DNA from: Cyanobium sp. ATX 6A2
GTDB lineage: Bacteria; Cyanobacteriota; Cyanobacteriia; PCC-6307; Cyanobiaceae
DNA: 64,000 nt
Reading direction: 5' to 3'
Assembly: GCF_024346355.1 (NCBI RefSeq)
Contig: NZ_JAGQCU010000001.1
Span: forward strand, 248,001 to 312,000
Part shown: in pieces, positions 1 through 64,000 of the stretch
Layout of the letters: every line of letters begins with the position of its first letter
Position numbering within the stretch: position 1 is the first letter of the stretch
The notes under the pieces: model-generated
What the model saw: the letters and a program-made list of their open reading frames with translations, nothing else
Told to the model about the DNA's origin: nothing
Databases searched by the model: none
Made by a program: the position numbers and the translations under genes

Positions 1-21
1 CTGAATACGGCGTCGTGACGA

Positions 22-606
22 TCAGGGCCTTCCGGACGGGGGGCCCTTTTGCTGGCGTGCATCGAGCTGCATCAGCCGCTCCAGTTCTGCCAGGGCCAGC
101 TGCAGATCGCCATTCACCAGCACCGCATCAAACTCGCCCTCCGCAGCCAGTTCCACCCGGGCGCGGTCCAAGCGCTTGCTGATCGCCCCATCACTGTCCG
201 TGCCCCGCCCGCGGATGCGGCGTTCCAGTTCCGCGAAGCTGGGCGGCTTGATGAACAGCTGAAACCCCGCGGGGAAGGTGCGCCGCACCTGCCGGGCCCC
301 CTCCAGTTCGATCTCCAGCAGCACCGGTCGCCCCTGCTCGAGATGCTGCTCCACGGGTCGGCGCGGGGTGCCGTAGAGGTTGCCGGCAAATTCGGCCCAC
401 TCCAGAAATCCACCCGCACGCACCTGCCGCTCGAATGCCTCCCGGCTGAGGAAGAAGTAGCTCTCTCCATCCACCTCGCCCGCCCGTGGAGCGCGGGTGG
501 TGGCCGACACCGACAGCCAGATCTGCCCATGACGCTCCAGCAGCCGGCTCACCAGGGTGCCCTTGCCGACGCCACTGGGGCCGGTGATCACGGTGAGACG
601 CGCCAT
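22..606 (-). CDS. gmk: Guanylate kinase
   Basis: Phosphorylates GMP to GDP with ATP, in nucleotide recycling and GTP supply; a soluble cytoplasmic enzyme. The 194-residue length is normal for the family. The P-loop GPSGVGKG lies at residues 9-16 and is followed by the GMP-binding region with [14 protein letters not shown] (about 34-47) and the [18 protein letters not shown] segment typical of Gmk. The ATG at 606 puts the P-loop at the usual distance from the N-terminus. The gene is divergent from the NFACT gene, with about 70 bases between starts. In many cyanobacteria gmk sits near photosystem genes, which would be beyond the left edge here. Identification is secure. Confidence 0.96.
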
Positions 607-677
607 CGCTGTTGAACGGTGGGGCTGCAGAGTAAGAGTCGGTGTGGGTCTCCCCGGCGCAGCAGCCGGCGCAGGTG

Positions 678-2354
678 ATGGCGAGGCTGCAGCCGATGGA
701 TTTCACCAGCCTGCGGGCCGTGCTGGCTGAATGGCGGGCGCTGCTGCTGCCCAGCCGCTTCGAGAAGGCCCAGCAGCCCAGCCCCCACGGCCTGCAGATC
801 GGCCTGCGTCACCTGCAGGGGATCACCTGGCTGGAACTGAGCTGGCAGGCCGAGGCGGCCCGGGTGCACGCCATCGCCACGCCCCCACGTCAGGGAGAAG
901 GCAGCACCCTGGCCCAGCAGCTGCAGCACGGGCTGCGCGGCCTGGCGCTGATCCAGATCGAGCAGCCGGGCTGGGAGCGGGTGGTGAAGCTGGGCTTTGC
1001 CCGCCGTCCCGGTGAGCCGGCGCAGCGCTGGCTGATGGTGGAACTGATGGGCCGCCACAGCAATCTGTTCCTGCTCGACGAGGAGCGGCAGGTGGTGGCC
1101 CTGGCCCGGCAGGTCAAAGCCAGTCAGTCGCGGCTGCGGCCGATCGGCACCGGCGATCCCTATCAGCCGCCGCCGCCCCTGGCCGGCGACCCCCCCAGCC
1201 GCCACGAGAGCTTCGAGAGCTGGCAACGCCGCCTGCTGCTGGTTCCCGTGCCGCTCGAGCGGGCCCTGCGGGAGGCCTACCAGGGCATCAGTCCTGCCCT
1301 CGCCCGGCAGCTCGCCCCAGCGGACTGGCTCGCTCAGCCGGTGAGTGAGCTCAGCGGCAACCAGTGGCACCAGCTCTGGCAACACTGGGGCGTCTGGCTG
1401 GAGGCGCTGGCGAGCGACCGCTTCCGCTGGCAGGCCCTGGGTGACGGCTATGCCTGCTGGCCGCTGAGCCACACCCCCCCAGCCGACGCACCACCCACGG
1501 CGCTGGCGATCAACCGGGCCCTGGCGGCCTACTACGGCGACCATCTGGCCACAGCGCTGCTGCGGCAACGGCGGCAGCAGCTGCAGCAGCAGCTGGAGCG
1601 CCTGGAGCAGCGGGAACGGCGCCAACGCCAGGAACAGGAGGCGCTGCTGGCCGCTGTTCCCGCCAGCGAGGAGCTCCAGCGCCGGGCCGATGCCCTGCTC
1701 AGCCAGCGACAGCCTGAGCGCAGCTGCATCGACGAGGCCCAGAGGCTCTACCGCAAGGCCCGCAAGCTGCGCCGCTCCCTGGAGGCCATCCAGGCCCGGC
1801 TGGAGGTGCACCGCCAGCGGCTGGACACGATCGCGGCCAGCTTCACCTACCTGGAGCACGCCGAAACAGCGGAGCAGCTGGCCTGGATCGCCGATGAATT
1901 CGACCAGCTGCTGGGGGGAGTGGCCAGCGGCCCGCAGCGACGGCAGACGGGGGGCGGCAACCGCCAAGCGGGCCCCCAGCCCCTGGAGCTGCACACGCCC
2001 TCCGGCATCCCCCTGCAGGTGGGCCGCAACCATCGCCAGAACGAGTGGATCGCCTTCCGCCAGGCCCGCCGCGGGGATCTCTGGTTCCATGCCCAGGAAC
2101 TGCCCGGCAGCCACGTGGTGCTCAAGAGTTCCGAGGCCCCGGCAGCCGACAGCGACCTGCAGAGCGCAGCCGACCTGGCGGCCCATTTCAGCCGTGGCCG
2201 GGCCAACCGCCGGGTGCCCGTGGTGATGGTGCCGGTGGAGCAGCTGCAGCGCATCCCCGGCGCGGCGCCCGGCACGGTGCGCCACCGTGGCGGGGACGTG
2301 CTCTGGGGTGAACCACAGCGCGCCCTTAGCCTGCTCTCCGCACGGCAGCCATGA
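678..2354 (+). CDS. NFACT family protein (RqcH/Rqc2-like, fibronectin-binding A type)
   Basis: A 558-residue NFACT protein. Related proteins (RqcH, Rqc2/NEMF) bind obstructed large ribosomal subunits and recruit tRNA to add tails to stalled nascent chains; the same family was first named fibronectin-binding protein A. An N-terminal NFACT-N domain beginning near [13 protein letters not shown] is followed by a strongly charged Gln/Arg-rich coiled coil (about 285-370) and a C-terminal NFACT-R (DUF814) domain with [18 protein letters not shown]. An in-frame GTG lies at 642 and another ATG at 696; 678 is chosen as the first ATG close to the conserved start. The stop overlaps the tatC start by ATGA, so the two are probably translated together. 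The role in ribosome rescue is inferred from family. Confidence 0.9.
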
Positions 2355-3178
2355 CCAGCCTCCCCCCGAATCCCACCGATCAGGGTGGCAGCGCCGCGGT
2401 CCCCGCCACAGCTGCCACCGCATCCGGCGCCGAGGAGTTTCCCGGCGAGGTGGAGATGAGCCTGGTGGACCACCTGGAGGAACTGCGCCGCCGGGTGCTG
2501 CGCAGCCTGCTGGCGGTGGTGGTGGCGGCTGCGGCCTGTCTGGTGGTGGTGAAGCCGCTGGTGCGGCTGCTGGAGATGCCGGCCGAAGGCATTCGCTTCC
2601 TGCAGCTCGCGCCCGGCGAGTTTCTGTTCGTGTCCCTGAAGGTTGCGGGCTACAGCGGGCTCACCCTGGCCCTGCCCTGGGTGCTCTACGAGATCCTCTC
2701 CTTCGTGCTGCCCGGCCTCAACCGTCGCGAGCGCCGCCTGGTGGCTCCGGCGGTGGCGGGCTCGGCGCTGCTGTTCGCGGCCGGCCTGGCCTTTGCCTGG
2801 TGGGCCCTGGTGCCGGCCGCCCTGAACTTCCTGGTGAGCTACGGCGCCGATGTGGTGGAGCCGAGCTGGTCGATCGAGCGCTATCTCGATTTCGTGCTGC
2901 TGCTCATGGTGGCCACGGCCCTGGCCTTCCAGCTGCCCGTGCTGCAGCTGATCCTGGGTGCCCTGGGCCTGATCCGAGCCAAGGCGATGCTGGCCGGCTG
3001 GCGCTGGGTGGTGGTGCTCTCGGCCGTCTCCGGGGCCGTGCTCACCCCGTCCACCGACCCGGTGACGATGCTGTTGCTGAGCGGGGCGATCACCGGGCTG
3101 TTTCTGGTGGGGGTGGCCCTGGTGGCCCTGGTGGAGCGCCTGCGGCCCTCGGTTCAGGGGAACAGCGGCGTGCCCTGA
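2351..3178 (+). CDS. tatC: Sec-independent protein translocase TatC
   Basis: The multispanning core of the twin-arginine translocase, which recognises RR signal peptides of folded cargo and in cyanobacteria works in thylakoid and plasma membranes. The 275-residue protein has an N-terminal low-complexity cytoplasmic stretch, then the hallmark MSLVDHLEELRRR at residues 36-48, and about six hydrophobic segments, with the family-typical loop around LPGLNRRERR (about 117-127). Rieske protein, a known Tat substrate in cyanobacteria, is encoded 1.3 kb downstream. The start overlaps the NFACT stop. The last 25 bases overlap the convergent gene on the minus strand. tatA/tatB are not in the window. Confidence 0.96.
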   Translation: MTSLPPNPTDQGGSAAVPATAATASGAEEFPGEVEMSLVDHLEELRRRVLRSLLAVVVAAAACLVVVKPLVRLLEMPAEGIRFLQLAPGEFLFVSLKVAGYSGLTLALPWVLYEILSFVLPGLNRRERRLVAPAVAGSALLFAAGLAFAWWALVPAALNFLVSYGADVVEPSWSIERYLDFVLLLMVATALAFQLPVLQLILGALGLIRAKAMLAGWRWVVVLSAVSGAVLTPSTDPVTMLLLSGAITGLFLVGVALVALVERLRPSVQGNSGVP

Positions 3179-3969
3179 TAGGGATCGATGGCGTCGTAGA
3201 GGATCGGCATCCCACCCTGCGGGTCCTCCACGGCCGGCTCGCTCGCCAGGGGCGCATCGGCCGGTTCAGCCTGCAGCCCAGGCTCATCCCAGAGGGGAGG
3301 GGCCATCAGCCTCGGGCTGGGTGCTGGCGCTGGAGCCTGGGGTCGCCTGGCAGAGGGTGCGGACGAGCGCACCGGAGCTGGGCGGGTGGGCCTTGGTGAG
3401 GTGGGCCGCGGCTTGGCAATGGCCACCTCCCGCTGCACCCCCATCTCCAGGCCGGAGATCCTGGTGAGCGTCTCCACCAGCCCAGGCACGGGCTTTGCGT
3501 TGATGAAGCGGAAGTTCTCGGTGAGCTTCTGGCCGCCGGCGTCGTAGCCCTCCACGGAGAACTGATAGTCGGCCGACTTTCCCGCCCGGGAGCCGGCCAC
3601 CCCGCCCACCACGGCACCGGCCAGGATCCCGAATGGACAGGCGATCAGGGTCCAGCAGGTGGCCACCGCTCCCACAACGGTCCCGGTCACGGCACCGCCG
3701 GTCGCCCCCAGGGACGAGACCAGGGCGTTGTGGTTTTTCCAACCCACCGCGTTCCACTGCACGATGCGGTTGGCGGGGATCAGGCCGGCGGGTCCCTGAA
3801 AGCCGCGGTCGGTGATCTCGATTTTGCAGCGGTTGTTCCCGCAGATGGCTTCGTAGCGGGCGGCCTGCGCCGGCATGGCCAGCACCAGCGACAGGCCCAC
3901 CAGGGCGCCCCCGGAGGGGCCGAGCCAAGCGGGGCTGGACCGTCTGGGATGAGGCATGGAATCCGTCAT
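3154..3969 (-). CDS. Putative periplasmic glycine-zipper protein of unknown function
   Basis: I do not recognise a named family. The start is set at the ATG at 3969; another ATG at 3957 also works, and the open frame extends further without a convincing start. The product has a signal peptide ending near MPAQAA-RYEAIC, a short cysteine-containing segment (AICGNNRCKIEI), a Gly/Ala/Val-rich hydrophobic glycine-zipper stretch (GTVVGAVA...GAVVGGVAG), then a YQFSVEGYD segment and a long Pro/Ala/Arg-rich C-terminal tail. This suggests an exported, membrane-associated protein. Its 3' end overlaps tatC by 25 bases in convergent orientation. It may be restricted to cyanobacteria; function is not inferable from sequence. 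Confidence 0.7.
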   Translation of the reverse strand: MTDSMPHPRRSSPAWLGPSGGALVGLSLVLAMPAQAARYEAICGNNRCKIEITDRGFQGPAGLIPANRIVQWNAVGWKNHNALVSSLGATGGAVTGTVVGAVATCWTLIACPFGILAGAVVGGVAGSRAGKSADYQFSVEGYDAGGQKLTENFRFINAKPVPGLVETLTRISGLEMGVQREVAIAKPRPTSPRPTRPAPVRSSAPSARRPQAPAPAPSPRLMAPPLWDEPGLQAEPADAPLASEPAVEDPQGGMPILYDAIDPYQGTPLFP

Positions 3970-4096
3970 GGGCACGGCAAAGGGCGGAAGGGCTGGGTGG
4001 GTTGAAGGCCGCCGGGCCGGCGTGCGGTGGTGGATCGGCAACAGACCGTGGAACGCTTGGTAACACCTCAGCGCCCGGCCCGCACCCCCCAACGCC

Positions 4097-4492
4097 CTAG
4101 AGCAGAAATTCCGAGGAGCGCTCGGGGGGCAGGTTGAGGGCCAGGGTCAGGGCGCGGCCCAGCCGCGGCTTGCCGGTGGTGGTGAGCAGCCAGCGGCGCA
4201 CCTGGGCGGCCACGCCCATGCCGTTGAGCAGGGCGGCCACCTCCTCGAGCCGCAGACCGTAGGCCTCAGTGCTGAGTGGGAACGACTGCTGCTCCAGGTA
4301 GGCCCACATCACCTGCAGGTAGAGCCGTCCCCGGCGCTGCACCAGCTGCAGGTCGTAGGACGCCTGCCAGCGGGAGCGCAGCACGGCGATGAGCTCCGTG
4401 CCGCTGAGGGGAGCGGCGCTGTCGGAGGGCGGATCATCCCGGCGAACGGCGGACAAGGGGCGGGGTGGGGCAGGCCTTAAGGTGGCACGCAT
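4097..4492 (-). CDS. DUF3067 family protein
   Basis: A 131-residue protein of the DUF3067 family found in cyanobacteria and plastids; no established biochemical role that I can state. The conserved part begins at [23 protein letters not shown] and continues through [32 protein letters not shown] to a C-terminal [16 protein letters not shown] segment. About 30 residues ahead of it are Pro/Arg-rich and unlike the core. The ATG at 4492 is the only reasonable start and leaves just 29 bases before the petC start on the other strand, so the two genes must share a promoter region that reaches into coding sequence. The gene's placement beside petC-petA hints at a thylakoid link, which is inference only. 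Confidence 0.82.
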
Positions 4493-4521
4493 CTTGCTGT
4501 GGCTCCAAGGAGCAGCTCCGC

Positions 4522-5070
4522 ATGACCCAGATTCCAGCGAGCGCCTCAAGCAGTGATGTGCCCGGAATGGGTCGTCGGCAGTTCATGAACCTGCTCACCT
4601 TCGGGTCCGTCACCGGCGTTGCCCTCGGTGCCCTCTACCCGGTGGTGAGCTACTTCATCCCGCCGCGGGCCAGCGGCTCCGGCGGCGGGACCACCGCCAA
4701 GGACGAGCTGGGCAACGCCGTCACCGGCACCGGCTGGCTGGGCACCCATCCCGAAGGCGACCGCAGCCTCGTGCAGGGCCTCAAGGGTGACCCCACCTAC
4801 CTGATCGTCGAGGGCAACGACGCCATCGGCAGCTACGGCATCAATGCCATCTGCACCCACCTGGGCTGTGTGGTGCCCTGGAGCAGCGGCGCCAACAAAT
4901 TCATCTGCCCCTGCCACGGCTCCCAGTACGACGCCACCGGCAAGGTGGTGCGCGGCCCCGCTCCCCTCTCCCTGGCTCTGGCCCATGTGTCGGTAGAAAA
5001 CGACAACGTGTTCCTGTCCCAGTGGACCGAAACCGATTTCCGCACCGGCGACAAGCCCTGGTGGGCCTGA
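4522..5070 (+). CDS. petC: Cytochrome b6f complex Rieske iron-sulfur subunit
   Basis: Carries electrons from plastoquinol to cytochrome f within the b6f complex of the thylakoid membrane. The 182-residue length is typical. A twin-arginine-like GRRQF (17-21) precedes one transmembrane anchor (about 22-46, ending PVVSYFIPP), then a Gly-rich hinge and the soluble Rieske fold. The 2Fe-2S ligands are in CTHLGC (111-116) and CPCHGS (129-134). The start at 4522 fits the known N-terminus; an in-frame extension back to 4465 would run into the divergent gene. petA follows after 40 bases, forming the classical petCA operon. Transport by Tat is established for this protein in cyanobacteria and tatC lies nearby. 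Confidence 0.98.
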
Positions 5071-5110
5071 TCCCCAGCCGCTGATCCGCCTCTCCACTGC
5101 CCTCTCACCG

Positions 5111-6079
5111 ATGCGCGCCCCCGTCTCGTCTCACCACTTCTCCCTGCTGCGCCCCATGCTTCGCCCCCTGTTCGGCGCCGCCCTGGCCCTGGCCGTGCTG
5201 GTCTCGGCGGCCTCCCCCAGCTGGGCCTATCCCTTCTGGGCTCAGCAGAACTACGACAGTCCCCGCGAGGCCACCGGCAAGCTCGTCTGCGCCAACTGCC
5301 ACCTGGCCAAGATGGCCACCCGCGTCGAAGTTCCTCAGGCGGTGTTCCCCGACACGGTGTTCAAGGCGGTGGTGGAGATTCCCTACGACACCGCTGTGCA
5401 ACAGGTGGCCGGTGACGGCAGCAGCGCCGGGCTGAACGTGGGCGCTGTGGTGATGCTTCCCGACGGCTTCACCCTGGCTCCCCAGGACCGCCTCAGCGAG
5501 GAGCTCAAGGAGGAGACGGCCGGTATCTACTACAGCCAGTACTCCGACGATCAGCCCAACATCCTGCTGGTGGGCCCCCTGCCGGGCGATGACCACCGGG
5601 AGATCGTGTTCCCGGTGCTCTCCCCCGACCCCGCCACCGACAGCAGCATCCACTTCGGCAAGTACCAGCTCCACGTGGGGGGCAACCGCGGCCGCGGCCA
5701 GGTATATCCCACCGGTGAAAAGAGCAACAACACCGTATTCACGGCTCCTGCCGCCGGCACCATCGCTGCCCTCACCCCCGGTGAGAACGGCTCCACGATC
5801 GTGGAGATCAGCACCGGGGACGGCAGCGTCAGCGAGACCATCCCCGCCGGTCCCGCTCTGATCGTGGCTGCTGGTGACACGGTGGCCGCCGGCGCTGCTC
5901 TCACCAACGATCCCAACGTCGGCGGCTTCGGTCAGCTCGATGCCGAGGTGGTACTGCAGAACCCACTTCGCATCATCGGACTGCTCGCCTTCTTCGGCGC
6001 CATTGCCGTCGCCCAGATCATGCTGGTGCTGAAGAAGCGCCAGGTGGAGAAGGTTCAGGCTGCCGAAGGCATCGTCTGA
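5111..6079 (+). CDS. petA: Cytochrome f
   Basis: The c-type heme subunit of the b6f complex, passing electrons to plastocyanin or cytochrome c6 on the lumenal side. It is 322 residues long. The signal peptide ends at SPSWA, so mature protein begins at Tyr40, whose amino group is the axial heme ligand in this family. The covalent heme site CANCH is at 60-64. The large beta-rich lumenal domain is followed by a single C-terminal transmembrane helix (about [20 protein letters not shown]) and a basic KKRQVEKVQ stroma-side tail. It follows petC directly and precedes lgt by 13 bases, suggesting cotranscription. Confidence 0.98.
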
Positions 6080-6092
6080 GCCGGCCCTCTCC

Positions 6093-6962
6093 TTGTCTGT
6101 TCTCGCCGTCTTCACCTCCCCGGGCCCCCTGGCGTTCCAGTGGGGCCCCCTGGCCCTGCGCTGGTATGGCCTGCTGATCGCCCTGGCAGTGCTGGTTGGT
6201 CTGCTGCTCTCCAGTCGCCTGGCCAAGGCCCGTGGCATCGATCCGGCCCTGATCGCCGACCTGCTGCCCCTGCTGGTGCTGGGGGCTGTGATCGGCGCCC
6301 GCCTGTACTACGTCGTTCTGGAGTGGCGTCAGTACGCCAGCAACTGGGTGGATGTGCTCTCGATCTGGCGCGGCGGCATCGCCATCCACGGCGCCCTGAT
6401 CGGCGGTGTGCTCACCACGATCCTGTTCTGCCGCTGGCGCCGGCAGCCCTTCTGGCCCCTGCTCGATGTGCTGGTGCCCTCGGTGGCCCTGGGCCAGGCC
6501 ATCGGTCGCTGGGGCAACTTCTTCAACTCCGAGGCCTACGGCCTGCCCACCGACCTGCCCTGGAAGCTGAAGATCCCGGCGGCCAATCGCACCCCGGAGT
6601 TTCTCGAGCAGCTCTATTTCCATCCCACCTTCCTCTACGAATCGATCTGGAACCTCGGCGTTGCCGCCTTGCTGCTGGTGCTGTTCCGCCAGGCCAGCCG
6701 GGGCAGGATCCGGCTGCCGGCCGGTGCCCTCAGCTGCGTGTACCTGATGGCCTACAGCAGCGGCCGGGTGTGGATCGAGGGCCTGCGCATCGATCCCCTC
6801 TGCCTGTTCGCCGAGCCGCCCTTCTGTGAGGGCGGCATCCGCATGGCCCAGCTGATGAGCCTGGTGCTGATCGCCCTTGGCGGGCTGGGGCTGTGGTGGC
6901 TGCTGCGCCGCGGCCGCCCCCTGCCCGATCCCGCCGGGATGGGTTCTGGAGCCGGGGCATGA
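6093..6962 (+). CDS. lgt: Prolipoprotein diacylglyceryl transferase
   Basis: Transfers diacylglycerol from phosphatidylglycerol to the lipobox cysteine of prelipoproteins in the plasma membrane. The 289-residue protein has about seven hydrophobic segments and the family signatures [10 protein letters not shown] (91-100) and [13 protein letters not shown] (138-150), containing the conserved Lgt Arg, Asn and Glu residues, plus YHPTFLYES-like [12 protein letters not shown]. The start is TTG at 6093, 13 bases after petA; no ATG lies closer to the first membrane segment. Its stop overlaps the cobM start (ATGA). Probable lipoprotein substrates in this window are encoded at 26.9 and 29.7 kb. Confidence 0.96.
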
Positions 6963-7774
6963 ACCCGGTGTGGATTGTGGGAGCTGGACCGGGGGCCCCC
7001 GACCTGCTTACCCTGCGGGCTGCCCGGCTGATCGAGCAGGCCGAGGTGCTGGTGTGGACTGACTCCCTCGTCAATCCCCAGATCGCTGCCCTGGCGCCCC
7101 CCCACTGCGAACGGATCCGCACCAGCACCCTCACCCTTGAGCAGGTGCTGGAGCTTCTGGTGGACAGGGCCCGCGCCGGGCGGCGCGTGGTGCGCCTGCA
7201 CGATGGCGATCCCTGCCTCTACGGAGCCCTGGCTGAGCAGGTGTGCCGGCTCGCCGATAGCGGCCTGGACGTGGAGGTGGTGCCGGGGCTGAGCGCCTAT
7301 CAGGCCACCGCCGCGGCCCTGGGCCGGGAACTGACGATTCCGGGACTGGTGCAGACGATCGTGCTGGGCCGCGCCGGGGGGCGCACGGGCGTGCCGGAAC
7401 GGGAGTCGCTGGCGCGGCTGGCGGCCCTGCGGGCCTCCCTCTGTCTCTACCTCAGCGCTCGCCACGTGGAGGAGGTGCAGGCTGAGCTGCTGCGCCACTA
7501 CCCGGCGGACACGCCGGTGGCGATCGGCTACCGGGTGAGCTGGCCCGATCAGCAGATCACGGTGGTGCCTCTCGCCGATATGGCACGGGTGAGCCGCGAG
7601 CTCTCACTCATCCGCACCACCCTCTATGTGGTGAGTGCGGCCCTGGCGGCACCGCAGCAGGCCCGCTCGCGGCTCTATTCAGCCAGCCACCGCCATCTGT
7701 TCCGCGGAGGGGCGCCTGAAGACGATGCCCCCCCCCATCAGCCCCCGGCCGCGGCCAGCGCGGCCTCGCCATAG
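6959..7774 (+). CDS. cobM: Precorrin-4 C11-methyltransferase
   Basis: An S-adenosylmethionine-dependent methyltransferase of corrin ring synthesis (CobM/CbiF) in vitamin B12 or pseudocobalamin formation. The 271-residue product shows the tetrapyrrole methylase glycine loop [12 protein letters not shown] (7-18), the HDGDPCLYG motif (81-89) and [16 protein letters not shown] (about 106-121). The ATG at 6959 overlaps the lgt stop by four bases; a longer in-frame reading into lgt is rejected. The last 30 residues are Pro/Ala-rich and 37 bases overlap the convergent mqo gene. No other corrin gene is adjacent except the CobT-like UPF0284 gene at 28 kb. Confidence 0.93.
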
Positions 7775-9249
7775 AGCTCCCGGGCCAGGCGCTGGCGATC
7801 GAACCGGCAGCCCAGGCGCTCGGCAATGGCCTCCAGATCCCGGGCGGCATTGCCCAGGCAGCAGGTGCCTCCCGGTGATGGGGTGACGTTGAACACCAGC
7901 CCCGGCAGGGCCGCGATGCTGGCCTCGCCAAGCATCAGCGTGCGGTTCGTCTTGTCGATCAGCTGGGGACGGACACCGCCGTATCCCTCGGCGAAGCGCA
8001 GATCCTCCAGCCGCATGCCCGGCACGATCTTGCGGGCATCGGCCAGGAACAGACGCCGGCGCAGCCAGGGCAGCTCGAACAGCAGGTTCTTGAGGATGTA
8101 GTTGCGGATGTCCGCCACCCGCAGCAGCTGCCAGAACACCGCCAGCACGGCCATGTCAAGCCGCAGCACCTGCAGAAACTCCCAGAACGAGGCGGGTCGG
8201 TAACGCTCCAGCAGGGGCAGCAGCAGGGCCGTGGGGCCGAAGCGGGTCTTGCCCGGCGCGCGCACATCAGGATCGCCGTGGATCGCGGCGAAGGGCAACC
8301 TGTCGTTCTGCAGCGTGTACACCTTGCCGCGCAACAGGTCGGGCGTGAAGTAGAAACTGCCGGCCACCGGCAGGCAGGAATACTGCAGGCCGAAGCCCAT
8401 CCTCTGGGCCATCAGCAGGCTGTGGGCGCCGGCATTCACCACCACGTGGCGGGCCAGGATCTCGCGCGGCGGGGCAGAAACCGGGCCTGCCACCGCCACG
8501 CCCTGGGTGCAACCCGGTTGGCAGCCGGGGGTAGCAGCCAGGCGCACGCGGAACAGCTCACCGTCGTGCGTGATCTGCTGCACGGTGGTGCCCAGGTGCA
8601 GATCGAGCTGGCGGCGGGCACCATCGGGGGCCCGGCTCTCGGCGATCGCCGCCCGCGCCTGCTGCACGAAGGACTCCGACAGCTCCTCGTAGTCGACCGC
8701 GGTGTAGGTGCTGCGGATGCCGATCGCCACCAGCTCCTCGGGCCGGAGCTGACCATCCACCAGGGCCACGTTGGGTTCCCACGTGGCGATCTGCTCCTTC
8801 TCCAGCAACTCCATGGCCGGGAAGTGGGGGGAGAAGCGGGCGAAGCGCTCGCGCAGGGCAGCGCACTCCGCCTGCCCCACCGCGAGCACCATCTTCGGGG
8901 TGCGAAACACACAGCGCTGCCGCTGCGCCGGCTCGAGCAGCTCGGCGTAATGCACGATCATCTCGGCCGTGCGCTTCACCTTCAGCGCCTTTTCGAGCGT
9001 GTAGTTGGTCTCGATGTCGCCGCAGTGGATCGTCTGGCTGTTGTTGGTGGCCCTGGAGTTCACCCGCGCCAGCTGGGGGTAGCGCTCCACCAGGGCCATG
9101 CGCTTGAGGTCGGTGTAGCGGGCCAGCTCGAACAGCAGCGCCGTGCCGCACACCCCACCACCCACGATCAGCACATCCACCGGCGCGTCCGCAGCCAGCG
9201 CCGAGCCCCCCTCAGCTGGCGGAACAACGTGTGGCTGGTCGCTGGTCAC
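7738..9249 (-). CDS. mqo: Malate:quinone oxidoreductase
   Basis: A FAD-dependent membrane-associated enzyme oxidising malate to oxaloacetate and passing electrons to the quinone pool. From the GTG at 9249 the product is 503 residues, normal for Mqo; the dinucleotide-binding GGGVCG lies at about 30-35 after DVLIVG. Family features follow: NSRATNNSQTIHCGDIETNYT split around residues 64-84, GKTRFGPTALLLP, and the C-terminal TPSPGGTCCLGNAARD. The open frame continues upstream through the tRNA-Val gene to 9441, which is rejected as the true start. Its end overlaps cobM by 37 bases. Substrate malate is taken from family resemblance; L-2-hydroxyglutarate oxidases are the nearest alternative. Confidence 0.88.
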   Translation of the reverse strand: MTSDQPHVVPPAEGGSALAADAPVDVLIVGGGVCGTALLFELARYTDLKRMALVERYPQLARVNSRATNNSQTIHCGDIETNYTLEKALKVKRTAEMIVHYAELLEPAQRQRCVFRTPKMVLAVGQAECAALRERFARFSPHFPAMELLEKEQIATWEPNVALVDGQLRPEELVAIGIRSTYTAVDYEELSESFVQQARAAIAESRAPDGARRQLDLHLGTTVQQITHDGELFRVRLAATPGCQPGCTQGVAVAGPVSAPPREILARHVVVNAGAHSLLMAQRMGFGLQYSCLPVAGSFYFTPDLLRGKVYTLQNDRLPFAAIHGDPDVRAPGKTRFGPTALLLPLLERYRPASFWEFLQVLRLDMAVLAVFWQLLRVADIRNYILKNLLFELPWLRRRLFLADARKIVPGMRLEDLRFAEGYGGVRPQLIDKTNRTLMLGEASIAALPGLVFNVTPSPGGTCCLGNAARDLEAIAERLGCRFDRQRLARELYGEAALAAAGG

Positions 9250-9428
9250 GGGGGGAGGAACGGGCGAGGAATGCCGGCCATGCTGACCGATCGCAGCCAG
9301 GCCGGGCGCCGGTCCCTGGGGGCGTCTGCCTGCCGTGACGTAAACTTGCCTCTGTTGAGCGGTTCCGCGGGATTTCACCTCCGGCGGTTGCTCAGCCAGC
9401 GGGTCATCGTCCAGATCCCTGCAGCACC

Positions 9429-9500
<72 letters not shown>

Positions 9501-9656
9501 TCTTTTCGGTCAGCTTCCCCGGTCCCCCGCAGCCGCCTCTCCGGCTCGCGTCTCCCTAGACATGGGTCAGAATGGCGCGCGAGTCCTGACGTACCTCGCG
9601 GCGTTCAGGTTACCCGGCCCCAGGCCGGTGCCAGTTCCACCAGGGAGTTCTGCCGC

Positions 9657-10478
9657 GTGAATGCTGATGCCAATCCGGCACTGCAACAACTGGGCAGGCG
9701 ACTCAGCCAGGCCCGTGAGGCCTGCGGTCTCACCCTTGCAGAGCAGGCCGATCGCCTGAACATGGGCCACGAACAGCTGCTGGCGCTGGAGGCCGGCAAC
9801 CGCGAGGGTCTCCCGGAGCCGGTGTTCGTGGTCGCCCAGGCCCGCCGCGTGGCCACCAGCCTGGGCATCCAGATCGACGAGGAGATCGCCGCTCTGCGCA
9901 GCAGCGACGGGTTCCAGACCCCGCGGGTCACCCGCGCTCCCGCCCAGCCCCACGCGCAGGATTCCCCAGCCGCAACTGCGCCCGCGCCACCGCCGATCCA
10001 GCGGTCCACGCCGGCCCAGCGGCACTCCACCGCCCTGCCTGTTCCCCTGCTGGCCCTGGCCACCCTGCTGGCGGCTGCAGCCGGCCTGCTCGCCCTGCGC
10101 CAGGTGCTGCCCCGCCTCGCCAACGCTCCCGCCCGCGAGGCCCCTGGGTCACTCCCTGCCCCTGCCGCAGGCACCGCCAGCCTCAAGCTCGGTCCCAGTA
10201 CCACTCCCACTCCCAGCTCAGGCCGCAGTCCGGCCGAGCTGGTCCTGGAGTCCAGCGAACCGAGCTGGGTGGAGGTGCGCAGCGCCGACGGCACCACCCT
10301 GTTCCGCGGCAGCCTGGAGCGGGAACAGCGCTTTCCCCTGGCGGCCGGAGTGGAGGTGCTGGCCGGCCGGCCGGACCTGGTGCAGGTGCGCCTGGGCACA
10401 GCGCCGGCCACAGTGATGGGAGCGATTGAGGATGTGCGCTGGCGGCGATTCAGCGCCGATCCGGCTCCAGCACCCTGA
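9657..10478 (+). CDS. RodZ-like helix-turn-helix membrane protein (DUF4115)
   Basis: A 273-residue protein with the RodZ layout: an N-terminal HTH_25 domain (about 6-70, LGRRLSQAREACGLTLAEQADRL split by a turn), a Pro/Ala-rich linker, one transmembrane helix (about 127-151, VPLLALATLLAAAAGLLAL) and a C-terminal DUF4115 beta domain (about 190-262, containing PSWVEVRSADGTTLFRG). RodZ couples MreB filaments to cell-wall synthesis in rods; a role in cell shape is therefore inferred, though MreB is not in this window. The start is a GTG. The 150 bases ahead of it, after tRNA-Val, hold no gene I can see. The 3' end overlaps ppx by 29 bases. Confidence 0.85.
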   Translation: MNADANPALQQLGRRLSQAREACGLTLAEQADRLNMGHEQLLALEAGNREGLPEPVFVVAQARRVATSLGIQIDEEIAALRSSDGFQTPRVTRAPAQPHAQDSPAATAPAPPPIQRSTPAQRHSTALPVPLLALATLLAAAAGLLALRQVLPRLANAPAREAPGSLPAPAAGTASLKLGPSTTPTPSSGRSPAELVLESSEPSWVEVRSADGTTLFRGSLEREQRFPLAAGVEVLAGRPDLVQVRLGTAPATVMGAIEDVRWRRFSADPAPAP

Positions 10479-12063
10479 GCACCAGGCCGCAGGCCTCCAT
10501 CACCACCTCGGCGCAGGAGCGCAGGCTCCAGAGCTCCAGGTTGAGGTCCACCGGCTCCTCGCCGGGGGTCGCTGACCTGGGCAGCAGCTCAATGGCCACA
10601 CCCCGGTCGTCGCCGGGTGGCAACGGCGCCACCCGGATCGCCTCGATCCCCTGGCCGGGGCGTCGATCGAGGGCCGCGGCCAGGCGCAGCAGCAGGGCCA
10701 TGGCGGTCACGGTGCGCCGCTGGTGGCGGCTGTCGATCAGCAGCCACGACTCATGGCGCTTCTTGGGCAGGCTGCGCCGGTGGTAGCGGGCGATGGCGGC
10801 CACCATCAGGTGCTCGGCCTGGGAATAGCCCAGCAGCTCGCCGTGGCGGATCAGGTACCAGGTGTGTTTGTGGTAGGCCGAGATGTTGATGCACTTGCCG
10901 CAGGTATGCAGCTGGGCGGCCGCCCAGAGCAGCTGGCGGCCCGAGCCGTCATCGTCGTGCAGCAGGCCCCGGCTCTGGTCGTAGAGGCTGAGGGCATGCT
11001 CGGCCACCCGGTCGGCGCGGGCCAGGTCGACGCCGAAGTTGCGGGCCAGATGCAGCACCGTGCGCTCCCGGATCGTGCTCTGGAACGAGAAGCGATCGCC
11101 GAGGATGTTGTTGCGCAGCATCCAGTCCACGATCAGGCCCTCGCGCAGGGCCCGGTCGCACACCACCAGATCCCGGGCCCCGAGCATCTCCATGGCCGTC
11201 TGCAGGATCAGGGCGCCGGGCACGATGATCTCGGCCCGGCGCTCGTTGATGGTGGGGAGGGCCCGGCGCTGCTCCAGGGACATCGCCTGTAACCGCTCCA
11301 CCAGCTGATCCAACCGCTCGCGGCTGAGCCTGTAGCCCTGCAGTTTGACCGTGGGCCGGTCGTCGTCTGCCGCCGCCAGGGCCGCCAGGGCCAGGGCGGT
11401 GCCGCTGGTGCCCACCAGCTGAGGCACGTCGCCGGGGCGCAGGGCCCCGCGCACTTCCGCCACCGCCGGGTCGAGGGCCCCCTGGATGTAGGCGTGCAGA
11501 AAACCGCGGGCCTGGGGCGGCAGGGGATCCTGCTGGCAGAACTCGCGCTGCAGGCGCACGGCGCCGATGCGCGTGCTGGTGAGGGTGAGGGCATCGGCGC
11601 CATCGGCCAGCACCAGTTCGGTGGAGCCGCCGCCGATGTCGATGATCGTGTGCGGGCGGTCGCCGAAGGCCATGCCCGAGAGCACCCCCAGGTAGATCAG
11701 GCGGGCCTCCTCCGGACCGCTCACCAGATCCACCGCCAGTCCGAGCTGGTTCTGGATGGCCAGCAGGAAATCGCGGCCATTGGGGGCCTCGCGCACGGCG
11801 CTGGTAGCGGCCGTGACGATCTGCTCCACCCCAAGGCTCTCGGCCAGCTGGCGGTTGTGGCGCAGGGTGCGGAAGGCCCGCTCGATGGCGGCGGAGCTGA
11901 GGTCACCGCTGAGCGGGTCGCGCTCCCCCAGGCGGGTGGTGCTCTTCTCGGCCAGCAGCACCGAAAAGGTGGAGAGCTGCACATCCACCTCCGCAACCAG
12001 CAGGTGAATGGAGTTGGTGCCGATGTCGATGGCGGCGACCCGCCGGTGGCTGGCCTGAACCAT
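10450..12063 (-). CDS. ppx: Exopolyphosphatase (Ppx/GppA family)
   Basis: Hydrolyses terminal phosphates of polyphosphate, and in related enzymes pppGpp. The product from the ATG at 12063 is 537 residues: an actin-like ASKHA fold with DIGTNSIHLL (13-22) and IDIGGGSTELVLADG, followed by an HD-type C-terminal domain (HTCGKCINISAYHKHTWYLI region and MVAAIARYHRRS). An ATG at 12099 is equally possible and would add 12 residues. The frame is open far upstream over the opposite ubiA gene, but that part has no family resemblance. Convergent with the RodZ-like gene, divergent from ubiA. Confidence 0.93.
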   Translation of the reverse strand: MVQASHRRVAAIDIGTNSIHLLVAEVDVQLSTFSVLLAEKSTTRLGERDPLSGDLSSAAIERAFRTLRHNRQLAESLGVEQIVTAATSAVREAPNGRDFLLAIQNQLGLAVDLVSGPEEARLIYLGVLSGMAFGDRPHTIIDIGGGSTELVLADGADALTLTSTRIGAVRLQREFCQQDPLPPQARGFLHAYIQGALDPAVAEVRGALRPGDVPQLVGTSGTALALAALAAADDDRPTVKLQGYRLSRERLDQLVERLQAMSLEQRRALPTINERRAEIIVPGALILQTAMEMLGARDLVVCDRALREGLIVDWMLRNNILGDRFSFQSTIRERTVLHLARNFGVDLARADRVAEHALSLYDQSRGLLHDDDGSGRQLLWAAAQLHTCGKCINISAYHKHTWYLIRHGELLGYSQAEHLMVAAIARYHRRSLPKKRHESWLLIDSRHQRRTVTAMALLLRLAAALDRRPGQGIEAIRVAPLPPGDDRGVAIELLPRSATPGEEPVDLNLELWSLRSCAEVVMEACGLVLRVLEPDRR

Positions 12064-12140
12064 GGGCAGGCGACTGCCGGCGCGGCGCCACTTTGCCATC
12101 ACCGCCTCCCCCCTAGCCTGCCCCGCAGTGGGAGACAGCC

Positions 12141-13037
12141 ATGGCCGGCTCGGCGAGCGGAGCGCGATGGCGGGCCTGGTTGGAACTGCTGCGCTGGCAG
12201 AAACCCAGCGGCCGGCTGATCCTGCTGATCCCCGCCGGCTGGAGTCTCTGGCTGACGCCCTTCGCACCACCACCAGTGCCCCTGGTGGGCTGGATCGTGA
12301 TCGGTGGCCTGGCGGTGAGTGGGGCAGGCTGCATCGCCAACGATCTCTGGGACCGGCGCATCGATCCCCGGGTGGAACGCACCCGCAGCCGCCCCCTGGC
12401 GGCTGGCCGGGTGAGCGTGGCCGAGGCGCTGCTGCTGCTGCTGCTGTGCCTGCTGATCGCCCTGGCGGTGGTGGCGTGGGGGTTGCCGGCGGCCAGCCGC
12501 GGCCTCTGCCTGCTGCTGGCCATCGCTGCCCTGCCGCTGGTGCTGCTCTACCCCTCGGCCAAGCGCTGGTTCCCCTACCCGCAACTGGTGCTGGCACTCT
12601 GCTGGGGCTTTGCGGTGCTGATTCCCTGGGCCGCCGCCAGCGGCTCGCTGGCGGGGGGCTGGCCGCTCGCCCTCACCTGGCTGGCCACGGTGCTCTGGAC
12701 CTTCGGCTTCGACACGGTGTACGCCATGGCCGATAGGGAGGATGACCGCAGGATCGGGGTGCGCAGCAGCGCCCTCAGCCTCGGCCACCGGGCGCCGCTG
12801 GCGGTGACCCTCTGCTATGCGGCCGCCGGCCTGGCACTGGGACTGGCTGCCGGCCTGCGGGGCCTCAGCCCCCTGGGATGGCTGCTGGGCCTGATCGCGG
12901 CCGGGGGGATGGTGCGCGAGGGCTGGTCGCTGCGCCGGCCCGGCCTGGGAGGGGCGGCCTACGGCCGCCACTTCGGCCATCAGGTACGCCTGGGGGGCCT
13001 GCTGCTGCTCGCCCTGGTGCTGGGACGGCTGCCATGA
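12141..13037 (+). CDS. ubiA: 4-hydroxybenzoate polyprenyltransferase (UbiA family)
   Basis: A polytopic prenyltransferase. In cyanobacteria the UbiA-type enzyme prenylates 4-hydroxybenzoate as the first step of plastoquinone synthesis. The 298-residue protein carries both Asp-rich motifs that bind Mg-prenyl diphosphate: NDLWDRRID (67-75) and DTVYAMADREDD (191-202), the latter followed by IGVRSSALSLG, separated by hydrophobic helices. The N-terminal LELLRWQKPSGRLILLIPAGWSLWL resembles UbiA more than MenA or the tocopherol enzyme. The stop overlaps the next gene's ATG. Substrate is inferred from family and lineage. Confidence 0.93.
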   Translation: MAGSASGARWRAWLELLRWQKPSGRLILLIPAGWSLWLTPFAPPPVPLVGWIVIGGLAVSGAGCIANDLWDRRIDPRVERTRSRPLAAGRVSVAEALLLLLLCLLIALAVVAWGLPAASRGLCLLLAIAALPLVLLYPSAKRWFPYPQLVLALCWGFAVLIPWAAASGSLAGGWPLALTWLATVLWTFGFDTVYAMADREDDRRIGVRSSALSLGHRAPLAVTLCYAAAGLALGLAAGLRGLSPLGWLLGLIAAGGMVREGWSLRRPGLGGAAYGRHFGHQVRLGGLLLLALVLGRLP

Positions 13038-13993
13038 CCCCAGCCTCGGGTCCGTGGCCGGCGGCCGAGCTGGTGTGGCCGCCACCGCTGCGGGGTGGCG
13101 ACCGGGTGGCGCCGGTGGCGGCCAGCTCGGCGCTGGTGGATCCCCAGGGGCTGGAGCGGCTCGAGGCCGGCATCGCCCTGCTGGAGAGTTGGGGGCTGGA
13201 GGTGCAGCGGCGAGCCGTGCACGAACGCCGCTGGGGCTATCTGGCCGGACGGGATGAGCAGCGGCGCGGCGATCTTCTGGGCGCCGGCCGGAGTGGAGCC
13301 GATCTGCTGGCCTGCCTGCGCGGTGGCTGGGGCGCCGCCCGTCTGCTGGAGCGGCCCCTGGTGCTGGCTCCCCGCTGGCTGCTGGGGTTCTCCGATGTCA
13401 CATCCCTGCTCTGGGCCCAGCTGGCCCAGGGGCATGGCGGCGCCATTCACGGTCCCCTGCTCACCACCGTTGCGGCCGAGCCGCTCTGGAGCCAGGAGCG
13501 GCTGCGGGCCCTGCTGTTCGGTGAGCCCCTGCCGGCCCTGTCGGGGCTGGGCTGGGTGGGCGGCGTGGCGGAGGGGCCTCTGCTGGTGGGCAACCTCACC
13601 GTGGCCACCCACCTGCTCGGCACCGCCCACCTGCCCGATCTGCGCGGCGCCATCCTGGTGCTCGAGGAGGTGGGCGAAGCGCCCTACCGGATCGACCGCC
13701 TGCTCACCCACTGGCGTCTGAGCGGCGCCCTGGGCCAGCTGGCCGGCATTGGCCTGGGCCGCTTCAGCGACTGCGACGACCCTGACGCGGACACGGACCC
13801 CGACGCCGACCGGGAAGCCCGTGATGCGGCCCGCTTCACCGCCGAGCAGGTGCTGCGGGAGCGCACCGCGGATCTGGGCATCCCCGTGCTGGCCAACCTG
13901 CCGGTGGGCCATGAGCCCGGCAACGCCGCCCTGCCCCTGGGCGCCTGGGCCCGGCTCGATGCCGGGGGCGGTCGCCTCGAGCTGCTGCGCTGA
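13034..13993 (+). CDS. S66-family peptidase (LD-carboxypeptidase, LdcA/MccF-like)
   Basis: A 319-residue serine peptidase of family S66. LdcA members remove the terminal D-Ala from murein tetrapeptide for recycling; MccF members cleave acyl-adenylate antibiotics. The probable nucleophile is Ser120 in GFSDVTSLLW; the acid in LEEVGEAPYRIDR (about 214) and the His in VGHEPGNAALPLG (about 300) complete a Ser-Glu-His triad. The start at 13034 overlaps the ubiA stop by ATGA. There is a run of alternating Asp (DPDADTDPDADRE, about 250-262), unusual for the family and probably a surface loop. LdcA function is favoured because no peptide-antibiotic genes are near. Confidence 0.85.
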   Translation: MTPASGPWPAAELVWPPPLRGGDRVAPVAASSALVDPQGLERLEAGIALLESWGLEVQRRAVHERRWGYLAGRDEQRRGDLLGAGRSGADLLACLRGGWGAARLLERPLVLAPRWLLGFSDVTSLLWAQLAQGHGGAIHGPLLTTVAAEPLWSQERLRALLFGEPLPALSGLGWVGGVAEGPLLVGNLTVATHLLGTAHLPDLRGAILVLEEVGEAPYRIDRLLTHWRLSGALGQLAGIGLGRFSDCDDPDADTDPDADREARDAARFTAEQVLRERTADLGIPVLANLPVGHEPGNAALPLGAWARLDAGGGRLELLR

Positions 13994-14021
13994 GGCTGGA
14001 GCCGGCTTGAGCTGCGGGACT

Positions 14022-14702
14022 TCAGTGTCGGGAGGCCAGCACCGCCTCGGCCACGGTGAGGTCGAAGGGGGTGGTGAGCTTGATGTTGGAGGGTGGCGCC
14101 TCCAACACCTGCACCGTCAGTCCCAGGCGTTCGAACAGGGCCGCGTCATCGGTGACGCTCCAGCCCAGATCGCTGGCGGTGGCGTGGGCCTGGCGCAGCT
14201 GCTCCACCGGAAAACCCTGGGGGGTCTGGGCCGCCCACAGCTGGCTGCGGTCGGGTGTGGCGGTGATCCTGCCCTCCCCGTCCACCTGCTTGATCGTGTC
14301 GGTGACGGGCGTGGCGGCGATCACCGCCCGGCCCTCGGCCACGGCCACGGCGCAGCGCTCCAGCAGCTCCGGCTCCACCAGGGCACGGGCACCGTCGTGA
14401 ATCAGCACCCCCCCCGCTTCCGCCGGCAGGGCCGCCAGACCCCTCCTCACCGACTCCTGGCGGCTGGCGCCACCCAGAATCCATCGCACCGGTGGCTTCG
14501 GGGCGGCGGCGGCCACGATGGCGGCCACCGCCTCGGCGTCCACGGGCTGGCCGACGATGCCGATCCAGCGGATCGCGGGGCAGGCCAGGGCGGCCTCCAG
14601 GGTCCAGGCCAGCACCGGCCGCCCCGCCACCTCCAGAAGCAACTTGTTGCCGCTGGCCCCCATGCGGCGGCCACTGCCGGCGGCGGCGATCAGCAGATGC
14701 AC
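14022..14702 (-). CDS. ispD: 2-C-methyl-D-erythritol 4-phosphate cytidylyltransferase
   Basis: Third step of the MEP isoprenoid pathway: MEP plus CTP gives CDP-methylerythritol. The 226-residue length is standard. The nucleotide-binding N-terminus [18 protein letters not shown] (6-23), [15 protein letters not shown] and the [11 protein letters not shown] segment match IspD; the C-terminal [13 protein letters not shown] is also characteristic. It is convergent with the S66 peptidase (28-base gap) and divergent from the GT9-like gene with about 70 bases in between, which must hold both promoters. Identification is firm. Confidence 0.96.
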
Positions 14703-14773
14703 AAGCTACTCCGGCCCGTGGGCCCCATCGATCGGCATCCATACAATCAGGCCGCCGTGCCCGTGCCATCGCC

Positions 14774-15607
14774 ATGCGCGCCCTGTTTCTGATCCCGGGC
14801 GAGGGCAGTCGTCAGCTCCAGGCCTTCGCGGCGGTGGCCGCGGTGGCCAAGGGGCTCTACGCCCGGGTGCAGGTGGTGTGCCCCCCCGCGGCCGTACCTC
14901 TCTGGGCCCTGCACCCCCAGGTGGAGCGCTCCCTGGCCTTCCCCTTCAACAGCACCACCCTGGCCGACTGGGCCAACCTGCTTGGCTCGGTGCGAGAACC
15001 CGACTTCCAGCTCTGCATCAACCGCGCCAGCGGCCGCCAGGTGGACCTGATGCTGGCGATGAGCCACATCCCCACCCGGTTGGCGAGCGCGGGGTTCTCG
15101 GCCACGGAAACGGTGCAGGAGCCCGCCGATCTCTGGGGGGCCCAGGCCTGGCAAGCCTTCCTGCGGCCGATCGGGGTCGACCTCGACGCCGCCGCCTTCC
15201 GCCTGGCCCTGCCGGCGGCCGAGCTGGAGGCCGCCACATCCGAGCTGCCGGCCGGCGATGGTCCGCTGCTGCTGCTGGCCCCCGCCGACGGCGCGGGCGA
15301 CTGGCCAGCCCCGCGCTGGCAGGAGCTGCCCGAGCGGATCCGCAGCCGGCTGGCGAACCTGCGCACGGTCACCGCCAGTGACGGCTCGATCCGCCGGCAG
15401 GCCGCCCGCATCGCCAGCGTCGACGTGGTGCTGGCCAGCGACCCGCTGAGCATCGAGCTGGCATTGCTGCTGGGCATCCCCCTGGTGGCCCTGGGGCGTG
15501 GCGAGCAGGAGCTGCCGGCCCGCGAGGGTGTGAAGGGAATCGGCACCCCTGGAGCACTGGAGCAGCTTGATCCGGCCACCGTGCTCACGGCCCTGGGGCT
15601 GGGCTGA
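14774..15607 (+). CDS. Glycosyltransferase family 9-like protein (heptosyltransferase-like)
   Basis: A 277-residue protein resembling ADP-heptose:LPS heptosyltransferases (GT9), with the N-terminal MRALFLIPGEGSRQLQAF and a C-terminal half containing LLLLAPADGAGDWPAPRWQELPERI and ASVDVVLASDPLSIELALLLGIPLVALGRG, the site where GT9 enzymes hold the nucleotide sugar. It is shorter than typical heptosyltransferases (about 320-350). The real acceptor and donor are unknown; cyanobacterial lipopolysaccharide often lacks heptose, so the family name should not be read as activity. The ATG at 14774 is chosen because upstream frame overlaps ispD. fabG follows after 30 bases. Confidence 0.7.
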   Translation: MRALFLIPGEGSRQLQAFAAVAAVAKGLYARVQVVCPPAAVPLWALHPQVERSLAFPFNSTTLADWANLLGSVREPDFQLCINRASGRQVDLMLAMSHIPTRLASAGFSATETVQEPADLWGAQAWQAFLRPIGVDLDAAAFRLALPAAELEAATSELPAGDGPLLLLAPADGAGDWPAPRWQELPERIRSRLANLRTVTASDGSIRRQAARIASVDVVLASDPLSIELALLLGIPLVALGRGEQELPAREGVKGIGTPGALEQLDPATVLTALGLG

Positions 15608-16408
<801 letters not shown>

Positions 16409-16426
16409 GCCCCCCGCCAGCGGCGA

Positions 16427-16699
16427 TCAGCTGTTCACCGGCCGGCCCAGCTCCTCACGCAGCTGGCGGATGCGCTGCAGCAGCCGCAGCCGACGGGTGC
16501 GGGCGGTGAGGGTGAGAAACAGCCGCAGCGGCACGTAGATCAGGGCCATCACCAACCCCAGGGCGGCGATCAGCACGAACACCATGGCATTGGCGCTGGT
16601 GGTGGGATCCAGCACCACGCCAGCGCCGCCATCCCGGCCCGGTTCCAGGGCGGATTCCATGGCCGTCTCCAGAGCGGAGTGCAGCAGATCCTCCATCAT
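16427..16699 (-). CDS. Small single-span membrane protein, unknown
   Basis: A 90-residue predicted protein of no family known to me. After an acidic N-terminus ([20 protein letters not shown]) comes one hydrophobic span (about 38-65, [26 protein letters not shown]) and a basic, heptad-like C-terminus ([19 protein letters not shown]) that could form an amphipathic helix. It lies between fabG and groEL, convergent with fabG by an 18-base gap and divergent from groEL. Codon use is like its neighbours, supporting a real gene. Confidence 0.6.
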
Positions 16700-16779
16700 C
16701 CGGGTGGCGATGCCACAGCAGGCCCGACCCTATCGGGGCCGGGGCGATTCGGCTTTCCCCACCGGTGCGATGGCCCTGA

Positions 16780-18480
<1,701 letters not shown>

Positions 18481-18485
18481 GCCTC

Positions 18486-18503
18486 GGCCCTCAGTTGAGG
18501 GCC
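18486..18503. terminator. Hairpin between convergent groEL and nanE
   Basis: A perfect 8-base inverted repeat (GGCCCTCA / TGAGGGCC) around two central bases lies 6 bases after the groEL stop and spans the nanE stop codon. There is no T run on either side, so a Rho-independent terminator is only a suggestion; because it is symmetric it could act for both genes. Confidence 0.45.
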
Positions 18504-19171
18504 CGTGCGTAGGCGCTCACCTGCAGGTCCACGCCGGTGATCGCCGTGCCCACCACCACGGCATCGGCCCCCAGGAGCAGCGCCCTGGCCGCCTGCTCCG
18601 GGCTGGCGATCCCCCCTTCACAGATCAGGGCTGTGCTTTGGGGCAACTGCTGGCGCAGGGGCGCGAGCAGGTCCCAGGCCGGTGGCCGGCTGGAGGTGGT
18701 GGCTTCGGTGTAGCCATAGAGGGTGGTACCCACCCATCGGCAACCCAGCCGTGCCGCCTCCAGTCCGTTGGCCACGCTGTCCACGTCGGCCATCAGGGGG
18801 GCACCGAGGTGGTGATCTGCCCGCGCGATCAGCTCCTCCAGGCTCACCCCTGAAGGTCGGGGCCGCTCGGTGGCATCCACCGCCACCACATCGGCTCCAG
18901 CGGCCCACACGGCCTGGATCTCCTCCCAGCCTGGGGTGATGTACACCGGGCTGCCTGGAGTGGTGCGTTTCCACAGCCCCACGATCAGGGCTTCCGGGCA
19001 GCGGCGGCGCACCGCCCCGATGTGCTCCGGACTCTCCAGCCGAACGCCGCTGGCGCCGTTGCGCAGGCTGGCCTCGGCCATGGCGGCGATCACCTCGGGG
19101 TCGCGCAGCGGCGATCCCGGCGGAGCCTGCACCGACACGATCAGACCGCTGGGCGGCTGCAGAAGGGCCAT
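18491..19171 (-). CDS. nanE: N-acetylmannosamine-6-phosphate 2-epimerase
   Basis: Interconverts ManNAc-6-P and GlcNAc-6-P, normally in sialic acid or ManNAc catabolism. The 226-residue TIM-barrel protein shows SVQAPPGSPLRDPEVIAAMA at the N-terminus, GASGVRLES, DVVAVDATERPRP, MADVDSVANGLEA and the phosphate-binding CEGGIASPEQA and GADAVVVGTAI. Length and motifs match NanE well. No sialic acid lyase, kinase or transporter is visible near it. It follows the ABC permease by 12 bases on the same strand, so it may be the last gene of the ctaA-ctaB-ABC unit. It could instead serve amino-sugar recycling from peptidoglycan; this is inference. Confidence 0.88.
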   Translation of the reverse strand: MALLQPPSGLIVSVQAPPGSPLRDPEVIAAMAEASLRNGASGVRLESPEHIGAVRRRCPEALIVGLWKRTTPGSPVYITPGWEEIQAVWAAGADVVAVDATERPRPSGVSLEELIARADHHLGAPLMADVDSVANGLEAARLGCRWVGTTLYGYTEATTSSRPPAWDLLAPLRQQLPQSTALICEGGIASPEQAARALLLGADAVVVGTAITGVDLQVSAYARALN

Positions 19172-19183
19172 GGTGGTGGGGGC

Positions 19184-20038
19184 TCAGGTGAGCTTGCGAT
19201 CGAGCAAGGGCCGGATCAGCAGGAACAGCCCCACCGCCAGCGCCGCCAGCACCCCCAGGCAACTGGCGGCGGTGAGCTGGCCGTAGGGGGCGTCGAGCAC
19301 CACGGCGCTGAGGGAAAACTGCCCGGCATAGGCGGCGCGGATCGGCTCGATGGCGAAGGTGAGCGGATTGAGGGCCGCCAGCCAGCCCAGCCAGGTGGGC
19401 ATGAAGGAGATCGGCGCCAGGGCGGTGCTGGCGAACAGCAGCGGCAGGTTGGCCACGAAGATCACGGCGATCAGCTCGATATGACCGGGCAGGGCGAAGG
19501 CCAGGCCCAGGCTGAGGGCGGTGACGGCGAACACCAGCAGCAGCAGCGTGACCAACACCAGCACCAGCCCACCGCCACCCGGCCAGCCGTAGCCCAGCAG
19601 GGCGGCTGTGGCCATGATCGCCAGGCTCTGCACCAGGCTCATCACGGTGATGAACAGCACCGAGGCCAGCACGATCGAGCTGCGCGAGCGCAGGGGAGCC
19701 ACCAGCAGCCGGTTGAGAAAACCAAACTCACGATCGAACATCACCGGCAGGCCGGCATTGAGGGCGCCGCTGAAGGCCGTGAACACGATCACGCCCGCCC
19801 CCAGGAAGCGGCCGTAGCTCATGCCCTCGGGCAGCAGCCCCTCCGGAGCCTTGGCGAACAGGGCCCCGAACAGCACCAGCCAGATGAGCGGCTGCAGCAC
19901 CCCGGCCACCAGGGTGGAGGGTCGGCGCTGCAACTGCACGAACAGACGCTTGGTGAGGGCCAGGGTTTCCTGGCTGATCTCGGCGAGGGCCGAGGGTTCG
20001 GCGGGTTGAGCTTCGAGGCTGGGGTTGGCTGAGGTCAT
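19184..20038 (-). CDS. ABC-2 type transporter permease
   Basis: A 284-residue membrane protein with about six spans and the ABC-2 permease pattern: a cytoplasmic N-terminus, VLQPLIWLVLFGALFAKAPE, and the central MFDREFGFLNRLLVAPLRSRSSIVLASVLF segment found in DrrB/NodJ-type exporters. With the ATPase gene just upstream it forms an export complex for a lipid-like, heme-related or drug-like substrate that is not known. Downstream of ctaA-ctaB this pair is a recurring arrangement in cyanobacteria, which suggests a role in heme A or oxidase assembly, not proven. The ATG at 20038 is chosen; an ATG at 20050 is possible. Confidence 0.88.
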   Translation of the reverse strand: MTSANPSLEAQPAEPSALAEISQETLALTKRLFVQLQRRPSTLVAGVLQPLIWLVLFGALFAKAPEGLLPEGMSYGRFLGAGVIVFTAFSGALNAGLPVMFDREFGFLNRLLVAPLRSRSSIVLASVLFITVMSLVQSLAIMATAALLGYGWPGGGGLVLVLVTLLLLVFAVTALSLGLAFALPGHIELIAVIFVANLPLLFASTALAPISFMPTWLGWLAALNPLTFAIEPIRAAYAGQFSLSAVVLDAPYGQLTAASCLGVLAALAVGLFLLIRPLLDRKLT

Positions 20039-20101
20039 GGGGGGCCGCACTGGCTGAGGGCTGGAGCTGCTGCGTCGGTGGATGGGGGAGTGAAGCCTGG
20101 C

Positions 20102-21148
20102 TCAGCGCATGCTCTGCTTGCGTTCCGCCTTGGGATCGCGCAGGCCGGCCACGGCCAGCTCCGCGTCCATCAGGGTGCGGCCGGTGGCCTGCAGGTACAC
20201 GTCGTCGAGGCTGGGGCGGCTCTGGGCCAGAGCGAACACGGGCAGCTCGGCCTCGGCCAGTTGCCGGCGCAGCTGTTCCACCACACCGTCGTGCTCCACC
20301 ACCAGGTTGAGGGAGTAGCCCTGGGAGCGGTTCACCACCACCTGGCGCACGCCATCACAGGCCTGCAGCAGCCGCTGCACCCGGGCCGCTTCCTCGGCAT
20401 CACTGAACTCCCGTACCCGCAGGGTGACGCGATCGCCCCCCAGGGCCCGCTTGAGGGCCGCAGGCACACCCTCGGCGATCACCCGCCCGCGCTCGATGAT
20501 CGCCAGCCGGTCGGCCAGGGCATCCACTTCTTCCAGGTAGTGGCTGCTGAGCAGCACGGTAGTGCCGCCATTGCGCAGCTGACGCAGCACCGTCCAGATG
20601 GCGGCGCGGCTCTCGATGTCGAGGCCCACGGTGGGCTCATCCAGCACCAAAACCCGGGGCCTGTGCAGCAGGGCGGAGGCCAGATCGAGGCGGCGGCGCA
20701 TGCCGCCTGAGTAGCCGCCGCAGCGACGATCGATCCACTCGCCCATGCCCAGCAGCTCCACCAGTTCCGTGATGCGGCGGTTGCGCTCACGGCCATCGAG
20801 GTGGTGCAGATCCCCCTGCAGCTGGAGCAGTTCGCGGCCGGTGAGGATCTTGTCGATCGCCACCTCCTGGGCCACGTAGCCCAGCAACCGGCGCACGGCG
20901 CGGGGTGTGGCGATGGCATCGCAGCCCGCCACCCGCACGCTGCCGGCGTCTGGAGCCAGCAGTGTGCAGAGGATGCGCAGGGTGGTGGTCTTGCCGGAGC
21001 CGTTCGGTCCCAGCAGGCCGTAGAGGGTGCCGGAGGGAACGCTGAGGCTGAGACCGTCGAGGGCCTGCACTGCCCCGTCGCCGCGGCCGTAGCTCTTGCG
21101 CAGGTCGCGGAGCTCGATCAGCCCGCCGCCAGCAGCACCATCACCCAT
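20102..21148 (-). CDS. ABC transporter ATP-binding protein (DrrA type)
   Basis: A 348-residue ATPase of the DrrA/CcmA group. Walker A LLGPNGSGKTTT (46-56), signature YSGGMRRRLDLA, Walker B RVLVLDEPTVGLD and the switch His in LLSSHYLEEVDALADR are all intact. A C-terminal extension of about 100 residues (DRVTLRVREFSDAEEAARV onward) is typical of DrrA-type proteins. It pairs with the permease 63 bases downstream. The reading frame begins further up with TTG at 21172, overlapping the ctaB stop; ATG at 21148 is preferred because IELRDLRKSYG then starts near residue 11. Confidence 0.93.
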   Translation of the reverse strand: MGDGAAGGGLIELRDLRKSYGRGDGAVQALDGLSLSVPSGTLYGLLGPNGSGKTTTLRILCTLLAPDAGSVRVAGCDAIATPRAVRRLLGYVAQEVAIDKILTGRELLQLQGDLHHLDGRERNRRITELVELLGMGEWIDRRCGGYSGGMRRRLDLASALLHRPRVLVLDEPTVGLDIESRAAIWTVLRQLRNGGTTVLLSSHYLEEVDALADRLAIIERGRVIAEGVPAALKRALGGDRVTLRVREFSDAEEAARVQRLLQACDGVRQVVVNRSQGYSLNLVVEHDGVVEQLRRQLAEAELPVFALAQSRPSLDDVYLQATGRTLMDAELAVAGLRDPKAERKQSMR

Positions 21149-21168
21149 CTGTGGGGTCGTCCGTGGAA

Positions 21169-22176
21169 TCAAGGGGCCAATGTAGGCAGCCTGGCCGGCA
21201 GAGCCGAAGGCGGAAGCTGCAGGGCTTCAGCCAGGGGCAGGCGGGCCAGCAGCAGCAGCAGACAGATGCCGAACAGATAGAGGATCGACCAGCGGAACAG
21301 CGCCCGGGCCCTGTCGGCATCGTGGGGGTCCAGCGCCAGGTTGCCGCTCAGCTGCAGCAGGCGGGCGTTGAAGGGCAGCACCAGCAGGCCGTAGAGCAGG
21401 CCGCCCCCCGGCAGGGCCAGCACGCCGGCCAGGCTGAGCAGGGCGGTGGCACGGGCATAGCCCTGAATGGCTCGGCCCGTGGTCGCCACCCCCTTGACCA
21501 CAGGCAGCATGGGGATGCCCACGGCCCGGTAGTCCTCGCGCAGCAGCAGCGCCAGGGCCCAGAAATGGGCAGGAGTCCACACCATCACCAGGGCGAACAG
21601 CCACCAGCTCGACCAGCCCAGCTGGCCGCTGGCCGCGGCGGCGCCCACCAGGGGCGGGATGGCACCGGCCACCCCGCCGATGACGATGTTCTGGGGGGTG
21701 CGGGGCTTGAGCAGCGCTGTGTAGAGCAGGACATAGCTGCACAGGCCCAGCAGGGCCAGGCTGGCCGCCAGCGGGTTGACCCCGATCACCAGCACCAGCA
21801 CCGCCGTGACGGTGAGCAGGGCCGCCAGCAGCAGGGCCCAGCGGCGCTCGAGCCGCCCGGAGGGCAGGGCGCGGCGGCTGGTGCGGGCCATGCGGCCATC
21901 GAGCTCCTCTTCCCAGAGGCAGTTGAGGATTCCCGCCGCCGCGGCCGAGAAGGTGCCGCCCACCAAGGTGCAGGCGATGGTGGCGGCATCGACGGGATCG
22001 GCGCTCACCGCCATCCCGCCCAGGGTGGTGGCAAGCAGCAGGGGGATCAGTCGGGGCTTGGCCACCTCGAGCCAGGCGGGCAGCCGCAGCGAACGCGAGG
22101 GGGTGGCACGCGAGGAGGCGGCGGCGCTGGCCTCAGCCGTCGCGATCGCGCTGGACGGGGGGCTGAGGCTAACCAT
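21169..22176 (-). CDS. ctaB: Protoheme IX farnesyltransferase
   Basis: Attaches a farnesyl group to heme B giving heme O, the first step to heme A of aa3-type cytochrome oxidase. The 335-residue UbiA-superfamily protein has about nine spans, a variable Ser/Ala-rich N-terminus, [22 protein letters not shown], and the Asp motif in [43 protein letters not shown] is a strong CtaB signature. The ATG at 22176 lies inside the end of ctaA by 8 bases. The respiratory oxidase subunit genes themselves are not in the window. Confidence 0.96.
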
Positions 22177-23143
22177 GGGAGAGGTCCGTGCTGGTGATGA
22201 GGGCCGGGGCTGGGGCCTGGACTGGACCCTGGGACTGGGAATGGGGGGCGAGGCTGCGGCCGGCCGCCGCTCCAAGCAGGGCCACCAGCAGGGCCGCGAT
22301 GAGCTGATGGGCCACGGTGACGGCGGGAACAGCGAGCTGGAGGCGCAGGGTGGTCACCCCGAGAGCGACCTGGGCCACCACGAGCAGGGCAGCCACGGCG
22401 GCGAAGGCCCGCAGATGTCGCTCAGCGGCCGGCAGGGCCAGGCACGCCGGCACGAGGGCGGCCACGGCCAGGGCGGCGGGGGTGGCGCCCAGGCGATGGC
22501 GCAGCAACCACTGGCAGCCCTCGGCCGCCGCCAGGCAGCGCTCCGCCGCCCACTGGCTGGCCAGTGAGCCGCCAAGCAGGCACTGGCCCAGCACCAGCAG
22601 CAGGGAGAGCAGGGTGAGAGCCCGCCACCACAGCGGCGTTGCAACGGCATCCTGCCGGCCGCGCTCCAGGGCCTGGTGCACCCCGCTGAGCAGGGCCACC
22701 AGCAGCAGGGCCGTGCCCAGGTGAGCGGTGACCAGGCCCGGGGCCAGGAGCTGGGTGACGGTGAGGGCACCGAGGGCTCCCTGCAAGGCCACCAGGAGCA
22801 GAGCCGCGGCGGCGCTCCACGGAAGCCAACCCGGCAGCCGGCTGCGGCCCAGCCAGCTGGCGACGCTCAGCACCAGCAGCGCCACGCCCACCACAAAGGC
22901 GTCGAGGCGGTGGAACCACTCCAGGAACACCTGCAGGTTCATGCGTCCACCCGGCAGCCACTGGCCGTAGCAGAGGGGCCAGTCGGGGCAGGCCAGACCG
23001 GCCTGCATCACCCGGGTGGCCCCGCCGATCACCACCAGCGCCACCAGGGCCACCACCAGGTGGGATGTGAGCAGCTCGAAGCGGGCGGACGGCAGTGCCG
23101 CTGGCGCCGGTTGCTGGCGTGGGGGATGCGGGCTGATGGACAT
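22169..23143 (-). CDS. ctaA: Heme A synthase (CtaA/Cox15)
   Basis: Oxidises the C8 methyl of heme O to give heme A. The 324-residue protein has eight predicted spans in two four-helix halves, each with a His pair for heme: [11 protein letters not shown] and [10 protein letters not shown] in the first half, GVHQAL and [10 protein letters not shown] in the second. The first loop has the Cys-containing [17 protein letters not shown] segment that is typical of CtaA. It is the first gene of the ctaA-ctaB-ABC group and divergent from the cyAbrB gene, with about 175 bases between starts. Confidence 0.95.
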
Positions 23144-23318
23144 GGCACCCCGACGGTGGGGTCAAGGTAGCCAGAGGGTCTGGAGCGGTTGGAGGGAGGT
23201 GGGCGCCCATCTTGATATCGCCACATGACGCCTGAAGCCCGGGAGCCTGGCTTCAGGTTGCCGATGTTCACAGGCGTTGGGCACAATTCAGCCAGGCATG
23301 TGGATTCGGATCAGCGCC

Positions 23319-23753
23319 ATGGCGACAGCAGGCGAGCCCGGTCCGGGAGAGATGCTGGAGGGCAAGGCCCTGCTGGAGCGGGCACGGGCCCTGAGCAACC
23401 GGCCCGAAGATCAGATCGCCAGGGCCTGTGGCTACGTGGGCCCCAGTGGACGGCTGCTGCGCAAGAGTTTCTACCGGGCCTTGGTGCTGGCCAAGGGCTA
23501 CGCCCTGCCCGCCGGTGCCGGCGCCCCCGCAAGCACAGGTGGCACCCGCGGCCGCCAGGCAGAGTTCCGCACCCGCGTGCATGGCAACGGCAATCTGCTG
23601 ATCGGCAACGCTTACACCCGTCTGCTGGGCCTGGAGCCTGGCGAGGAATTCCGCATCGATCTGCATCCGGACACCGGCGCCATCTGGCTCACGCGGCTGG
23701 GGGGCGACGGGGGCGACGACGACAGCAGCGCATCTGAGCAGCCAGCCGGCTGA
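23319..23753 (+). CDS. cyAbrB-type transcriptional regulator
   Basis: A 144-residue protein of the cyanobacterial AbrB-like family (CalA/CalB type), DNA-binding regulators of carbon/nitrogen metabolism, hydrogenase and other genes. Conserved features are LEGKALLERARAL near the N-terminus, QIARACGYVGPSGRLLRKSFYRALVLAKG in the middle, and a C-terminal AbrB-like beta segment (RTRVHGNGNLLIGNAYTRLLGLEPGEEFRIDLH). The ATG at 23319 is used; the frame could start at 23277. The acidic tail DGGDDDSSASEQ is variable. It is divergent from ctaA, so control of the ctaA-ctaB unit is possible but not shown. Confidence 0.88.
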   Translation: MATAGEPGPGEMLEGKALLERARALSNRPEDQIARACGYVGPSGRLLRKSFYRALVLAKGYALPAGAGAPASTGGTRGRQAEFRTRVHGNGNLLIGNAYTRLLGLEPGEEFRIDLHPDTGAIWLTRLGGDGGDDDSSASEQPAG

Positions 23754-23760
23754 TGCAGAG

Positions 23761-23779
23761 CCCGGCCCCGGGGGCCGGG
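23761..23779. terminator. GC-rich hairpin between convergent cyAbrB and HdeD-like genes
   Basis: An 8-base perfect inverted repeat, CCCGGCCC with GGGCCGGG, around a three-base loop, sits 8 bases past the cyAbrB stop and 6 bases before the convergent gene's stop. It has no T run, so termination is inferred from position and strength only. Confidence 0.5.
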
Positions 23780-23784
23780 AGCAC

Positions 23785-24417
23785 TCAGAGCGGATCGGCG
23801 CCGTCCGTGCCTGCTGCGACACGCCCGGCAGTGGCAGTGCCGTTGTCGTCGTCGTGGAAGCTGGCGCTGAAGGTGAGCAGGTCGATACCGCTGAACAGAA
23901 AGCTCACCCCCACCAGGATTCCGATCACCCCCAGCAACGCCGGCTTGTCCATCGTCAGGATCACCACCCCCAGCACCAGGGTCACCAGGCCGTTGACCAG
24001 CCCCCAGCCCCAACCCCGGATGCGGCGGTGGGAGAGGGACACACCGATCGCCACCCCACCTTCCACCAGGAACACCAGGCCGATCGCCAGGGCCAGGGTG
24101 GCCACCGAGGCGGCGGCGGCGGCCAGGCCGGAACCCAGCTGCTGAATCATGGTGAAGCCAGCCACCAGAAACAGGGTGGAGACCACCAGCCGCCAGAAGG
24201 TGAGCCAGCGGTTGAGCACGCGGGCCCGCATCAGGTTGTCGATCCAACCGACGATGCCGCCCACCAGAAAAACCACAGCCACCACCGCCGTGGCCCACAC
24301 GGAGGCCAGCACCGGAAACAGCAGTGCCAGCACCCCCAGCACCAGCATCAACACGCCCTCGAACAGGGTGAAGGCCCGCAGCTGACCGCCCAGGCGCAGA
24401 CGGGTGGCAGAGGTCAT
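23785..24417 (-). CDS. HdeD family (DUF308) membrane protein
   Basis: A 210-residue integral membrane protein with six predicted spans arranged as short hydrophobic hairpins, matching HdeD/DUF308: LFEGVLMLVLGVLALLFP, FLVGGIVGWIDNLM, LVEGGVAIGVSLSHRR and GLVNGLVTLVLGVVIL. In enterics HdeD is linked with acid resistance; in cyanobacteria the role is unknown. The C-terminus after LLTFSASFHDDD is hydrophilic and variable. Convergent with cyAbrB and upstream of nothing on its strand but ribE, 26 bases away. Confidence 0.83.
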   Translation of the reverse strand: MTSATRLRLGGQLRAFTLFEGVLMLVLGVLALLFPVLASVWATAVVAVVFLVGGIVGWIDNLMRARVLNRWLTFWRLVVSTLFLVAGFTMIQQLGSGLAAAAASVATLALAIGLVFLVEGGVAIGVSLSHRRIRGWGWGLVNGLVTLVLGVVILTMDKPALLGVIGILVGVSFLFSGIDLLTFSASFHDDDNGTATAGRVAAGTDGADPL

Positions 24418-24443
24418 CGCTTGGCTGCTCGGCTGGTCTGAAG

Positions 24444-25148
24444 CTAAGCGCCCCAGCCATGGTCGGCCAGCCAGGCGCGGTCGAGATCCGGCACGCCAGC
24501 CCCCGCCTCAGCAGCGCCCACCCCACCGCCCCCCGCCACCCTGGCCAGCCGGGCCTGCAGCAGGCTCTCGGCGTATTTGGCCATCAGGTCGGCTTCCAGA
24601 TTCACCATGGCCCCGGGCCGCAGCCACTGCAGGGTGGTGCCGGTCCAGGTGTGGGGAATCACGGCGATCCAGAAGTGGGCGCCGCCATCGCTGCTGCCGG
24701 CCACGGTGAGGCTGACCCCGTCCACCGCCACGCTGGCCTTGTCGCACACGTAGCGGCCGTAGGCGGGGTCCTGCCAGCGGATGTCCACATGCCAGGAGCC
24801 GGGACGCACCTCGATCGCCTGCACCCGTCCGAGGCCATCCACGTGACCACTCACCAGATGACCGCCGAGCCGGTCGGCCAGGCGCAGGGCCGGCTCCAGA
24901 TTCACGCCGGCGCGGCGATCGGCCTTGCCCGCCAGGGTGCTGCGGGCCAGGGTCTCCTCGCTCACGTCAGCCCGGAAACCGTCGGCAAGCCGCTCGGCCA
25001 CCGTCAGACATACCCCGTCCACCGCCACGCTCTCGCCCAGCTCCAGCTGCCCCGGTTGCCAGTGGCCGGACGTCGACGGCCAGCGCAGCCGCACTCCGCC
25101 GCCGGCCCGCTCGATCACCCCCGTGGCCCGCACCAGTCCGGTGAACAT
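24444..25148 (-). CDS. ribE: Riboflavin synthase, alpha chain
   Basis: Dismutates two 6,7-dimethyl-8-ribityllumazine molecules into riboflavin and the pyrimidinedione precursor. The N-terminus MFTGLVRATGVI is the family signature; two lumazine-binding repeats follow, each with an ESVAVDGVCLTV or ASVAVDGVSLTV stretch and a VNLE(P/A)-type motif. LVSGHVDGLG lies in the middle. At 234 residues it has a C-terminal extension of about 15-20 residues. It is divergent from the DUF151 gene with only 50 bases between starts. Confidence 0.96.
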   Translation of the reverse strand: MFTGLVRATGVIERAGGGVRLRWPSTSGHWQPGQLELGESVAVDGVCLTVAERLADGFRADVSEETLARSTLAGKADRRAGVNLEPALRLADRLGGHLVSGHVDGLGRVQAIEVRPGSWHVDIRWQDPAYGRYVCDKASVAVDGVSLTVAGSSDGGAHFWIAVIPHTWTGTTLQWLRPGAMVNLEADLMAKYAESLLQARLARVAGGGGVGAAEAGAGVPDLDRAWLADHGWGA

Positions 25149-25198
25149 CCTTGAAACCCGCCCAGCTGGTCATAATCGGTCAGAGGGGGATCCAGGTC

Positions 25199-25780
25199 AT
25201 GGTGGAAATGAGTGTCGCCGGCATCGCCCTGGATGCGGCCAGCCGCAGCCCGATCGTGCTGCTGCGGGACCCCTCGGGTCGGCGCCAGGTGCCGATCTGG
25301 ATCGATCAGGCCCAGGCCCAGAACATCCTGGCCGGCGTGGCCGATGCGCCGCCGCCCAGGCCCCTCAGTCACGACCTGATGGTGTCGCTGCTCAGGGCCG
25401 GAGAGCTGCAGCTCGAGCGGGTGATCATCCACGCCATCGAGGACAACACCTTCCGGGCCGTGCTCAAACTGAGCCGGCTCGACGGCGGCGAGGGCGCCGA
25501 GGAGCTGCTGGAGGTGGACGCGCGGCCCAGTGACGCCATCGCCCTGGCGGTGCGCACCGGCAGCGACATCTGGATGCTCGAGGAGGTGGTGGCCGATGCC
25601 TCGATCCCCGTGGATGCCGAGGCTGATGCCGAAGACAGCCACGAGTTCCGCCGCTTCCTCGACTCGGTCAGCCCCGCCGAGCTGGTGCGCCACCTCAGCA
25701 AGGCCCAGCCCGAGCCGGATGCCGGCGGCGACGACTCCGGTGAGGCCAGCGATGACACCTCAGACACCAGTCCGGTCTGA
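25199..25780 (+). CDS. Bifunctional nuclease family protein (DUF151)
   Basis: A 193-residue DUF151 protein. Plant relatives have both DNase and RNase activity; bacterial function is uncertain. Conserved pieces are RRQVPIWIDQAQAQNILAG, RPLSHDLMVSLLRAGELQLERVIIHAIEDNTFRA and the DARPSDAIALAVRTG motif. The ATG at 25199 (MVEMSVAGIALD) is chosen because the conserved domain starts there; an in-frame start at 25151 would abut the ribE start. The acidic C-terminus EPDAGGDDSGEASDDTSD is low-complexity. The end overlaps the next gene by 29 bases in another frame. Confidence 0.87.
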   Translation: MVEMSVAGIALDAASRSPIVLLRDPSGRRQVPIWIDQAQAQNILAGVADAPPPRPLSHDLMVSLLRAGELQLERVIIHAIEDNTFRAVLKLSRLDGGEGAEELLEVDARPSDAIALAVRTGSDIWMLEEVVADASIPVDAEADAEDSHEFRRFLDSVSPAELVRHLSKAQPEPDAGGDDSGEASDDTSDTSPV

Positions 25781-26915
25781 GGCCACCCAGCGGCCCTTCG
25801 GCAACGGTCGCAGCGTTTCGCTGTTCACCCTCGGCACCATGCGGGCCCTGGCCGGCCCGGAGCAGATGGCGGTGGTGCTGCGGGCCGCCCTGGCCGCCGG
25901 CATCAACCACCTGGAAACAGCTCCGGCCTACGGACCGGCGGAGACGTTCCTGGGTCAGGGTCTGGCCAGCCTCGCCGCTGAGGGCCTGGGGCCCCACGGT
26001 GGCTGGCGGATCACCAGCAAGCTGCTGCCGCTGGGCGATCTCGAGGCCGGCCGCCGCCAGCTCACCGCGATCCTGAGCCGGCTGGGCATCCCCCGCCTCG
26101 ACAGCCTGGCCATTCACGGCCTCAACCGCCCCGAGCACCTGGAGTGGGCCAGCCACGGAGCCGGCGCCGAACTGCTGGCCTGGGCCCTCGGCGAGGGGCT
26201 GGTGGGGCAGGTGGGGTTCTCCAGCCACGGCGGCAACGACCTGATCGAGGCCGCCCTGGCCACGGGCCGTTTCAGCTTCTGCAGCCTGCATCTGCACCTG
26301 TTCGACCAGACCCGCCTGCCCCTGGCCCGCAGCGCCCTGGCCGCGGGCATCGGTGTGCTCGCCATCTCCCCGGCCGACAAGGGCGGCCGGCTCTACGACC
26401 CGCCGCCCGAACTGCTGGCCGACTGCGACCCGTTCCACCCCCTGGAGCTGGCCTATCGCTTTCTGCTCGATCAGGGGATCTCCACCCTCAGCCTGGGGGC
26501 GGAACAGCCCCAGGATCTGGCCTGGGCCGCCGCCCTCGCCGGGCCCGCGGCAACCTGGCTCAGCCCCGCCCACCGGGCCGCCCTCGAGCGCCTGGCGGCG
26601 GCCGGCCGGGAGCGCCTCGGCCCGGAGCGCTGCGGCCAGTGCCGCGCCTGCCTGCCCTGTCCCAGTTCCGTGCCGATCCCGGAGCTGCTGCGGCTGCGCA
26701 ACCTGGCCGTCGGCCACGGCATGGGCGTCTTCGCCGGCGAGCGTTACAACCTGATCGGCCGCGCCGGCCACTGGTGGGAGCAGAGCAACGCCGAGGCCTG
26801 CCGGCACTGCGGCGACTGCCTGCCCCGCTGCCCTCACCAGCTGCCCATCCCCGAGCTGCTGGCCGACACCCATCGGCGGCTGGCGGCCGCGCCACGGCGG
26901 CGGCTCTGGGGCTGA
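25752..26915 (+). CDS. Aldo/keto reductase fused to a two-cluster ferredoxin domain
   Basis: A 387-residue protein with an aldo/keto reductase barrel (about 14-270) and a C-terminal region carrying two cysteine sets: CGQCRACLPC (294-303) and CRHCGDCLPRC (350-360), each followed by Pro-Ile-Pro, as for two 4Fe-4S clusters. AKR site residues are Tyr60 (ETAPAYG), Lys90 (ITSK) and His122 (AIHGLN); the Asp usual before the Tyr is Glu55 here. Such fused proteins are common in cyanobacteria, but substrate is unknown. The ATG at 25752 overlaps DUF151 by 29 bases, implying coupled translation. Confidence 0.85.
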   Translation: MTPQTPVRSEATQRPFGNGRSVSLFTLGTMRALAGPEQMAVVLRAALAAGINHLETAPAYGPAETFLGQGLASLAAEGLGPHGGWRITSKLLPLGDLEAGRRQLTAILSRLGIPRLDSLAIHGLNRPEHLEWASHGAGAELLAWALGEGLVGQVGFSSHGGNDLIEAALATGRFSFCSLHLHLFDQTRLPLARSALAAGIGVLAISPADKGGRLYDPPPELLADCDPFHPLELAYRFLLDQGISTLSLGAEQPQDLAWAAALAGPAATWLSPAHRAALERLAAAGRERLGPERCGQCRACLPCPSSVPIPELLRLRNLAVGHGMGVFAGERYNLIGRAGHWWEQSNAEACRHCGDCLPRCPHQLPIPELLADTHRRLAAAPRRRLWG

Positions 26916-26928
26916 GGCGCGGCCGGGC

Positions 26929-27984
26929 TCAGCTGGCGGGGGCAGCGGCGTCCCACACGGTCTGCATGGCCAGCCGTTCGGCCACCGTCAGGGGCGCCAG
27001 GCTCCAGCAGCGCTCAAGTACGGCGTCGGGCGGCAGCAACAGGCTGGCGATGGGCTCGGGGAAGCGGGTCACCAGCGGCGCCAGCAGAGGCCGTGGCAGC
27101 GGCGGCACCCAGCCGCCCAGCAGCAGGTTGTTCAGCAGGGGTGGCTCCAGCGCCTCGGCCATCCAGGGCTTGATCGGCGGCGCCTCAGACCGGCCAACCG
27201 GCTCAGCCGCCGCCGGCCGCAGCAGCAGCTGCCAGCTCAGCGGCGCGCCGCCGGGTGGCAGCACCACCGCCAGCCGCGGGTCGCGGCGCAGCAGTGGGAT
27301 CAGGGGCCGCAGGGGCACCACCGCCGCCTCCGCCCCGCCGGCCAGCAGCAGGTTGAGGGCGTTGCGGTCGTCATAGGCCAGGGGCTGACGGCGCAGCGCC
27401 TGGATGCGCTCGAAATCACGGCCCATCAACTCCACGCAGACCCGCGGGCTGGAAGGCAGCACCAGCTTGCCCCGCAGGCTGGGATCGAGCAGCAGATCCC
27501 AGCCCTCCGCGGCACGCTCGGCCAGGGCCGGCCGTGAGCGCAGCGCCAGCACCCAGGGGCTGAAGGACCAGGGAAAGGCGACGGCGGGCTGGCCTTCCGC
27601 GGCGAACAGCCGGGCGGCGGGCTGGGCCCAGTCGGTGAGCGCGGCCAGCAGCTCAGGGGCCTCCAGGGGGCGCCAGCTCTGGGGTGGCAGGGCCGTGGCC
27701 CAGCCATCAGCCAGCGCCACCAGAGCCGGTGCTGGCGGCTCCCCGCCATCCGCCTCCAGCCGGGCGCTGATCGCCATGGGCTCTGGCAGGGCCTGGGCCC
27801 GCCAGCCGCGCGGCAGCTGCCGCAGCCAGCCGGCGGGCAGGGCGCCGGTGCCGTGCAGCAGCTCGGCACCGGCGCTCTCACGGCTGCAGCCGCCGAGGGC
27901 GGCCGGCAGGGCCAGCAGCCCGGCGGTGCCCAACCCGAGCCGCAGCAACTGGCGGCGGCACAGGAGGGGGGCGGAGCTGCTCAT
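26929..27984 (-). CDS. Solute-binding lipoprotein (spermidine/iron-type periplasmic protein)
   Basis: A 351-residue exported protein. The N-terminus has twin arginines (RRQLLRLGLG, 10-19), a hydrophobic core and a lipobox ending LGGCS at Cys33, so it may be a Tat-exported lipoprotein. The body resembles PotD/FutA-type binding proteins (DLLLDPSLRGKLVLPSSPRVCVELMG; NALNLLLAGGAEAAVVPL). No ABC permease or ATPase sits near. It is the last gene of the run after topA, its start overlapping the UPF0284 stop by ATGA. Polyamine binding is a guess from family; the ligand is unknown. Confidence 0.72.
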   Translation of the reverse strand: MSSSAPLLCRRQLLRLGLGTAGLLALPAALGGCSRESAGAELLHGTGALPAGWLRQLPRGWRAQALPEPMAISARLEADGGEPPAPALVALADGWATALPPQSWRPLEAPELLAALTDWAQPAARLFAAEGQPAVAFPWSFSPWVLALRSRPALAERAAEGWDLLLDPSLRGKLVLPSSPRVCVELMGRDFERIQALRRQPLAYDDRNALNLLLAGGAEAAVVPLRPLIPLLRRDPRLAVVLPPGGAPLSWQLLLRPAAAEPVGRSEAPPIKPWMAEALEPPLLNNLLLGGWVPPLPRPLLAPLVTRFPEPIASLLLPPDAVLERCWSLAPLTVAERLAMQTVWDAAAPAS

Positions 27985-29078
27985 GGCCCCGACCCTAGAA
28001 GCCGGCTGCAGGCCCGATCGCAGAGCCGGGCGAGGTCGCCGGGCTCACGGCCACAGGCCTGCCACAGCCAGGCCAGGCCGCCCGCCCCCACCCCCTCCTT
28101 CACATAGCCCCGCTCGTAGTCGCGCAGGGCGCTGCTGCGGCAGGTGTGGAAGCGCAGAGCGGCCACCTCCAGGCGCGGGTTCACCTGCCAGCGCTCGCCG
28201 ATCAGCTCCAGCAGCCGCTCCAGATCACTGCCGCTCTCCTCAGCCACCCAGGCGGTGGTCGCCAGCGTCACCCGCTCGGCCAGCGCCGGACGGCGGCTGT
28301 TCGGCGTCAGGGCCAGGGCCAGGGCCAGCACCGCGGCCATCTGGCTGCCGCCGGCCAGCAGCACAGGCACCCCCCGCTCGGCCGCCGCCGGGATCAGCCC
28401 CGCCGCCAGGGCCTGCATCGGATCGCCCAGGGCCGCCAGCACCGCCTGGGGCGAGACCGTGGTGGGCTCCAGGCCGGCGGCCGCCAGCCCCCGGGACACC
28501 AGGGCGGCCTTGAGGTCATGGGCGCTGTAGCGCAGGCTGCCGCTCACCAGCCCGTCGGCGGCCAGCCCCAGCCCGCGCAGCACCGCCAGGGCCGTGCTGG
28601 TGCCCCCCGGCACGCACTCGGCCAGCACCAGGGGCTGGCGGGGATCGAGCCGCTGCCCCCAGCTGCGTCCCCGCCGCAGCAGGGCTTCCACCCGGGCCGG
28701 CGGAAGCGCCTTGCCACCGCTCAGGCAGGCCGCCGCTCCGCGGCCCTCGCCGGCGGGCAGCCGCAGATGGGGCACCCCCGGCGCCACCGCGCAGCCCAGA
28801 TCCACCACCGTGAGCCGCGGCAGCAGCCCCAGCTCGGCCAGCACCACGTGACTGATCAGGGCAGGGCTCACCCCCGCCGGCAGGGGCGGCAGGGCATGCA
28901 CCGGCGCGCGGGCCGGCCCCCACACCAGCAGCTCGGCATCGGCGGCGGCGGTGGTCCGCCGGGCCTGGGGGGTGGAACCCGCCGCGGAGATGCCGGGCAC
29001 GGCGGCCGTGGCGGTGGCGGCCAGCAGCAGCAGCACTCGGCTGCGGGGCCAGGCCGCCGCGTCCGCAGAGGGCAGCAT
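27981..29078 (-). CDS. UPF0284 protein (CobT-like nicotinate-nucleotide phosphoribosyltransferase)
   Basis: A 365-residue UPF0284 family protein, related to CobT, which joins 5,6-dimethylbenzimidazole or another base to nicotinate mononucleotide in the lower cobalamin loop. Characteristic segments include LVLAECVPGGTSTALAVLRGLG, MQALAAGLIPAAAERGVPVLLAGGSQMAAVLALAL and RDYERGYVKEGVGAGGLAWL. Because cyanobacteria often make pseudocobalamin with adenine, the base added is uncertain. The ATG at 29078 leaves a 4-base gap after the DUF2232 stop; the long upstream frame is rejected. cobM at 7 kb is the only other corrin gene here. Confidence 0.82.
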   Translation of the reverse strand: MLPSADAAAWPRSRVLLLLAATATAAVPGISAAGSTPQARRTTAAADAELLVWGPARAPVHALPPLPAGVSPALISHVVLAELGLLPRLTVVDLGCAVAPGVPHLRLPAGEGRGAAACLSGGKALPPARVEALLRRGRSWGQRLDPRQPLVLAECVPGGTSTALAVLRGLGLAADGLVSGSLRYSAHDLKAALVSRGLAAAGLEPTTVSPQAVLAALGDPMQALAAGLIPAAAERGVPVLLAGGSQMAAVLALALALTPNSRRPALAERVTLATTAWVAEESGSDLERLLELIGERWQVNPRLEVAALRFHTCRSSALRDYERGYVKEGVGAGGLAWLWQACGREPGDLARLCDRACSRLLGSGP

Positions 29079-29082
29079 CAGC

Positions 29083-29739
29083 TCAGAGGGGATCCACCGC
29101 CACCAGGGCCCGCAGGGCAGGCGGCGGCTCACTGATCGGTGCCTGCAGTCGCGGGAAGATCCAGTAGGCCACGGCGTGCAGGGTGAGCACAATCACCACG
29201 TTCTGCACCCACACCAGCAGCACTGCAGCCACCTGGACCTGCTCGAGCTGCACGGCGGCGGCCAGCCCCACCAGTCCCGCCAGACGCTCCACCAGCCCCG
29301 CGGCGGCCGTGGTGATCACCACCCAGAGGTTTTCGCCCACCAGCACGGAGAGCACCGCCACCCGCACCAGGAAGCCAGCGGCCCCGATCACGCTGCCCAG
29401 GCCCCAGCTCAGCCACCAGCTGCAGCGCCGCCGCCAGCACCAGCCCAGCCACAGGGCCAGCAGCCCATAGGGGAACACCACCAGGGGGCCACGGATGGGT
29501 CCCATCAGGGCCACCAGCAACAGGGTGGTCACCACCAGCCCCTCCCTCGCGCAGCGCCAGCCGTGGCGCAGCTGCAGCAGGGTGAGCGGCAGGGGCAGGG
29601 CCAGCCGGAACAGGGGGCTGCCCACCGGCAGGTAGTAGAGCGCCACCCAGAGCAGGGCGGTGGCCGCGGCCAGGTAGGCCGTGTCCATCAGCTGACGGGC
29701 CTGGCGGGGGCTGAGGTGACCGCCGGGGGGAGAGGCCAT
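29083..29739 (-). CDS. DUF2232-type membrane protein
   Basis: A 218-residue polytopic protein with six or seven hydrophobic segments, resembling the cyanobacterial DUF2232 (YybS-like) group: AREGLVVTTLLLVALMGPIRGPLVVFPYGLLALWLGWCWRR is typical, broken here by Arg/Trp-rich loops. Function unknown; related proteins may be energy-coupling or envelope components, which I cannot confirm. Its ATG overlaps the lipoprotein stop (TGATG) and its own stop precedes the UPF0284 start by four bases. Confidence 0.78.
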   Translation of the reverse strand: MASPPGGHLSPRQARQLMDTAYLAAATALLWVALYYLPVGSPLFRLALPLPLTLLQLRHGWRCAREGLVVTTLLLVALMGPIRGPLVVFPYGLLALWLGWCWRRRCSWWLSWGLGSVIGAAGFLVRVAVLSVLVGENLWVVITTAAAGLVERLAGLVGLAAAVQLEQVQVAAVLLVWVQNVVIVLTLHAVAYWIFPRLQAPISEPPPALRALVAVDPL

Positions 29740-30242
29740 CAGCGGGTGGCGGGGGCGGGCGCTGGAGCGGGCGCTGGCGTCGTGGCCGGCTGTGGCGGCG
29801 CTGAGGCCTCGGGGATGCGCTCGATCACCTCCACCTCAAACACGAGTCCGGCGGCCCGCAGGGCCTGAGTCACGGCCTCCGCCGGGGCGGCCGGGTCGGC
29901 CCCGCTGAGCCGAAGGGTGAGGCGATACGGCGCGGGGGCTGCGCTGGGTGCAGGAACGGCGGCGGGCGCTGGAGTGGCGGGGGCGGGCTGCGGTGCGCCA
30001 GGTGCTGGTGACGCACCGGCCGCCGCCGGATCGGGGCCCAGCGGCGCTGGGGCGGCCGACTCCGGGCCGGCGCCGGGGACTGGGGACTGCTCGCCTGGAG
30101 CCTGGCCATCGGGGAAGCTGTCGCTGAGCTGCTCGCCCAGGGGGGTGCCACTGCAGCCCGCCAGCAGCAGGGCCAGGGGCAGAATCAGCCCCAGGGGCCG
30201 GCGGCGGCGGGGGACAGTCCTTGGGCACCGCGGGCGCTCCAT
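29739..30242 (-). CDS. Putative lipoprotein with Pro/Ala-rich linker
   Basis: A 167-residue protein starting with a very basic N-terminus (PRCPRTVPRRRRP), a hydrophobic core and a lipobox LLLAGC with Cys30. A long Pro/Ala/Gly linker leads to a small C-terminal domain (TLRLSGADPAAPAEAVTQ, then AAGLVFEVEVIERIPE), and then another Pro/Ala tail. No known family. The start codon overlaps the topA stop in TGATG and the stop overlaps the DUF2232 start the same way, so it is almost certainly translated in the topA transcript. Confidence 0.68.
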   Translation of the reverse strand: MERPRCPRTVPRRRRPLGLILPLALLLAGCSGTPLGEQLSDSFPDGQAPGEQSPVPGAGPESAAPAPLGPDPAAAGASPAPGAPQPAPATPAPAAVPAPSAAPAPYRLTLRLSGADPAAPAEAVTQALRAAGLVFEVEVIERIPEASAPPQPATTPAPAPAPAPATR

Positions 30243-32947
30243 CAGCTGTCGGCAGCGCGGATCACCCGCACGGCACTGGCGCGCAGGCGGCCACTCTTAG
30301 TGGTGGCGGGCGGTTTCTTGGCGGCCGGCTTCTTGGCGCCGCTCGTCCTGGGGCTGCCCGCCTTGCTGCTGCCCTTCTTGCCGCTGGACTTCTTGGCGGC
30401 CAGGAGCTCCACCGCCTGCTCCAGGCTGATCGTGTCGGCGGTGGTGCCCTCCGGCAGGGAGGCATTCACCTTTCCCTGTTTCACGTAGAGGCCGTAGGGG
30501 CCATCAAACAGCTGGATCGCCTCTTCACCGCCCTCTGGGATGCCCAGGTCCTTGAGGGCGGTGCGGCCACCGCGGCCGCGTTTGGGCATGGCCAGCAATT
30601 CCAGGGCGCGGCTAAGGCCCACCTCCAGCACGTCGTCCTCAGCCTTGAGGGAGCGGTAGTCCTTCTCACCCTTGCCTTTGTCGTGCACCACATAGGGTCC
30701 GAAGCGACCCAGGCCCGCCTGCACCTTGCCCCCGTCGGGATGCTCCCCGAGCAGACGCGGCAGGCGCAGCAGGCCGAGGGCGTCCTCGAGGCTGAGCTCC
30801 TCCGGCTTCCCACCCTTGGGCAGCGAGGCGCGCTTGGGCTTGGGGTTCTCGTCGCTCACCTGGCCCCGCTGCACGTAGGGGCCGTACTGGCCAAAGAGCA
30901 GATACACCAGCTCGCCGGTTTCGGGATCCTCCCCGAGCGCCTCAGGTCCCTCCGCTTTTTGCCGCAGGATCAGTTCGGCCTTGGCCGCATCCAGATCAGC
31001 CGGGGTGATCTCCTGGGGCAGGGTGGCCTTGACCAGTTCCTCGCTGCCATCGTCGGCCACCCGCTTGGTTTCCAGGTAGGCGCCGAAACGGCCGATACGC
31101 ACCACGCAGGGCAGGCCCTCGAGGGCCACCGTGCGTGAGGCGCCCGGGTCGATGTCGCTCTCGCGCTGGGCCACCTGGGTTTCCAGGCCCTTGTCTCCCT
31201 TGTAGAAGCTCTCCAGGTAGGGCAGCCATTGCACCTGGCCGTGGGAGATTTCATCGAGGGTGTTCTCCATCCGGGCCGTGAAGCCGGGATCCACTAGATC
31301 GGGGAAGTGCTCCTCCAGCAGGGCCGTCACCGCAAAGGCGGTGAAGCTGGGCGTCAGGGCATTGTTGGCAAGCGTGGCGTAGCCGCGGTCCACGATCGTG
31401 CCGATGATCGAGGCGTAGGTGGAGGGGCGGCCGATGCCCTCCTTCTCCAGGGTCTTGACCAGGGCCGCTTCGCTGTAGCGAGCCGGCGGCTGGGTCTGGT
31501 GGCCCAGCGCCTCCACGCCCTTGCAGGCCGGGGTGTCACCCTGGTTGAGAGCCGGCAGCAGCACCTCCTGGCCCTCCAGGGCGGCGTCGGGATCGTCACT
31601 GCCTTCCACGTAGGCGCGGAAGAAGCCGGGGAAGTCGATGCGCTTGCCGCTGGCCCGGAACCCGGCCCGGCCGAGAGTGCCAGCGTCCACGTCCAGGTCA
31701 ACGCTCAGCATCGTGAGCCTGGCGTCAGCCATCTGGGAGGCCACGGTGCGCTTCCAGATCAGCTCATAGAGGGCCAGGTCGCGGCCATCGAGGCCGGCGG
31801 CCGCCGGGTCGCGGAAGCTCTCGCCCGCCGGGCGGATGGCCTCATGGGCCTCCTGGGCGTTGCGGGCCTTGGTGGTGAACTGGCGCGGGCTGGGGCTGAG
31901 GTAGGTGCTGCCGTACTTCTGCTCCACGCAGCTGCGAGCGGCGCTGATCGCCTGCTCGCTCAGGTGCACCGAATCGGTGCGCATGTAGGTGATGAAGCCG
32001 CGCTCGTACAGCCCCTGGGCGGTGCGCATGGTTTCGCGGGCCGAGAGGCGCAGCTTGCGGTTGGCCTCCTGCTGCAGGGTGCTGGTGGTGAAGGGAGCCA
32101 CCGGCCTGCGGGTGGTGGGCTTCTCCTCCACCGCCGCCACCCGCCAGGGGGCCTGCTCCACGGCCTGCTGCAGCTGCCTTGCCTCAGCCTCGGCCAGCAG
32201 CCTCACTTTGCTGCCGGCCTTGAGGGCGCCGGTGGTCTCGTCGAAGTCGCTGCCCCCGGCGATCTTCACCCCATCCAGGTGGCTGAGCTTGGCCTCGAAG
32301 CCACCGCCGCCCTGCTCCAGCCGGGCCTTGAGGTCCCAGTAGCTGCCGCTGCGAAAGGCGCGCCGGGCCCGCTCGCGCTGCACCAGCAGCCGCACCGCCA
32401 CCGATTGCACCCGACCGGCCGAGAGGCCCCAGGCCACCTTCTTCCACAGCAGGGGCGAGAGGGTGTAGCCCACCAGGCGATCGAGGATGCGCCGGGTTTC
32501 CTGGGCATGCACCAGTTCCATGTCGAGGTCGCGGGTGTCCTCGAGGGCCCGGCTGATCGCCTCCTTGGTGATCTCGTGGAACACCATCCGCTTCACCGGA
32601 ACCTTGGGGTTGAGCAGCTGCAGCAGATGCCAGCTGATCGACTCGCCCTCCCGGTCTTCGTCGGTGGCCAGCAGCAGCTGGTCGGCATCCCGGAGGGCGT
32701 CCTTGAGTTCCTTCACCACCTTTTTCTTGTCCTTCGGCACCACGTAGAGGGGCTCGAAGGCGCTGGCGGTATTCACCCCCAGGTTGGCCCACTTCTCGCC
32801 CTTGTGGGCGGCTGGGATCTCGCTGGCGTTATTGGGCAGGTCGCGCACATGCCCCATGGAGGCCTCCACCCTGAAGTCCCCGGGCAGGAACTTGCGGATG
32901 GTTCGGGCCTTGGTGGGGCTCTCGACGATGACCAGGGTGTGACCCAC
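30242..32947 (-). CDS. topA: DNA topoisomerase I
   Basis: Type IA topoisomerase relaxing negative supercoils. From the GTG at 32947 the protein is 901 residues: the Toprim domain with [16 protein letters not shown] at the N-terminus and DEDREGE (96-102), the catalytic tyrosine in [10 protein letters not shown] (Tyr321), and then three or more C-terminal repeat modules containing GRFGPY or FGAYLE-type sequences. The last 50 residues are Lys/Ser/Ala-rich ([22 protein letters not shown]), like histone H1. The frame is open to 33031 but the Toprim start is at VGHTLVIVE. It heads a tightly overlapped run with four downstream genes. Confidence 0.96.
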
Positions 32948-33054
32948 AGACAGGTGGACGACCGCCTCCCTCTTTATCGCACCGACGGCCCAGGGCGACG
33001 AGGCCAACACGGTTACAGTCGGCCCCAACAAACCCAGGCCCCACAGCCACTGTG

Positions 33055-34653
33055 ATGTTTCTGCCCGGCGTGGCGGTGCCCGCCCGTTTCGTCGCCGCCA
33101 TTCCCGTCGGCGCCATTGACGCCAGCGAGGCCATCGGCAGCGGTGCCGGCATCCCAGGCCTGGCCCTTCAGCTGAACGCCGCAGCGATCGCCCCGGAGGC
33201 GGCGGTGCTGCTGGCCCTGCTGGCCTGCCTGCTGGTCGACCTGGCGGGCGAGCAGGCCGCCAGCCGCTGGGTGCCCCCGCTTAGCTATGCCGGCCTCGGC
33301 GCCGCCCTGCTGCTGCTCGCGCTGCAGTGGAACACGGCCGACCTGCAGCCCTCCTTTCTGGGCAGTTTTCTGGCCGACAACCTGGCCATCGCCTTCCGGT
33401 CCGTGGTGGCCGCCTCCACCCTGATCACCCTGATGCTGAGCTGGCGCTATGTGGAGCGCAGCGGCACGCCGGTTGGCGAATACGCCGCCATTCTCCTGGC
33501 CGCCACCCTGGGGGCCATGGTCCTGTGCGGTGCCACCGATCTGGTCACCATCTTCGTGTCTCTGGAAACCCTCTCGGTCGCCAGTTATCTGCTCGCGGGC
33601 TACATGAAGCGCGACGCCCGCAGCTCTGAAGCGGCCCTCAAATATCTGCTTGTGGGTTCGGCCGCGGCGGCGGTGTTCCTCTACGGCGCCTCCCTGCTGT
33701 ATGGACTCACCGGTGGCTCCACCAGCCTGGACGCCGTGGCCCTGGCCCTGGAGACCAGCGCCAGCCCGATCGCCGCCCTGGCCCTGGTGTTCGTGCTGGC
33801 CACGGTGGCGTTCAAGATCGCGGCCGTGCCCTTCCACCAGTGGACGCCCGACGTCTATGAGGGCTCGCCCACGCCAGTGGTGGCCTTTCTGTCCGTGGGC
33901 TCCAAGGCCGCTGGCTTCGCCCTCGCCCTGCGCATCCTGGTGGGCTGCTTCGGCAGTTTCGACACCCAATGGAAGCTGCTGTTCACCGTGCTGGCGGTGC
34001 TGAGCATGGTGCTCGGCAACGTGGTGGCCCTGGCCCAGACCTCGATGAAGCGGATGCTGGCCTACAGCTCGATCGGCCAGGCCGGCTTCGTGATGATCGG
34101 GCTGGTGTGCGGCACCGAGGAAGGCTTCGCGGCCATGGTGCTCTACATGGCCGCCTATCTGTTCATGAATCTGGGCGCCTTTGCCTGCATCATCCTGTTC
34201 TCGCTGCGCACCGGCAGCGACCGCATCGCCGACTATGCCGGCCTGTATCAGAAGGATCCTCTGATCACCCTTGGCCTCAGCCTCTGCCTGCTGTCCCTGG
34301 GGGGAATCCCGCCGATGCTCGGCTTCTTCGCCAAGATCTACCTGTTCTTCGCCGGCTGGGCCGACGGCCAGTACCTGCTGGTGGTGGTGGGTCTGCTCAC
34401 CTCGGTGGTGTCGATCTACTACTACATCTCGGTGATCAAGATGATGGTGGTGAAGGAGCCCCAGGAGGCCTCCGATGTGGTGAAGGCCTACCCGGAGATC
34501 AACTGGTCGCTGCCTGGGCTGCCTTCCCTGCGCGCCGCCCTGGTGGGCTGCGTGATCGTCACGGCAGTTGGCGGGATCCTTTCCAGCCCACTGTTCACCT
34601 GGGCCAGCCAGAGTGTGGCTGGAACCCCGATCCTGCAGGGCACCCTTGGCTGA
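33055..34653 (+). CDS. ndhB: NAD(P)H-quinone oxidoreductase subunit 2
   Basis: Membrane proton-pumping subunit of the photosynthetic NDH-1 complex, used in respiration, cyclic electron flow and CO2 uptake. The 532-residue protein has about 14 spans; strong signatures include [40 protein letters not shown] and [20 protein letters not shown]. Lys and Glu residues in the antiporter-like part ([19 protein letters not shown]) are the proton-channel sites in this family. The ATG at 33055 is preceded in frame by GTG at 33052; either could start. About 100 bases separate it from the divergent topA. Confidence 0.97.
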
Positions 34654-34681
34654 CTCGCGGCTCTCTGAATCCCGCCTGAGG

Positions 34682-34747
34682 GGTTCAGATTCAACTGGTT
34701 CGGATTCGGCTGGTTCAGGTTCTACTGGTTCAGGGACGAACGGTTCA
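34682..34747 (+). repeat. In-frame 15-bp imperfect tandem repeat
   Basis: Four consecutive 15-base units plus a partial fifth, with consensus GGTTCAGATTCGACT, in the 124-base gap between ndhB and the MacB-type ATPase. Each unit is five codons and the array reads in the same frame as the ATPase gene, giving a Gly-Ser-Asp-Ser-Thr type pentapeptide repeat (GSDST GSDSA GSGST GSGTN GS). The composition is less GC-rich than neighbours. No in-frame stop separates it from the ATG at 34778, and a TTG at 34646 could open it. Confidence 0.85.
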
Positions 34748-34777
34748 CGCCCATCTGAGGCGCGGCGTGAGCTGGCC

Positions 34778-35446
34778 ATGCCGGTGGCCGAGCTGGTGGG
34801 TGTGGAGAAGGTGTACGGCAGCGGCGATGCCGAGGTACGTGCCCTCGACGGCCTCAATCTGCAGGTGAACCAGGGCGACTACCTGGCGGTGATGGGGGCC
34901 TCCGGATCGGGTAAGAGCACGGCCATGAACATCCTTGGCTGCCTCGACCGTCCCACTGCCGGCAGCTACCGGCTCAACGGCGTGCCGGTGGAAACCCTCA
35001 ACGACGATCAGCTGGCCGATCTGCGCAACCGCGAGCTGGGCTTCGTGTTCCAGCAGTTTCACCTGCTGCCCCAGCTCACGGCCCTGGACAACGTGACCCT
35101 GCCGATGATCTACGCCGGGGTTCCGGCCAGCGAGCGGCGCCAGCGGGCCCGACGGGCCCTGGAGCGGGTGGGGCTGGGGCAACGCCTTCACAACAAGCCC
35201 AACCAGCTGTCCGGCGGGCAGCAGCAGCGGGTGGCGATCGCCCGGGCGATCATCAACGAGCCGGCCCTGCTGCTGGCCGATGAGCCCACCGGGGCCCTCG
35301 ATTCCCACACCACCGAAGAGGTGCTGGACATCGTGGATGAGCTGCACCGCGGCGGCATCACCGTGGTGATCGTGACCCACGAGGACAACGTGGCCGCCCG
35401 GGCCGAGCAGGTGGTGCACTTCCGCGACGGCCGCATCACCGGCTGA
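34778..35446 (+). CDS. ABC transporter ATP-binding protein (MacB/LolD/DevA type)
   Basis: A 222-residue ATPase with Walker A GASGSGKST (40-48), the LSGGQQQRVAIARA signature, Walker B LLLADEPTGALD and the switch His in VIVTHEDNVAARAEQ. It is closest to the MacB/LolD/DevA group, which drives mechanotransmission of lipoproteins, glycolipids or heterocyst envelope lipids. No FtsX-type permease lies beside it, so its partner is elsewhere. The ATG at 34778 starts the conserved domain, but the frame extends upstream through the 15-bp repeat, which may encode a Ser/Gly-rich leader. It follows ndhB. Confidence 0.92.
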   Translation: MPVAELVGVEKVYGSGDAEVRALDGLNLQVNQGDYLAVMGASGSGKSTAMNILGCLDRPTAGSYRLNGVPVETLNDDQLADLRNRELGFVFQQFHLLPQLTALDNVTLPMIYAGVPASERRQRARRALERVGLGQRLHNKPNQLSGGQQQRVAIARAIINEPALLLADEPTGALDSHTTEEVLDIVDELHRGGITVVIVTHEDNVAARAEQVVHFRDGRITG

Positions 35447-35487
35447 AGGGTTCCGGATCCTCGCCCTTCTGCCTCAGCCGCCGCGCC

Positions 35488-36783
35488 TCAGCCCCCCAGC
35501 GGGCCGGCTTCTGAGGCGATGCTGTCAGGACGCTCGAGCCGTTGCAGCAGCTGGCCCATCATCTGGGCGATCACATCGCTGCCCAGCGGGTTGAGCAGAT
35601 CAGCACCCGGCTCGAACCCGCCCGGATCCACCGCCACCCAGCCACCGTCGCTGGGCAGGCGCAGCTCGAAGTGCAGGTGCGGCCCGGTGCTCAGGCCGGT
35701 GCTGCCGACACGGCCGATCACCTCGCCCTGGCGCACGCGGTCACCCGCCTTCACATACAACTCGCTGAGGTGGGCGTAGAGGGTGCGGCGGCGGGGATTG
35801 TCGTGCTCCAGTTCCACCACCAGGCCATACCCCCCGGCCTCGCCGCTGCTCACCACCTTGCCGCCGAGCGACGCCACCACCGGGGCGCCCGTGGGCGCAG
35901 CCAGATCGATGCCGGTGTGCATCAGCCAACTCGCCAGGATCGGGTGCAGGCGATAGCCGAACCCACTGGTGTTGACCCCGGCGCCGATCAGGGGGAACAG
36001 CAGGCTGCGGTTGCCGTTGCCGGCCACCGGAGCGGGCCGGGGGGTGATCGCAAACACATCGGCCAGGCGCAGGCTGCTGCCATCGCCACCCAGCAGGGAG
36101 GCCACCGGAACGGTGAGGGGCGTGGTCATCGGGGTGGTGAACACCTCGCCCATGGCACCGCTCCAGCCGCTGCGTCCGGCCTGGAGCTGCTCACGGGCCG
36201 CGTCCAGGGCGGCGGGATCGCTGGGATCAAGGGGCCAGGACTGGTTCTCGGATCGGCCGCGCCAGCGCACCACCACACCGGTGTTGCATTCCTGCTCCGA
36301 GAGGGCGCCGCTGCGGCAGGCCTGGCGGTGGGCAGGGGCCTGCACCGGCGAGGCCATGGCACCGCTGCGGATGCGATCCCGTTCGGCCTGGGTCACCACG
36401 CCATCGCGCACCAGCTCGTCGAGGGAACGGTCGAAGCGCCGCGGCTCGGGGGTGGCCAGGCCGGCGGGATCGGGCCTCAGGGGCCTGGGCTGGGCAGGTT
36501 GGCTCAGGCGGCCGGGCTGGGGGGCCGCCGCCGGTGCGGTGGAGGCTGGCGGAGTGGCGATCGGCACCGCCGGAGCGGGCCGGGGAAGATCCGGCGGCAG
36601 GGTGATGGGGGCGGTTCCCAGGCTTGCCGCCGGTGCCGCCGCTGGCGGCTGTGCAGACCGGGACGGTTCAGGGGCCTGCTCCTGGGCCAGGGCCAGACCC
36701 AACCCCCCGACGCTGGAGAGGGCCACCAGGGAGGTCAGGCCCAGGCTCACGCGGATCGACCGCTGGAACAAAGATCTCACCAT
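35488..36783 (-). CDS. M23 family metallopeptidase (LytM-type)
   Basis: A 431-residue exported protein. An N-terminal signal (RSLFQRSIRVSLGLTSLVALSS...GLALAQE) is followed by a Pro/Ala-rich linker, a cysteine-containing middle part (RQACRSGALSEQECNTGVVVRWRG), and the C-terminal LytM/M23 domain with zinc ligands in HTGIDLAAPTGAPV and the HLHFELR motif; LIGAGVNTSGFGYRLHPI is typical. Such proteins cut peptidoglycan cross-links or activate amidases at division. The ATG at 36783 is chosen since the preceding frame lacks a signal sequence. Its end is convergent with the ATPase gene. Confidence 0.9.
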   Translation of the reverse strand: MVRSLFQRSIRVSLGLTSLVALSSVGGLGLALAQEQAPEPSRSAQPPAAAPAASLGTAPITLPPDLPRPAPAVPIATPPASTAPAAAPQPGRLSQPAQPRPLRPDPAGLATPEPRRFDRSLDELVRDGVVTQAERDRIRSGAMASPVQAPAHRQACRSGALSEQECNTGVVVRWRGRSENQSWPLDPSDPAALDAAREQLQAGRSGWSGAMGEVFTTPMTTPLTVPVASLLGGDGSSLRLADVFAITPRPAPVAGNGNRSLLFPLIGAGVNTSGFGYRLHPILASWLMHTGIDLAAPTGAPVVASLGGKVVSSGEAGGYGLVVELEHDNPRRRTLYAHLSELYVKAGDRVRQGEVIGRVGSTGLSTGPHLHFELRLPSDGGWVAVDPGGFEPGADLLNPLGSDVIAQMMGQLLQRLERPDSIASEAGPLGG

Positions 36784-36823
36784 GGGGCTAATAGTAATCA
36801 GGCCCACCGGCGCAGCACCGGTC

Positions 36824-37582
36824 TCAGAACCGGCGCTGCAGGCGGGTGGTGAGGGGCCCCCGACGCAGCCGCAGAGCGCCATCCACCGTCAGCCCCTCCA
36901 CCTGCCAGAGCGAGCCGGCATGCAGCAGGCCCTGGGGGCAGCTCTGGAGGCGGCTCTCCGCCAGGCGCCGGATGGCCTCGCCACTGCCGCCAGCGCGATC
37001 GCCATCGCCGGCCTGGTCGCGGGCCCAGGCGAGGGCCCGCAGCACGCGGCACTCCAGACGCCGGGGCCGAGCCTGGGGATGGTGGTGTCCAGCCCCACCC
37101 AGCGCCTCCGCGAGGGCGATGGCCCCGGGCGGCACGCGGTTGATGCCGTTGACGCCCACGCCCACCTGGGCCCAGCGCACGCGATCGCCGCGCAGGCGCA
37201 GGCGGGGCAGCACGCCGGCCAGCTTGCGCCCCTGCAGCAGCAGGTCGTTGGGCCACTTGATGCGGGGCTGCAGGCCGAGGGCCTCGAGCTCCAGCGCCAG
37301 CCCCACCACCACGGCCAGCCCCAGAGCGGCAGCGGGCCGCGCCGGCCAGGGCAGGGCCGCGCTCAGCCACACCCCCCCCGGGGGCGACTGCCAGGGACGC
37401 CCCCGCTGCCCATGGCCGTAGCGCTGGCGCCTGGCTACCACCGCCAGGGGAGCCTGGCCGGCGACGGGCCCGCCGCCGCGCCGCCGCAGCCAGCGTTCCA
37501 GTTCGATCTCGGTGCTGGCGCACACCGGCAGACGGCGCAGCTGCCAGGGGCCCGGGTTGGTGGCGGGCACAGCCGGAATCAC
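36824..37582 (-). CDS. birA: Biotin--[acetyl-CoA-carboxylase] ligase
   Basis: Activates biotin as biotinyl-AMP and attaches it to the carboxyl carrier protein of acetyl-CoA carboxylase. The 252-residue protein shows the biotin/ATP site RYGHGQRGRPW (54-64), GGVWLSAALP and KWPNDLLLQGRKLAGVL (about 106-122) and the short C-terminal SH3-like domain. It lacks the N-terminal DNA-binding domain of E. coli BirA, so it is a catalytic-only form. The ATG overlaps the aminotransferase stop by four bases (ATGA). Confidence 0.94.
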   Translation of the reverse strand: MIPAVPATNPGPWQLRRLPVCASTEIELERWLRRRGGGPVAGQAPLAVVARRQRYGHGQRGRPWQSPPGGVWLSAALPWPARPAAALGLAVVVGLALELEALGLQPRIKWPNDLLLQGRKLAGVLPRLRLRGDRVRWAQVGVGVNGINRVPPGAIALAEALGGAGHHHPQARPRRLECRVLRALAWARDQAGDGDRAGGSGEAIRRLAESRLQSCPQGLLHAGSLWQVEGLTVDGALRLRRGPLTTRLQRRF

Positions 37583-38772
37583 CGAGCGGCCAGCCAGTGG
37601 CGGATGCGGGCGGCACCCGCTTCGAGCTCGACCTGTGGGTGCACCAGCGCCAGCCGGGCCCAGCCCTCACCCGCAGGCCCGAAGCCGTTGCCGGGGGTGA
37701 GGGCCACGCCTGTGCCCTCCAGCAGGGCGGCGCAGAAGGCCTCCGAATCGAGCCCCCGCGCCTGGGGGGGCAAGGCCAGCCAGAGATAGAGCGCCATCGA
37801 GGGGCGGCACACCGGCCAGCCGGCGGCCTCCAGGGCAGCGGCCATGGCATCGCGGCGCTCGCGGTACACCCCCCGCAGCTGCTCCGGCCACTCCGGCGCC
37901 TGCTCGATGGCCGCGATGGCGCCGGCCTGCAGCGCCAGCGACTGGTTGAAATCCACCACCCCCTTGAGCTGGCGCAGGGCGGTGATCAGCCACTCGGCGC
38001 CGATGGCGAAGGCCAGCCGGTAGCCCCCCAGGCACCAGCTCTTGGAGAGGGAGAAGAACTCGATGCCGCACTGGCGCCAGGCCGGATTGCGCAGCAAGGC
38101 CGGGGCCTCCCCCTCCAGGGCCAGGTCCACGTAGGGGTTGTCGTGGGCGAGCACGATGTCGTGGGCGAGGGCCTTCGCCACCGCCGCATCCAGCCAGGCC
38201 TGCTCACCGGTGGTGGCGGTGGGGTTGTGGGGGAAGCCCAGCACCATCAGCCGCAGGGCGTCCCACTGGGCGGCAGGCAGGCGCTCGAAATCGGGTCGCC
38301 AACCGGCGGCCGCATCGAGGGGCAGCAGCACCGGCCGCGCCGAGGCCAGGTGCAAGCCGCCCATGTGGGATGGGTAGTAAGGATCGAGCAGCAGAGCCCC
38401 ATCGCCGGGGTTGAGCACCGCCAGGGGGAGGTGGGCCGTGCCCTCCTGGGACCCCACCAGCAACAGCACTTCGCGCTCGGGATCCACGGCAACGCCGAAG
38501 CGCCGCTGGGCCCAGCCGGCCACGGCCAGCCGGAACGGCAGGGTGGCGGCATGGAGGCAGTAGGCGGAGCTGGCCGGCCGCTGCAGCTGGGCGGCGATGG
38601 CCTCGAGGGCCACCACCGGCGGCTGCAGGTCGGTGGAGCCCAGCGAGAGATCGAGCAGCGCCGGCAGCCCCGAACCGGGATCGGCCGCACGGGCCCTGTA
38701 GACCGCCTTGCGGCGGTCGTTGCGGGCGAAGACGCCGCTGCCGAGCCGGCTCAGGCGGTCAGAGATGGGCAT
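37579..38772 (-). CDS. Class I/II aminotransferase
   Basis: A 397-residue pyridoxal-phosphate fold type I enzyme. Conserved parts are VGSQEGTAHLPLAVLNPGD, LDPYYPSHMGG, VLGFPHNPTATTG, AHDNPYVDLALEG and the lysine in FFSLSKSWCLGGYRLAFAIG. In the AspC/DapL/HisC region of the family, a specific amino-acid substrate cannot be fixed; LL-diaminopimelate aminotransferase-like or alanine/glutamate-type are possibilities. The ATG at 38772 overlaps the trxA stop by 14 bases, and the 3' end overlaps birA by four. Confidence 0.85.
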   Translation of the reverse strand: MPISDRLSRLGSGVFARNDRRKAVYRARAADPGSGLPALLDLSLGSTDLQPPVVALEAIAAQLQRPASSAYCLHAATLPFRLAVAGWAQRRFGVAVDPEREVLLLVGSQEGTAHLPLAVLNPGDGALLLDPYYPSHMGGLHLASARPVLLPLDAAAGWRPDFERLPAAQWDALRLMVLGFPHNPTATTGEQAWLDAAVAKALAHDIVLAHDNPYVDLALEGEAPALLRNPAWRQCGIEFFSLSKSWCLGGYRLAFAIGAEWLITALRQLKGVVDFNQSLALQAGAIAAIEQAPEWPEQLRGVYRERRDAMAAALEAAGWPVCRPSMALYLWLALPPQARGLDSEAFCAALLEGTGVALTPGNGFGPAGEGWARLALVHPQVELEAGAARIRHWLAAR

Positions 38773-39079
38773 CCAGGAAGGCCTTGAGCTGGGCCTGGGC
38801 CATCGCGCCCTCGTGGCGAGCCACAGGCTCCCCCCCCTTGAACAGCACCAGGGTGGGCAGGCCCTGCACCTGCAGCCGGTCGCGGCTGGCGGGGTTGGGA
38901 TCAGCCTCCAGCTTGCCCACCAACAGGCGGCCGGCATACTCAGCCGCCGCCCAGTCCATCAGGGGAGCCATCAGCCGGCAGGGACCGCACCACTGGGCCC
39001 AGACATCCACCAGGTAGGGAGTAGACGACTGCAGCACCTCGGTCTCGAAGCTGGCGTCGCTGAGCTGGGCTGCTGGCAC
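38759..39079 (-). CDS. trxA: Thioredoxin
   Basis: A 106-residue thioredoxin with the active site AQWCGPC (28-34), cis-Pro segment VQGLPTLVLFKGGE, and length typical of m/x-type thioredoxins. The start is GTG at 39079, the only canonical start giving normal length; the frame continues to 39304 but the extra part has no thioredoxin character. It reduces target disulfides with electrons from ferredoxin or NADPH thioredoxin reductase. The gene sits 55 bases after vipp1 and overlaps the aminotransferase start, implying cotranscription. Confidence 0.94.
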   Translation of the reverse strand: MPAAQLSDASFETEVLQSSTPYLVDVWAQWCGPCRLMAPLMDWAAAEYAGRLLVGKLEADPNPASRDRLQVQGLPTLVLFKGGEPVARHEGAMAQAQLKAFLDAHL

Positions 39080-39134
39080 AAGGGCGGAATCGGCGCAGCT
39101 GGATTGTATGGAGCCCCGCCGCCGTCGCCGTGAC

Positions 39135-39911
39135 TCAGAGCTGGTCGATGGAGCGCTTGAGTTCCTGAAGCTCGGCATCCACCTCCGCCACCTGGGCGGG
39201 TTGGAGCTGGGGCACCGGGGCGTCTTCCGCCGGCAGGGCAATCGGTTCCTCGGGAACACCGGCAAGCCGGTTCTTGAGGGCCGCCAGCTCGTCGTCCACA
39301 TCACTCCCCTGGAGGGCAGCGAACTGGCTTTCGAGATCGGCGCCGGCCAGTTCCGCGGCCGCCTGGCTGCGGGCCTCGAGAATCTGCACCTTCTCCTCCA
39401 TGCGCTCGAAGGCGGCCATGGCGTTGTCGGTGCCCAGCCCGCTCACGGCACTCTGCAGCTGCTCCTGGGCCTTGGCCGCCTGGGCCCGGGCCTTGAGCAT
39501 GTCCTTCTTGGTCTTGGCCTCGGCGATCTTGGCCTCCAGGGCCACCAGGCTCTTCTTCAGCCCCTCCACCTGAGATGACTGGGACTGCAGCTGGTTGTTG
39601 AGGGCCGTGGCCGTGTCCTGGTAGGTCTTGCGCCGCGAGAGCGCTTCGCGGGCCAGGTCCTCCTCGCTCTTTTTCAGCGCCAGCTCGGCCCGCTCATACC
39701 AGGTTTTGCTCTGGGCCTCGGCCTGCTCGGCCTGGTTCTGGATGCGCTTCTGGCTGGCGATCGCCGTGGCCACGGCCTGGCGCAGCTTCACCAGGTCGCG
39801 CTGCATGTCGTCAACCGACTGGTCGAGGATCTTGGCGGGGTCCTCCATGCTGCTGATCGCCGCGTTGGCGTTGGCGCGGAACAGGCGGCTAAGGCGGTCG
39901 AAGAAGCCCAT
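39135..39911 (-). CDS. vipp1: Vipp1/IM30 (PspA family) membrane remodelling protein
   Basis: A 258-residue PspA/Vipp1 protein forming rings and rods on membranes; Vipp1 is needed for thylakoid maintenance. It begins MGFFDRLSRLFRANANAAIS, with the amphipathic first helix, then long coiled coils (to about residue 220). Beyond the PspA core a flexible segment leads to a final helix VDAELQELKRSIDQL, the C-terminal extension that distinguishes Vipp1 from PspA. The ATG at 39911 is used. It starts a group with trxA, the aminotransferase and birA. Confidence 0.93.
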   Translation of the reverse strand: MGFFDRLSRLFRANANAAISSMEDPAKILDQSVDDMQRDLVKLRQAVATAIASQKRIQNQAEQAEAQSKTWYERAELALKKSEEDLAREALSRRKTYQDTATALNNQLQSQSSQVEGLKKSLVALEAKIAEAKTKKDMLKARAQAAKAQEQLQSAVSGLGTDNAMAAFERMEEKVQILEARSQAAAELAGADLESQFAALQGSDVDDELAALKNRLAGVPEEPIALPAEDAPVPQLQPAQVAEVDAELQELKRSIDQL

Positions 39912-39976
39912 GAAGGCGAGCGGGGCGATGCTTGAGGCTAACCACAACCGCCGCGCCGCTCCGCACGGCCCAGCCC

Positions 39977-40564
39977 ATGGCAGAACCGACCACCCCGGGC
40001 CGCCGCAGACGCGCCAGCAGCAGCCCCGCCGCCAGCAGCCGCCGTGTCGGCAGCATCACCCTGCTGCTGCCACCCCCGCGACCGCCGGCCACCGGCCTGA
40101 ACCGCTGCCTGGACACCCTGCAACAGGACTGGCAGCGGCAGGGCCACCTGGCGGCCCTGTGGCAGCGCTGGCCCGAGCTCGCCGGCCCGCAGCTGGCCCC
40201 CCATTGCCGGCCCCTGCGGCTGCAGGGCTCCCGGCTCACGGTGGGGGCAGCGCCCGGTCCCTGGCTCCAGGCCCTCCAGTACCACCGCCACCAGTTGCTG
40301 GGGGCCCTGCGGGCGGCGGGCTTTGCCCTCCGGGATCTGCGCATCGAGCAGCACCATCCCGGCCCCCTGGCCACGCCGGGGCGGGAGGAGGAGGCCCGGG
40401 TGTGGGCCCGCCATCCCAGCCGGGCCGATGTGCACGGCATGGCCAGCTGTCCCCGCTGCGGCTGCCCGGCACCGGCCGGGGAGATGGCCCGCTGGGGGCA
40501 CTGCAGCTTCTGCCGCCGTCGCCAGCTCGCCGCCGAGGCCGCAGCGCCATCCCCGGGTCAGTAG
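39977..40564 (+). CDS. DUF721 (DciA-like) protein with zinc ribbon
   Basis: A 195-residue protein. The DUF721 region (about 36-140, LNRCLDTLQQDWQRQGHLAALWQRWPELAGPQLA then GSRLTVGAAPGPWLQALQYHR) is the family that includes DciA, a loader of replicative helicase in bacteria lacking DnaC. The C-terminus holds a cysteine quartet, CPRCGCPAPAGEMARWGHCSFC, resembling a zinc ribbon not usual in DciA. A replication role is therefore inferred with caution. The ATG at 39977 is divergent from vipp1 with about 65 bases between; it is convergent with the GT39 gene by three bases. Confidence 0.75.
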   Translation: MAEPTTPGRRRRASSSPAASSRRVGSITLLLPPPRPPATGLNRCLDTLQQDWQRQGHLAALWQRWPELAGPQLAPHCRPLRLQGSRLTVGAAPGPWLQALQYHRHQLLGALRAAGFALRDLRIEQHHPGPLATPGREEEARVWARHPSRADVHGMASCPRCGCPAPAGEMARWGHCSFCRRRQLAAEAAAPSPGQ

Positions 40565-40567
40565 CCC

Positions 40568-42415
40568 TCAGTAGCGCTCGGGCCTGGGATCCCGCCAGTC
40601 GGCCCGCACTCCGGCGGCCTCCAGCGCGCTGGCCCGCTGCTCCAGGCGGCGACGATCGAGGCGCCAGAGGCGGTAGATGCCGGCCTGATCAAGCAGCTCC
40701 GGATCCAGCTCACGCCAGTGCTCGCGGGCGGCGGTGTCGGCGTCGATCACCAGCAGCAGATGGGGTTGCTGCCGGGCGCTGCTGGGCACCTGGCCCTGGC
40801 GCGTCTCGCCGGCCAGCCGCTCAGCCAGGTTCACCAGCCCGGCTGCCTCGGCACCCTCGTAGATCACCACCCGCCGCCCGTAGAAGTGCAGGGAGGGCTT
40901 GAGCATGCCCACCATCGCCAGGGGTTCAGCGGCACCACTGCGTGCTGAACGCTCCACCACCACCGCCGCCAGACGCCGCACCGGCTCGCCGCGCAGCTGG
41001 TCACCCAGCTGCCACAGGGGCAGCAGCGCCAGGGGCACGAACAGCACCAGGGGCAGCTGCAGGGCCAGCAGCGCCGCCGGCGAGCCGCGCCGCCAGCCCA
41101 CCAGGGCCAGGGCGGCGGCCAGGCCGAAGCAGGCCGCCGCCACCGCCAGCCGGCCGCTGGCCAGCAGGGCGGCCGGCAGCTCGGGCATCTCGGGGGTGAC
41201 GATCAGGGGCACCCACAGGGGTGCGGCGGCGAAGGCCGCCGCCAGCAGCAGGGCCAGCAGCACGCAGAGCCGCCAGGCCAGCCGCGGCCGGCGCTGGGCG
41301 GCCAGGGCGATCAGCAGAGCGGCCGCCGGGATGGCCGGCAGCCAGTAGCTGGGCAGCTTGGTGGCGGCGGCGCTGAAGAACAGCAGCACCGCCAGCAGCC
41401 AGCAGGCGGCAAAGCGCTGCAACGACAGCGGCGGCGGCGGGGTCGGGCCACGCGGAGCGCGCACCAGGGCCTGCAGCAACAGCGGCGTGAGCGGCAGGCT
41501 GGCCACCACCAGCACCAGGCCGAAGAACCACCAGGGAGCCTGGTGGTCATTCACCACGCTGGTGAAGCGCTGCAGGTTGTGGTAGCCGAAGAAGCTGCGC
41601 CAGAAGGGCTCCCCCTCCACCACCAGGGCGGTGACGTACCAGGGCAGGGCCACCAGGGCGGTGAGCAGCAACCCCCGCAGGGGCCGCAGGCTGCGCCAGA
41701 GGCCACGCCAGTCGGCCTGCAGGGCGGCGAACAGCACCAGGGTGAGGCCCAGCAGCACCACCGCCACGGGGCCCTTGGTGAGCACCGCCAGCCCCAGCAC
41801 CAGCCAGCCGGCCCACCAGCGGCGACCGCCGGCGGCATAGCTGTGCCAGATCAGCAGCAGGCTCAGCGCCAGCGTGCCCGTGAGCAGGGCATCGCTCACG
41901 GCGATGCGGCCCCAGAGCAACACCAGGGGCGAGAGGGCGAACGCCAGCCCGGCGCCCAGGGCGGTGAGCGACTGCTGACGCCGGCCCTGGGGCCAGCGCA
42001 GCAGGGTGACCACCAGGGCCTGCATCGCCACCACCGTGGCCAGGGCCGAGGGCAGCCGGGCGGCCCAGGTGCCCAGGGGATCCCAGTGGTTCTGAGCGGG
42101 CAGGGCGTAGATCAGCCCCATCGCCCAGTACACCAGGGGCGGTTTGTCGTAGCGCGGCAGGCCGTTGACGTGGGGAATCAGCCAGTCGCCGCTCTCGGCC
42201 ATGGCCCGGGCGGAGGCAGCAAACAGGGGTGGGGTTTCATCCACCAGCCCCGAGCTGCCGAGCTGCCACAGGAACAGCAACGCCCCCAGCGCCAGGCTCA
42301 CGAGCAGCACCGTGCGGGCCCGGGGCGCAGGCACAGGATCGGGGGCGGACGAGGGACCCTTCGCAGCGCGGAACCCGGCGGAGCGTGGCACGAACGACGA
42401 GGGCATGAGCCGCAT
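40568..42415 (-). CDS. Glycosyltransferase family 39 (ArnT/PMT-like) membrane protein
   Basis: A 615-residue protein with about twelve hydrophobic segments, the first after a basic N-terminus. The first periplasmic loop has LVDETPPLFAASARAMAESGDWLIPHVNG and PRYDKPPLVYWAMG, matching GT39/GT83 enzymes that use a polyprenyl-phosphate sugar; the Asp-Glu is the probable catalytic acid-binding pair. Substrate and acceptor (LPS, glycoprotein or other lipid) are unknown. It is followed on the same strand by a family-4 glycosyltransferase, seven bases away, and an EamA transporter. Confidence 0.87.
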   Translation of the reverse strand: MRLMPSSFVPRSAGFRAAKGPSSAPDPVPAPRARTVLLVSLALGALLFLWQLGSSGLVDETPPLFAASARAMAESGDWLIPHVNGLPRYDKPPLVYWAMGLIYALPAQNHWDPLGTWAARLPSALATVVAMQALVVTLLRWPQGRRQQSLTALGAGLAFALSPLVLLWGRIAVSDALLTGTLALSLLLIWHSYAAGGRRWWAGWLVLGLAVLTKGPVAVVLLGLTLVLFAALQADWRGLWRSLRPLRGLLLTALVALPWYVTALVVEGEPFWRSFFGYHNLQRFTSVVNDHQAPWWFFGLVLVVASLPLTPLLLQALVRAPRGPTPPPPLSLQRFAACWLLAVLLFFSAAATKLPSYWLPAIPAAALLIALAAQRRPRLAWRLCVLLALLLAAAFAAAPLWVPLIVTPEMPELPAALLASGRLAVAAACFGLAAALALVGWRRGSPAALLALQLPLVLFVPLALLPLWQLGDQLRGEPVRRLAAVVVERSARSGAAEPLAMVGMLKPSLHFYGRRVVIYEGAEAAGLVNLAERLAGETRQGQVPSSARQQPHLLLVIDADTAAREHWRELDPELLDQAGIYRLWRLDRRRLEQRASALEAAGVRADWRDPRPERY

Positions 42416-42421
42416 CCGACC

Positions 42422-43507
42422 CTATCGGCGGGCCAGGGCTGATCCGTTCACGGCCTCCAGCCAGGCCTCGATGCGGGCGGCGAAGGCCTGCTGGGAGCAG
42501 TGCTGCTCCGCCCAGGTCCGGCAGCGCCGGCGCTCGATCCGGCGGGCCCGCCCCACCGCCGCCACCAGGGCCGCCACATCGTCGGGCCGGGCCAGCGCCC
42601 CGGTGTGCCCCTCCTGCACCAGCTCGGCAGGGCCGCCGCGGGCATAGGCCGCCACCGGCACCCCGCAGGCCAGGGCCTCCACCACCACGTTGCCGAAGGC
42701 TTCATTCCACTTGGGGGTGTTGAGCAGCACCGCGCAGTGGCCCAGCTCCGCCTGCAGCTGCTCGGTGGGCAGGAAGCCGCGCCACCGCAGCGTGCCGGGC
42801 GGCACCGAGGCCTCCACCCGCCGGGCGTAGGCCGGGTCCTCCTGCAGGCCCCACACCGCCAAGGGCAGACCCAGCCGGGCCGCCGCCGCCGCCGCATCCT
42901 CGAGACCCTTCTCCGGGGCGATGCGGCCGGCCCAGCCCAGCAGCTCGGCGGGCTCCGCCTGAAACCGGTAGCGGCCGAGGTCGAAGCCATTGCCCACCAG
43001 CCGCGGCGGCTGGGGAAGGTCGAAGTCGGCCGCCTGGGCGGCGGTGTGAAAAGCCAGATGCTGGGGGTGGCTGCGGGCGATCTCGGCGATCAACTCATCC
43101 ATCACCGCCGCCACCGAGCCCATGCTCACCAGATGGGCCACGGGCGTGGCCGTGTGGGGCGTGAGCCAGAGGGGCAGCCAGTCGTAGGCGAGGTTGAGGA
43201 TCACATCGAAGTCGGCCTGGTGGCTCAGGGCCCGGCGCCAGAGCCGCCCGAGCAGGGTGCCGGCGGGCAGTTCCACCGGAGCGCTTCGCGGCCGGTGCTG
43301 CCAGCTGGGCTGATCCATGCCGGTCTCGCCCCAGAGCGCGGCCCCGGCACAGGAGGGGGGCAGGGTGGACCCCTCGGCGGCCAGCACGGTGAGCTGGTGG
43401 CCCCGCTCCAGCAGCCCGGCCACCAGAGCCCGGGCGGTGATCTCCACGCCACCGCCCCGGCCGCTGCCCAGGGTCCCCACCGGGGTGCTCACCACCAGAA
43501 GGCGCAT
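42422..43507 (-). CDS. Family 4 glycosyltransferase (GT-B)
   Basis: A 361-residue GT-B transferase with N-terminal VVSTPVGTLGSGRGGGVEITARALVAGLLERGH, and C-terminal GRIAPEKGLEDAAAAAARLG, GFLPTEQLQAELGHCAVLLNTPKWNEAFGNVVVEALACGVPVAAYARGG segments that bind nucleotide sugar, interpreted in pieces. The EAFGNVVVEALACG element is the E-x7-E retaining motif. Sugar and acceptor are unknown; the neighbour GT39 suggests surface glycan synthesis. The ATG at 43507 overlaps the EamA stop in TGATG. Confidence 0.88.
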   Translation of the reverse strand: MRLLVVSTPVGTLGSGRGGGVEITARALVAGLLERGHQLTVLAAEGSTLPPSCAGAALWGETGMDQPSWQHRPRSAPVELPAGTLLGRLWRRALSHQADFDVILNLAYDWLPLWLTPHTATPVAHLVSMGSVAAVMDELIAEIARSHPQHLAFHTAAQAADFDLPQPPRLVGNGFDLGRYRFQAEPAELLGWAGRIAPEKGLEDAAAAAARLGLPLAVWGLQEDPAYARRVEASVPPGTLRWRGFLPTEQLQAELGHCAVLLNTPKWNEAFGNVVVEALACGVPVAAYARGGPAELVQEGHTGALARPDDVAALVAAVGRARRIERRRCRTWAEQHCSQQAFAARIEAWLEAVNGSALARR

Positions 43508-44439
43508 CAGACCCCCTCGCCGCCGGACGCCGGCACCGGCAGGGCCTGCCAGAGCACCTGGCGGCGGTTGATCAGCAGCACCGAGCCCAGGGCCAGCACC
43601 GCCCCCAGCCACTGCAGGGGCTGCAGTTGCTCGTCCAGCCAGAGCACGCCGCAGAGCAGGGCGAACACGGGCGTGAGAAAGGTGAGCGCGGTGAAACCGG
43701 TGAGGTCACCGCGGCTGGCGAACCAGAAGAACAGGCCGTAGGCCAGGGCGCTGCCGAACAGCGCGGCATAGGCCATCAGCCCCCACTGGCCGGCCGACCA
43801 CTGGGGCAACCAGGCGGCACCGTGGCGCACCGGCAGCTCGGCCAGCACCAGCAGCGGCAGGCCACCGAGCAGCAGGTGCCAGCCGGTGACCACCACCGGA
43901 TCGCTGTGGCGGGTGGCGTAGCGGCAGAGCACCGTGCCCACCGCCATCGCCGCGGCGGCCCCGAGCATCCACAGTTCACCGTGGCTCCAGGGGCGCACCC
44001 CGGTGGCGATCGGCCCCTCCAGCCACCAGTGGCGCAGCACCGCCGCCGGCAGGCCCAGACAGACGATCCCCAGCAACCCCAGCAGCAGCCCCAGCCAGCC
44101 CACCGGGTTGATCGCCTCGCCGAACAGGCTGCGGGCCAGCAGGGCCACCAGCAGGGGCTGGGAGTCGATCAGCACCGACCCCAGGCCCGCCCCGGTCTGC
44201 GCCAGACCGCGGGCCAGCAGCCCCTGGAACAGGCTGGCGTCCACAACGGTGAAGGCCAGCAGCCAGGGCCAGTCGCGGCGATCCACCGCCAGGGGGCGGC
44301 GCAGGAGCAGGGCCGCGAGCAGCACCACCGCCCCGGCGGGCAGCAGCCGCAGGCAGGCCACCTGCAGGGGGCTGCCGCCATCGAGCAGGGGCCGCATCGC
44401 CGCCATCGCCGTGCCCCAGAGCACGAACGGCAGCAGCAT
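43507..44439 (-). CDS. EamA/DMT family transporter
   Basis: A ten-span drug/metabolite transporter of 310 residues, two EamA repeats (first from MLLPFVLWGTAMAAMRPLL, second from MLGAAAAMAVGTVLCRY). Substrate unknown. An ATG at 44526 or GTG at 44529 would extend the N-terminus by about 30 basic residues but then overlap the sppA start on the other strand nearly completely, so 44439 is preferred. It heads the glycosyltransferase run. Confidence 0.85.
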   Translation of the reverse strand: MLLPFVLWGTAMAAMRPLLDGGSPLQVACLRLLPAGAVVLLAALLLRRPLAVDRRDWPWLLAFTVVDASLFQGLLARGLAQTGAGLGSVLIDSQPLLVALLARSLFGEAINPVGWLGLLLGLLGIVCLGLPAAVLRHWWLEGPIATGVRPWSHGELWMLGAAAAMAVGTVLCRYATRHSDPVVVTGWHLLLGGLPLLVLAELPVRHGAAWLPQWSAGQWGLMAYAALFGSALAYGLFFWFASRGDLTGFTALTFLTPVFALLCGVLWLDEQLQPLQWLGAVLALGSVLLINRRQVLWQALPVPASGGEGV

Positions 44440-44534
44440 CGCCAAGGGCCGCAACAGGGAAGGCAACAGCAGAGTCGACAGAGGGCAGGGGCGTGGCCTG
44501 TTTTTAAGATCCAGCCACTCCGTCATCACAGCGC

Positions 44535-45347
44535 ATGGCCTGGCCCTGGCGCCGCAAGACCCGCCGCACCCTGGCCCGGATCGCCATCGAGGGGCCGATC
44601 GCCGGCGGCACCCGCAAGCGCGTGCTCAAGGCCATCCGCCAGGTGGAGCAGCGGGAATGTCCCGCCCTGCTGCTGCGGATCGACAGCCCCGGCGGCACCG
44701 TGGGCGACAGCCAGGAGATTCACGCCGCCCTGCTGCGGCTGCGGGAGAAGGGCTGCCGGGTGGTGGCGAGCTTCGGCAACATCTCCGCCTCGGGCGGGGT
44801 GTACATCGGCGTGGCGGCCGAAAAGGTGGTGGCCAACCCCGGCACGATCACCGGATCGATCGGGGTGATCCTGCGCGGCAACAACCTCTCCAAGCTGCTC
44901 AAGCGCCTGGGGGTGAGCTTTGAAACCGTGAAGAGCGGCGTTTACAAGGACATCCTCTCGCCCGATCGCGCCCTCACCGCGGCGGAACGGGAGCTGCTGC
45001 AGGGTCTGATCGACTCCAGCTACGGCCAGTTCGTGGCGGCGGTGGCCGAGGGCCGCGCCCTGACGGAGAAGCAGGTGCGCGCCTTCGCCGACGGCCGCGT
45101 GTTCAGCGGTGCCCAGGCCCTGGAGCACGGCCTGGTGGACGAACTGGGCGATGAGGAGCGGGCCCGGCGCCTGGCGGCGGAGCTGGCCGGCCTCGATCCC
45201 GAGCGCTGCCGCCCCACCGAGTTCGGCACCCCGCCGAAGCGCTTCGCCGGCCTGATCCCCGGCCGCTCCAGCCTGCGCGCCCTGACCCAGGCCCTCAGCC
45301 TGGAGCTGAGCTGGAGTGGCCTGCCCCTCTGGCTCTGGCGCCCATGA
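44535..45347 (+). CDS. sppA: Signal peptide peptidase SppA (S49)
   Basis: Membrane-associated protease clearing cleaved signal peptides; cyanobacterial SppA is also linked with phycobilisome and light response. A short SppA form of 270 residues. The nucleophile Ser86 is in GNISASGGVYIG; IDSPGGTVGDSQEI (49-62) forms the oxyanion region, and TGSIGVILRGNN plus the Lys138 in SGVYKDILSPDR supply the catalytic lysine. N-terminus is basic (RRKTRRTLARI) with weak hydrophobicity. Its stop overlaps the aroH start by ATGA. Confidence 0.92.
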   Translation: MAWPWRRKTRRTLARIAIEGPIAGGTRKRVLKAIRQVEQRECPALLLRIDSPGGTVGDSQEIHAALLRLREKGCRVVASFGNISASGGVYIGVAAEKVVANPGTITGSIGVILRGNNLSKLLKRLGVSFETVKSGVYKDILSPDRALTAAERELLQGLIDSSYGQFVAAVAEGRALTEKQVRAFADGRVFSGAQALEHGLVDELGDEERARRLAAELAGLDPERCRPTEFGTPPKRFAGLIPGRSSLRALTQALSLELSWSGLPLWLWRP

Positions 45348-45718
45348 GCGGCCCCCTCCAGCTGCGGGCCCTGCGCGGCGCCACCACCGCGTCAGCCAAC
45401 ACCTGTGAGGCCATCCACGCGGCGGTGGCGGAGCTGGTGGAAGTGCTGGCGGAGCGCAACGGTCTTGAAGGCCAGCGGGTGGTGTCGGTGACCTTCTCCG
45501 TCACCGCCGACCTCGATGCCTGCTTTCCGGCTGCCATTGCCCGACGCCGGGCTGGCTGGGAGGAGGTGGCGCTGCTCGACTGCCAGCAGATGGCGGTGGC
45601 GGGCGATCTGCCGCGCTGCATCCGTCTGTTGGCTCACGCCTGGATGGAGCCCCAGCGGCACGCCTGCCACCCCTATCTGCGTGAGGCGACCCGTCTGCGC
45701 CCCGACCGCGCCACCTAG
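45344..45718 (+). CDS. aroH: Chorismate mutase, AroH type
   Basis: Converts chorismate to prephenate for phenylalanine and tyrosine. The 124-residue protein has the AroH trimer fold: LRALRGATTASANTCEAIHAAVAELV with the catalytic Arg in RGATTA, VTFSVTADLDACFPAAIARR, and LLDCQQMAVAGDLPRCIRLL. Length is typical. It overlaps sppA by four bases, suggesting cotranslation, and precedes an 80-base gap before the DUF2808 gene in which I see no gene. Confidence 0.94.
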   Translation: MSGPLQLRALRGATTASANTCEAIHAAVAELVEVLAERNGLEGQRVVSVTFSVTADLDACFPAAIARRRAGWEEVALLDCQQMAVAGDLPRCIRLLAHAWMEPQRHACHPYLREATRLRPDRAT

Positions 45719-45799
45719 CGGGCCGGCCACCCGCTGCTCCAGGGCCGCGGGGCCCTGCTGAGAATTGGGATCACTACTCCCCAGCCGTTCCCCCATCCC

Positions 45800-46441
45800 A
45801 TGGGTTTTCCCTCACTGCCGTGGCCCCTGCGCCAGAGGTCGTCTCAGGCCATCCCGCCGCGCAGGCATCCGGACAGCGGCCGCCGTCGGCGTGTCCTGGC
45901 CCTGCTGGCTGCCGCCCTTGGTCTGGGGGTGGCGGGCCTGGCCGCTCCCCAGCTCGGCGCCCTGGCCCAGGGCACGCCGAGCCTGCTGGAGTTCCGCTGG
46001 GAGAACAACCCCGACTTTCGCCGGCTCTTCTTCTTTCTTTCGAGCACCGAGCGCAGCCGGCGTGCGGAGTATTTCCTGATCCTGCGGCCCCGGGATCGCA
46101 ACAACGCCATCCTCAAGCTCACGATCACGATCCCCGAGCACTTCGACGCCACCATCGACACCAGCCGGGTGCGTCTGTGCACCATGCAGGAGGGCGGCAT
46201 GCTGGCCCGCACCCGCTGCCTGGACACCATCCCGGCCACGATCGAGCTGAGCGAGAACAACCGGGTGCTCGACATCTTCCCCGACACCCCGGTGTCTGAC
46301 GACGAGACCATCGGTGTGAACATCCGCCTGTTCAACCCCTTCAATGCCGGCATGTTCCAGTTCAACGCCCTGGCTCAGGCCCCGGGCGACGTTCCCGTGT
46401 CGGGCTACCTGGGCAGCTGGCTGATCCAGATCGACCCCTGA
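45800..46441 (+). CDS. DUF2808 family exported protein
   Basis: A 213-residue protein common in cyanobacteria, function unknown. A long basic N-terminus ([24 protein letters not shown]) acts as signal peptide or membrane anchor ending around LGALAQG. The conserved domain has [22 protein letters not shown], the [22 protein letters not shown] strand region and [23 protein letters not shown]. It could be an exported beta-sheet protein. A strong basic start codon region is used; the ATG at 45800 is the first plausible one. Confidence 0.82.
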
Positions 46442-46505
46442 CGCTGGCCTGATAGGTTGGCTTTCGCGAAATTTTCAGACGGGCAGAGGGGGCGATCACA
46501 GCACC

Positions 46506-46643
46506 ATGACCAAGCGCACACTCGAAGGAACCAGCCGTAAGCGCAAGCGGGTCTCCGGCTTCCGGGTGCGCATGCGCACCCACACCGGCCGCCGTGTGAT
46601 CCGCTCCCGCCGGCGCCGCGGCCGCTCCCGCCTGGCTGTCTGA
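46506..46643 (+). CDS. rpmH: 50S ribosomal protein L34
   Basis: A 45-residue, very basic protein: [15 protein letters not shown], then [20 protein letters not shown], ending RGRSRLAV, typical of L34 in the exit-side region of the large subunit. It starts the rpmH-rnpA-PH-yidC-yceD-ycf46 cluster, a conserved order in bacteria for ribosome and membrane insertion genes. Confidence 0.98.
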
Positions 46644-46681
46644 TCTGCCCTGTGATCCGATCCACCTGAGCGTGCGCGTCG

Positions 46682-47065
46682 ATGGCCCTGCCCCAGCGGC
46701 ATCGGCTGTGCGGCCAACGCCCCTTCAGCACGATCTACCGCAAGGGCCGTGCCTGCCACGGCCCTTTTTTGGTGCTGCGCTGGCTGCCGGCCCGGCCTGA
46801 ACTGCTGCCCCCCGGCCAGCGCGAGCATCCCCCAAGCCCCTGGCGGGCCGGAGTGGTGGTGAGCACCAAGGTGCACAAGCGTGCCGTGCGACGCAACCGC
46901 CTGCGGCGCCTGCTGCACCAGCACTTGCAGGGGCTGCCGATCGCCCACCCGGACGGTCCGGTGTGGCTGCTGATCGGGCTCAAGCCCGGCAGCGCCGAGC
47001 GCGACAGCGGCCTCTTGCTGGGAGAATGCAAGCACCTTCTGCAACGGGCAGGTCTGACACCATGA
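46682..47065 (+). CDS. rnpA: Ribonuclease P protein component
   Basis: The protein cofactor for RNase P, which removes tRNA 5' leaders. A 127-residue basic protein with LPQRHRLCGQRPFSTIYRKG near the N-terminus and the RNR signature in KVHKRAVRRNRLRRLLHQ (about 72-89). It directly follows rpmH, and its stop overlaps the PH-domain gene start by ATGA. The ATG at 46682 fits the family start. Confidence 0.96.
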   Translation: MALPQRHRLCGQRPFSTIYRKGRACHGPFLVLRWLPARPELLPPGQREHPPSPWRAGVVVSTKVHKRAVRRNRLRRLLHQHLQGLPIAHPDGPVWLLIGLKPGSAERDSGLLLGECKHLLQRAGLTP

Positions 47066-47487
47066 ACCAGCCAGGCAGCTCCGAGAGCCGGCAAGCGATT
47101 CAGGAAACGGAGTTCTATGCCGGTGGACCGGCCCGTGGGGATCTGCTGATCAACCTGCTGTTCGGGCTCACCGTGATCGGCATTCCCTTCGCCGTGGGAG
47201 CCATCGTGCGGGCTCTGTGGCTGCGCTTCCGCATCACCAGCCGTCGCATCGAGGTGAATGGCGGCTGGATGGGCCGCGACCGCAGCCAGGTGGTGTACAG
47301 CCAGATCCGGGAGGTGCGCAGCGTTCCGCGCGGGTTCGGTGCCTGGGGTGACATGGTGCTGGTACTCAATGACGGCGCCAAACTCGAGATGCGATCGCTG
47401 CCCCGCTTCCGCGAGGTCGAGGCCTACATCGAGGAGCGTCGTGCCGCCAGCACCGCCCCAGCTCGTCCGAAGGGCATGGCCGCCTGA
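47062..47487 (+). CDS. PH-domain membrane protein (bPH2 type)
   Basis: A 141-residue protein with an N-terminal hydrophobic hairpin (about 30-52, DLLINLLFGLTVIGIPFAVGAIV) and a bacterial PH domain (LRFRITSRRIEVNGGWMGRDRSQVVYSQIREVRSVPRG, MVLVLNDGAKLEMRSLPRFREVEAYIEERR). The role is unknown; in cyanobacteria it takes the place usually held by yidD between rnpA and yidC, and yidD is elsewhere in this window. The ATG overlaps the rnpA stop. A link to membrane insertion or lipids is inferred from neighbours. Confidence 0.83.
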   Translation: MNQPGSSESRQAIQETEFYAGGPARGDLLINLLFGLTVIGIPFAVGAIVRALWLRFRITSRRIEVNGGWMGRDRSQVVYSQIREVRSVPRGFGAWGDMVLVLNDGAKLEMRSLPRFREVEAYIEERRAASTAPARPKGMAA

Positions 47488-47572
47488 ATTCGGGGCTTCC
47501 GTACCCCCACCCCACCGCAGCGCTCAGGCACACTGAGCCACGCTGACCCCCTGCCCCCCAGCTCCCCGCGCC

Positions 47573-48718
47573 GTGATCGGCTACATCTCCGACAACCTGC
47601 TGATTCCGATCCTCGATTTCTTCTATGGATTGGTGCCCAGCTACGGGCTGGCGATCATCGCCCTCACGGTGGTGATCCGTCTGGCCCTGTTCCCCCTGAG
47701 CGCCGGCTCGATCCGCAACGCCCGCCGGATGCGCATCGCCCAGCCGGTGATGCAGCAGCGACAGGCTGAAATCCGCAGCAAGCATGCCAGCAATCCCAAG
47801 AAGCAGCAGGAGGAGCTCGGCAAGCTGATGAAGGAGTTCGGCAGCCCGCTGGCGGGCTGCCTGCCGTTGCTGGTGCAGATGCCCATCCTGTTCGCTCTGT
47901 TCGCCACCCTGCGCGGCTCACCGTTTGCCGACGTGCCCTACACCTTCAACCTCAAGGTGCTGCCGGCCGACCAGATCGCCACGGTGGAAACCAAGCCCTT
48001 CAACTCCGCCAGCCATTCGATCTTTCTCAGCTCCAGCAACCATGTGCCGGTGATCGGCAGCCTGGAGAGCGGCACCAAACTTGGCGTGGGTGACCGGCAG
48101 ACGGTGCGCCTGCACACCAAGGAGGGTGACAGCTTCAGCTCGGTACTCGCGAAGCTGGACACCGGCAGCAGCTTCCAGCCCAGCTGGGCCGTGACCCGCG
48201 GAGAGGGGGTGGTGAGCGTGGATGCCGACGGCACCATCACCGCCCTGGCTCCCGGCGACGCCACGGTGGAAGCCAAGATCCCCGGCCTGGCAGCCCGCAC
48301 CGGCTTCCTGTTCATCCAGGCCCTGGGCCAGGTGGGCTTCATGGGCGACGCCGGCGTGAACTGGGACATCGCCATCCTCGTGGCCGGCTTCGGCGCCAGC
48401 CTGTTCCTCTCCCAGATCCTCTCGGGCAAGGGCATGCCCCCCAACCCCCAGCAGGCCACGGCCAACAAGATCACTCCCGTGATGATCACGGCCATGTTCC
48501 TGTTCTTCCCGCTGCCGGCCGGCGTGTTGCTCTACATGGTGGTGGCCAACATCTTCCAGGCCCTGCAGACCTTCCTGCTTACCCGCGAAGCGCTTCCGGA
48601 GAACCTGCAGAAGATTCTCGATCAGCAGCTGGCCCAGCAGGCCGTCACCGTCACGGCCGGCGCCGCTGGCGGCGGATCCCCAGGCCGGCTGCCGTTCGAA
48701 CCCAAGAGCCGTAAGTAA
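47573..48718 (+). CDS. yidC: Membrane protein insertase YidC
   Basis: Inserts membrane proteins alone or with SecYEG, in thylakoid and plasma membrane. A 381-residue protein starting at GTG. The first span is followed by [15 protein letters not shown] (35-49, with the hydrophilic-groove Arg36), cytoplasmic hairpin ([23 protein letters not shown] split), then [24 protein letters not shown] periplasmic loop from about 121 to 245 contains an Ig-like segment ([34 protein letters not shown]), and three further spans finish the core. The C-terminus is not strongly basic. Confidence 0.96.
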
Positions 48719-48723
48719 GGGCC

Positions 48724-49307
48724 ATGACCGCCGCACCCGAGGGCTCCACAACGGGCGGCGCGCTGCGACCGGTGCCGATCCAGGAGCTCCGCCCCCTGGC
48801 CGAAGGGCGCGCCTGGAGCATCGCTCAGCACCTTGAAGGCCTCAGCAGCCTCACGCCGGTGCGCGGACAGGTGCGGGTCGTGCACCGCGGCAGCGTGCTG
48901 GAGGTGGAGGGTGAAGCCGAAACGATCGTCACCCTCTGCTGCGACCGCTGCCTGCAGCAGTACAACCATCCCCTGCACGTCCGCAGCCGGGAGCTGCTCT
49001 GGCTGGCGGACCCCGCCAGCGCCCACGACCAGGACGCCCTGGCAGAGGAGGGCGACGCGCTGCTGTCGATCGCCGGCGACCTACTCCTCACCGACCTCGG
49101 AGAGGGGATCGATCCCAGCGGCAGCTTCGATCCTGGGCACTGGACCTTCGAGCAGCTCAGCCTGCAACTGCCCGTGGTCAACCGCTGCGGTCCGGACTGT
49201 CCGGGTCCGGTCAGCTGGGGTCATGACCCTGCGGCAGGGGATCCCCGCTGGTCGGCTCTGGCCACTCTGCGGCCGCCCCAGGAGCCCGCAGAGTTGCCGC
49301 AGCGGCA

Positions 49308-49311
<4 letters not shown>
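48724..49311 (+). CDS. YceD family protein (DUF177)
   Basis: A 195-residue DUF177 protein; in other bacteria YceD is tied to 23S rRNA accumulation, and it usually precedes rpmF. Cysteines at 72, 73 and 76 (TLCCDRCLQQY) and C-terminal RCGPDCPGP (about 152-160) form a likely metal site. It has the GSFDPGHWTFEQLSLQLP pattern of the family. rpmF is not adjacent here. It lies five bases after yidC and overlaps ycf46 by ATGA. Confidence 0.82.
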
Positions 49312-50813
<1,502 letters not shown>

Positions 50814-50882
50814 CAAGGCCGCCGCAGGCCCCGGGCCGCCTGGGGTCCCGCTCCTACGGTCGTGCCATCCGCCGGCCCTGCC

Positions 50883-51062
50883 GTGACCCCCACCCCCAGC
50901 CCCCGCAACCGCAGCGAGCTCTTCAACCAACTGGCGGTGGCCTGCCTCGGCGCCGGTGTGGTCACCAGCGTGGCCGTGGCCCAGGGCCAGAACCCACTCA
51001 CAGCACTGGGCATCACCGTGTTCTCCGCGGTGGCGGCGGTGATGGCTGGCCAGCTGCTCTGA
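50883..51062 (+). CDS. Small membrane protein, unknown
   Basis: A 59-residue predicted protein from GTG at 50883. After a Pro-rich N-terminus (TPTPSPRNRSELFNQ) it is hydrophobic: LAVACLGAGVVTSVAVAQGQ and LGITVFSAVAAVMAGQLL, probably two short spans. No family recognised. The reading frame could begin at 50862. It lies 70 bases after ycf46 and 100 before the Lys/Asn-rich gene; codon use is like the chromosome's, giving moderate support. Confidence 0.5.
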   Translation: MTPTPSPRNRSELFNQLAVACLGAGVVTSVAVAQGQNPLTALGITVFSAVAAVMAGQLL

Positions 51063-51164
51063 AGCGAAGCCGGAGCAACCAGATCGCAAACCGAACGCGA
51101 TGGTGTTCGGCGATTCTGAACTGGATCAGGCTATCCATCACTGATCCCTTCTCGGCGAGACCCC

Positions 51165-52058
51165 ATGGCCCCCAACCCACACCGTGGTCTCTCGGGCACA
51201 GCTCTGGCCATGGCCCTGCTGATCACCAGCACCAGCACGCTGCCGGTGCTGGCCGCTGCCCCCCAACAGCGCCAGCTGGCCTCGGCGCAGCCCATCCTGC
51301 TGCTGGCGGAAAAATCCGAGGACGATAAAAACGAGAAAAAGAAGAAGAAGAAGAAGAAGCAGGAAAGCCAACAAAAGCAAAACAAACAACAATCAGATCA
51401 GAAAAAATCCAAAGGCAGCACGTCTCAAACCAACAAGGTCAGCGACAAGAAACGCGAAAAGATTTACGAGCAGGGACGCCAAGACGGCCTGAAGACCGGG
51501 AAGCAGAAGGGCAAGGATAAGGGCTTCCGCGAGGCGCAACGCCAGCAATGGAAAGCCTGGAACAACAACGATTGGCGGCGACACAACAACAGCCGACGCA
51601 ACATCTGGGTTACTCCAGTTCAGTACAACCGCGGCTTCTACAACAACCCATCATGGGCCCGGAATTCCAATTGGGGCAACAATCGCCCTTGGGGCGGCAA
51701 CAACAACAATTGGTACAGCAATAACAACAACCCGTCCTGGAGTTGGTGGGGCGGCCAGGCCCTTGGCTGGGGGGTCAACGCCCTGACCACGGCACTGATC
51801 GTCAACAGCGCCGTGAACAACGCCATCCGCCAGCGCCAGCCCACGGTTGCGGTGCCCAACAGCAGCATGCAGCTGTACTACGGCTCGGTGGAGCCCAGCG
51901 ACGACACCGACGTGACCTTTGTGGTGAACAAGAACGGAAACGCCTTCCAGATGGAGGCCGACTGCTCCGACGGACTGCTCGACGGCGAAGTTCCCATCAG
52001 CCTGGCCGAAGCGGAACTGATCAACACCGCCTGTCAGGTGGCCTTCGGCAGCATCTGA
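51165..52058 (+). CDS. Secreted Lys/Gln/Asn/Trp-rich protein, unknown
   Basis: A 297-residue protein unlike any I recognise. A signal peptide (ATG at 51165, core LAMALLITSTSTLPVLA, cleavage near AAA) is followed by an acidic-basic tract with eight consecutive lysines coded by AAG/AAA, then Gln/Lys-rich, then RRNIWVTPVQYNRGF, and an Asn/Trp-rich stretch (WGNNRPWGGNNNNWYSNNNN, from about 170). A hydrophobic segment (about 200-225, GWGVNALTTALIVNSAVNNA) precedes a compact C-terminal domain (SMQLYYGSVEPSDDTDVTF, DGEVPISLAEAELI) with two cysteines. Base composition in the middle is much more A-rich than the neighbours, a sign of low-complexity drift or transfer. Probably exported or surface-attached. 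Confidence 0.75.
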   Translation: MAPNPHRGLSGTALAMALLITSTSTLPVLAAAPQQRQLASAQPILLLAEKSEDDKNEKKKKKKKKQESQQKQNKQQSDQKKSKGSTSQTNKVSDKKREKIYEQGRQDGLKTGKQKGKDKGFREAQRQQWKAWNNNDWRRHNNSRRNIWVTPVQYNRGFYNNPSWARNSNWGNNRPWGGNNNNWYSNNNNPSWSWWGGQALGWGVNALTTALIVNSAVNNAIRQRQPTVAVPNSSMQLYYGSVEPSDDTDVTFVVNKNGNAFQMEADCSDGLLDGEVPISLAEAELINTACQVAFGSI

Positions 52059-52085
52059 GCCAGCTTCAACGCAGATCAGCCCCCG

Positions 52086-52628
52086 TCAGCCCACGCCCCA
52101 GAGCGATTGCAGTGCGGCGATGTCGGTTGCCGTGAACCCCGCTCCTCCACCGGCGATCCGGTTGTAGGACATCACCGTGTCCCCGGTGTCGTAGCGGAGT
52201 GAGAAGGGCTTGCCGTTGGGATGGTCAAGGCCCAGGCCGTGGCCGATCTCATGGGTGATCGTGATGCGCTCCGAGCGGGTGAGCCGGTTGCCGCCCCTGT
52301 TCTCCCAGGCGATCTCAAACCAACCGGGGTTCAGGGTGGCCTGACCCAGCAAGCCCCGCTCACCAAAATCGCCAACGCGATAGAGATCGATCTCAGTGCG
52401 GGCTGGGCTGCGGTTCTCAACGACGCGCAATCCGGTGAGCCGATCCACCTCGGCGAAGGTGGAGCGGATGAAGCGGGCCTCGCGATTCGAGATCGCCTCG
52501 GCCCTGGTGCCATCACCGAGCCTGCGGGGTCGACCGTTGATCCAGTAGCGCACCCGCGTACCGCCGGCAAAGCGGCGCAGACTGCGGGCCCAACGGCGAT
52601 CGATGATGGCCTCAAGCGGCAGTGCCAT
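52086..52628 (-). CDS. Metzincin-type zinc metallopeptidase (matrixin-like)
   Basis: A 180-residue protein with the zinc site HEIGHGLGLDH at 126-136, and the Met-turn TVMSYNR (Met153), the defining features of metzincins. Before it lies the QATLNPGWFEIAWENRGGNRLTRSERIT segment with the beta strands and calcium-binding region of matrixins. There is no signal peptide, propeptide or RTX repeat; the N-terminus MALPLEAIIDRRWARSL is not hydrophobic. Secretion route and substrate are unknown. The ATG at 52628 shares the CATG with the divergent gene's ATG. Convergent with the Lys/Asn-rich gene, 27 bases apart. Confidence 0.85.
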   Translation of the reverse strand: MALPLEAIIDRRWARSLRRFAGGTRVRYWINGRPRRLGDGTRAEAISNREARFIRSTFAEVDRLTGLRVVENRSPARTEIDLYRVGDFGERGLLGQATLNPGWFEIAWENRGGNRLTRSERITITHEIGHGLGLDHPNGKPFSLRYDTGDTVMSYNRIAGGGAGFTATDIAALQSLWGVG

Positions 52629-53853
52629 GCACACCAATCCCGGAGCCAGTCAGCGTAGGCAGTCCCCAGGAGGGGACATCGGCGAGGCCCTGCGGGCGGC
52701 CATGCCGGCCCTGGCCAACAAGACCTACTTCAACTACGGCGGCCAGGGGCCGCTGCCCACCCCCAGCCTGGAGGCGATCACAGACTGCTGGCGGCAGATC
52801 CAGGAGCTGGGACCCTTCACCGGCGAAGTGTGGCCCCTGGTGGAGCGCACCATGGCCGCCCTGCGTCAGCGCCTGGCCGGCTGGATGGGGGTTTCCCCCG
52901 CCCGGCTGGCCTTCACCGAGAACGTGACCAGCGGCTGTGTGCTGCCCCTCTGGGGGCTGCCCTGGCGGGCCGGCGATCAGCTGCTGCTCAGTGACTGCGA
53001 GCATCCCGGCGTGGTGGCAGCCTGCCGGGAACTGGCCCGGCGCCACCGGCTGGAGCTGCACGAGCTGGTGGTGCGCGACCTGGTGCAGGACCAGGAGGCC
53101 ACCGATGCCGCGCTGCTGGAGCGGCTGGAGGGAGCCCTTCGCCCGCGCACCCGGCTGGTGGTGCTCTCGCATCTGCTCTGGAACACCGGCCAGCTGATGC
53201 CCATCACCCGGGTGGCTGAGCAACTGCGTGGCCATGCCAACCAGCCGTGGCTGCTGGTGGATGCGGCCCAGTGTCTGGGCTCGATCCCCGTGGCGGAGGC
53301 GGCCGCGGCGGCCGACATCTACGCCTGCACCGGCCACAAGTGGTGCTGCGGCCCCGAGGGTCTCGGGGTGGTGGCGCTCTCAGAGCGGCTGCTGGCGGAG
53401 GCCCGGCCCACCCTGATCGGCTGGCGCAGCCTCGGCCATGAGGGGTCGGCGGAGAGCGCCTTTCATGCCGACGCCCGGCGCTTCGAGGTGGCCACCTCCT
53501 GTCTGCCCCTGTTCGCGGGGCTGAACCGCTCCCTGGAGCTGCTGGAGGCCGAGGGCGAGGCCGAGCAACGGCTCGAACGGATCTGCGCCCTGGCCGGCCG
53601 GCTGTGGCGGCTGCTCGCGCATCTGCCTGGGGTGGAGCCCCTGCTGCAGGTGCCTCCACCGGCGGGGCTGGTGAGCTTCACGGTGGACGGGCCGACGCCG
53701 GAGGCTCTGGTGCAGAGCCTGGGGGCACGGCGCATCTGGCTGCGCAGCCTCGATGACCCCCACTGTGTGCGCGCCTGCAGCCACATCACCACAACCGACG
53801 GCGAGCTGGATCAGCTCGTGGCCGCGCTGGCAGAGCTGATCCCACAACCGTGA
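52627..53853 (+). CDS. Class V aminotransferase fold enzyme (cysteine/cystine C-S lyase-like)
   Basis: A 408-residue pyridoxal-phosphate protein similar to the cyanobacterial C-DES cystine lyase and to NifS-like enzymes. Conserved parts: KTYFNYGGQGPLPTPSLEAI, the LVVLSHLLWNTGQLMPI element, VDAAQCLGSIPV and the lysine in CTGHKWCCGPEGLGV (about Lys238). The typical long Cys loop of true NifS desulfurases is not apparent, favouring the lyase group, which supplies sulfur for Fe-S clusters from cystine. The ATG at 52627 overlaps the divergent metzincin's ATG; ATG at 52702 is an alternative but removes conserved residues. Confidence 0.85.
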   Translation: MHTNPGASQRRQSPGGDIGEALRAAMPALANKTYFNYGGQGPLPTPSLEAITDCWRQIQELGPFTGEVWPLVERTMAALRQRLAGWMGVSPARLAFTENVTSGCVLPLWGLPWRAGDQLLLSDCEHPGVVAACRELARRHRLELHELVVRDLVQDQEATDAALLERLEGALRPRTRLVVLSHLLWNTGQLMPITRVAEQLRGHANQPWLLVDAAQCLGSIPVAEAAAAADIYACTGHKWCCGPEGLGVVALSERLLAEARPTLIGWRSLGHEGSAESAFHADARRFEVATSCLPLFAGLNRSLELLEAEGEAEQRLERICALAGRLWRLLAHLPGVEPLLQVPPPAGLVSFTVDGPTPEALVQSLGARRIWLRSLDDPHCVRACSHITTTDGELDQLVAALAELIPQP

Positions 53854-53858
53854 TTGAA

Positions 53859-53881
53859 CAAAAAAAGGGGCCGAAGCCCCT
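53859..53881 (-). terminator. Rho-independent terminator of aqpZ
   Basis: On the minus strand, a 6-bp stem AGGGGC with GCCCCT and a TTCG tetraloop is followed by a run of six or more T residues, a textbook terminator. It lies 34 bases past the aqpZ stop. On the plus strand it follows the lyase stop by a few bases, but without a T run in that direction. Confidence 0.9.
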
Positions 53882-53914
53882 GCATGTGGATGGGATTGCT
53901 CCCGATTGGATGGA

Positions 53915-54634
53915 TCAGGCCTCGTCGCTGAGCAGGTTGGTGTACACCCAGCCGGCGATCAGGGCGCCGACGATCGGCGCCACCCAGAACAGCCACAGCT
54001 GGCCCATGGCGTCGCCGCCCACCCACAGCGCCACACCGGTGCTGCGCGCGGGGTTCACCGAGGTGTTGGTGACGGGGATGCTGATCAGGTGGATCAGGGT
54101 GAGCGCCAGGCCGATGGGTACACCGGCGAAGCCGCCGGGGGCGAGCTTGTCGGTGGCGCCGAGAATCACCAGCAGGAAGAAGAAGGTGAGCACCACCTCG
54201 ATCACCAGAGCAGCCCAGAAGCCATAGCCGCCGGGGGAGTTGGCACCGAAACCGTTGGTGGCCAGGGCGTTGGCCCCCTCGATCACGAAGCCGGGGCGGC
54301 CGCTGGCCACCAGCTTGATCACCCCGCCGGCAATCACGCCGCCGATCACCTGGGCCACGATGTAGGGGAGGAGTTCACCACCCTTGAAGCGTCCACCGGC
54401 CCAGAGCCCGAAGCTCACCGCCGGATTGATGTGGCAGCCGGAGATATGGCCGATGGCATACACCATCGTGAGCAGGGTGAGACCGAAGGCGAGGGAAACG
54501 CCGAGGAACCCAAGCCCCAGGGGGTTGGCAGCGGCATTGTCGTAGGGGAAGTTGGCGGCCAGAACGGCACTGCCGCAACCACCCAGAACGAGCCAGAAGG
54601 TGCCGAACAGTTCGGCGAGAAATTTCTTGCTCAT
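53915..54634 (-). CDS. aqpZ: Aquaporin Z
   Basis: A water channel of 239 residues with six spans and two NPA boxes, HINPAVSFG and SVNPARSTG, the latter with the conserved selectivity Arg next to [32 protein letters not shown] and GAIDxxP-like [14 protein letters not shown] complete the AqpZ pattern. The ATG at 54634 is preferred over upstream ones because [21 protein letters not shown] is the usual start. A terminator follows. The 120 bases upstream to murE appear to hold only regulatory sequence. Confidence 0.96.
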
Positions 54635-54772
54635 GGGGACCGATTGGGCCATGGCATCAACGGATACAGCGACCGGAATTTAACCCACCACCATTACCGC
54701 GCAACGCAGCATGGGTAAACAGACACTCCCATGAACAGGGGAGCCACGGACCCCAGGCGCCGATGTCTGGCC

Positions 54773-56269
54773 TCAGCGGGCTCGCAGCGCCTGCTCCGCC
54801 TGCTCGCGATCATCGAAGTGGACCTTGGTGGTGCCGAGGATCTGATAGTCCTCATGGCCCTTGCCGGCGATCAGCACCAGGTCGTCGGGCGCGGCGGCGG
54901 CGATGGCGGCCGCGATGGCGGCGGCCCGGTCGCCCTCCACCTGCAGGTCGGTGCCGTCCGGGATGCCGGCCACCACGTCGTCGAGGATCCGCCCGGGGTC
55001 CTCGGTGCGGGGATTGTCGGAGGTCACCACCACCCGGTCGGCGAGGCCGGCGGCGATGGCGCCCATCTGGGGCCGCTTGCTGCGGTCGCGATCGCCGCCG
55101 CAGCCGAACACGCAGATCAGCTGCCCGTGGGTGAACGGCCTGCACGCCTGCAGGGCGTTCTGCAGGCCGTCGGGGGTGTGGGCGTAATCCACCAGCACCG
55201 CCGGCCTCCCCTCGCCGCTGCCCACCAGCACCCGCTCCATCCGCCCCGGCACCCCCCGGAAGCTGGCCAGGCCCTCGAGCAGGCTCTCCAGCGGCAGCTC
55301 CTGCTGCTGCAGCGCACCCACGGCCTGGAGCAGGTTCATGAGGTTGAAGCGGCCCACCAGGGGGGAGCGGAAGCGACCCTCCCCCAGGGGCGTGCGCAGG
55401 CGGCCGCTGACTCCCTGGCTCTCCATCACCAGCTCATCGATGAACAGCTCGGCGCCGGGATCCTGGAGTGAACTGCGCCAGCAGACCGGCCCCAGCCGCT
55501 GGGCCAGCCGGGCGCCCCAGCTGTCGTCGCTGTTCACCACCGCCCGGGGGCGACCGTCTGCGGCGAGCAGGGGCTCGGTGAACAGCAGGGCCTTGGCTTC
55601 GAAGTAGGCCTCCATCGACGGGTGGTAGTCGAGGTGGTCCTGGGTGAGGTTGGTGAACACGGCGCCGGCGAAGCGGCAGCCCGCCACCCGCTGCTGGTAC
55701 AGGGCGTGGGAACTCACCTCCATCGCGGCGATGCCGGCGCCGCGATCGGCGGCCTGGGCCAGCTGCATCTGCAGCAGGTCGGCGAAGCCGGTGGTGTGCT
55801 GGGCGGTGACGCTGTGGCCGGGCCAGCGGTTCACCAGGGTGCCGAACAGAGCCGCCGGCCGGCCGCTGGCCGTAGCCAGGTGCTCGATCAGGTGGGTGGT
55901 GGTGGTTTTGCCGTTGGTGCCGGTCACGCCGATCAGGCCGAGGCGCTGGCTGGGCTGCCCCCAGAAGGCGGCGGCCAGAAGGCCGGCCCAGCGGGCCACC
56001 GGCTCCGCCACCACCAGCACGGGGTCGTGGGCTGCCGGCGGCTCAACCGCCGCCGCCGCCGGGCCGATCACCGCGGCCACGGCCCCATCGGCCAGGGCCC
56101 GGCGCCAGAAGCGGCCCCCATCCACCTGGGTACCGGGCAACCCCACAAACAGGGTGCCGGGACCCACCCGGCGCGAATCGCAGCTGAGGCGTTGCACCTG
56201 AGTGGCGTCCAGGGCGGCCGGCGCCTCCAGACCCACCTGAGCGAGAAGGGCGTGGAGCGGGCAGGTCAT
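54773..56269 (-). CDS. murE: UDP-N-acetylmuramoyl-L-alanyl-D-glutamate--2,6-diaminopimelate ligase
   Basis: Adds meso-diaminopimelate to the UDP-MurNAc-dipeptide in peptidoglycan synthesis. The 498-residue enzyme has the ATP site [18 protein letters not shown] (about 114-131), [28 protein letters not shown] with the carbamoylated Lys region, and DNPRTEDP (about 410), which selects diaminopimelate over lysine. The ATG at 56269 is used; the frame continues upstream over the glutaredoxin gene without MurE resemblance. It shares the strand with the glutaredoxin-like gene and yidD. Confidence 0.97.
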
Positions 56270-56295
56270 GACCGACCGGATGGCGATGGGCCTTT

Positions 56296-56583
56296 CTAGG
56301 CGCGAGGTGGCTCCACGGCGTGGCGCGCCAGCCAGTGCTGCAGCTGCGCGCCCTGCAGCCGGGGGGGCACCCGGGGGAGCTGGCGGGGTGCGCCACCCTC
56401 GCCGAACACCAGCAGCACCGGTACCTCCAGCCCGAAGCGCGCCTGCAGGGCGGGATCGTCGTCCACATCCACCACCGTGAGCGGCGGGGCCGGATCGAGG
56501 GCCCGCAGCTTCTGCTCGAGGCCCTCGCAGAGGCAGCAGTCGCGGCGGCTGTAGAGCAGCAGAGGCGGCAGCGGTGCGCCCAT
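56296..56583 (-). CDS. Glutaredoxin-like (DUF836 type) protein
   Basis: A 95-residue thioredoxin-fold protein: [22 protein letters not shown] carries a CxxC-like CCLC (16-19), then [10 protein letters not shown] with the cis-Pro. Resembles the glutaredoxin-related family often found next to yidD and rpsD in cyanobacteria. A redox role is likely; partner unknown. The start overlaps the yidD stop in TGATG. The variable C-terminus [14 protein letters not shown] is not informative. Confidence 0.8.
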
Positions 56584-56795
56584 CACTCGGGCACCGGGTC
56601 ACAGCCGCAGGGGCTGAAGGGATGGCAGCGCAGCAGGCGGCGCAGCGTCAGCCAGCCCCCGCGCCAGGGCCCGTGGCGGGCGATCGCTTCCAGGCCGTAG
56701 GCACTGCAGCTGGGGATGAAGCGGCAGCGCGGACCGAGCAGGGGCGAGATCCAGGATCGGTAGAGCTGGATCAGGCCGACCAGCACCAGAGCCAC
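56583..56795 (-). CDS. yidD: Membrane protein insertion efficiency factor YidD
   Basis: A 70-residue small membrane-associated protein: [38 protein letters not shown], then [17 protein letters not shown], with the cysteine residues typical of YidD. It aids YidC-dependent insertion. GTG at 56795 is chosen to give the usual length; the frame extends upstream to 56936 with no family resemblance. It is separated from yidC, which is elsewhere in the window, and stands near rpsD. About 190 bases to rpsD hold the two promoters. Confidence 0.9.
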
Positions 56796-56983
56796 CAGCC
56801 GGCTGACGGAATTGGGCTGAGCACTGGCCAGGGTGTCCAGCCCGGGCTGCGGGGCCAGGTCCAGGGCTCGGGGGCCAACGGATAGAATGGAACGTTGGCG
56901 CTGCAACGCGAGGCCAGCGGGGCTACCACCCAGCATGGCCGATGCCCGGCGGCGTCAGCGACCCTGTCCTTTGAACCGTCTTC

Positions 56984-57592
56984 ATGTCTCGCTACCGCGG
57001 CCCTCGCCTGAGGATCACGCGGCGCTTGGGAGACCTTCCCGGTCTCACCCGTAAGTCCGCCAAGCGGTCTTATCCCCCCGGTCAGCACGGCCAAGCCCGT
57101 CGCAAGCGCTCCGAATACGCCATCCGCCTGGAAGAGAAGCAGAAGCTTCGCTTCAACTACGGCATCTCCGAGCGGCAACTCGTCCGCTACGTGAAAAAAG
57201 CCCGTGCCCAGGGAGGTTCCAGCGGAACCAACCTGCTCAAACTGCTCGAGAATCGTCTCGACAACATCTGCTTCCGCCTCGGCTTCGGCCCCACCGTGCC
57301 CGGCGCCCGTCAGCTCGTGAACCACGGCCACGTGACCGTGAACGGCCGGCCCGTGGACATCGCCAGCTTCCAGTGCAAGGCCGGTGATGTGGTGGCCATC
57401 CGCGAGCGCAAGCAGAGCAAGAAACTGGCCGAGACCAACCTGGAGTTCCCGGGTCTGGCCAACGTGCCGCCGCACCTTGAGTTCGACAAGGCCAAGCTCA
57501 GCGCCAAGGTGATCAGCAAGTGCGAGCGCGAGTGGGTCGCCCTCGAGATCAACGAACTGCTGGTGGTGGAGTTCTACTCCCGCAAGGTCTGA
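56984..57592 (+). CDS. rpsD: 30S ribosomal protein S4
   Basis: A 202-residue small-subunit assembly protein: [22 protein letters not shown] is the cyanobacterial/plastid start, [23 protein letters not shown] and the S4 RNA-binding domain [34 protein letters not shown] follow. A strong terminator lies 24 bases after the stop, so it appears to be transcribed alone. Confidence 0.98.
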
Positions 57593-57615
57593 TCCAGCGA
57601 TTTCAGCCGCCCAGC

Positions 57616-57644
57616 GCCCCGCCGTTATCGCGGGGCTTTTTTTT
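57616..57644 (+). terminator. Rho-independent terminator of rpsD
   Basis: A 7-bp stem GCCCCGC/GCGGGGC with a seven-base loop, followed directly by eight T residues, 24 bases after the rpsD stop. The stem and T run lie within the last codons of the convergent geranylgeranyl-reductase-family gene, whose TAA is in the loop. Confidence 0.92.
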
Positions 57645-58902
57645 GCCAAGAATTGGGTTGCACCTGCCCCAGCAGGCCGAGGGCGATGCGGCGCAGGGCC
57701 CGGCGGCCCAGGCCCTGAAACGGGATCTCCCCGCCCAGCAGCCGCACCGCCAGCGCGGTGGAGCGGGGCTGACTGATGCCGTAGCGGTAGGTGAGGCCCG
57801 GCAGGCCGTAGAAGAGACGGGCCAGGCGCCGGGCCGCCTCGAAGTCGGAGGCCAGCAGCTCATGCACCCGGGCGGTGTGGCTGAGGGGATCGCCGGCCAG
57901 CAGTGCCTCGGCCGCCAGCCGGCCGCTGCGGATGGCGTGGAACAGCCCGTCGCCGAACAGGGGGTTGATCAGCCCGGCGGCATCGCCCACCAGCAGCACC
58001 CGACCATCGGGGCTGTGCAGGGGCTCGGGGCCATCCCAGAACGGCAGCGGGTGGGCATGGGCCCGCAGCCCCGCCAGCCTGCCCGGATCCACCCCGAGGG
58101 CAGCGGCATAGCCATCGATGGCCGCCCGCAGTCGTGGCCGCGCCCCGGGATCACGGCGGGCATCGCGGAAGCGCCCGTGGAACTCACCGGCGCCGATGTT
58201 GAGGTGATCGGCCTTGGGGAACACCCAGGCGTAGCCGCGACGCAGCACCCCGTAATCGAGATGGAGCAGGTCGGCCCGCAGCAGCGGATCACCCGGATGC
58301 CAGCGGTGGGGCACCTCCAGCTCCATCGCCAGCGCCACCCTAGGAGACGAGCGCAGGCCCACGCTGGCAGCCACCGCTCCGGAGGCCCCATCGGCGCCGA
58401 TCACGTGCCGGGCCCGCAGCCGCCGCTCGATCGCGGCTCCGCCGCCCGAATCCCGCTGCAGCAGCCGCAGCTCCACGCCGGCGGCAGTGGACTCCAGGGC
58501 TGTGAAGCTGTGGCCCTCGAGCACCCGGGCCCCGGCCGCGGCGGCCCGCTGCACCAGGGCCTGATCAAAGCGGGGCCGCTGCACCATCCACAGTCCCCGC
58601 GAGCGCTCAGCCGCGGTGCCCGGCGGATCGATCGCCGCTTCCACGGCTTCGGCAAAGCCCCAGCTGTGACGCATGCACCGCACCTGGGTGTCCACCACCG
58701 CCTCCGGCACCAGATCCAGCAACTCCACCTGCACCGGCACGGGCAGGCCACCACCGCAGGGCTTGTGGCGCGGCAGGCGGCGCTTCTCCAGCAGCACCAC
58801 CCGCAGACCGCCGCGGGCGGCGGTGGCGGCGGCCATGGCACCGGCCGGACCGGCGCCCACCACCGCCAGATCGACGTCAACGCCGGCGCCGGCCGTCACC
58901 AT
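57625..58902 (-). CDS. Geranylgeranyl reductase family FAD-dependent oxidoreductase
   Basis: A 425-residue flavoprotein: LAVVGAGPAGAMAAATAARGG (dinucleotide-binding), KRRLPRHKPCGGGLPVPV with the characteristic PCGGG, LWMVQRPRFDQALVQRAA, and GRVLLVGDAAGLINPLFGDGLFHAIRSGRLAAEALL. This is the family of ChlP, which reduces geranylgeranyl to phytyl for chlorophyll and tocopherol, but the protein differs enough from ChlP that I take it as a second family member of unknown substrate. The start GTG/ATG lies at 58902 overlapping the trpC stop by TGATG. The 3' end runs through the rpsD terminator. Confidence 0.85.
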   Translation of the reverse strand: MVTAGAGVDVDLAVVGAGPAGAMAAATAARGGLRVVLLEKRRLPRHKPCGGGLPVPVQVELLDLVPEAVVDTQVRCMRHSWGFAEAVEAAIDPPGTAAERSRGLWMVQRPRFDQALVQRAAAAGARVLEGHSFTALESTAAGVELRLLQRDSGGGAAIERRLRARHVIGADGASGAVAASVGLRSSPRVALAMELEVPHRWHPGDPLLRADLLHLDYGVLRRGYAWVFPKADHLNIGAGEFHGRFRDARRDPGARPRLRAAIDGYAAALGVDPGRLAGLRAHAHPLPFWDGPEPLHSPDGRVLLVGDAAGLINPLFGDGLFHAIRSGRLAAEALLAGDPLSHTARVHELLASDFEAARRLARLFYGLPGLTYRYGISQPRSTALAVRLLGGEIPFQGLGRRALRRIALGLLGQVQPNSWQKKAPR

Positions 58903-59789
58903 CAGCCCTCGATCAGGGTCTGCAGCGCGGCGGTGACATCCTGCTGACGCATCAGCGCCTCCCCAACCAGCACCGCGTCGGCCCCGGCGTCGAGGGCGCG
59001 GTCGAGGTCGTCGCGGCTGAACAGCCCCGATTCACTCACCAGCAGACAACCCTTGGCGCGCAGCTGCTCGCCGAAGCGGGTCATCAGCCGCTCGGTGGTG
59101 GCCAGGTCGGTGTGGAAGCTGGTGAGATCGCGGTTGTTGATGCCGATCAACTGCACCCCGTCGAGGGCCAGCACCCGCTCCATCTCCGCCGCGTCATGCA
59201 CCTCCACCAGGGGTGTGAGCCCCAGGCCGCGGGCGGCCTTGAGCAGGTAGGCCAGGTCGACGTCGCTGAGAATCGCGGCGATCAGCAGGGCGGCGTCGGC
59301 ACCGGCCGCCCGCGCCTGAAACAGCTGGTAGGGGCTGAGGATGAAGTCCTTGCAGAGCAGGGGGAGATCCACCACCTGGCGCACCTGCACCAGCACCTCG
59401 AACCCCCCCTGGAAAAAGGCCTTGTCGGTGAGCACCGACAGGCAGCTGGCCCCGCCGGCGGCATAGCCCCGGGCGATGGCCTCCGGATCGAAGTCGGCAC
59501 GGATCACCCCCTTGCTGGGGCTGGCCTTCTTCACCTCGGCGATCACCGCGGGCTTGCGGCAGCTGGCGCGCAGGGCCGCAACGAAGTCGCGGGTGGGCGG
59601 CAGCTCGGCCACCTGGCCGCGCAGCTTGTGCAGGCTCACCCGCTCGCGGGCACTGGCCACCTCCCGGTCTTTTTCCCAGACGATCTTCTCGAGGATGTGA
59701 CGGGGTTCCGCCTCCTCATGGGGAATCCCATATTCCAGATGGGCCACCCTCACCGAGGGATTGGGGGGCCTGCGGCGGATCTCCAACAC
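58902..59789 (-). CDS. trpC: Indole-3-glycerol phosphate synthase
   Basis: Closes the indole ring from CdRP in tryptophan synthesis. Product of about 295 residues: [20 protein letters not shown] is the cyanobacterial N-terminus, followed by [23 protein letters not shown] (catalytic Lys), [42 protein letters not shown] and the phosphate loop region [13 protein letters not shown], then [12 protein letters not shown]. Start is GTG at 59789 or TTG at 59786; no ATG precedes the conserved sequence. About 95 bases lie between its start and the lpd stop. Confidence 0.96.
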
Positions 59790-59883
59790 GGCAGCGCGGC
59801 AGTGGTTGATGGTAGGGGCGCCAGCGGCCGCGCCAGGCCAGCCCTGGGCATCAGCCGATTGCGCTCCGCAACAGGCGATTGCG

Positions 59884-61338
59884 CTACCCAAGAGCCATGG
59901 CGGCCTGTTTGTAGGCCACCTCCACCACCTCGCTCAGGGTGGGATGGGTGTGCACCTCGCTGGCCAGCTGCTTCACGCTCTGGCGGCGGGCCACGGCGTT
60001 GGCGATCTCCTGGATCAGGTCGGCGGCGTGCAGACCGTAGATGTGGGCGCCGAGCACCTCGCCGCTGGCCTTGTTGAACAGCAGCTTCATCAGGCCATCG
60101 CTCTCCAGCTCCGCCAGGGCCTTGGAGTTGGCCTTGAAGTAACTGCGCACCACCCCCAGCTCAAAGCCCTCTTTGGCCGCCAGGGCCTTGGCATCGACCT
60201 CGCTCAGGCCCACCGAACTGATCTCCGGGTGGGTGAAGGTGGCCGCCGGGATCGAGCGGTAATCGATCGCTCGGGGGTGGCCGAGGATGTTGTCGATCGC
60301 CACGGTGCCCTGGGCGGCGGCGGTGTGGGCCAGCATCATCTTGCCGGTCACATCACCCACGGCCCACAGGTGCGGCACCGGCTCACCGGCCACCAGCACG
60401 CGCATGTGGTCGTCCACGGGAATGAAGCCCCGCTCCGTCTCCACCCCCACCGCCGCCAGGTTGAGCGCGGCGCTTGTGGGCACCCGACCGGTGGCCACCA
60501 GCACCGCATCCACCTCCAGGGTCTCCACCAGCTCCTTGCTGGCCATATCGGCCAGGTCGATCGTCACCGGACAGCCGGGGGTCACCTTGCGGGCCAGCAC
60601 GCCGGCCCTGGCGTCGATGTCGCGCCCGTCGATGAGGTGACGGGCGGCGAGCTTGGCGATATCGGGATCGAAGGTGGGCATCACCCGATCCAGGGCCTCG
60701 ATCATCGTGACCTCGCAGCCCAGGGCCGTGTACACATCGGCGAATTCGAGGCCGATGTAGCCGCTGCCGATGATCGCCAGCCAGCGGGGAAGCCACTCCA
60801 GGTTCACTGCCTCGTCGCTGGTGAACACGGTGCGGCCATCGGTCTCGATGCCGCGGGGCACAAAGGGTTCCGAGCCCGTGGCCAGGATCACGTCACGGGC
60901 TCGGTAGGTGCGCTCCACGCCGCTGCCGCTCTCGCGCACGGTCACCTGCTGATGGCCGGCCAGACGGCCGCTGCCCCGCAGGATCGTGGCGCCGGCGCGC
61001 TCCAGGCTCTTGGTGAGATTGGTGCGGATCGTGGCCACCAGCTGGTTGGCGTGGTCGGCGATCTTCTGGCGCTCGAAGCGCACCGGGGCGGCGTGGATGC
61101 CGAAGCCGGCCAGGTGCTCGGCGTCGGCCAGCTCCCGCACCCGGCCGCTGGCGGCCAGCAGAGCCTTGGAGGGCACGCAGCCGCGGTTCACGCAGGTCCC
61201 GCCCATGTCGCGCGATTCCACGATGGCCACCTTCAGCCCGTGCTCTGCAGCGTGCTTGGCCGCATCGAAGCCGCCGTAGCCCGCACCGATCACGATCACG
61301 TCGAAATCGAAGCTGTCGTGCGAAGAGGCGTCGCTCAC
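59884..61338 (-). CDS. lpdA: Dihydrolipoamide dehydrogenase
   Basis: The E3 flavoprotein of pyruvate dehydrogenase and the glycine cleavage system. A 484-residue protein with the FAD loop [12 protein letters not shown] (17-28), the redox disulfide [12 protein letters not shown] (47-58; Cys49 and Cys54), the NAD site [15 protein letters not shown], the WAVGDVTG motif and the catalytic His in [10 protein letters not shown] near residue 465. Length and motifs fit cyanobacterial LpdA. The upstream space to the SpoU gene is 58 bases, so the two may be cotranscribed. Confidence 0.96.
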
Positions 61339-61396
61339 GGGGTGGGGATCTGCTGAGCCGCATTCTCTCCCGTCGGGGGAGGGCCGCAGCGCGGCA

Positions 61397-62197
61397 TCAG
61401 CGGCAGCGCTGCTGGCGCTGGCGCTCGAGCAGCAGCGGCGCCGCTGCCACCGCCACGTTCAGCGACTCCACGGCGGGGTCGTGGGGAATGGTCACCCGAT
61501 GGCTGGCCAGCGCCAGCAGCTCCGGCGCCAGACCAGCCCCCTCGCTGCCCAGAAGCAGCACGGTGGGCCGGCACCAGTCGAGGTTCCAGTAGGGCACGGC
61601 GCCGCTGTGGGGTGGCTGGGTGGCCACCAGCTGCACCCCAGCGGCGAGCGAGCGCTCCAGCTGCTCCGCCAGCCCGGATCGGGACGTGCGCCACAGGGGC
61701 AGCGCCAGGGCGGCACCGGCTGAGGCGCGCAGCACCTTGGGCTGGTGGGGGTCGGCCCCATCGGCCAGCCACAGGGCCTCCACCCCGGCCGCCAGGGCGG
61801 TGCGCATCAGCGTGCCGAGGTTGCCGGGATCCTGGATCGTGTCGAGGGCCAGCACCAGGCCGTCGCTGCCGGCCGCCGGGGCCGCGGCCTGCGGGCCCGG
61901 CGGCAGCGGCAGGGTGAGCACCACGCCATCGGGATGGCGGGTGGTGGCCACGGCGTCGAGCACCTCCGCACCCACCGGCTGCGGCCGGCAGCCGGGAGGC
62001 AGGCGCTCGATCAGGCCGCCATGGCCCAACGTCCAGGCCTCGGTGGCCAGCAGATGCACGGGGGTCAGGCCCAGGCGCAGCACTTCCTGCAGCAGGTGGG
62101 TGCCCTCCAGCAACAACAGGCCCTGGTCCCGCCGGCCCCGCGACTCGTGCAGCCCGCGCAGCCGCTGCACCAGCGGGTTGCGGCGGCTGGTGATCAG
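61397..62197 (-). CDS. SpoU-family RNA 2'-O-methyltransferase (TrmH/RlmB-like)
   Basis: A SPOUT methyltransferase using SAM to methylate ribose in rRNA or tRNA. Conserved motifs: LITSRRNPLVQRLRGLHESRGRRDQGLLLLEGTHLL (substrate-binding N-domain), LALDTIQDPGNLGTLMRTALAAG, VLLLGSEGAGLAPELL and VTIPHDPAVESLNVAVAAAPLLLE, forming the trefoil knot. No canonical start fits: family homology begins at LITSRR, preceded by no ATG/GTG/TTG before the tRNA-Leu gene; the coordinate given is the CTG at 62197, and the GTG at 62170 would drop conserved residues. The next ATG upstream (62296) lies within the tRNA. Confidence 0.8.
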   Translation of the reverse strand: MITSRRNPLVQRLRGLHESRGRRDQGLLLLEGTHLLQEVLRLGLTPVHLLATEAWTLGHGGLIERLPPGCRPQPVGAEVLDAVATTRHPDGVVLTLPLPPGPQAAAPAAGSDGLVLALDTIQDPGNLGTLMRTALAAGVEALWLADGADPHQPKVLRASAGAALALPLWRTSRSGLAEQLERSLAAGVQLVATQPPHSGAVPYWNLDWCRPTVLLLGSEGAGLAPELLALASHRVTIPHDPAVESLNVAVAAAPLLLERQRQQRCR

Positions 62198-62264
62198 CTC
62201 CGGGCCATCAGCAGCGGTTGGGCCGAAAGTCAGCGATCGGGGTTTTGCGATCGGGGTGTTGCGA

Positions 62265-62348
62265 TGCGGATGGGGAGACTTGAACTCCCACGACATTGCT
62301 GCCACTAGTACCTGAAACTAGCGCGTCTACCAATTCCGCCACATCCGC
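62265..62348 (-). tRNA. tRNA-Leu(CAG)
   Basis: An 84-base cloverleaf with a long variable arm. The acceptor GCGGATG pairs with CATCCGC, the anticodon stem CTAGT/ACTAG closes the loop TTCAGGT giving CAG (reads CUG), and the T arm is GGGAG-TTCAAGT-CTCCC. The discriminator is A; CCA is not encoded. It lies directly ahead of the SpoU gene on the same strand, and divergent from murA. Confidence 0.96.
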
Positions 62349-62614
62349 GTGACCGTCGCGCTTTGCGACCGAATAAAGGTACGACATCACCCGGCAGCGC
62401 CCCGCTCTGCCCACCCCCGTGCCCGGGGCCAGTTCCCCCAGCGGATGGCTGGACGAAATACGAGTTTGTTGGCACCATGCGTCGACATTGCTGGGCAGCC
62501 CGACCCGTGACCCTCAACGCTGTCCCCGAGAAAGCCAAAGCCGCCCTCGTCACCTCGGCTACCGCTCTGCGTTCCGGGTCACACGTAGTCTCAGCCACGC
62601 AGCTGGCCTCTCCG

Positions 62615-63955
62615 ATGGCGGCTGCGCTCACCAGCAGCGAGCCACCCCTGGACAGCGATCGTTCCTTTCTGCGCATCCGTGGTGGATATCCCCTCAGCGG
62701 TGAACTCCGCGTCAGCGGTGCCAAGAACTCGGCATTGGTGCTGATGGCCGCCTGCCTGCTCAGCCGCGATTCCATCCGGTTGCGCAATGTGCCGGCCCTC
62801 ACCGACATCAACGGCATGGCAGACATGCTCGAGAGCCTCGGCGGCCGGGTTGAGCGCCATGGCGACGCCCTGGAGCTGGACGGCTCCGGCATCAATTGCT
62901 CCGCGGCTCCCTACGAGCTGGTGAACAGCCTGCGGGCCAGCTTCTTCTGCATCGGGCCCCTGCTGGCCCGCATGGGGATGGCCCGGGTTCCCCTTCCCGG
63001 TGGCTGCAAGATCGGCAGCCGTCCCGTCGAAGAGCACGTCAAGGGCCTCAAGGCCCTCGGAGCGCAGGTCACCATCGAGCACGGCGTGGTCACGGCGGCC
63101 GTGCCCGGTCCCTGTCGTCGCCTCAAGGGCGCCCGCATCGTGCTCGACTGCCCGAGCGTGGGTGCCACGGAAACCCTGATGATGGCCGCCGCTCTCGCCG
63201 ACGGCGAGACGGTGATCGAGAACGCCGCCCTCGAGCCCGAGGTGGTGGATCTGGCCGACCTGCTGGTGGCCATGGGCTCCCGCATCCGTGGTGCCGGCAC
63301 GCCCATCATCACCATCGCCGGCGTCGACCATCTGCATGGGGCCGACTACGCGGTGATCCCCGATCGCATCGAGGCCGGCACCTTCCTTCTGGCCGCCGCC
63401 ATCACCCGCTCCAGCCTGCGGGTGGCTCCGCTGATTCCCGCCCATCTCTGTGCCGTGCTCAGCAAGCTGGAGCAGGCCGGCTGCCGGCTCGATCACGACG
63501 ACGAGGGCCTGACCCTCTCGGCCGAACGGATCATCGGCGTGGATCTGCGCACCCAGCCCTTTCCCGGCTTTCCCACCGATCTGCAGGCACCGTTCATGAG
63601 CCTGCTGGCCACCGCCGAGGGCACCAGCATGGTGACCGAGGTCATCTTCGAAAACCGCTTGCAGCACGTGGCTGAGCTGCAGCGCATGGGCGCCTCCATC
63701 CGCACCCAGGGCAACACCGCCTTCGTCGAAGGTGTCGCCAGGCTCAGCGGCGCTCCGGTGCAGGGCACCGACCTGCGGGCCTCGGCCGCCATGGTGCTGG
63801 CCGGCCTGGCCGCCGAGGGCACCACGGATGTGTATGGCCTCGACTATCTCGACCGCGGCTACGCCAACCTCGAAGCCAAGCTGAACGCGGTTGGCGCTGC
63901 GATCAGCCGCTGCGACCCAACCCTGAAAGCCGGCGCCAGCGCCCTTGCCGCCTAG
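62615..63955 (+). CDS. murA: UDP-N-acetylglucosamine 1-carboxyvinyltransferase
   Basis: Transfers enolpyruvate from PEP to UDP-GlcNAc, the first committed step of peptidoglycan synthesis and target of fosfomycin. A 446-residue protein with [14 protein letters not shown] (34-47; Lys37, Asn38), [16 protein letters not shown] and the active-site cysteine in [11 protein letters not shown] (Cys131), and [17 protein letters not shown] near the C-terminus. The ATG at 62615 is chosen; ATG at 62477 in the same frame would add an extension with no family likeness. The 265 bases upstream to tRNA-Leu probably hold the promoter; I see no other gene there. Confidence 0.96.
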
Positions 63956-63967
63956 GCTTCCGGCATT

Positions 63968-64000
63968 GGGAGCGTGCCGGAATTGGTAGACGGACTCGAC
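63968..64000 (+). tRNA. tRNA-Leu, 5' part, cut by window end
   Basis: Thirty-three bases matching the start of a class II leucine tRNA: acceptor GGGAGCG, then the D-arm TGCCGGAATTGGTAGACGG and the beginning of the anticodon stem ACTCGA. The anticodon lies beyond the right edge. The stem start resembles cyanobacterial tRNA-Leu(CAA) but this cannot be decided from the visible part. Confidence 0.8.

Follow-up and report, generated by a model that had tools for sequence, protein, structure and literature searches.

Among described proteins, the one closest to that reported here, by a weak structural match, is Haemophilus protein E (Adhesin_E, PF16747), an adhesin with a lipoprotein anchor. According to the portion of its description considered here, a disulfide links strand 4, at its end, with the main C-terminal helix (PMC6652776). 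For freshwater picocyanobacteria, arylsulfatases that are absent in marine strains are reported in the portion of a comparative account considered here (PMC9361551). The gene analysed in this study lies in a stretch of 64,000 nucleotides from Cyanobium sp. ATX 6A2 that was examined as a whole (the window). Its open reading frame is real, and its coordinates and the tracts that an earlier note had described are borne out by the sequence: along the 297 aa run a signal peptide, eight lysines, a Gx3 repeat, an Asn/Trp-rich tract and a compact C-terminal domain, and the Gln/Lys tract is present as well. The gene belongs to a family (family B) without a Pfam or NCBIfam model, in agreement with the note's remark that it fits no known family. 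The features of the locus are as follows.

50862–51062, + strand: small hydrophobic protein of 66 aa upstream, a conserved neighbour (tblastn, ten other syntenic loci)
51165–52058, + strand: target gene, 297 aa, family B, K-rich orthologue group OG1 (open reading frame, relatives, tree)
51165–51257, + strand: signal peptide, residues 1–31 (sequence and hydropathy; cleavage near ALA-AAP placed by eye)
51297–51314, + strand: LLLAEK, the family box [LIVMW][LIVMW][AS][KRENQD] behind the signal peptide (member counts)
51336–51359, + strand: eight lysines, residues 58–65 (sequence; OG1 rows)
51474–51524, + strand: short Gx3 repeat, residues 104–120, longer in the other 10 OG1 rows (row comparison)
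51648–52055, + strand: family domain, residues 162–297 as modelled (alignment; AlphaFold2 pLDDT 91.1, pTM 0.88)
51684–51749, + strand: Trp-rich family motif RPW...WY...W.WW, residues 174–195 (alignment)
51963–51965, + strand: invariant Cys267, directly behind the third strand (alignment, model)
52032–52034, + strand: invariant Cys290, within the C-terminal helix (alignment, model)
52086–52637, − strand: metzincin-like metallopeptidase with HEIGHGLGLDH (Reprolysin_4, 24 bits, cut-off 22)

The low GC that the note saw in GC-rich surroundings was recovered, the GC content of the target (0.586) being the lowest among the 58 predicted window genes longer than 150 aa (mean 0.708). The dip is deepest at residues 50–97 (GC 0.40, GC3 0.60); GC3 is 0.758 at residues 98–130 and 0.761 at residues 131–201, about 2.4 standard deviations lower than the window average (0.866, sd 0.044), and rises to a host-like 0.896 in the C-terminal domain. 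Amino-acid choice (Lys, Asn and Gln codons) explains much of this dip, not all of it, because GC at third positions also drops in the central part of the gene. No promoter-like site was detected by the promoter scan, and the terminator scan gave one terminator-like site against 2.5 expected.

At the N-terminus, 19-residue hydropathy peaks at 1.75 in the windows starting at residues 13 and 14. The calculated pI is 10.2 for residues 50–130 and 11.6 for residues 131–201, the latter containing 21 Asn and 10 Trp. The hydrophobic N-terminus, the charge of the arm and the domain model support the idea of a secreted, basic protein with a structured C-terminal domain. The box behind the signal peptide occurs in 88 of 120 family members (shuffled mean 2.8, maximum 8) and, under another definition, in 88 of 115 members; among other putative secreted proteins it is present in 13 of 165, and among A proteins (described below) in two of 58. 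The pattern was chosen after the sequences had been seen, the members are related, and putative secretion was assigned by a simple filter. This conserved LIA[RK]-like box may be a processing or docking site. Searches of the target against Pfam and NCBIfam returned nothing over cut-off; matches to NCBIfam FliH and similar low-complexity matches were far under their cut-offs. The target shares a Gx3 periodicity with the deca-GX3 repeat of Yae1_N (PF09811, E 0.049) and differs in being a secreted protein with a short low-complexity resemblance, and membership was rejected at 13.8 bits against a curated cut-off of 27.5.

Family B is present in five copies in the target's own genome, the target included. 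With a single sequence as query, relatives were recovered from 18 of 60 genomes, among them all 13 of the genus. Profile searches of the stretches then under study yielded 65 ORFs, and 62 of their domains form alignment A1. With the A1 profile, every one of the 13 genus genomes matched two to seven times, some of the matches in genome G012 being pieces of a broken gene. At least 22 of 388 genomes of the class matched, every one belonging either to family f1 or to genus g35 within family f11, with only ten candidates scored in genomes having more and absences less sure. Genus g35 is perhaps Synechococcus elongatus-like, and one of its family copies (L046:4889-6698) lies divergent from a cytochrome c6-like gene. 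Among the best 80 of 150 named stretches, which were kept, most titles read Cyanobium, Synechococcus, Synechococcaceae or unnamed cyanobacteria, Aphanothece appears a few times, and Vulcanococcus and Microcystis elabens appear once each; several record titles name lakes or brackish seas and most give no habitat. A contig titled as a Bifidobacterium breve MAG (L165) carries cyanobacterial family B and is probably mislabelled. Among the titles listed by literature searches aimed at the family, none pointed to it.

In the tree, the target falls with ten other rows into one clade (OG1, support 100/95). All 11 rows carry a Lys run of three to eight residues and Gx3 repeats, the target having the longest run and the shortest repeat, and this retention argues that the tracts are not due to chance. 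The group is syntenic (yidC-AAA-NifS-like-aqpZ-murE), and tblastn located the AAA, 66-aa, NifS-like, YidC and AqpZ neighbours at every one of the ten other syntenic loci of the genus, a count that includes L032 and leaves out L080, a second copy in genome G009 located elsewhere. At L032:4512-8243 (G012) the OG1 copy is in pieces, with a frame-broken copy and a second copy without the N-terminal part; L145 is apparently the same contig. At a locus of genus g53 (L105), a Lys run and Gx3 repeats recur along with a portion of the OG1 neighbourhood. Here and below, the names AAA, metallopeptidase, sulfatase, FGE, FUR, Crp-like and solute-binding come from Pfam searches with one member each, and YidC, DUF177, NifS-like, AqpZ, MurE, RND, ClpB, FutA/FutB, DUF202, DUF1622, BASS and cytochrome c6-like are labels given by reading the sequences.

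All 11 OG1 genes have a GC content below the mean of the neighbouring predicted genes, the lowest at eight of 11 loci (with few neighbours each), and GC3 is below the local mean at eight of 11. Low GC is thus a trait of OG1, which speaks against recent import; together with the host-like GC3 of the C-terminal domain and the syntenic orthologues, it makes a foreign or phage origin unlikely. Phage and plasmid collections contained no match to the target at E 0.01. Relative to the nearest orthologue (L065), dN is 0.146 and dS 0.92 overall, with dS undefined for residues 32–130, and dN is 0.079 and dS 0.38 in the C-terminal domain; selection acting on this domain is shown at the sequence level. 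Relatives and tree show that the target is no orphan: it belongs to a multicopy family and is conserved at a syntenic position. In relation to the unusual gene pictured in the note, conservation extends through the genus (11 syntenic loci), but the composition is not ordinary, since the tracts and the low GC are kept. Processing or turnover by the neighbouring metallopeptidase, also proposed there, has become less plausible: the gene is found at six of the ten other syntenic genus loci (seven of 11 with the window), on the strand opposite to the target, and no signal peptide is apparent by eye. Its inconstant presence led us to reject it as an obligate partner.

Besides the Trp-rich motif, the shared domain of about 130 residues comprises two short helices, three strands and a helix at the C-terminus, and it carries two invariant cysteines. 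The AlphaFold2 model of A1 places helices at 34–41, 49–61 and 119–133 and strands at 75–83, 88–95 and 98–105 (add 161 for residue numbers of the target); confidence is lower in its Trp-rich part (block means 71 and 78). Exactly two cysteines are found in 140 of 141 family domains, and no cysteine occurs within the 120 aa preceding the domain in 129 of 141. Foldseek with the domain model gave no match at E 0.001 or better, a PDB sequence search with the A1 family none at E 10, and the 62 A1 members matched no Pfam family better than E 0.06. In VIA-align, the top three rows are all Haemophilus protein E (Z 5.8, 4.9 and 4.2 over 75–76 residues), one of them a protein E-PilA fusion, and the next protein follows at 2.7. 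Even the best row (rmsd 3.3, 76 aligned residues) is a weak match, as Z below 8 may reflect a common arrangement according to the tool's own warning.

Of the 124 distinct members, 122 have a net basic arm and 122 a net acidic C-terminal domain; 120 have both. A common yardstick, which asks for a basic mature part ahead of the final 75 residues and for acidity in those 75, is passed by 96 of 100 family proteins, compared with 16 of 90 for other putative secreted proteins and two of 50 for A proteins; stricter charge limits leave 81, 7 and 0, respectively. The family members are related, so these counts are not independent. The arm of the target is made of Lys and Gx3 tracts, and paralogues exchange Lys for Gly/Arg or Arg/Asp tracts, so it seems that charge rather than any single site has been kept across the arms.

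Many copies are accompanied by a second unannotated secreted family with six invariant cysteines (protein A, alignment A2). Its gene precedes 104 of 147 B ORFs in the same orientation at a distance of at most 2.5 kb; this set of ORFs contains duplicates and fragments and was half picked by similarity. Protein A lies upstream of 30 of the 62 A1 rows and of four of the five copies in the target's genome; the target is the copy without it, and OG1 as a group lacks it. Protein A is encoded in 18 of the 388 class genomes, all 18 among the 22 that have B. Examples, often just upstream of a B gene, are L062:5844-6356, L064:6033-6527, L061:6046-6546 and L063:5326-5694 (− strand). Three members had no Pfam match over cut-off, and hhalign found no relationship to B or Adhesin_E. 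An NCBIfam match to NuoI in 14 of 67 members (best E 0.00088) was taken as a chance agreement in cysteine spacing. The model of protein A is confident (pLDDT 91.2); its Foldseek and VIA-align matches (best Z 5.5) were taken as common beta arrangements, and no PDB sequence match was convincing (best E 0.97).

A cluster of 23 OMP-like genes is represented in 21 of 141 stretches around family copies, often after A-B pairs; one member reaches 23.6 bits against OMP_b-brl, short of the cut-off of 28.7. Other copies adjoin RND efflux, ClpB or FutA/FutB genes. Sulfatase and sulfatase-modifying genes occur in 26 and 29 of the 141 stretches, duplicates included, as near the A-B pair of L063 (7079-8611 and 9690-10709).

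The export signal, family membership, conserved domain and charge pattern can be read from the sequence itself. Taken with the invariant cysteines, the protein E rows, selection on the C-terminal domain and synteny, they lead us to favour, tentatively, a secreted, surface- or periplasm-held polyelectrolyte protein acting as an adhesive or matrix component. Once exported, the C-terminal domain would fold and its two cysteines would join; the Trp-rich segment and the two short helices may hold it to the outer membrane or to polysaccharide, and the basic arm might bind anionic polysaccharide, LPS, nucleic acid or acidic domains of neighbouring copies. An adhesion or matrix role, already raised by the note, has become somewhat likelier, given how charge is distributed and the weak resemblance to protein E, and is still putative; that it serves as surface glue is a guess, because the resemblance to a known surface adhesin is weak. 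The charge background test leaves these judgements unchanged, as it supports the charge pattern and not a particular role. Against the adhesive or matrix reading stand the missing Foldseek match, the low Z, the weak hhalign result and the lack of a lipobox, and periplasmic roles fit the same features. We nevertheless prefer it to a periplasmic envelope-maintenance or stress protein, whose arm would bind peptidoglycan or outer-membrane lipids from inside and whose domain would dock on an outer-membrane barrel or on protein A. The OMP-like cluster and the RND, ClpB and FutA/FutB neighbours of other copies are consistent with such a role, but the neighbours of paralogues vary and OG1 has neither protein A nor an OMP-like gene in its neighbour lists, and we hold this role to be somewhat less likely. 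A secreted protein binding nucleic acid, metal or mineral through its Lys, Gx3 and Asn tracts would suit the high pI of both tract regions, but is improbable given the absence of a Pfam or NCBIfam match over cut-off for the target and the replacement of Lys in paralogue arms.

Kinship of family B with Adhesin_E is possible. It is quite doubtful, however, that the family is a true distant member that has lost the strands between the two cysteines. Protein E does fill the top VIA-align rows, and cyanobacterial Adhesin_E proteins have one cysteine behind a strand-like stretch and another close to the C-terminus. The hhalign score of 17.3 exceeds the mean of column shuffles (10.5) and the reversed score (11.0), although one of 300 shuffles matched it (maximum 19.4), and the probabilities against Adhesin_E alignments of five and 17 cyanobacterial proteins are 5.6 and 2.7 percent. 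None of the 62 family members matches Adhesin_E at E 1, and the PF16747 profile has no match in the target's genome (G000); its matches fall in five of the 60 relatives and, across the class, in 56 of 242 genomes, with family f1 unrepresented. In addition, the cysteines are 23 residues apart in family B versus 49 in protein E, as given in the portion of its description considered here (PMC6652776).

What began as a single odd ORF is now a multicopy family of secreted proteins that lacks annotation; its domain is predicted with confidence, a partner gene, likewise unannotated, often accompanies it, and the charge pattern persists even though the arms differ greatly. It provides a concrete gene set for surface studies in small cyanobacteria, perhaps including S. 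elongatus if the presumed identity of genus g35 is right. There is a small chance that it represents a new class of self-assembling surface polyelectrolyte, in which the arm and the acidic head of neighbours would bind head to tail, or the arms would bind surface polysaccharide, in a coat holding best at low ionic strength. On that view, the family would be expected to favour fresh and brackish water, and paralogues would carry interchangeable arms on one conserved head.

Compared with freshwater-specific accessory genes, the family copies are similar in having a sulfatase gene nearby, likened by name only, and family B itself goes unmentioned in the portion of that account considered (PMC9361551). 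As modelled, the family resembles protein E in antiparallel strands and a C-terminal helix, with one cysteine at a strand end and one in the helix. The sequence likeness is below detection, and the target has no lipobox, its only cysteines being 267 and 290, so that the lipoprotein anchor of protein E is absent. Besides the shorter cysteine spacing, family B differs from protein E by adding the Trp-rich motif, helices and a basic arm.
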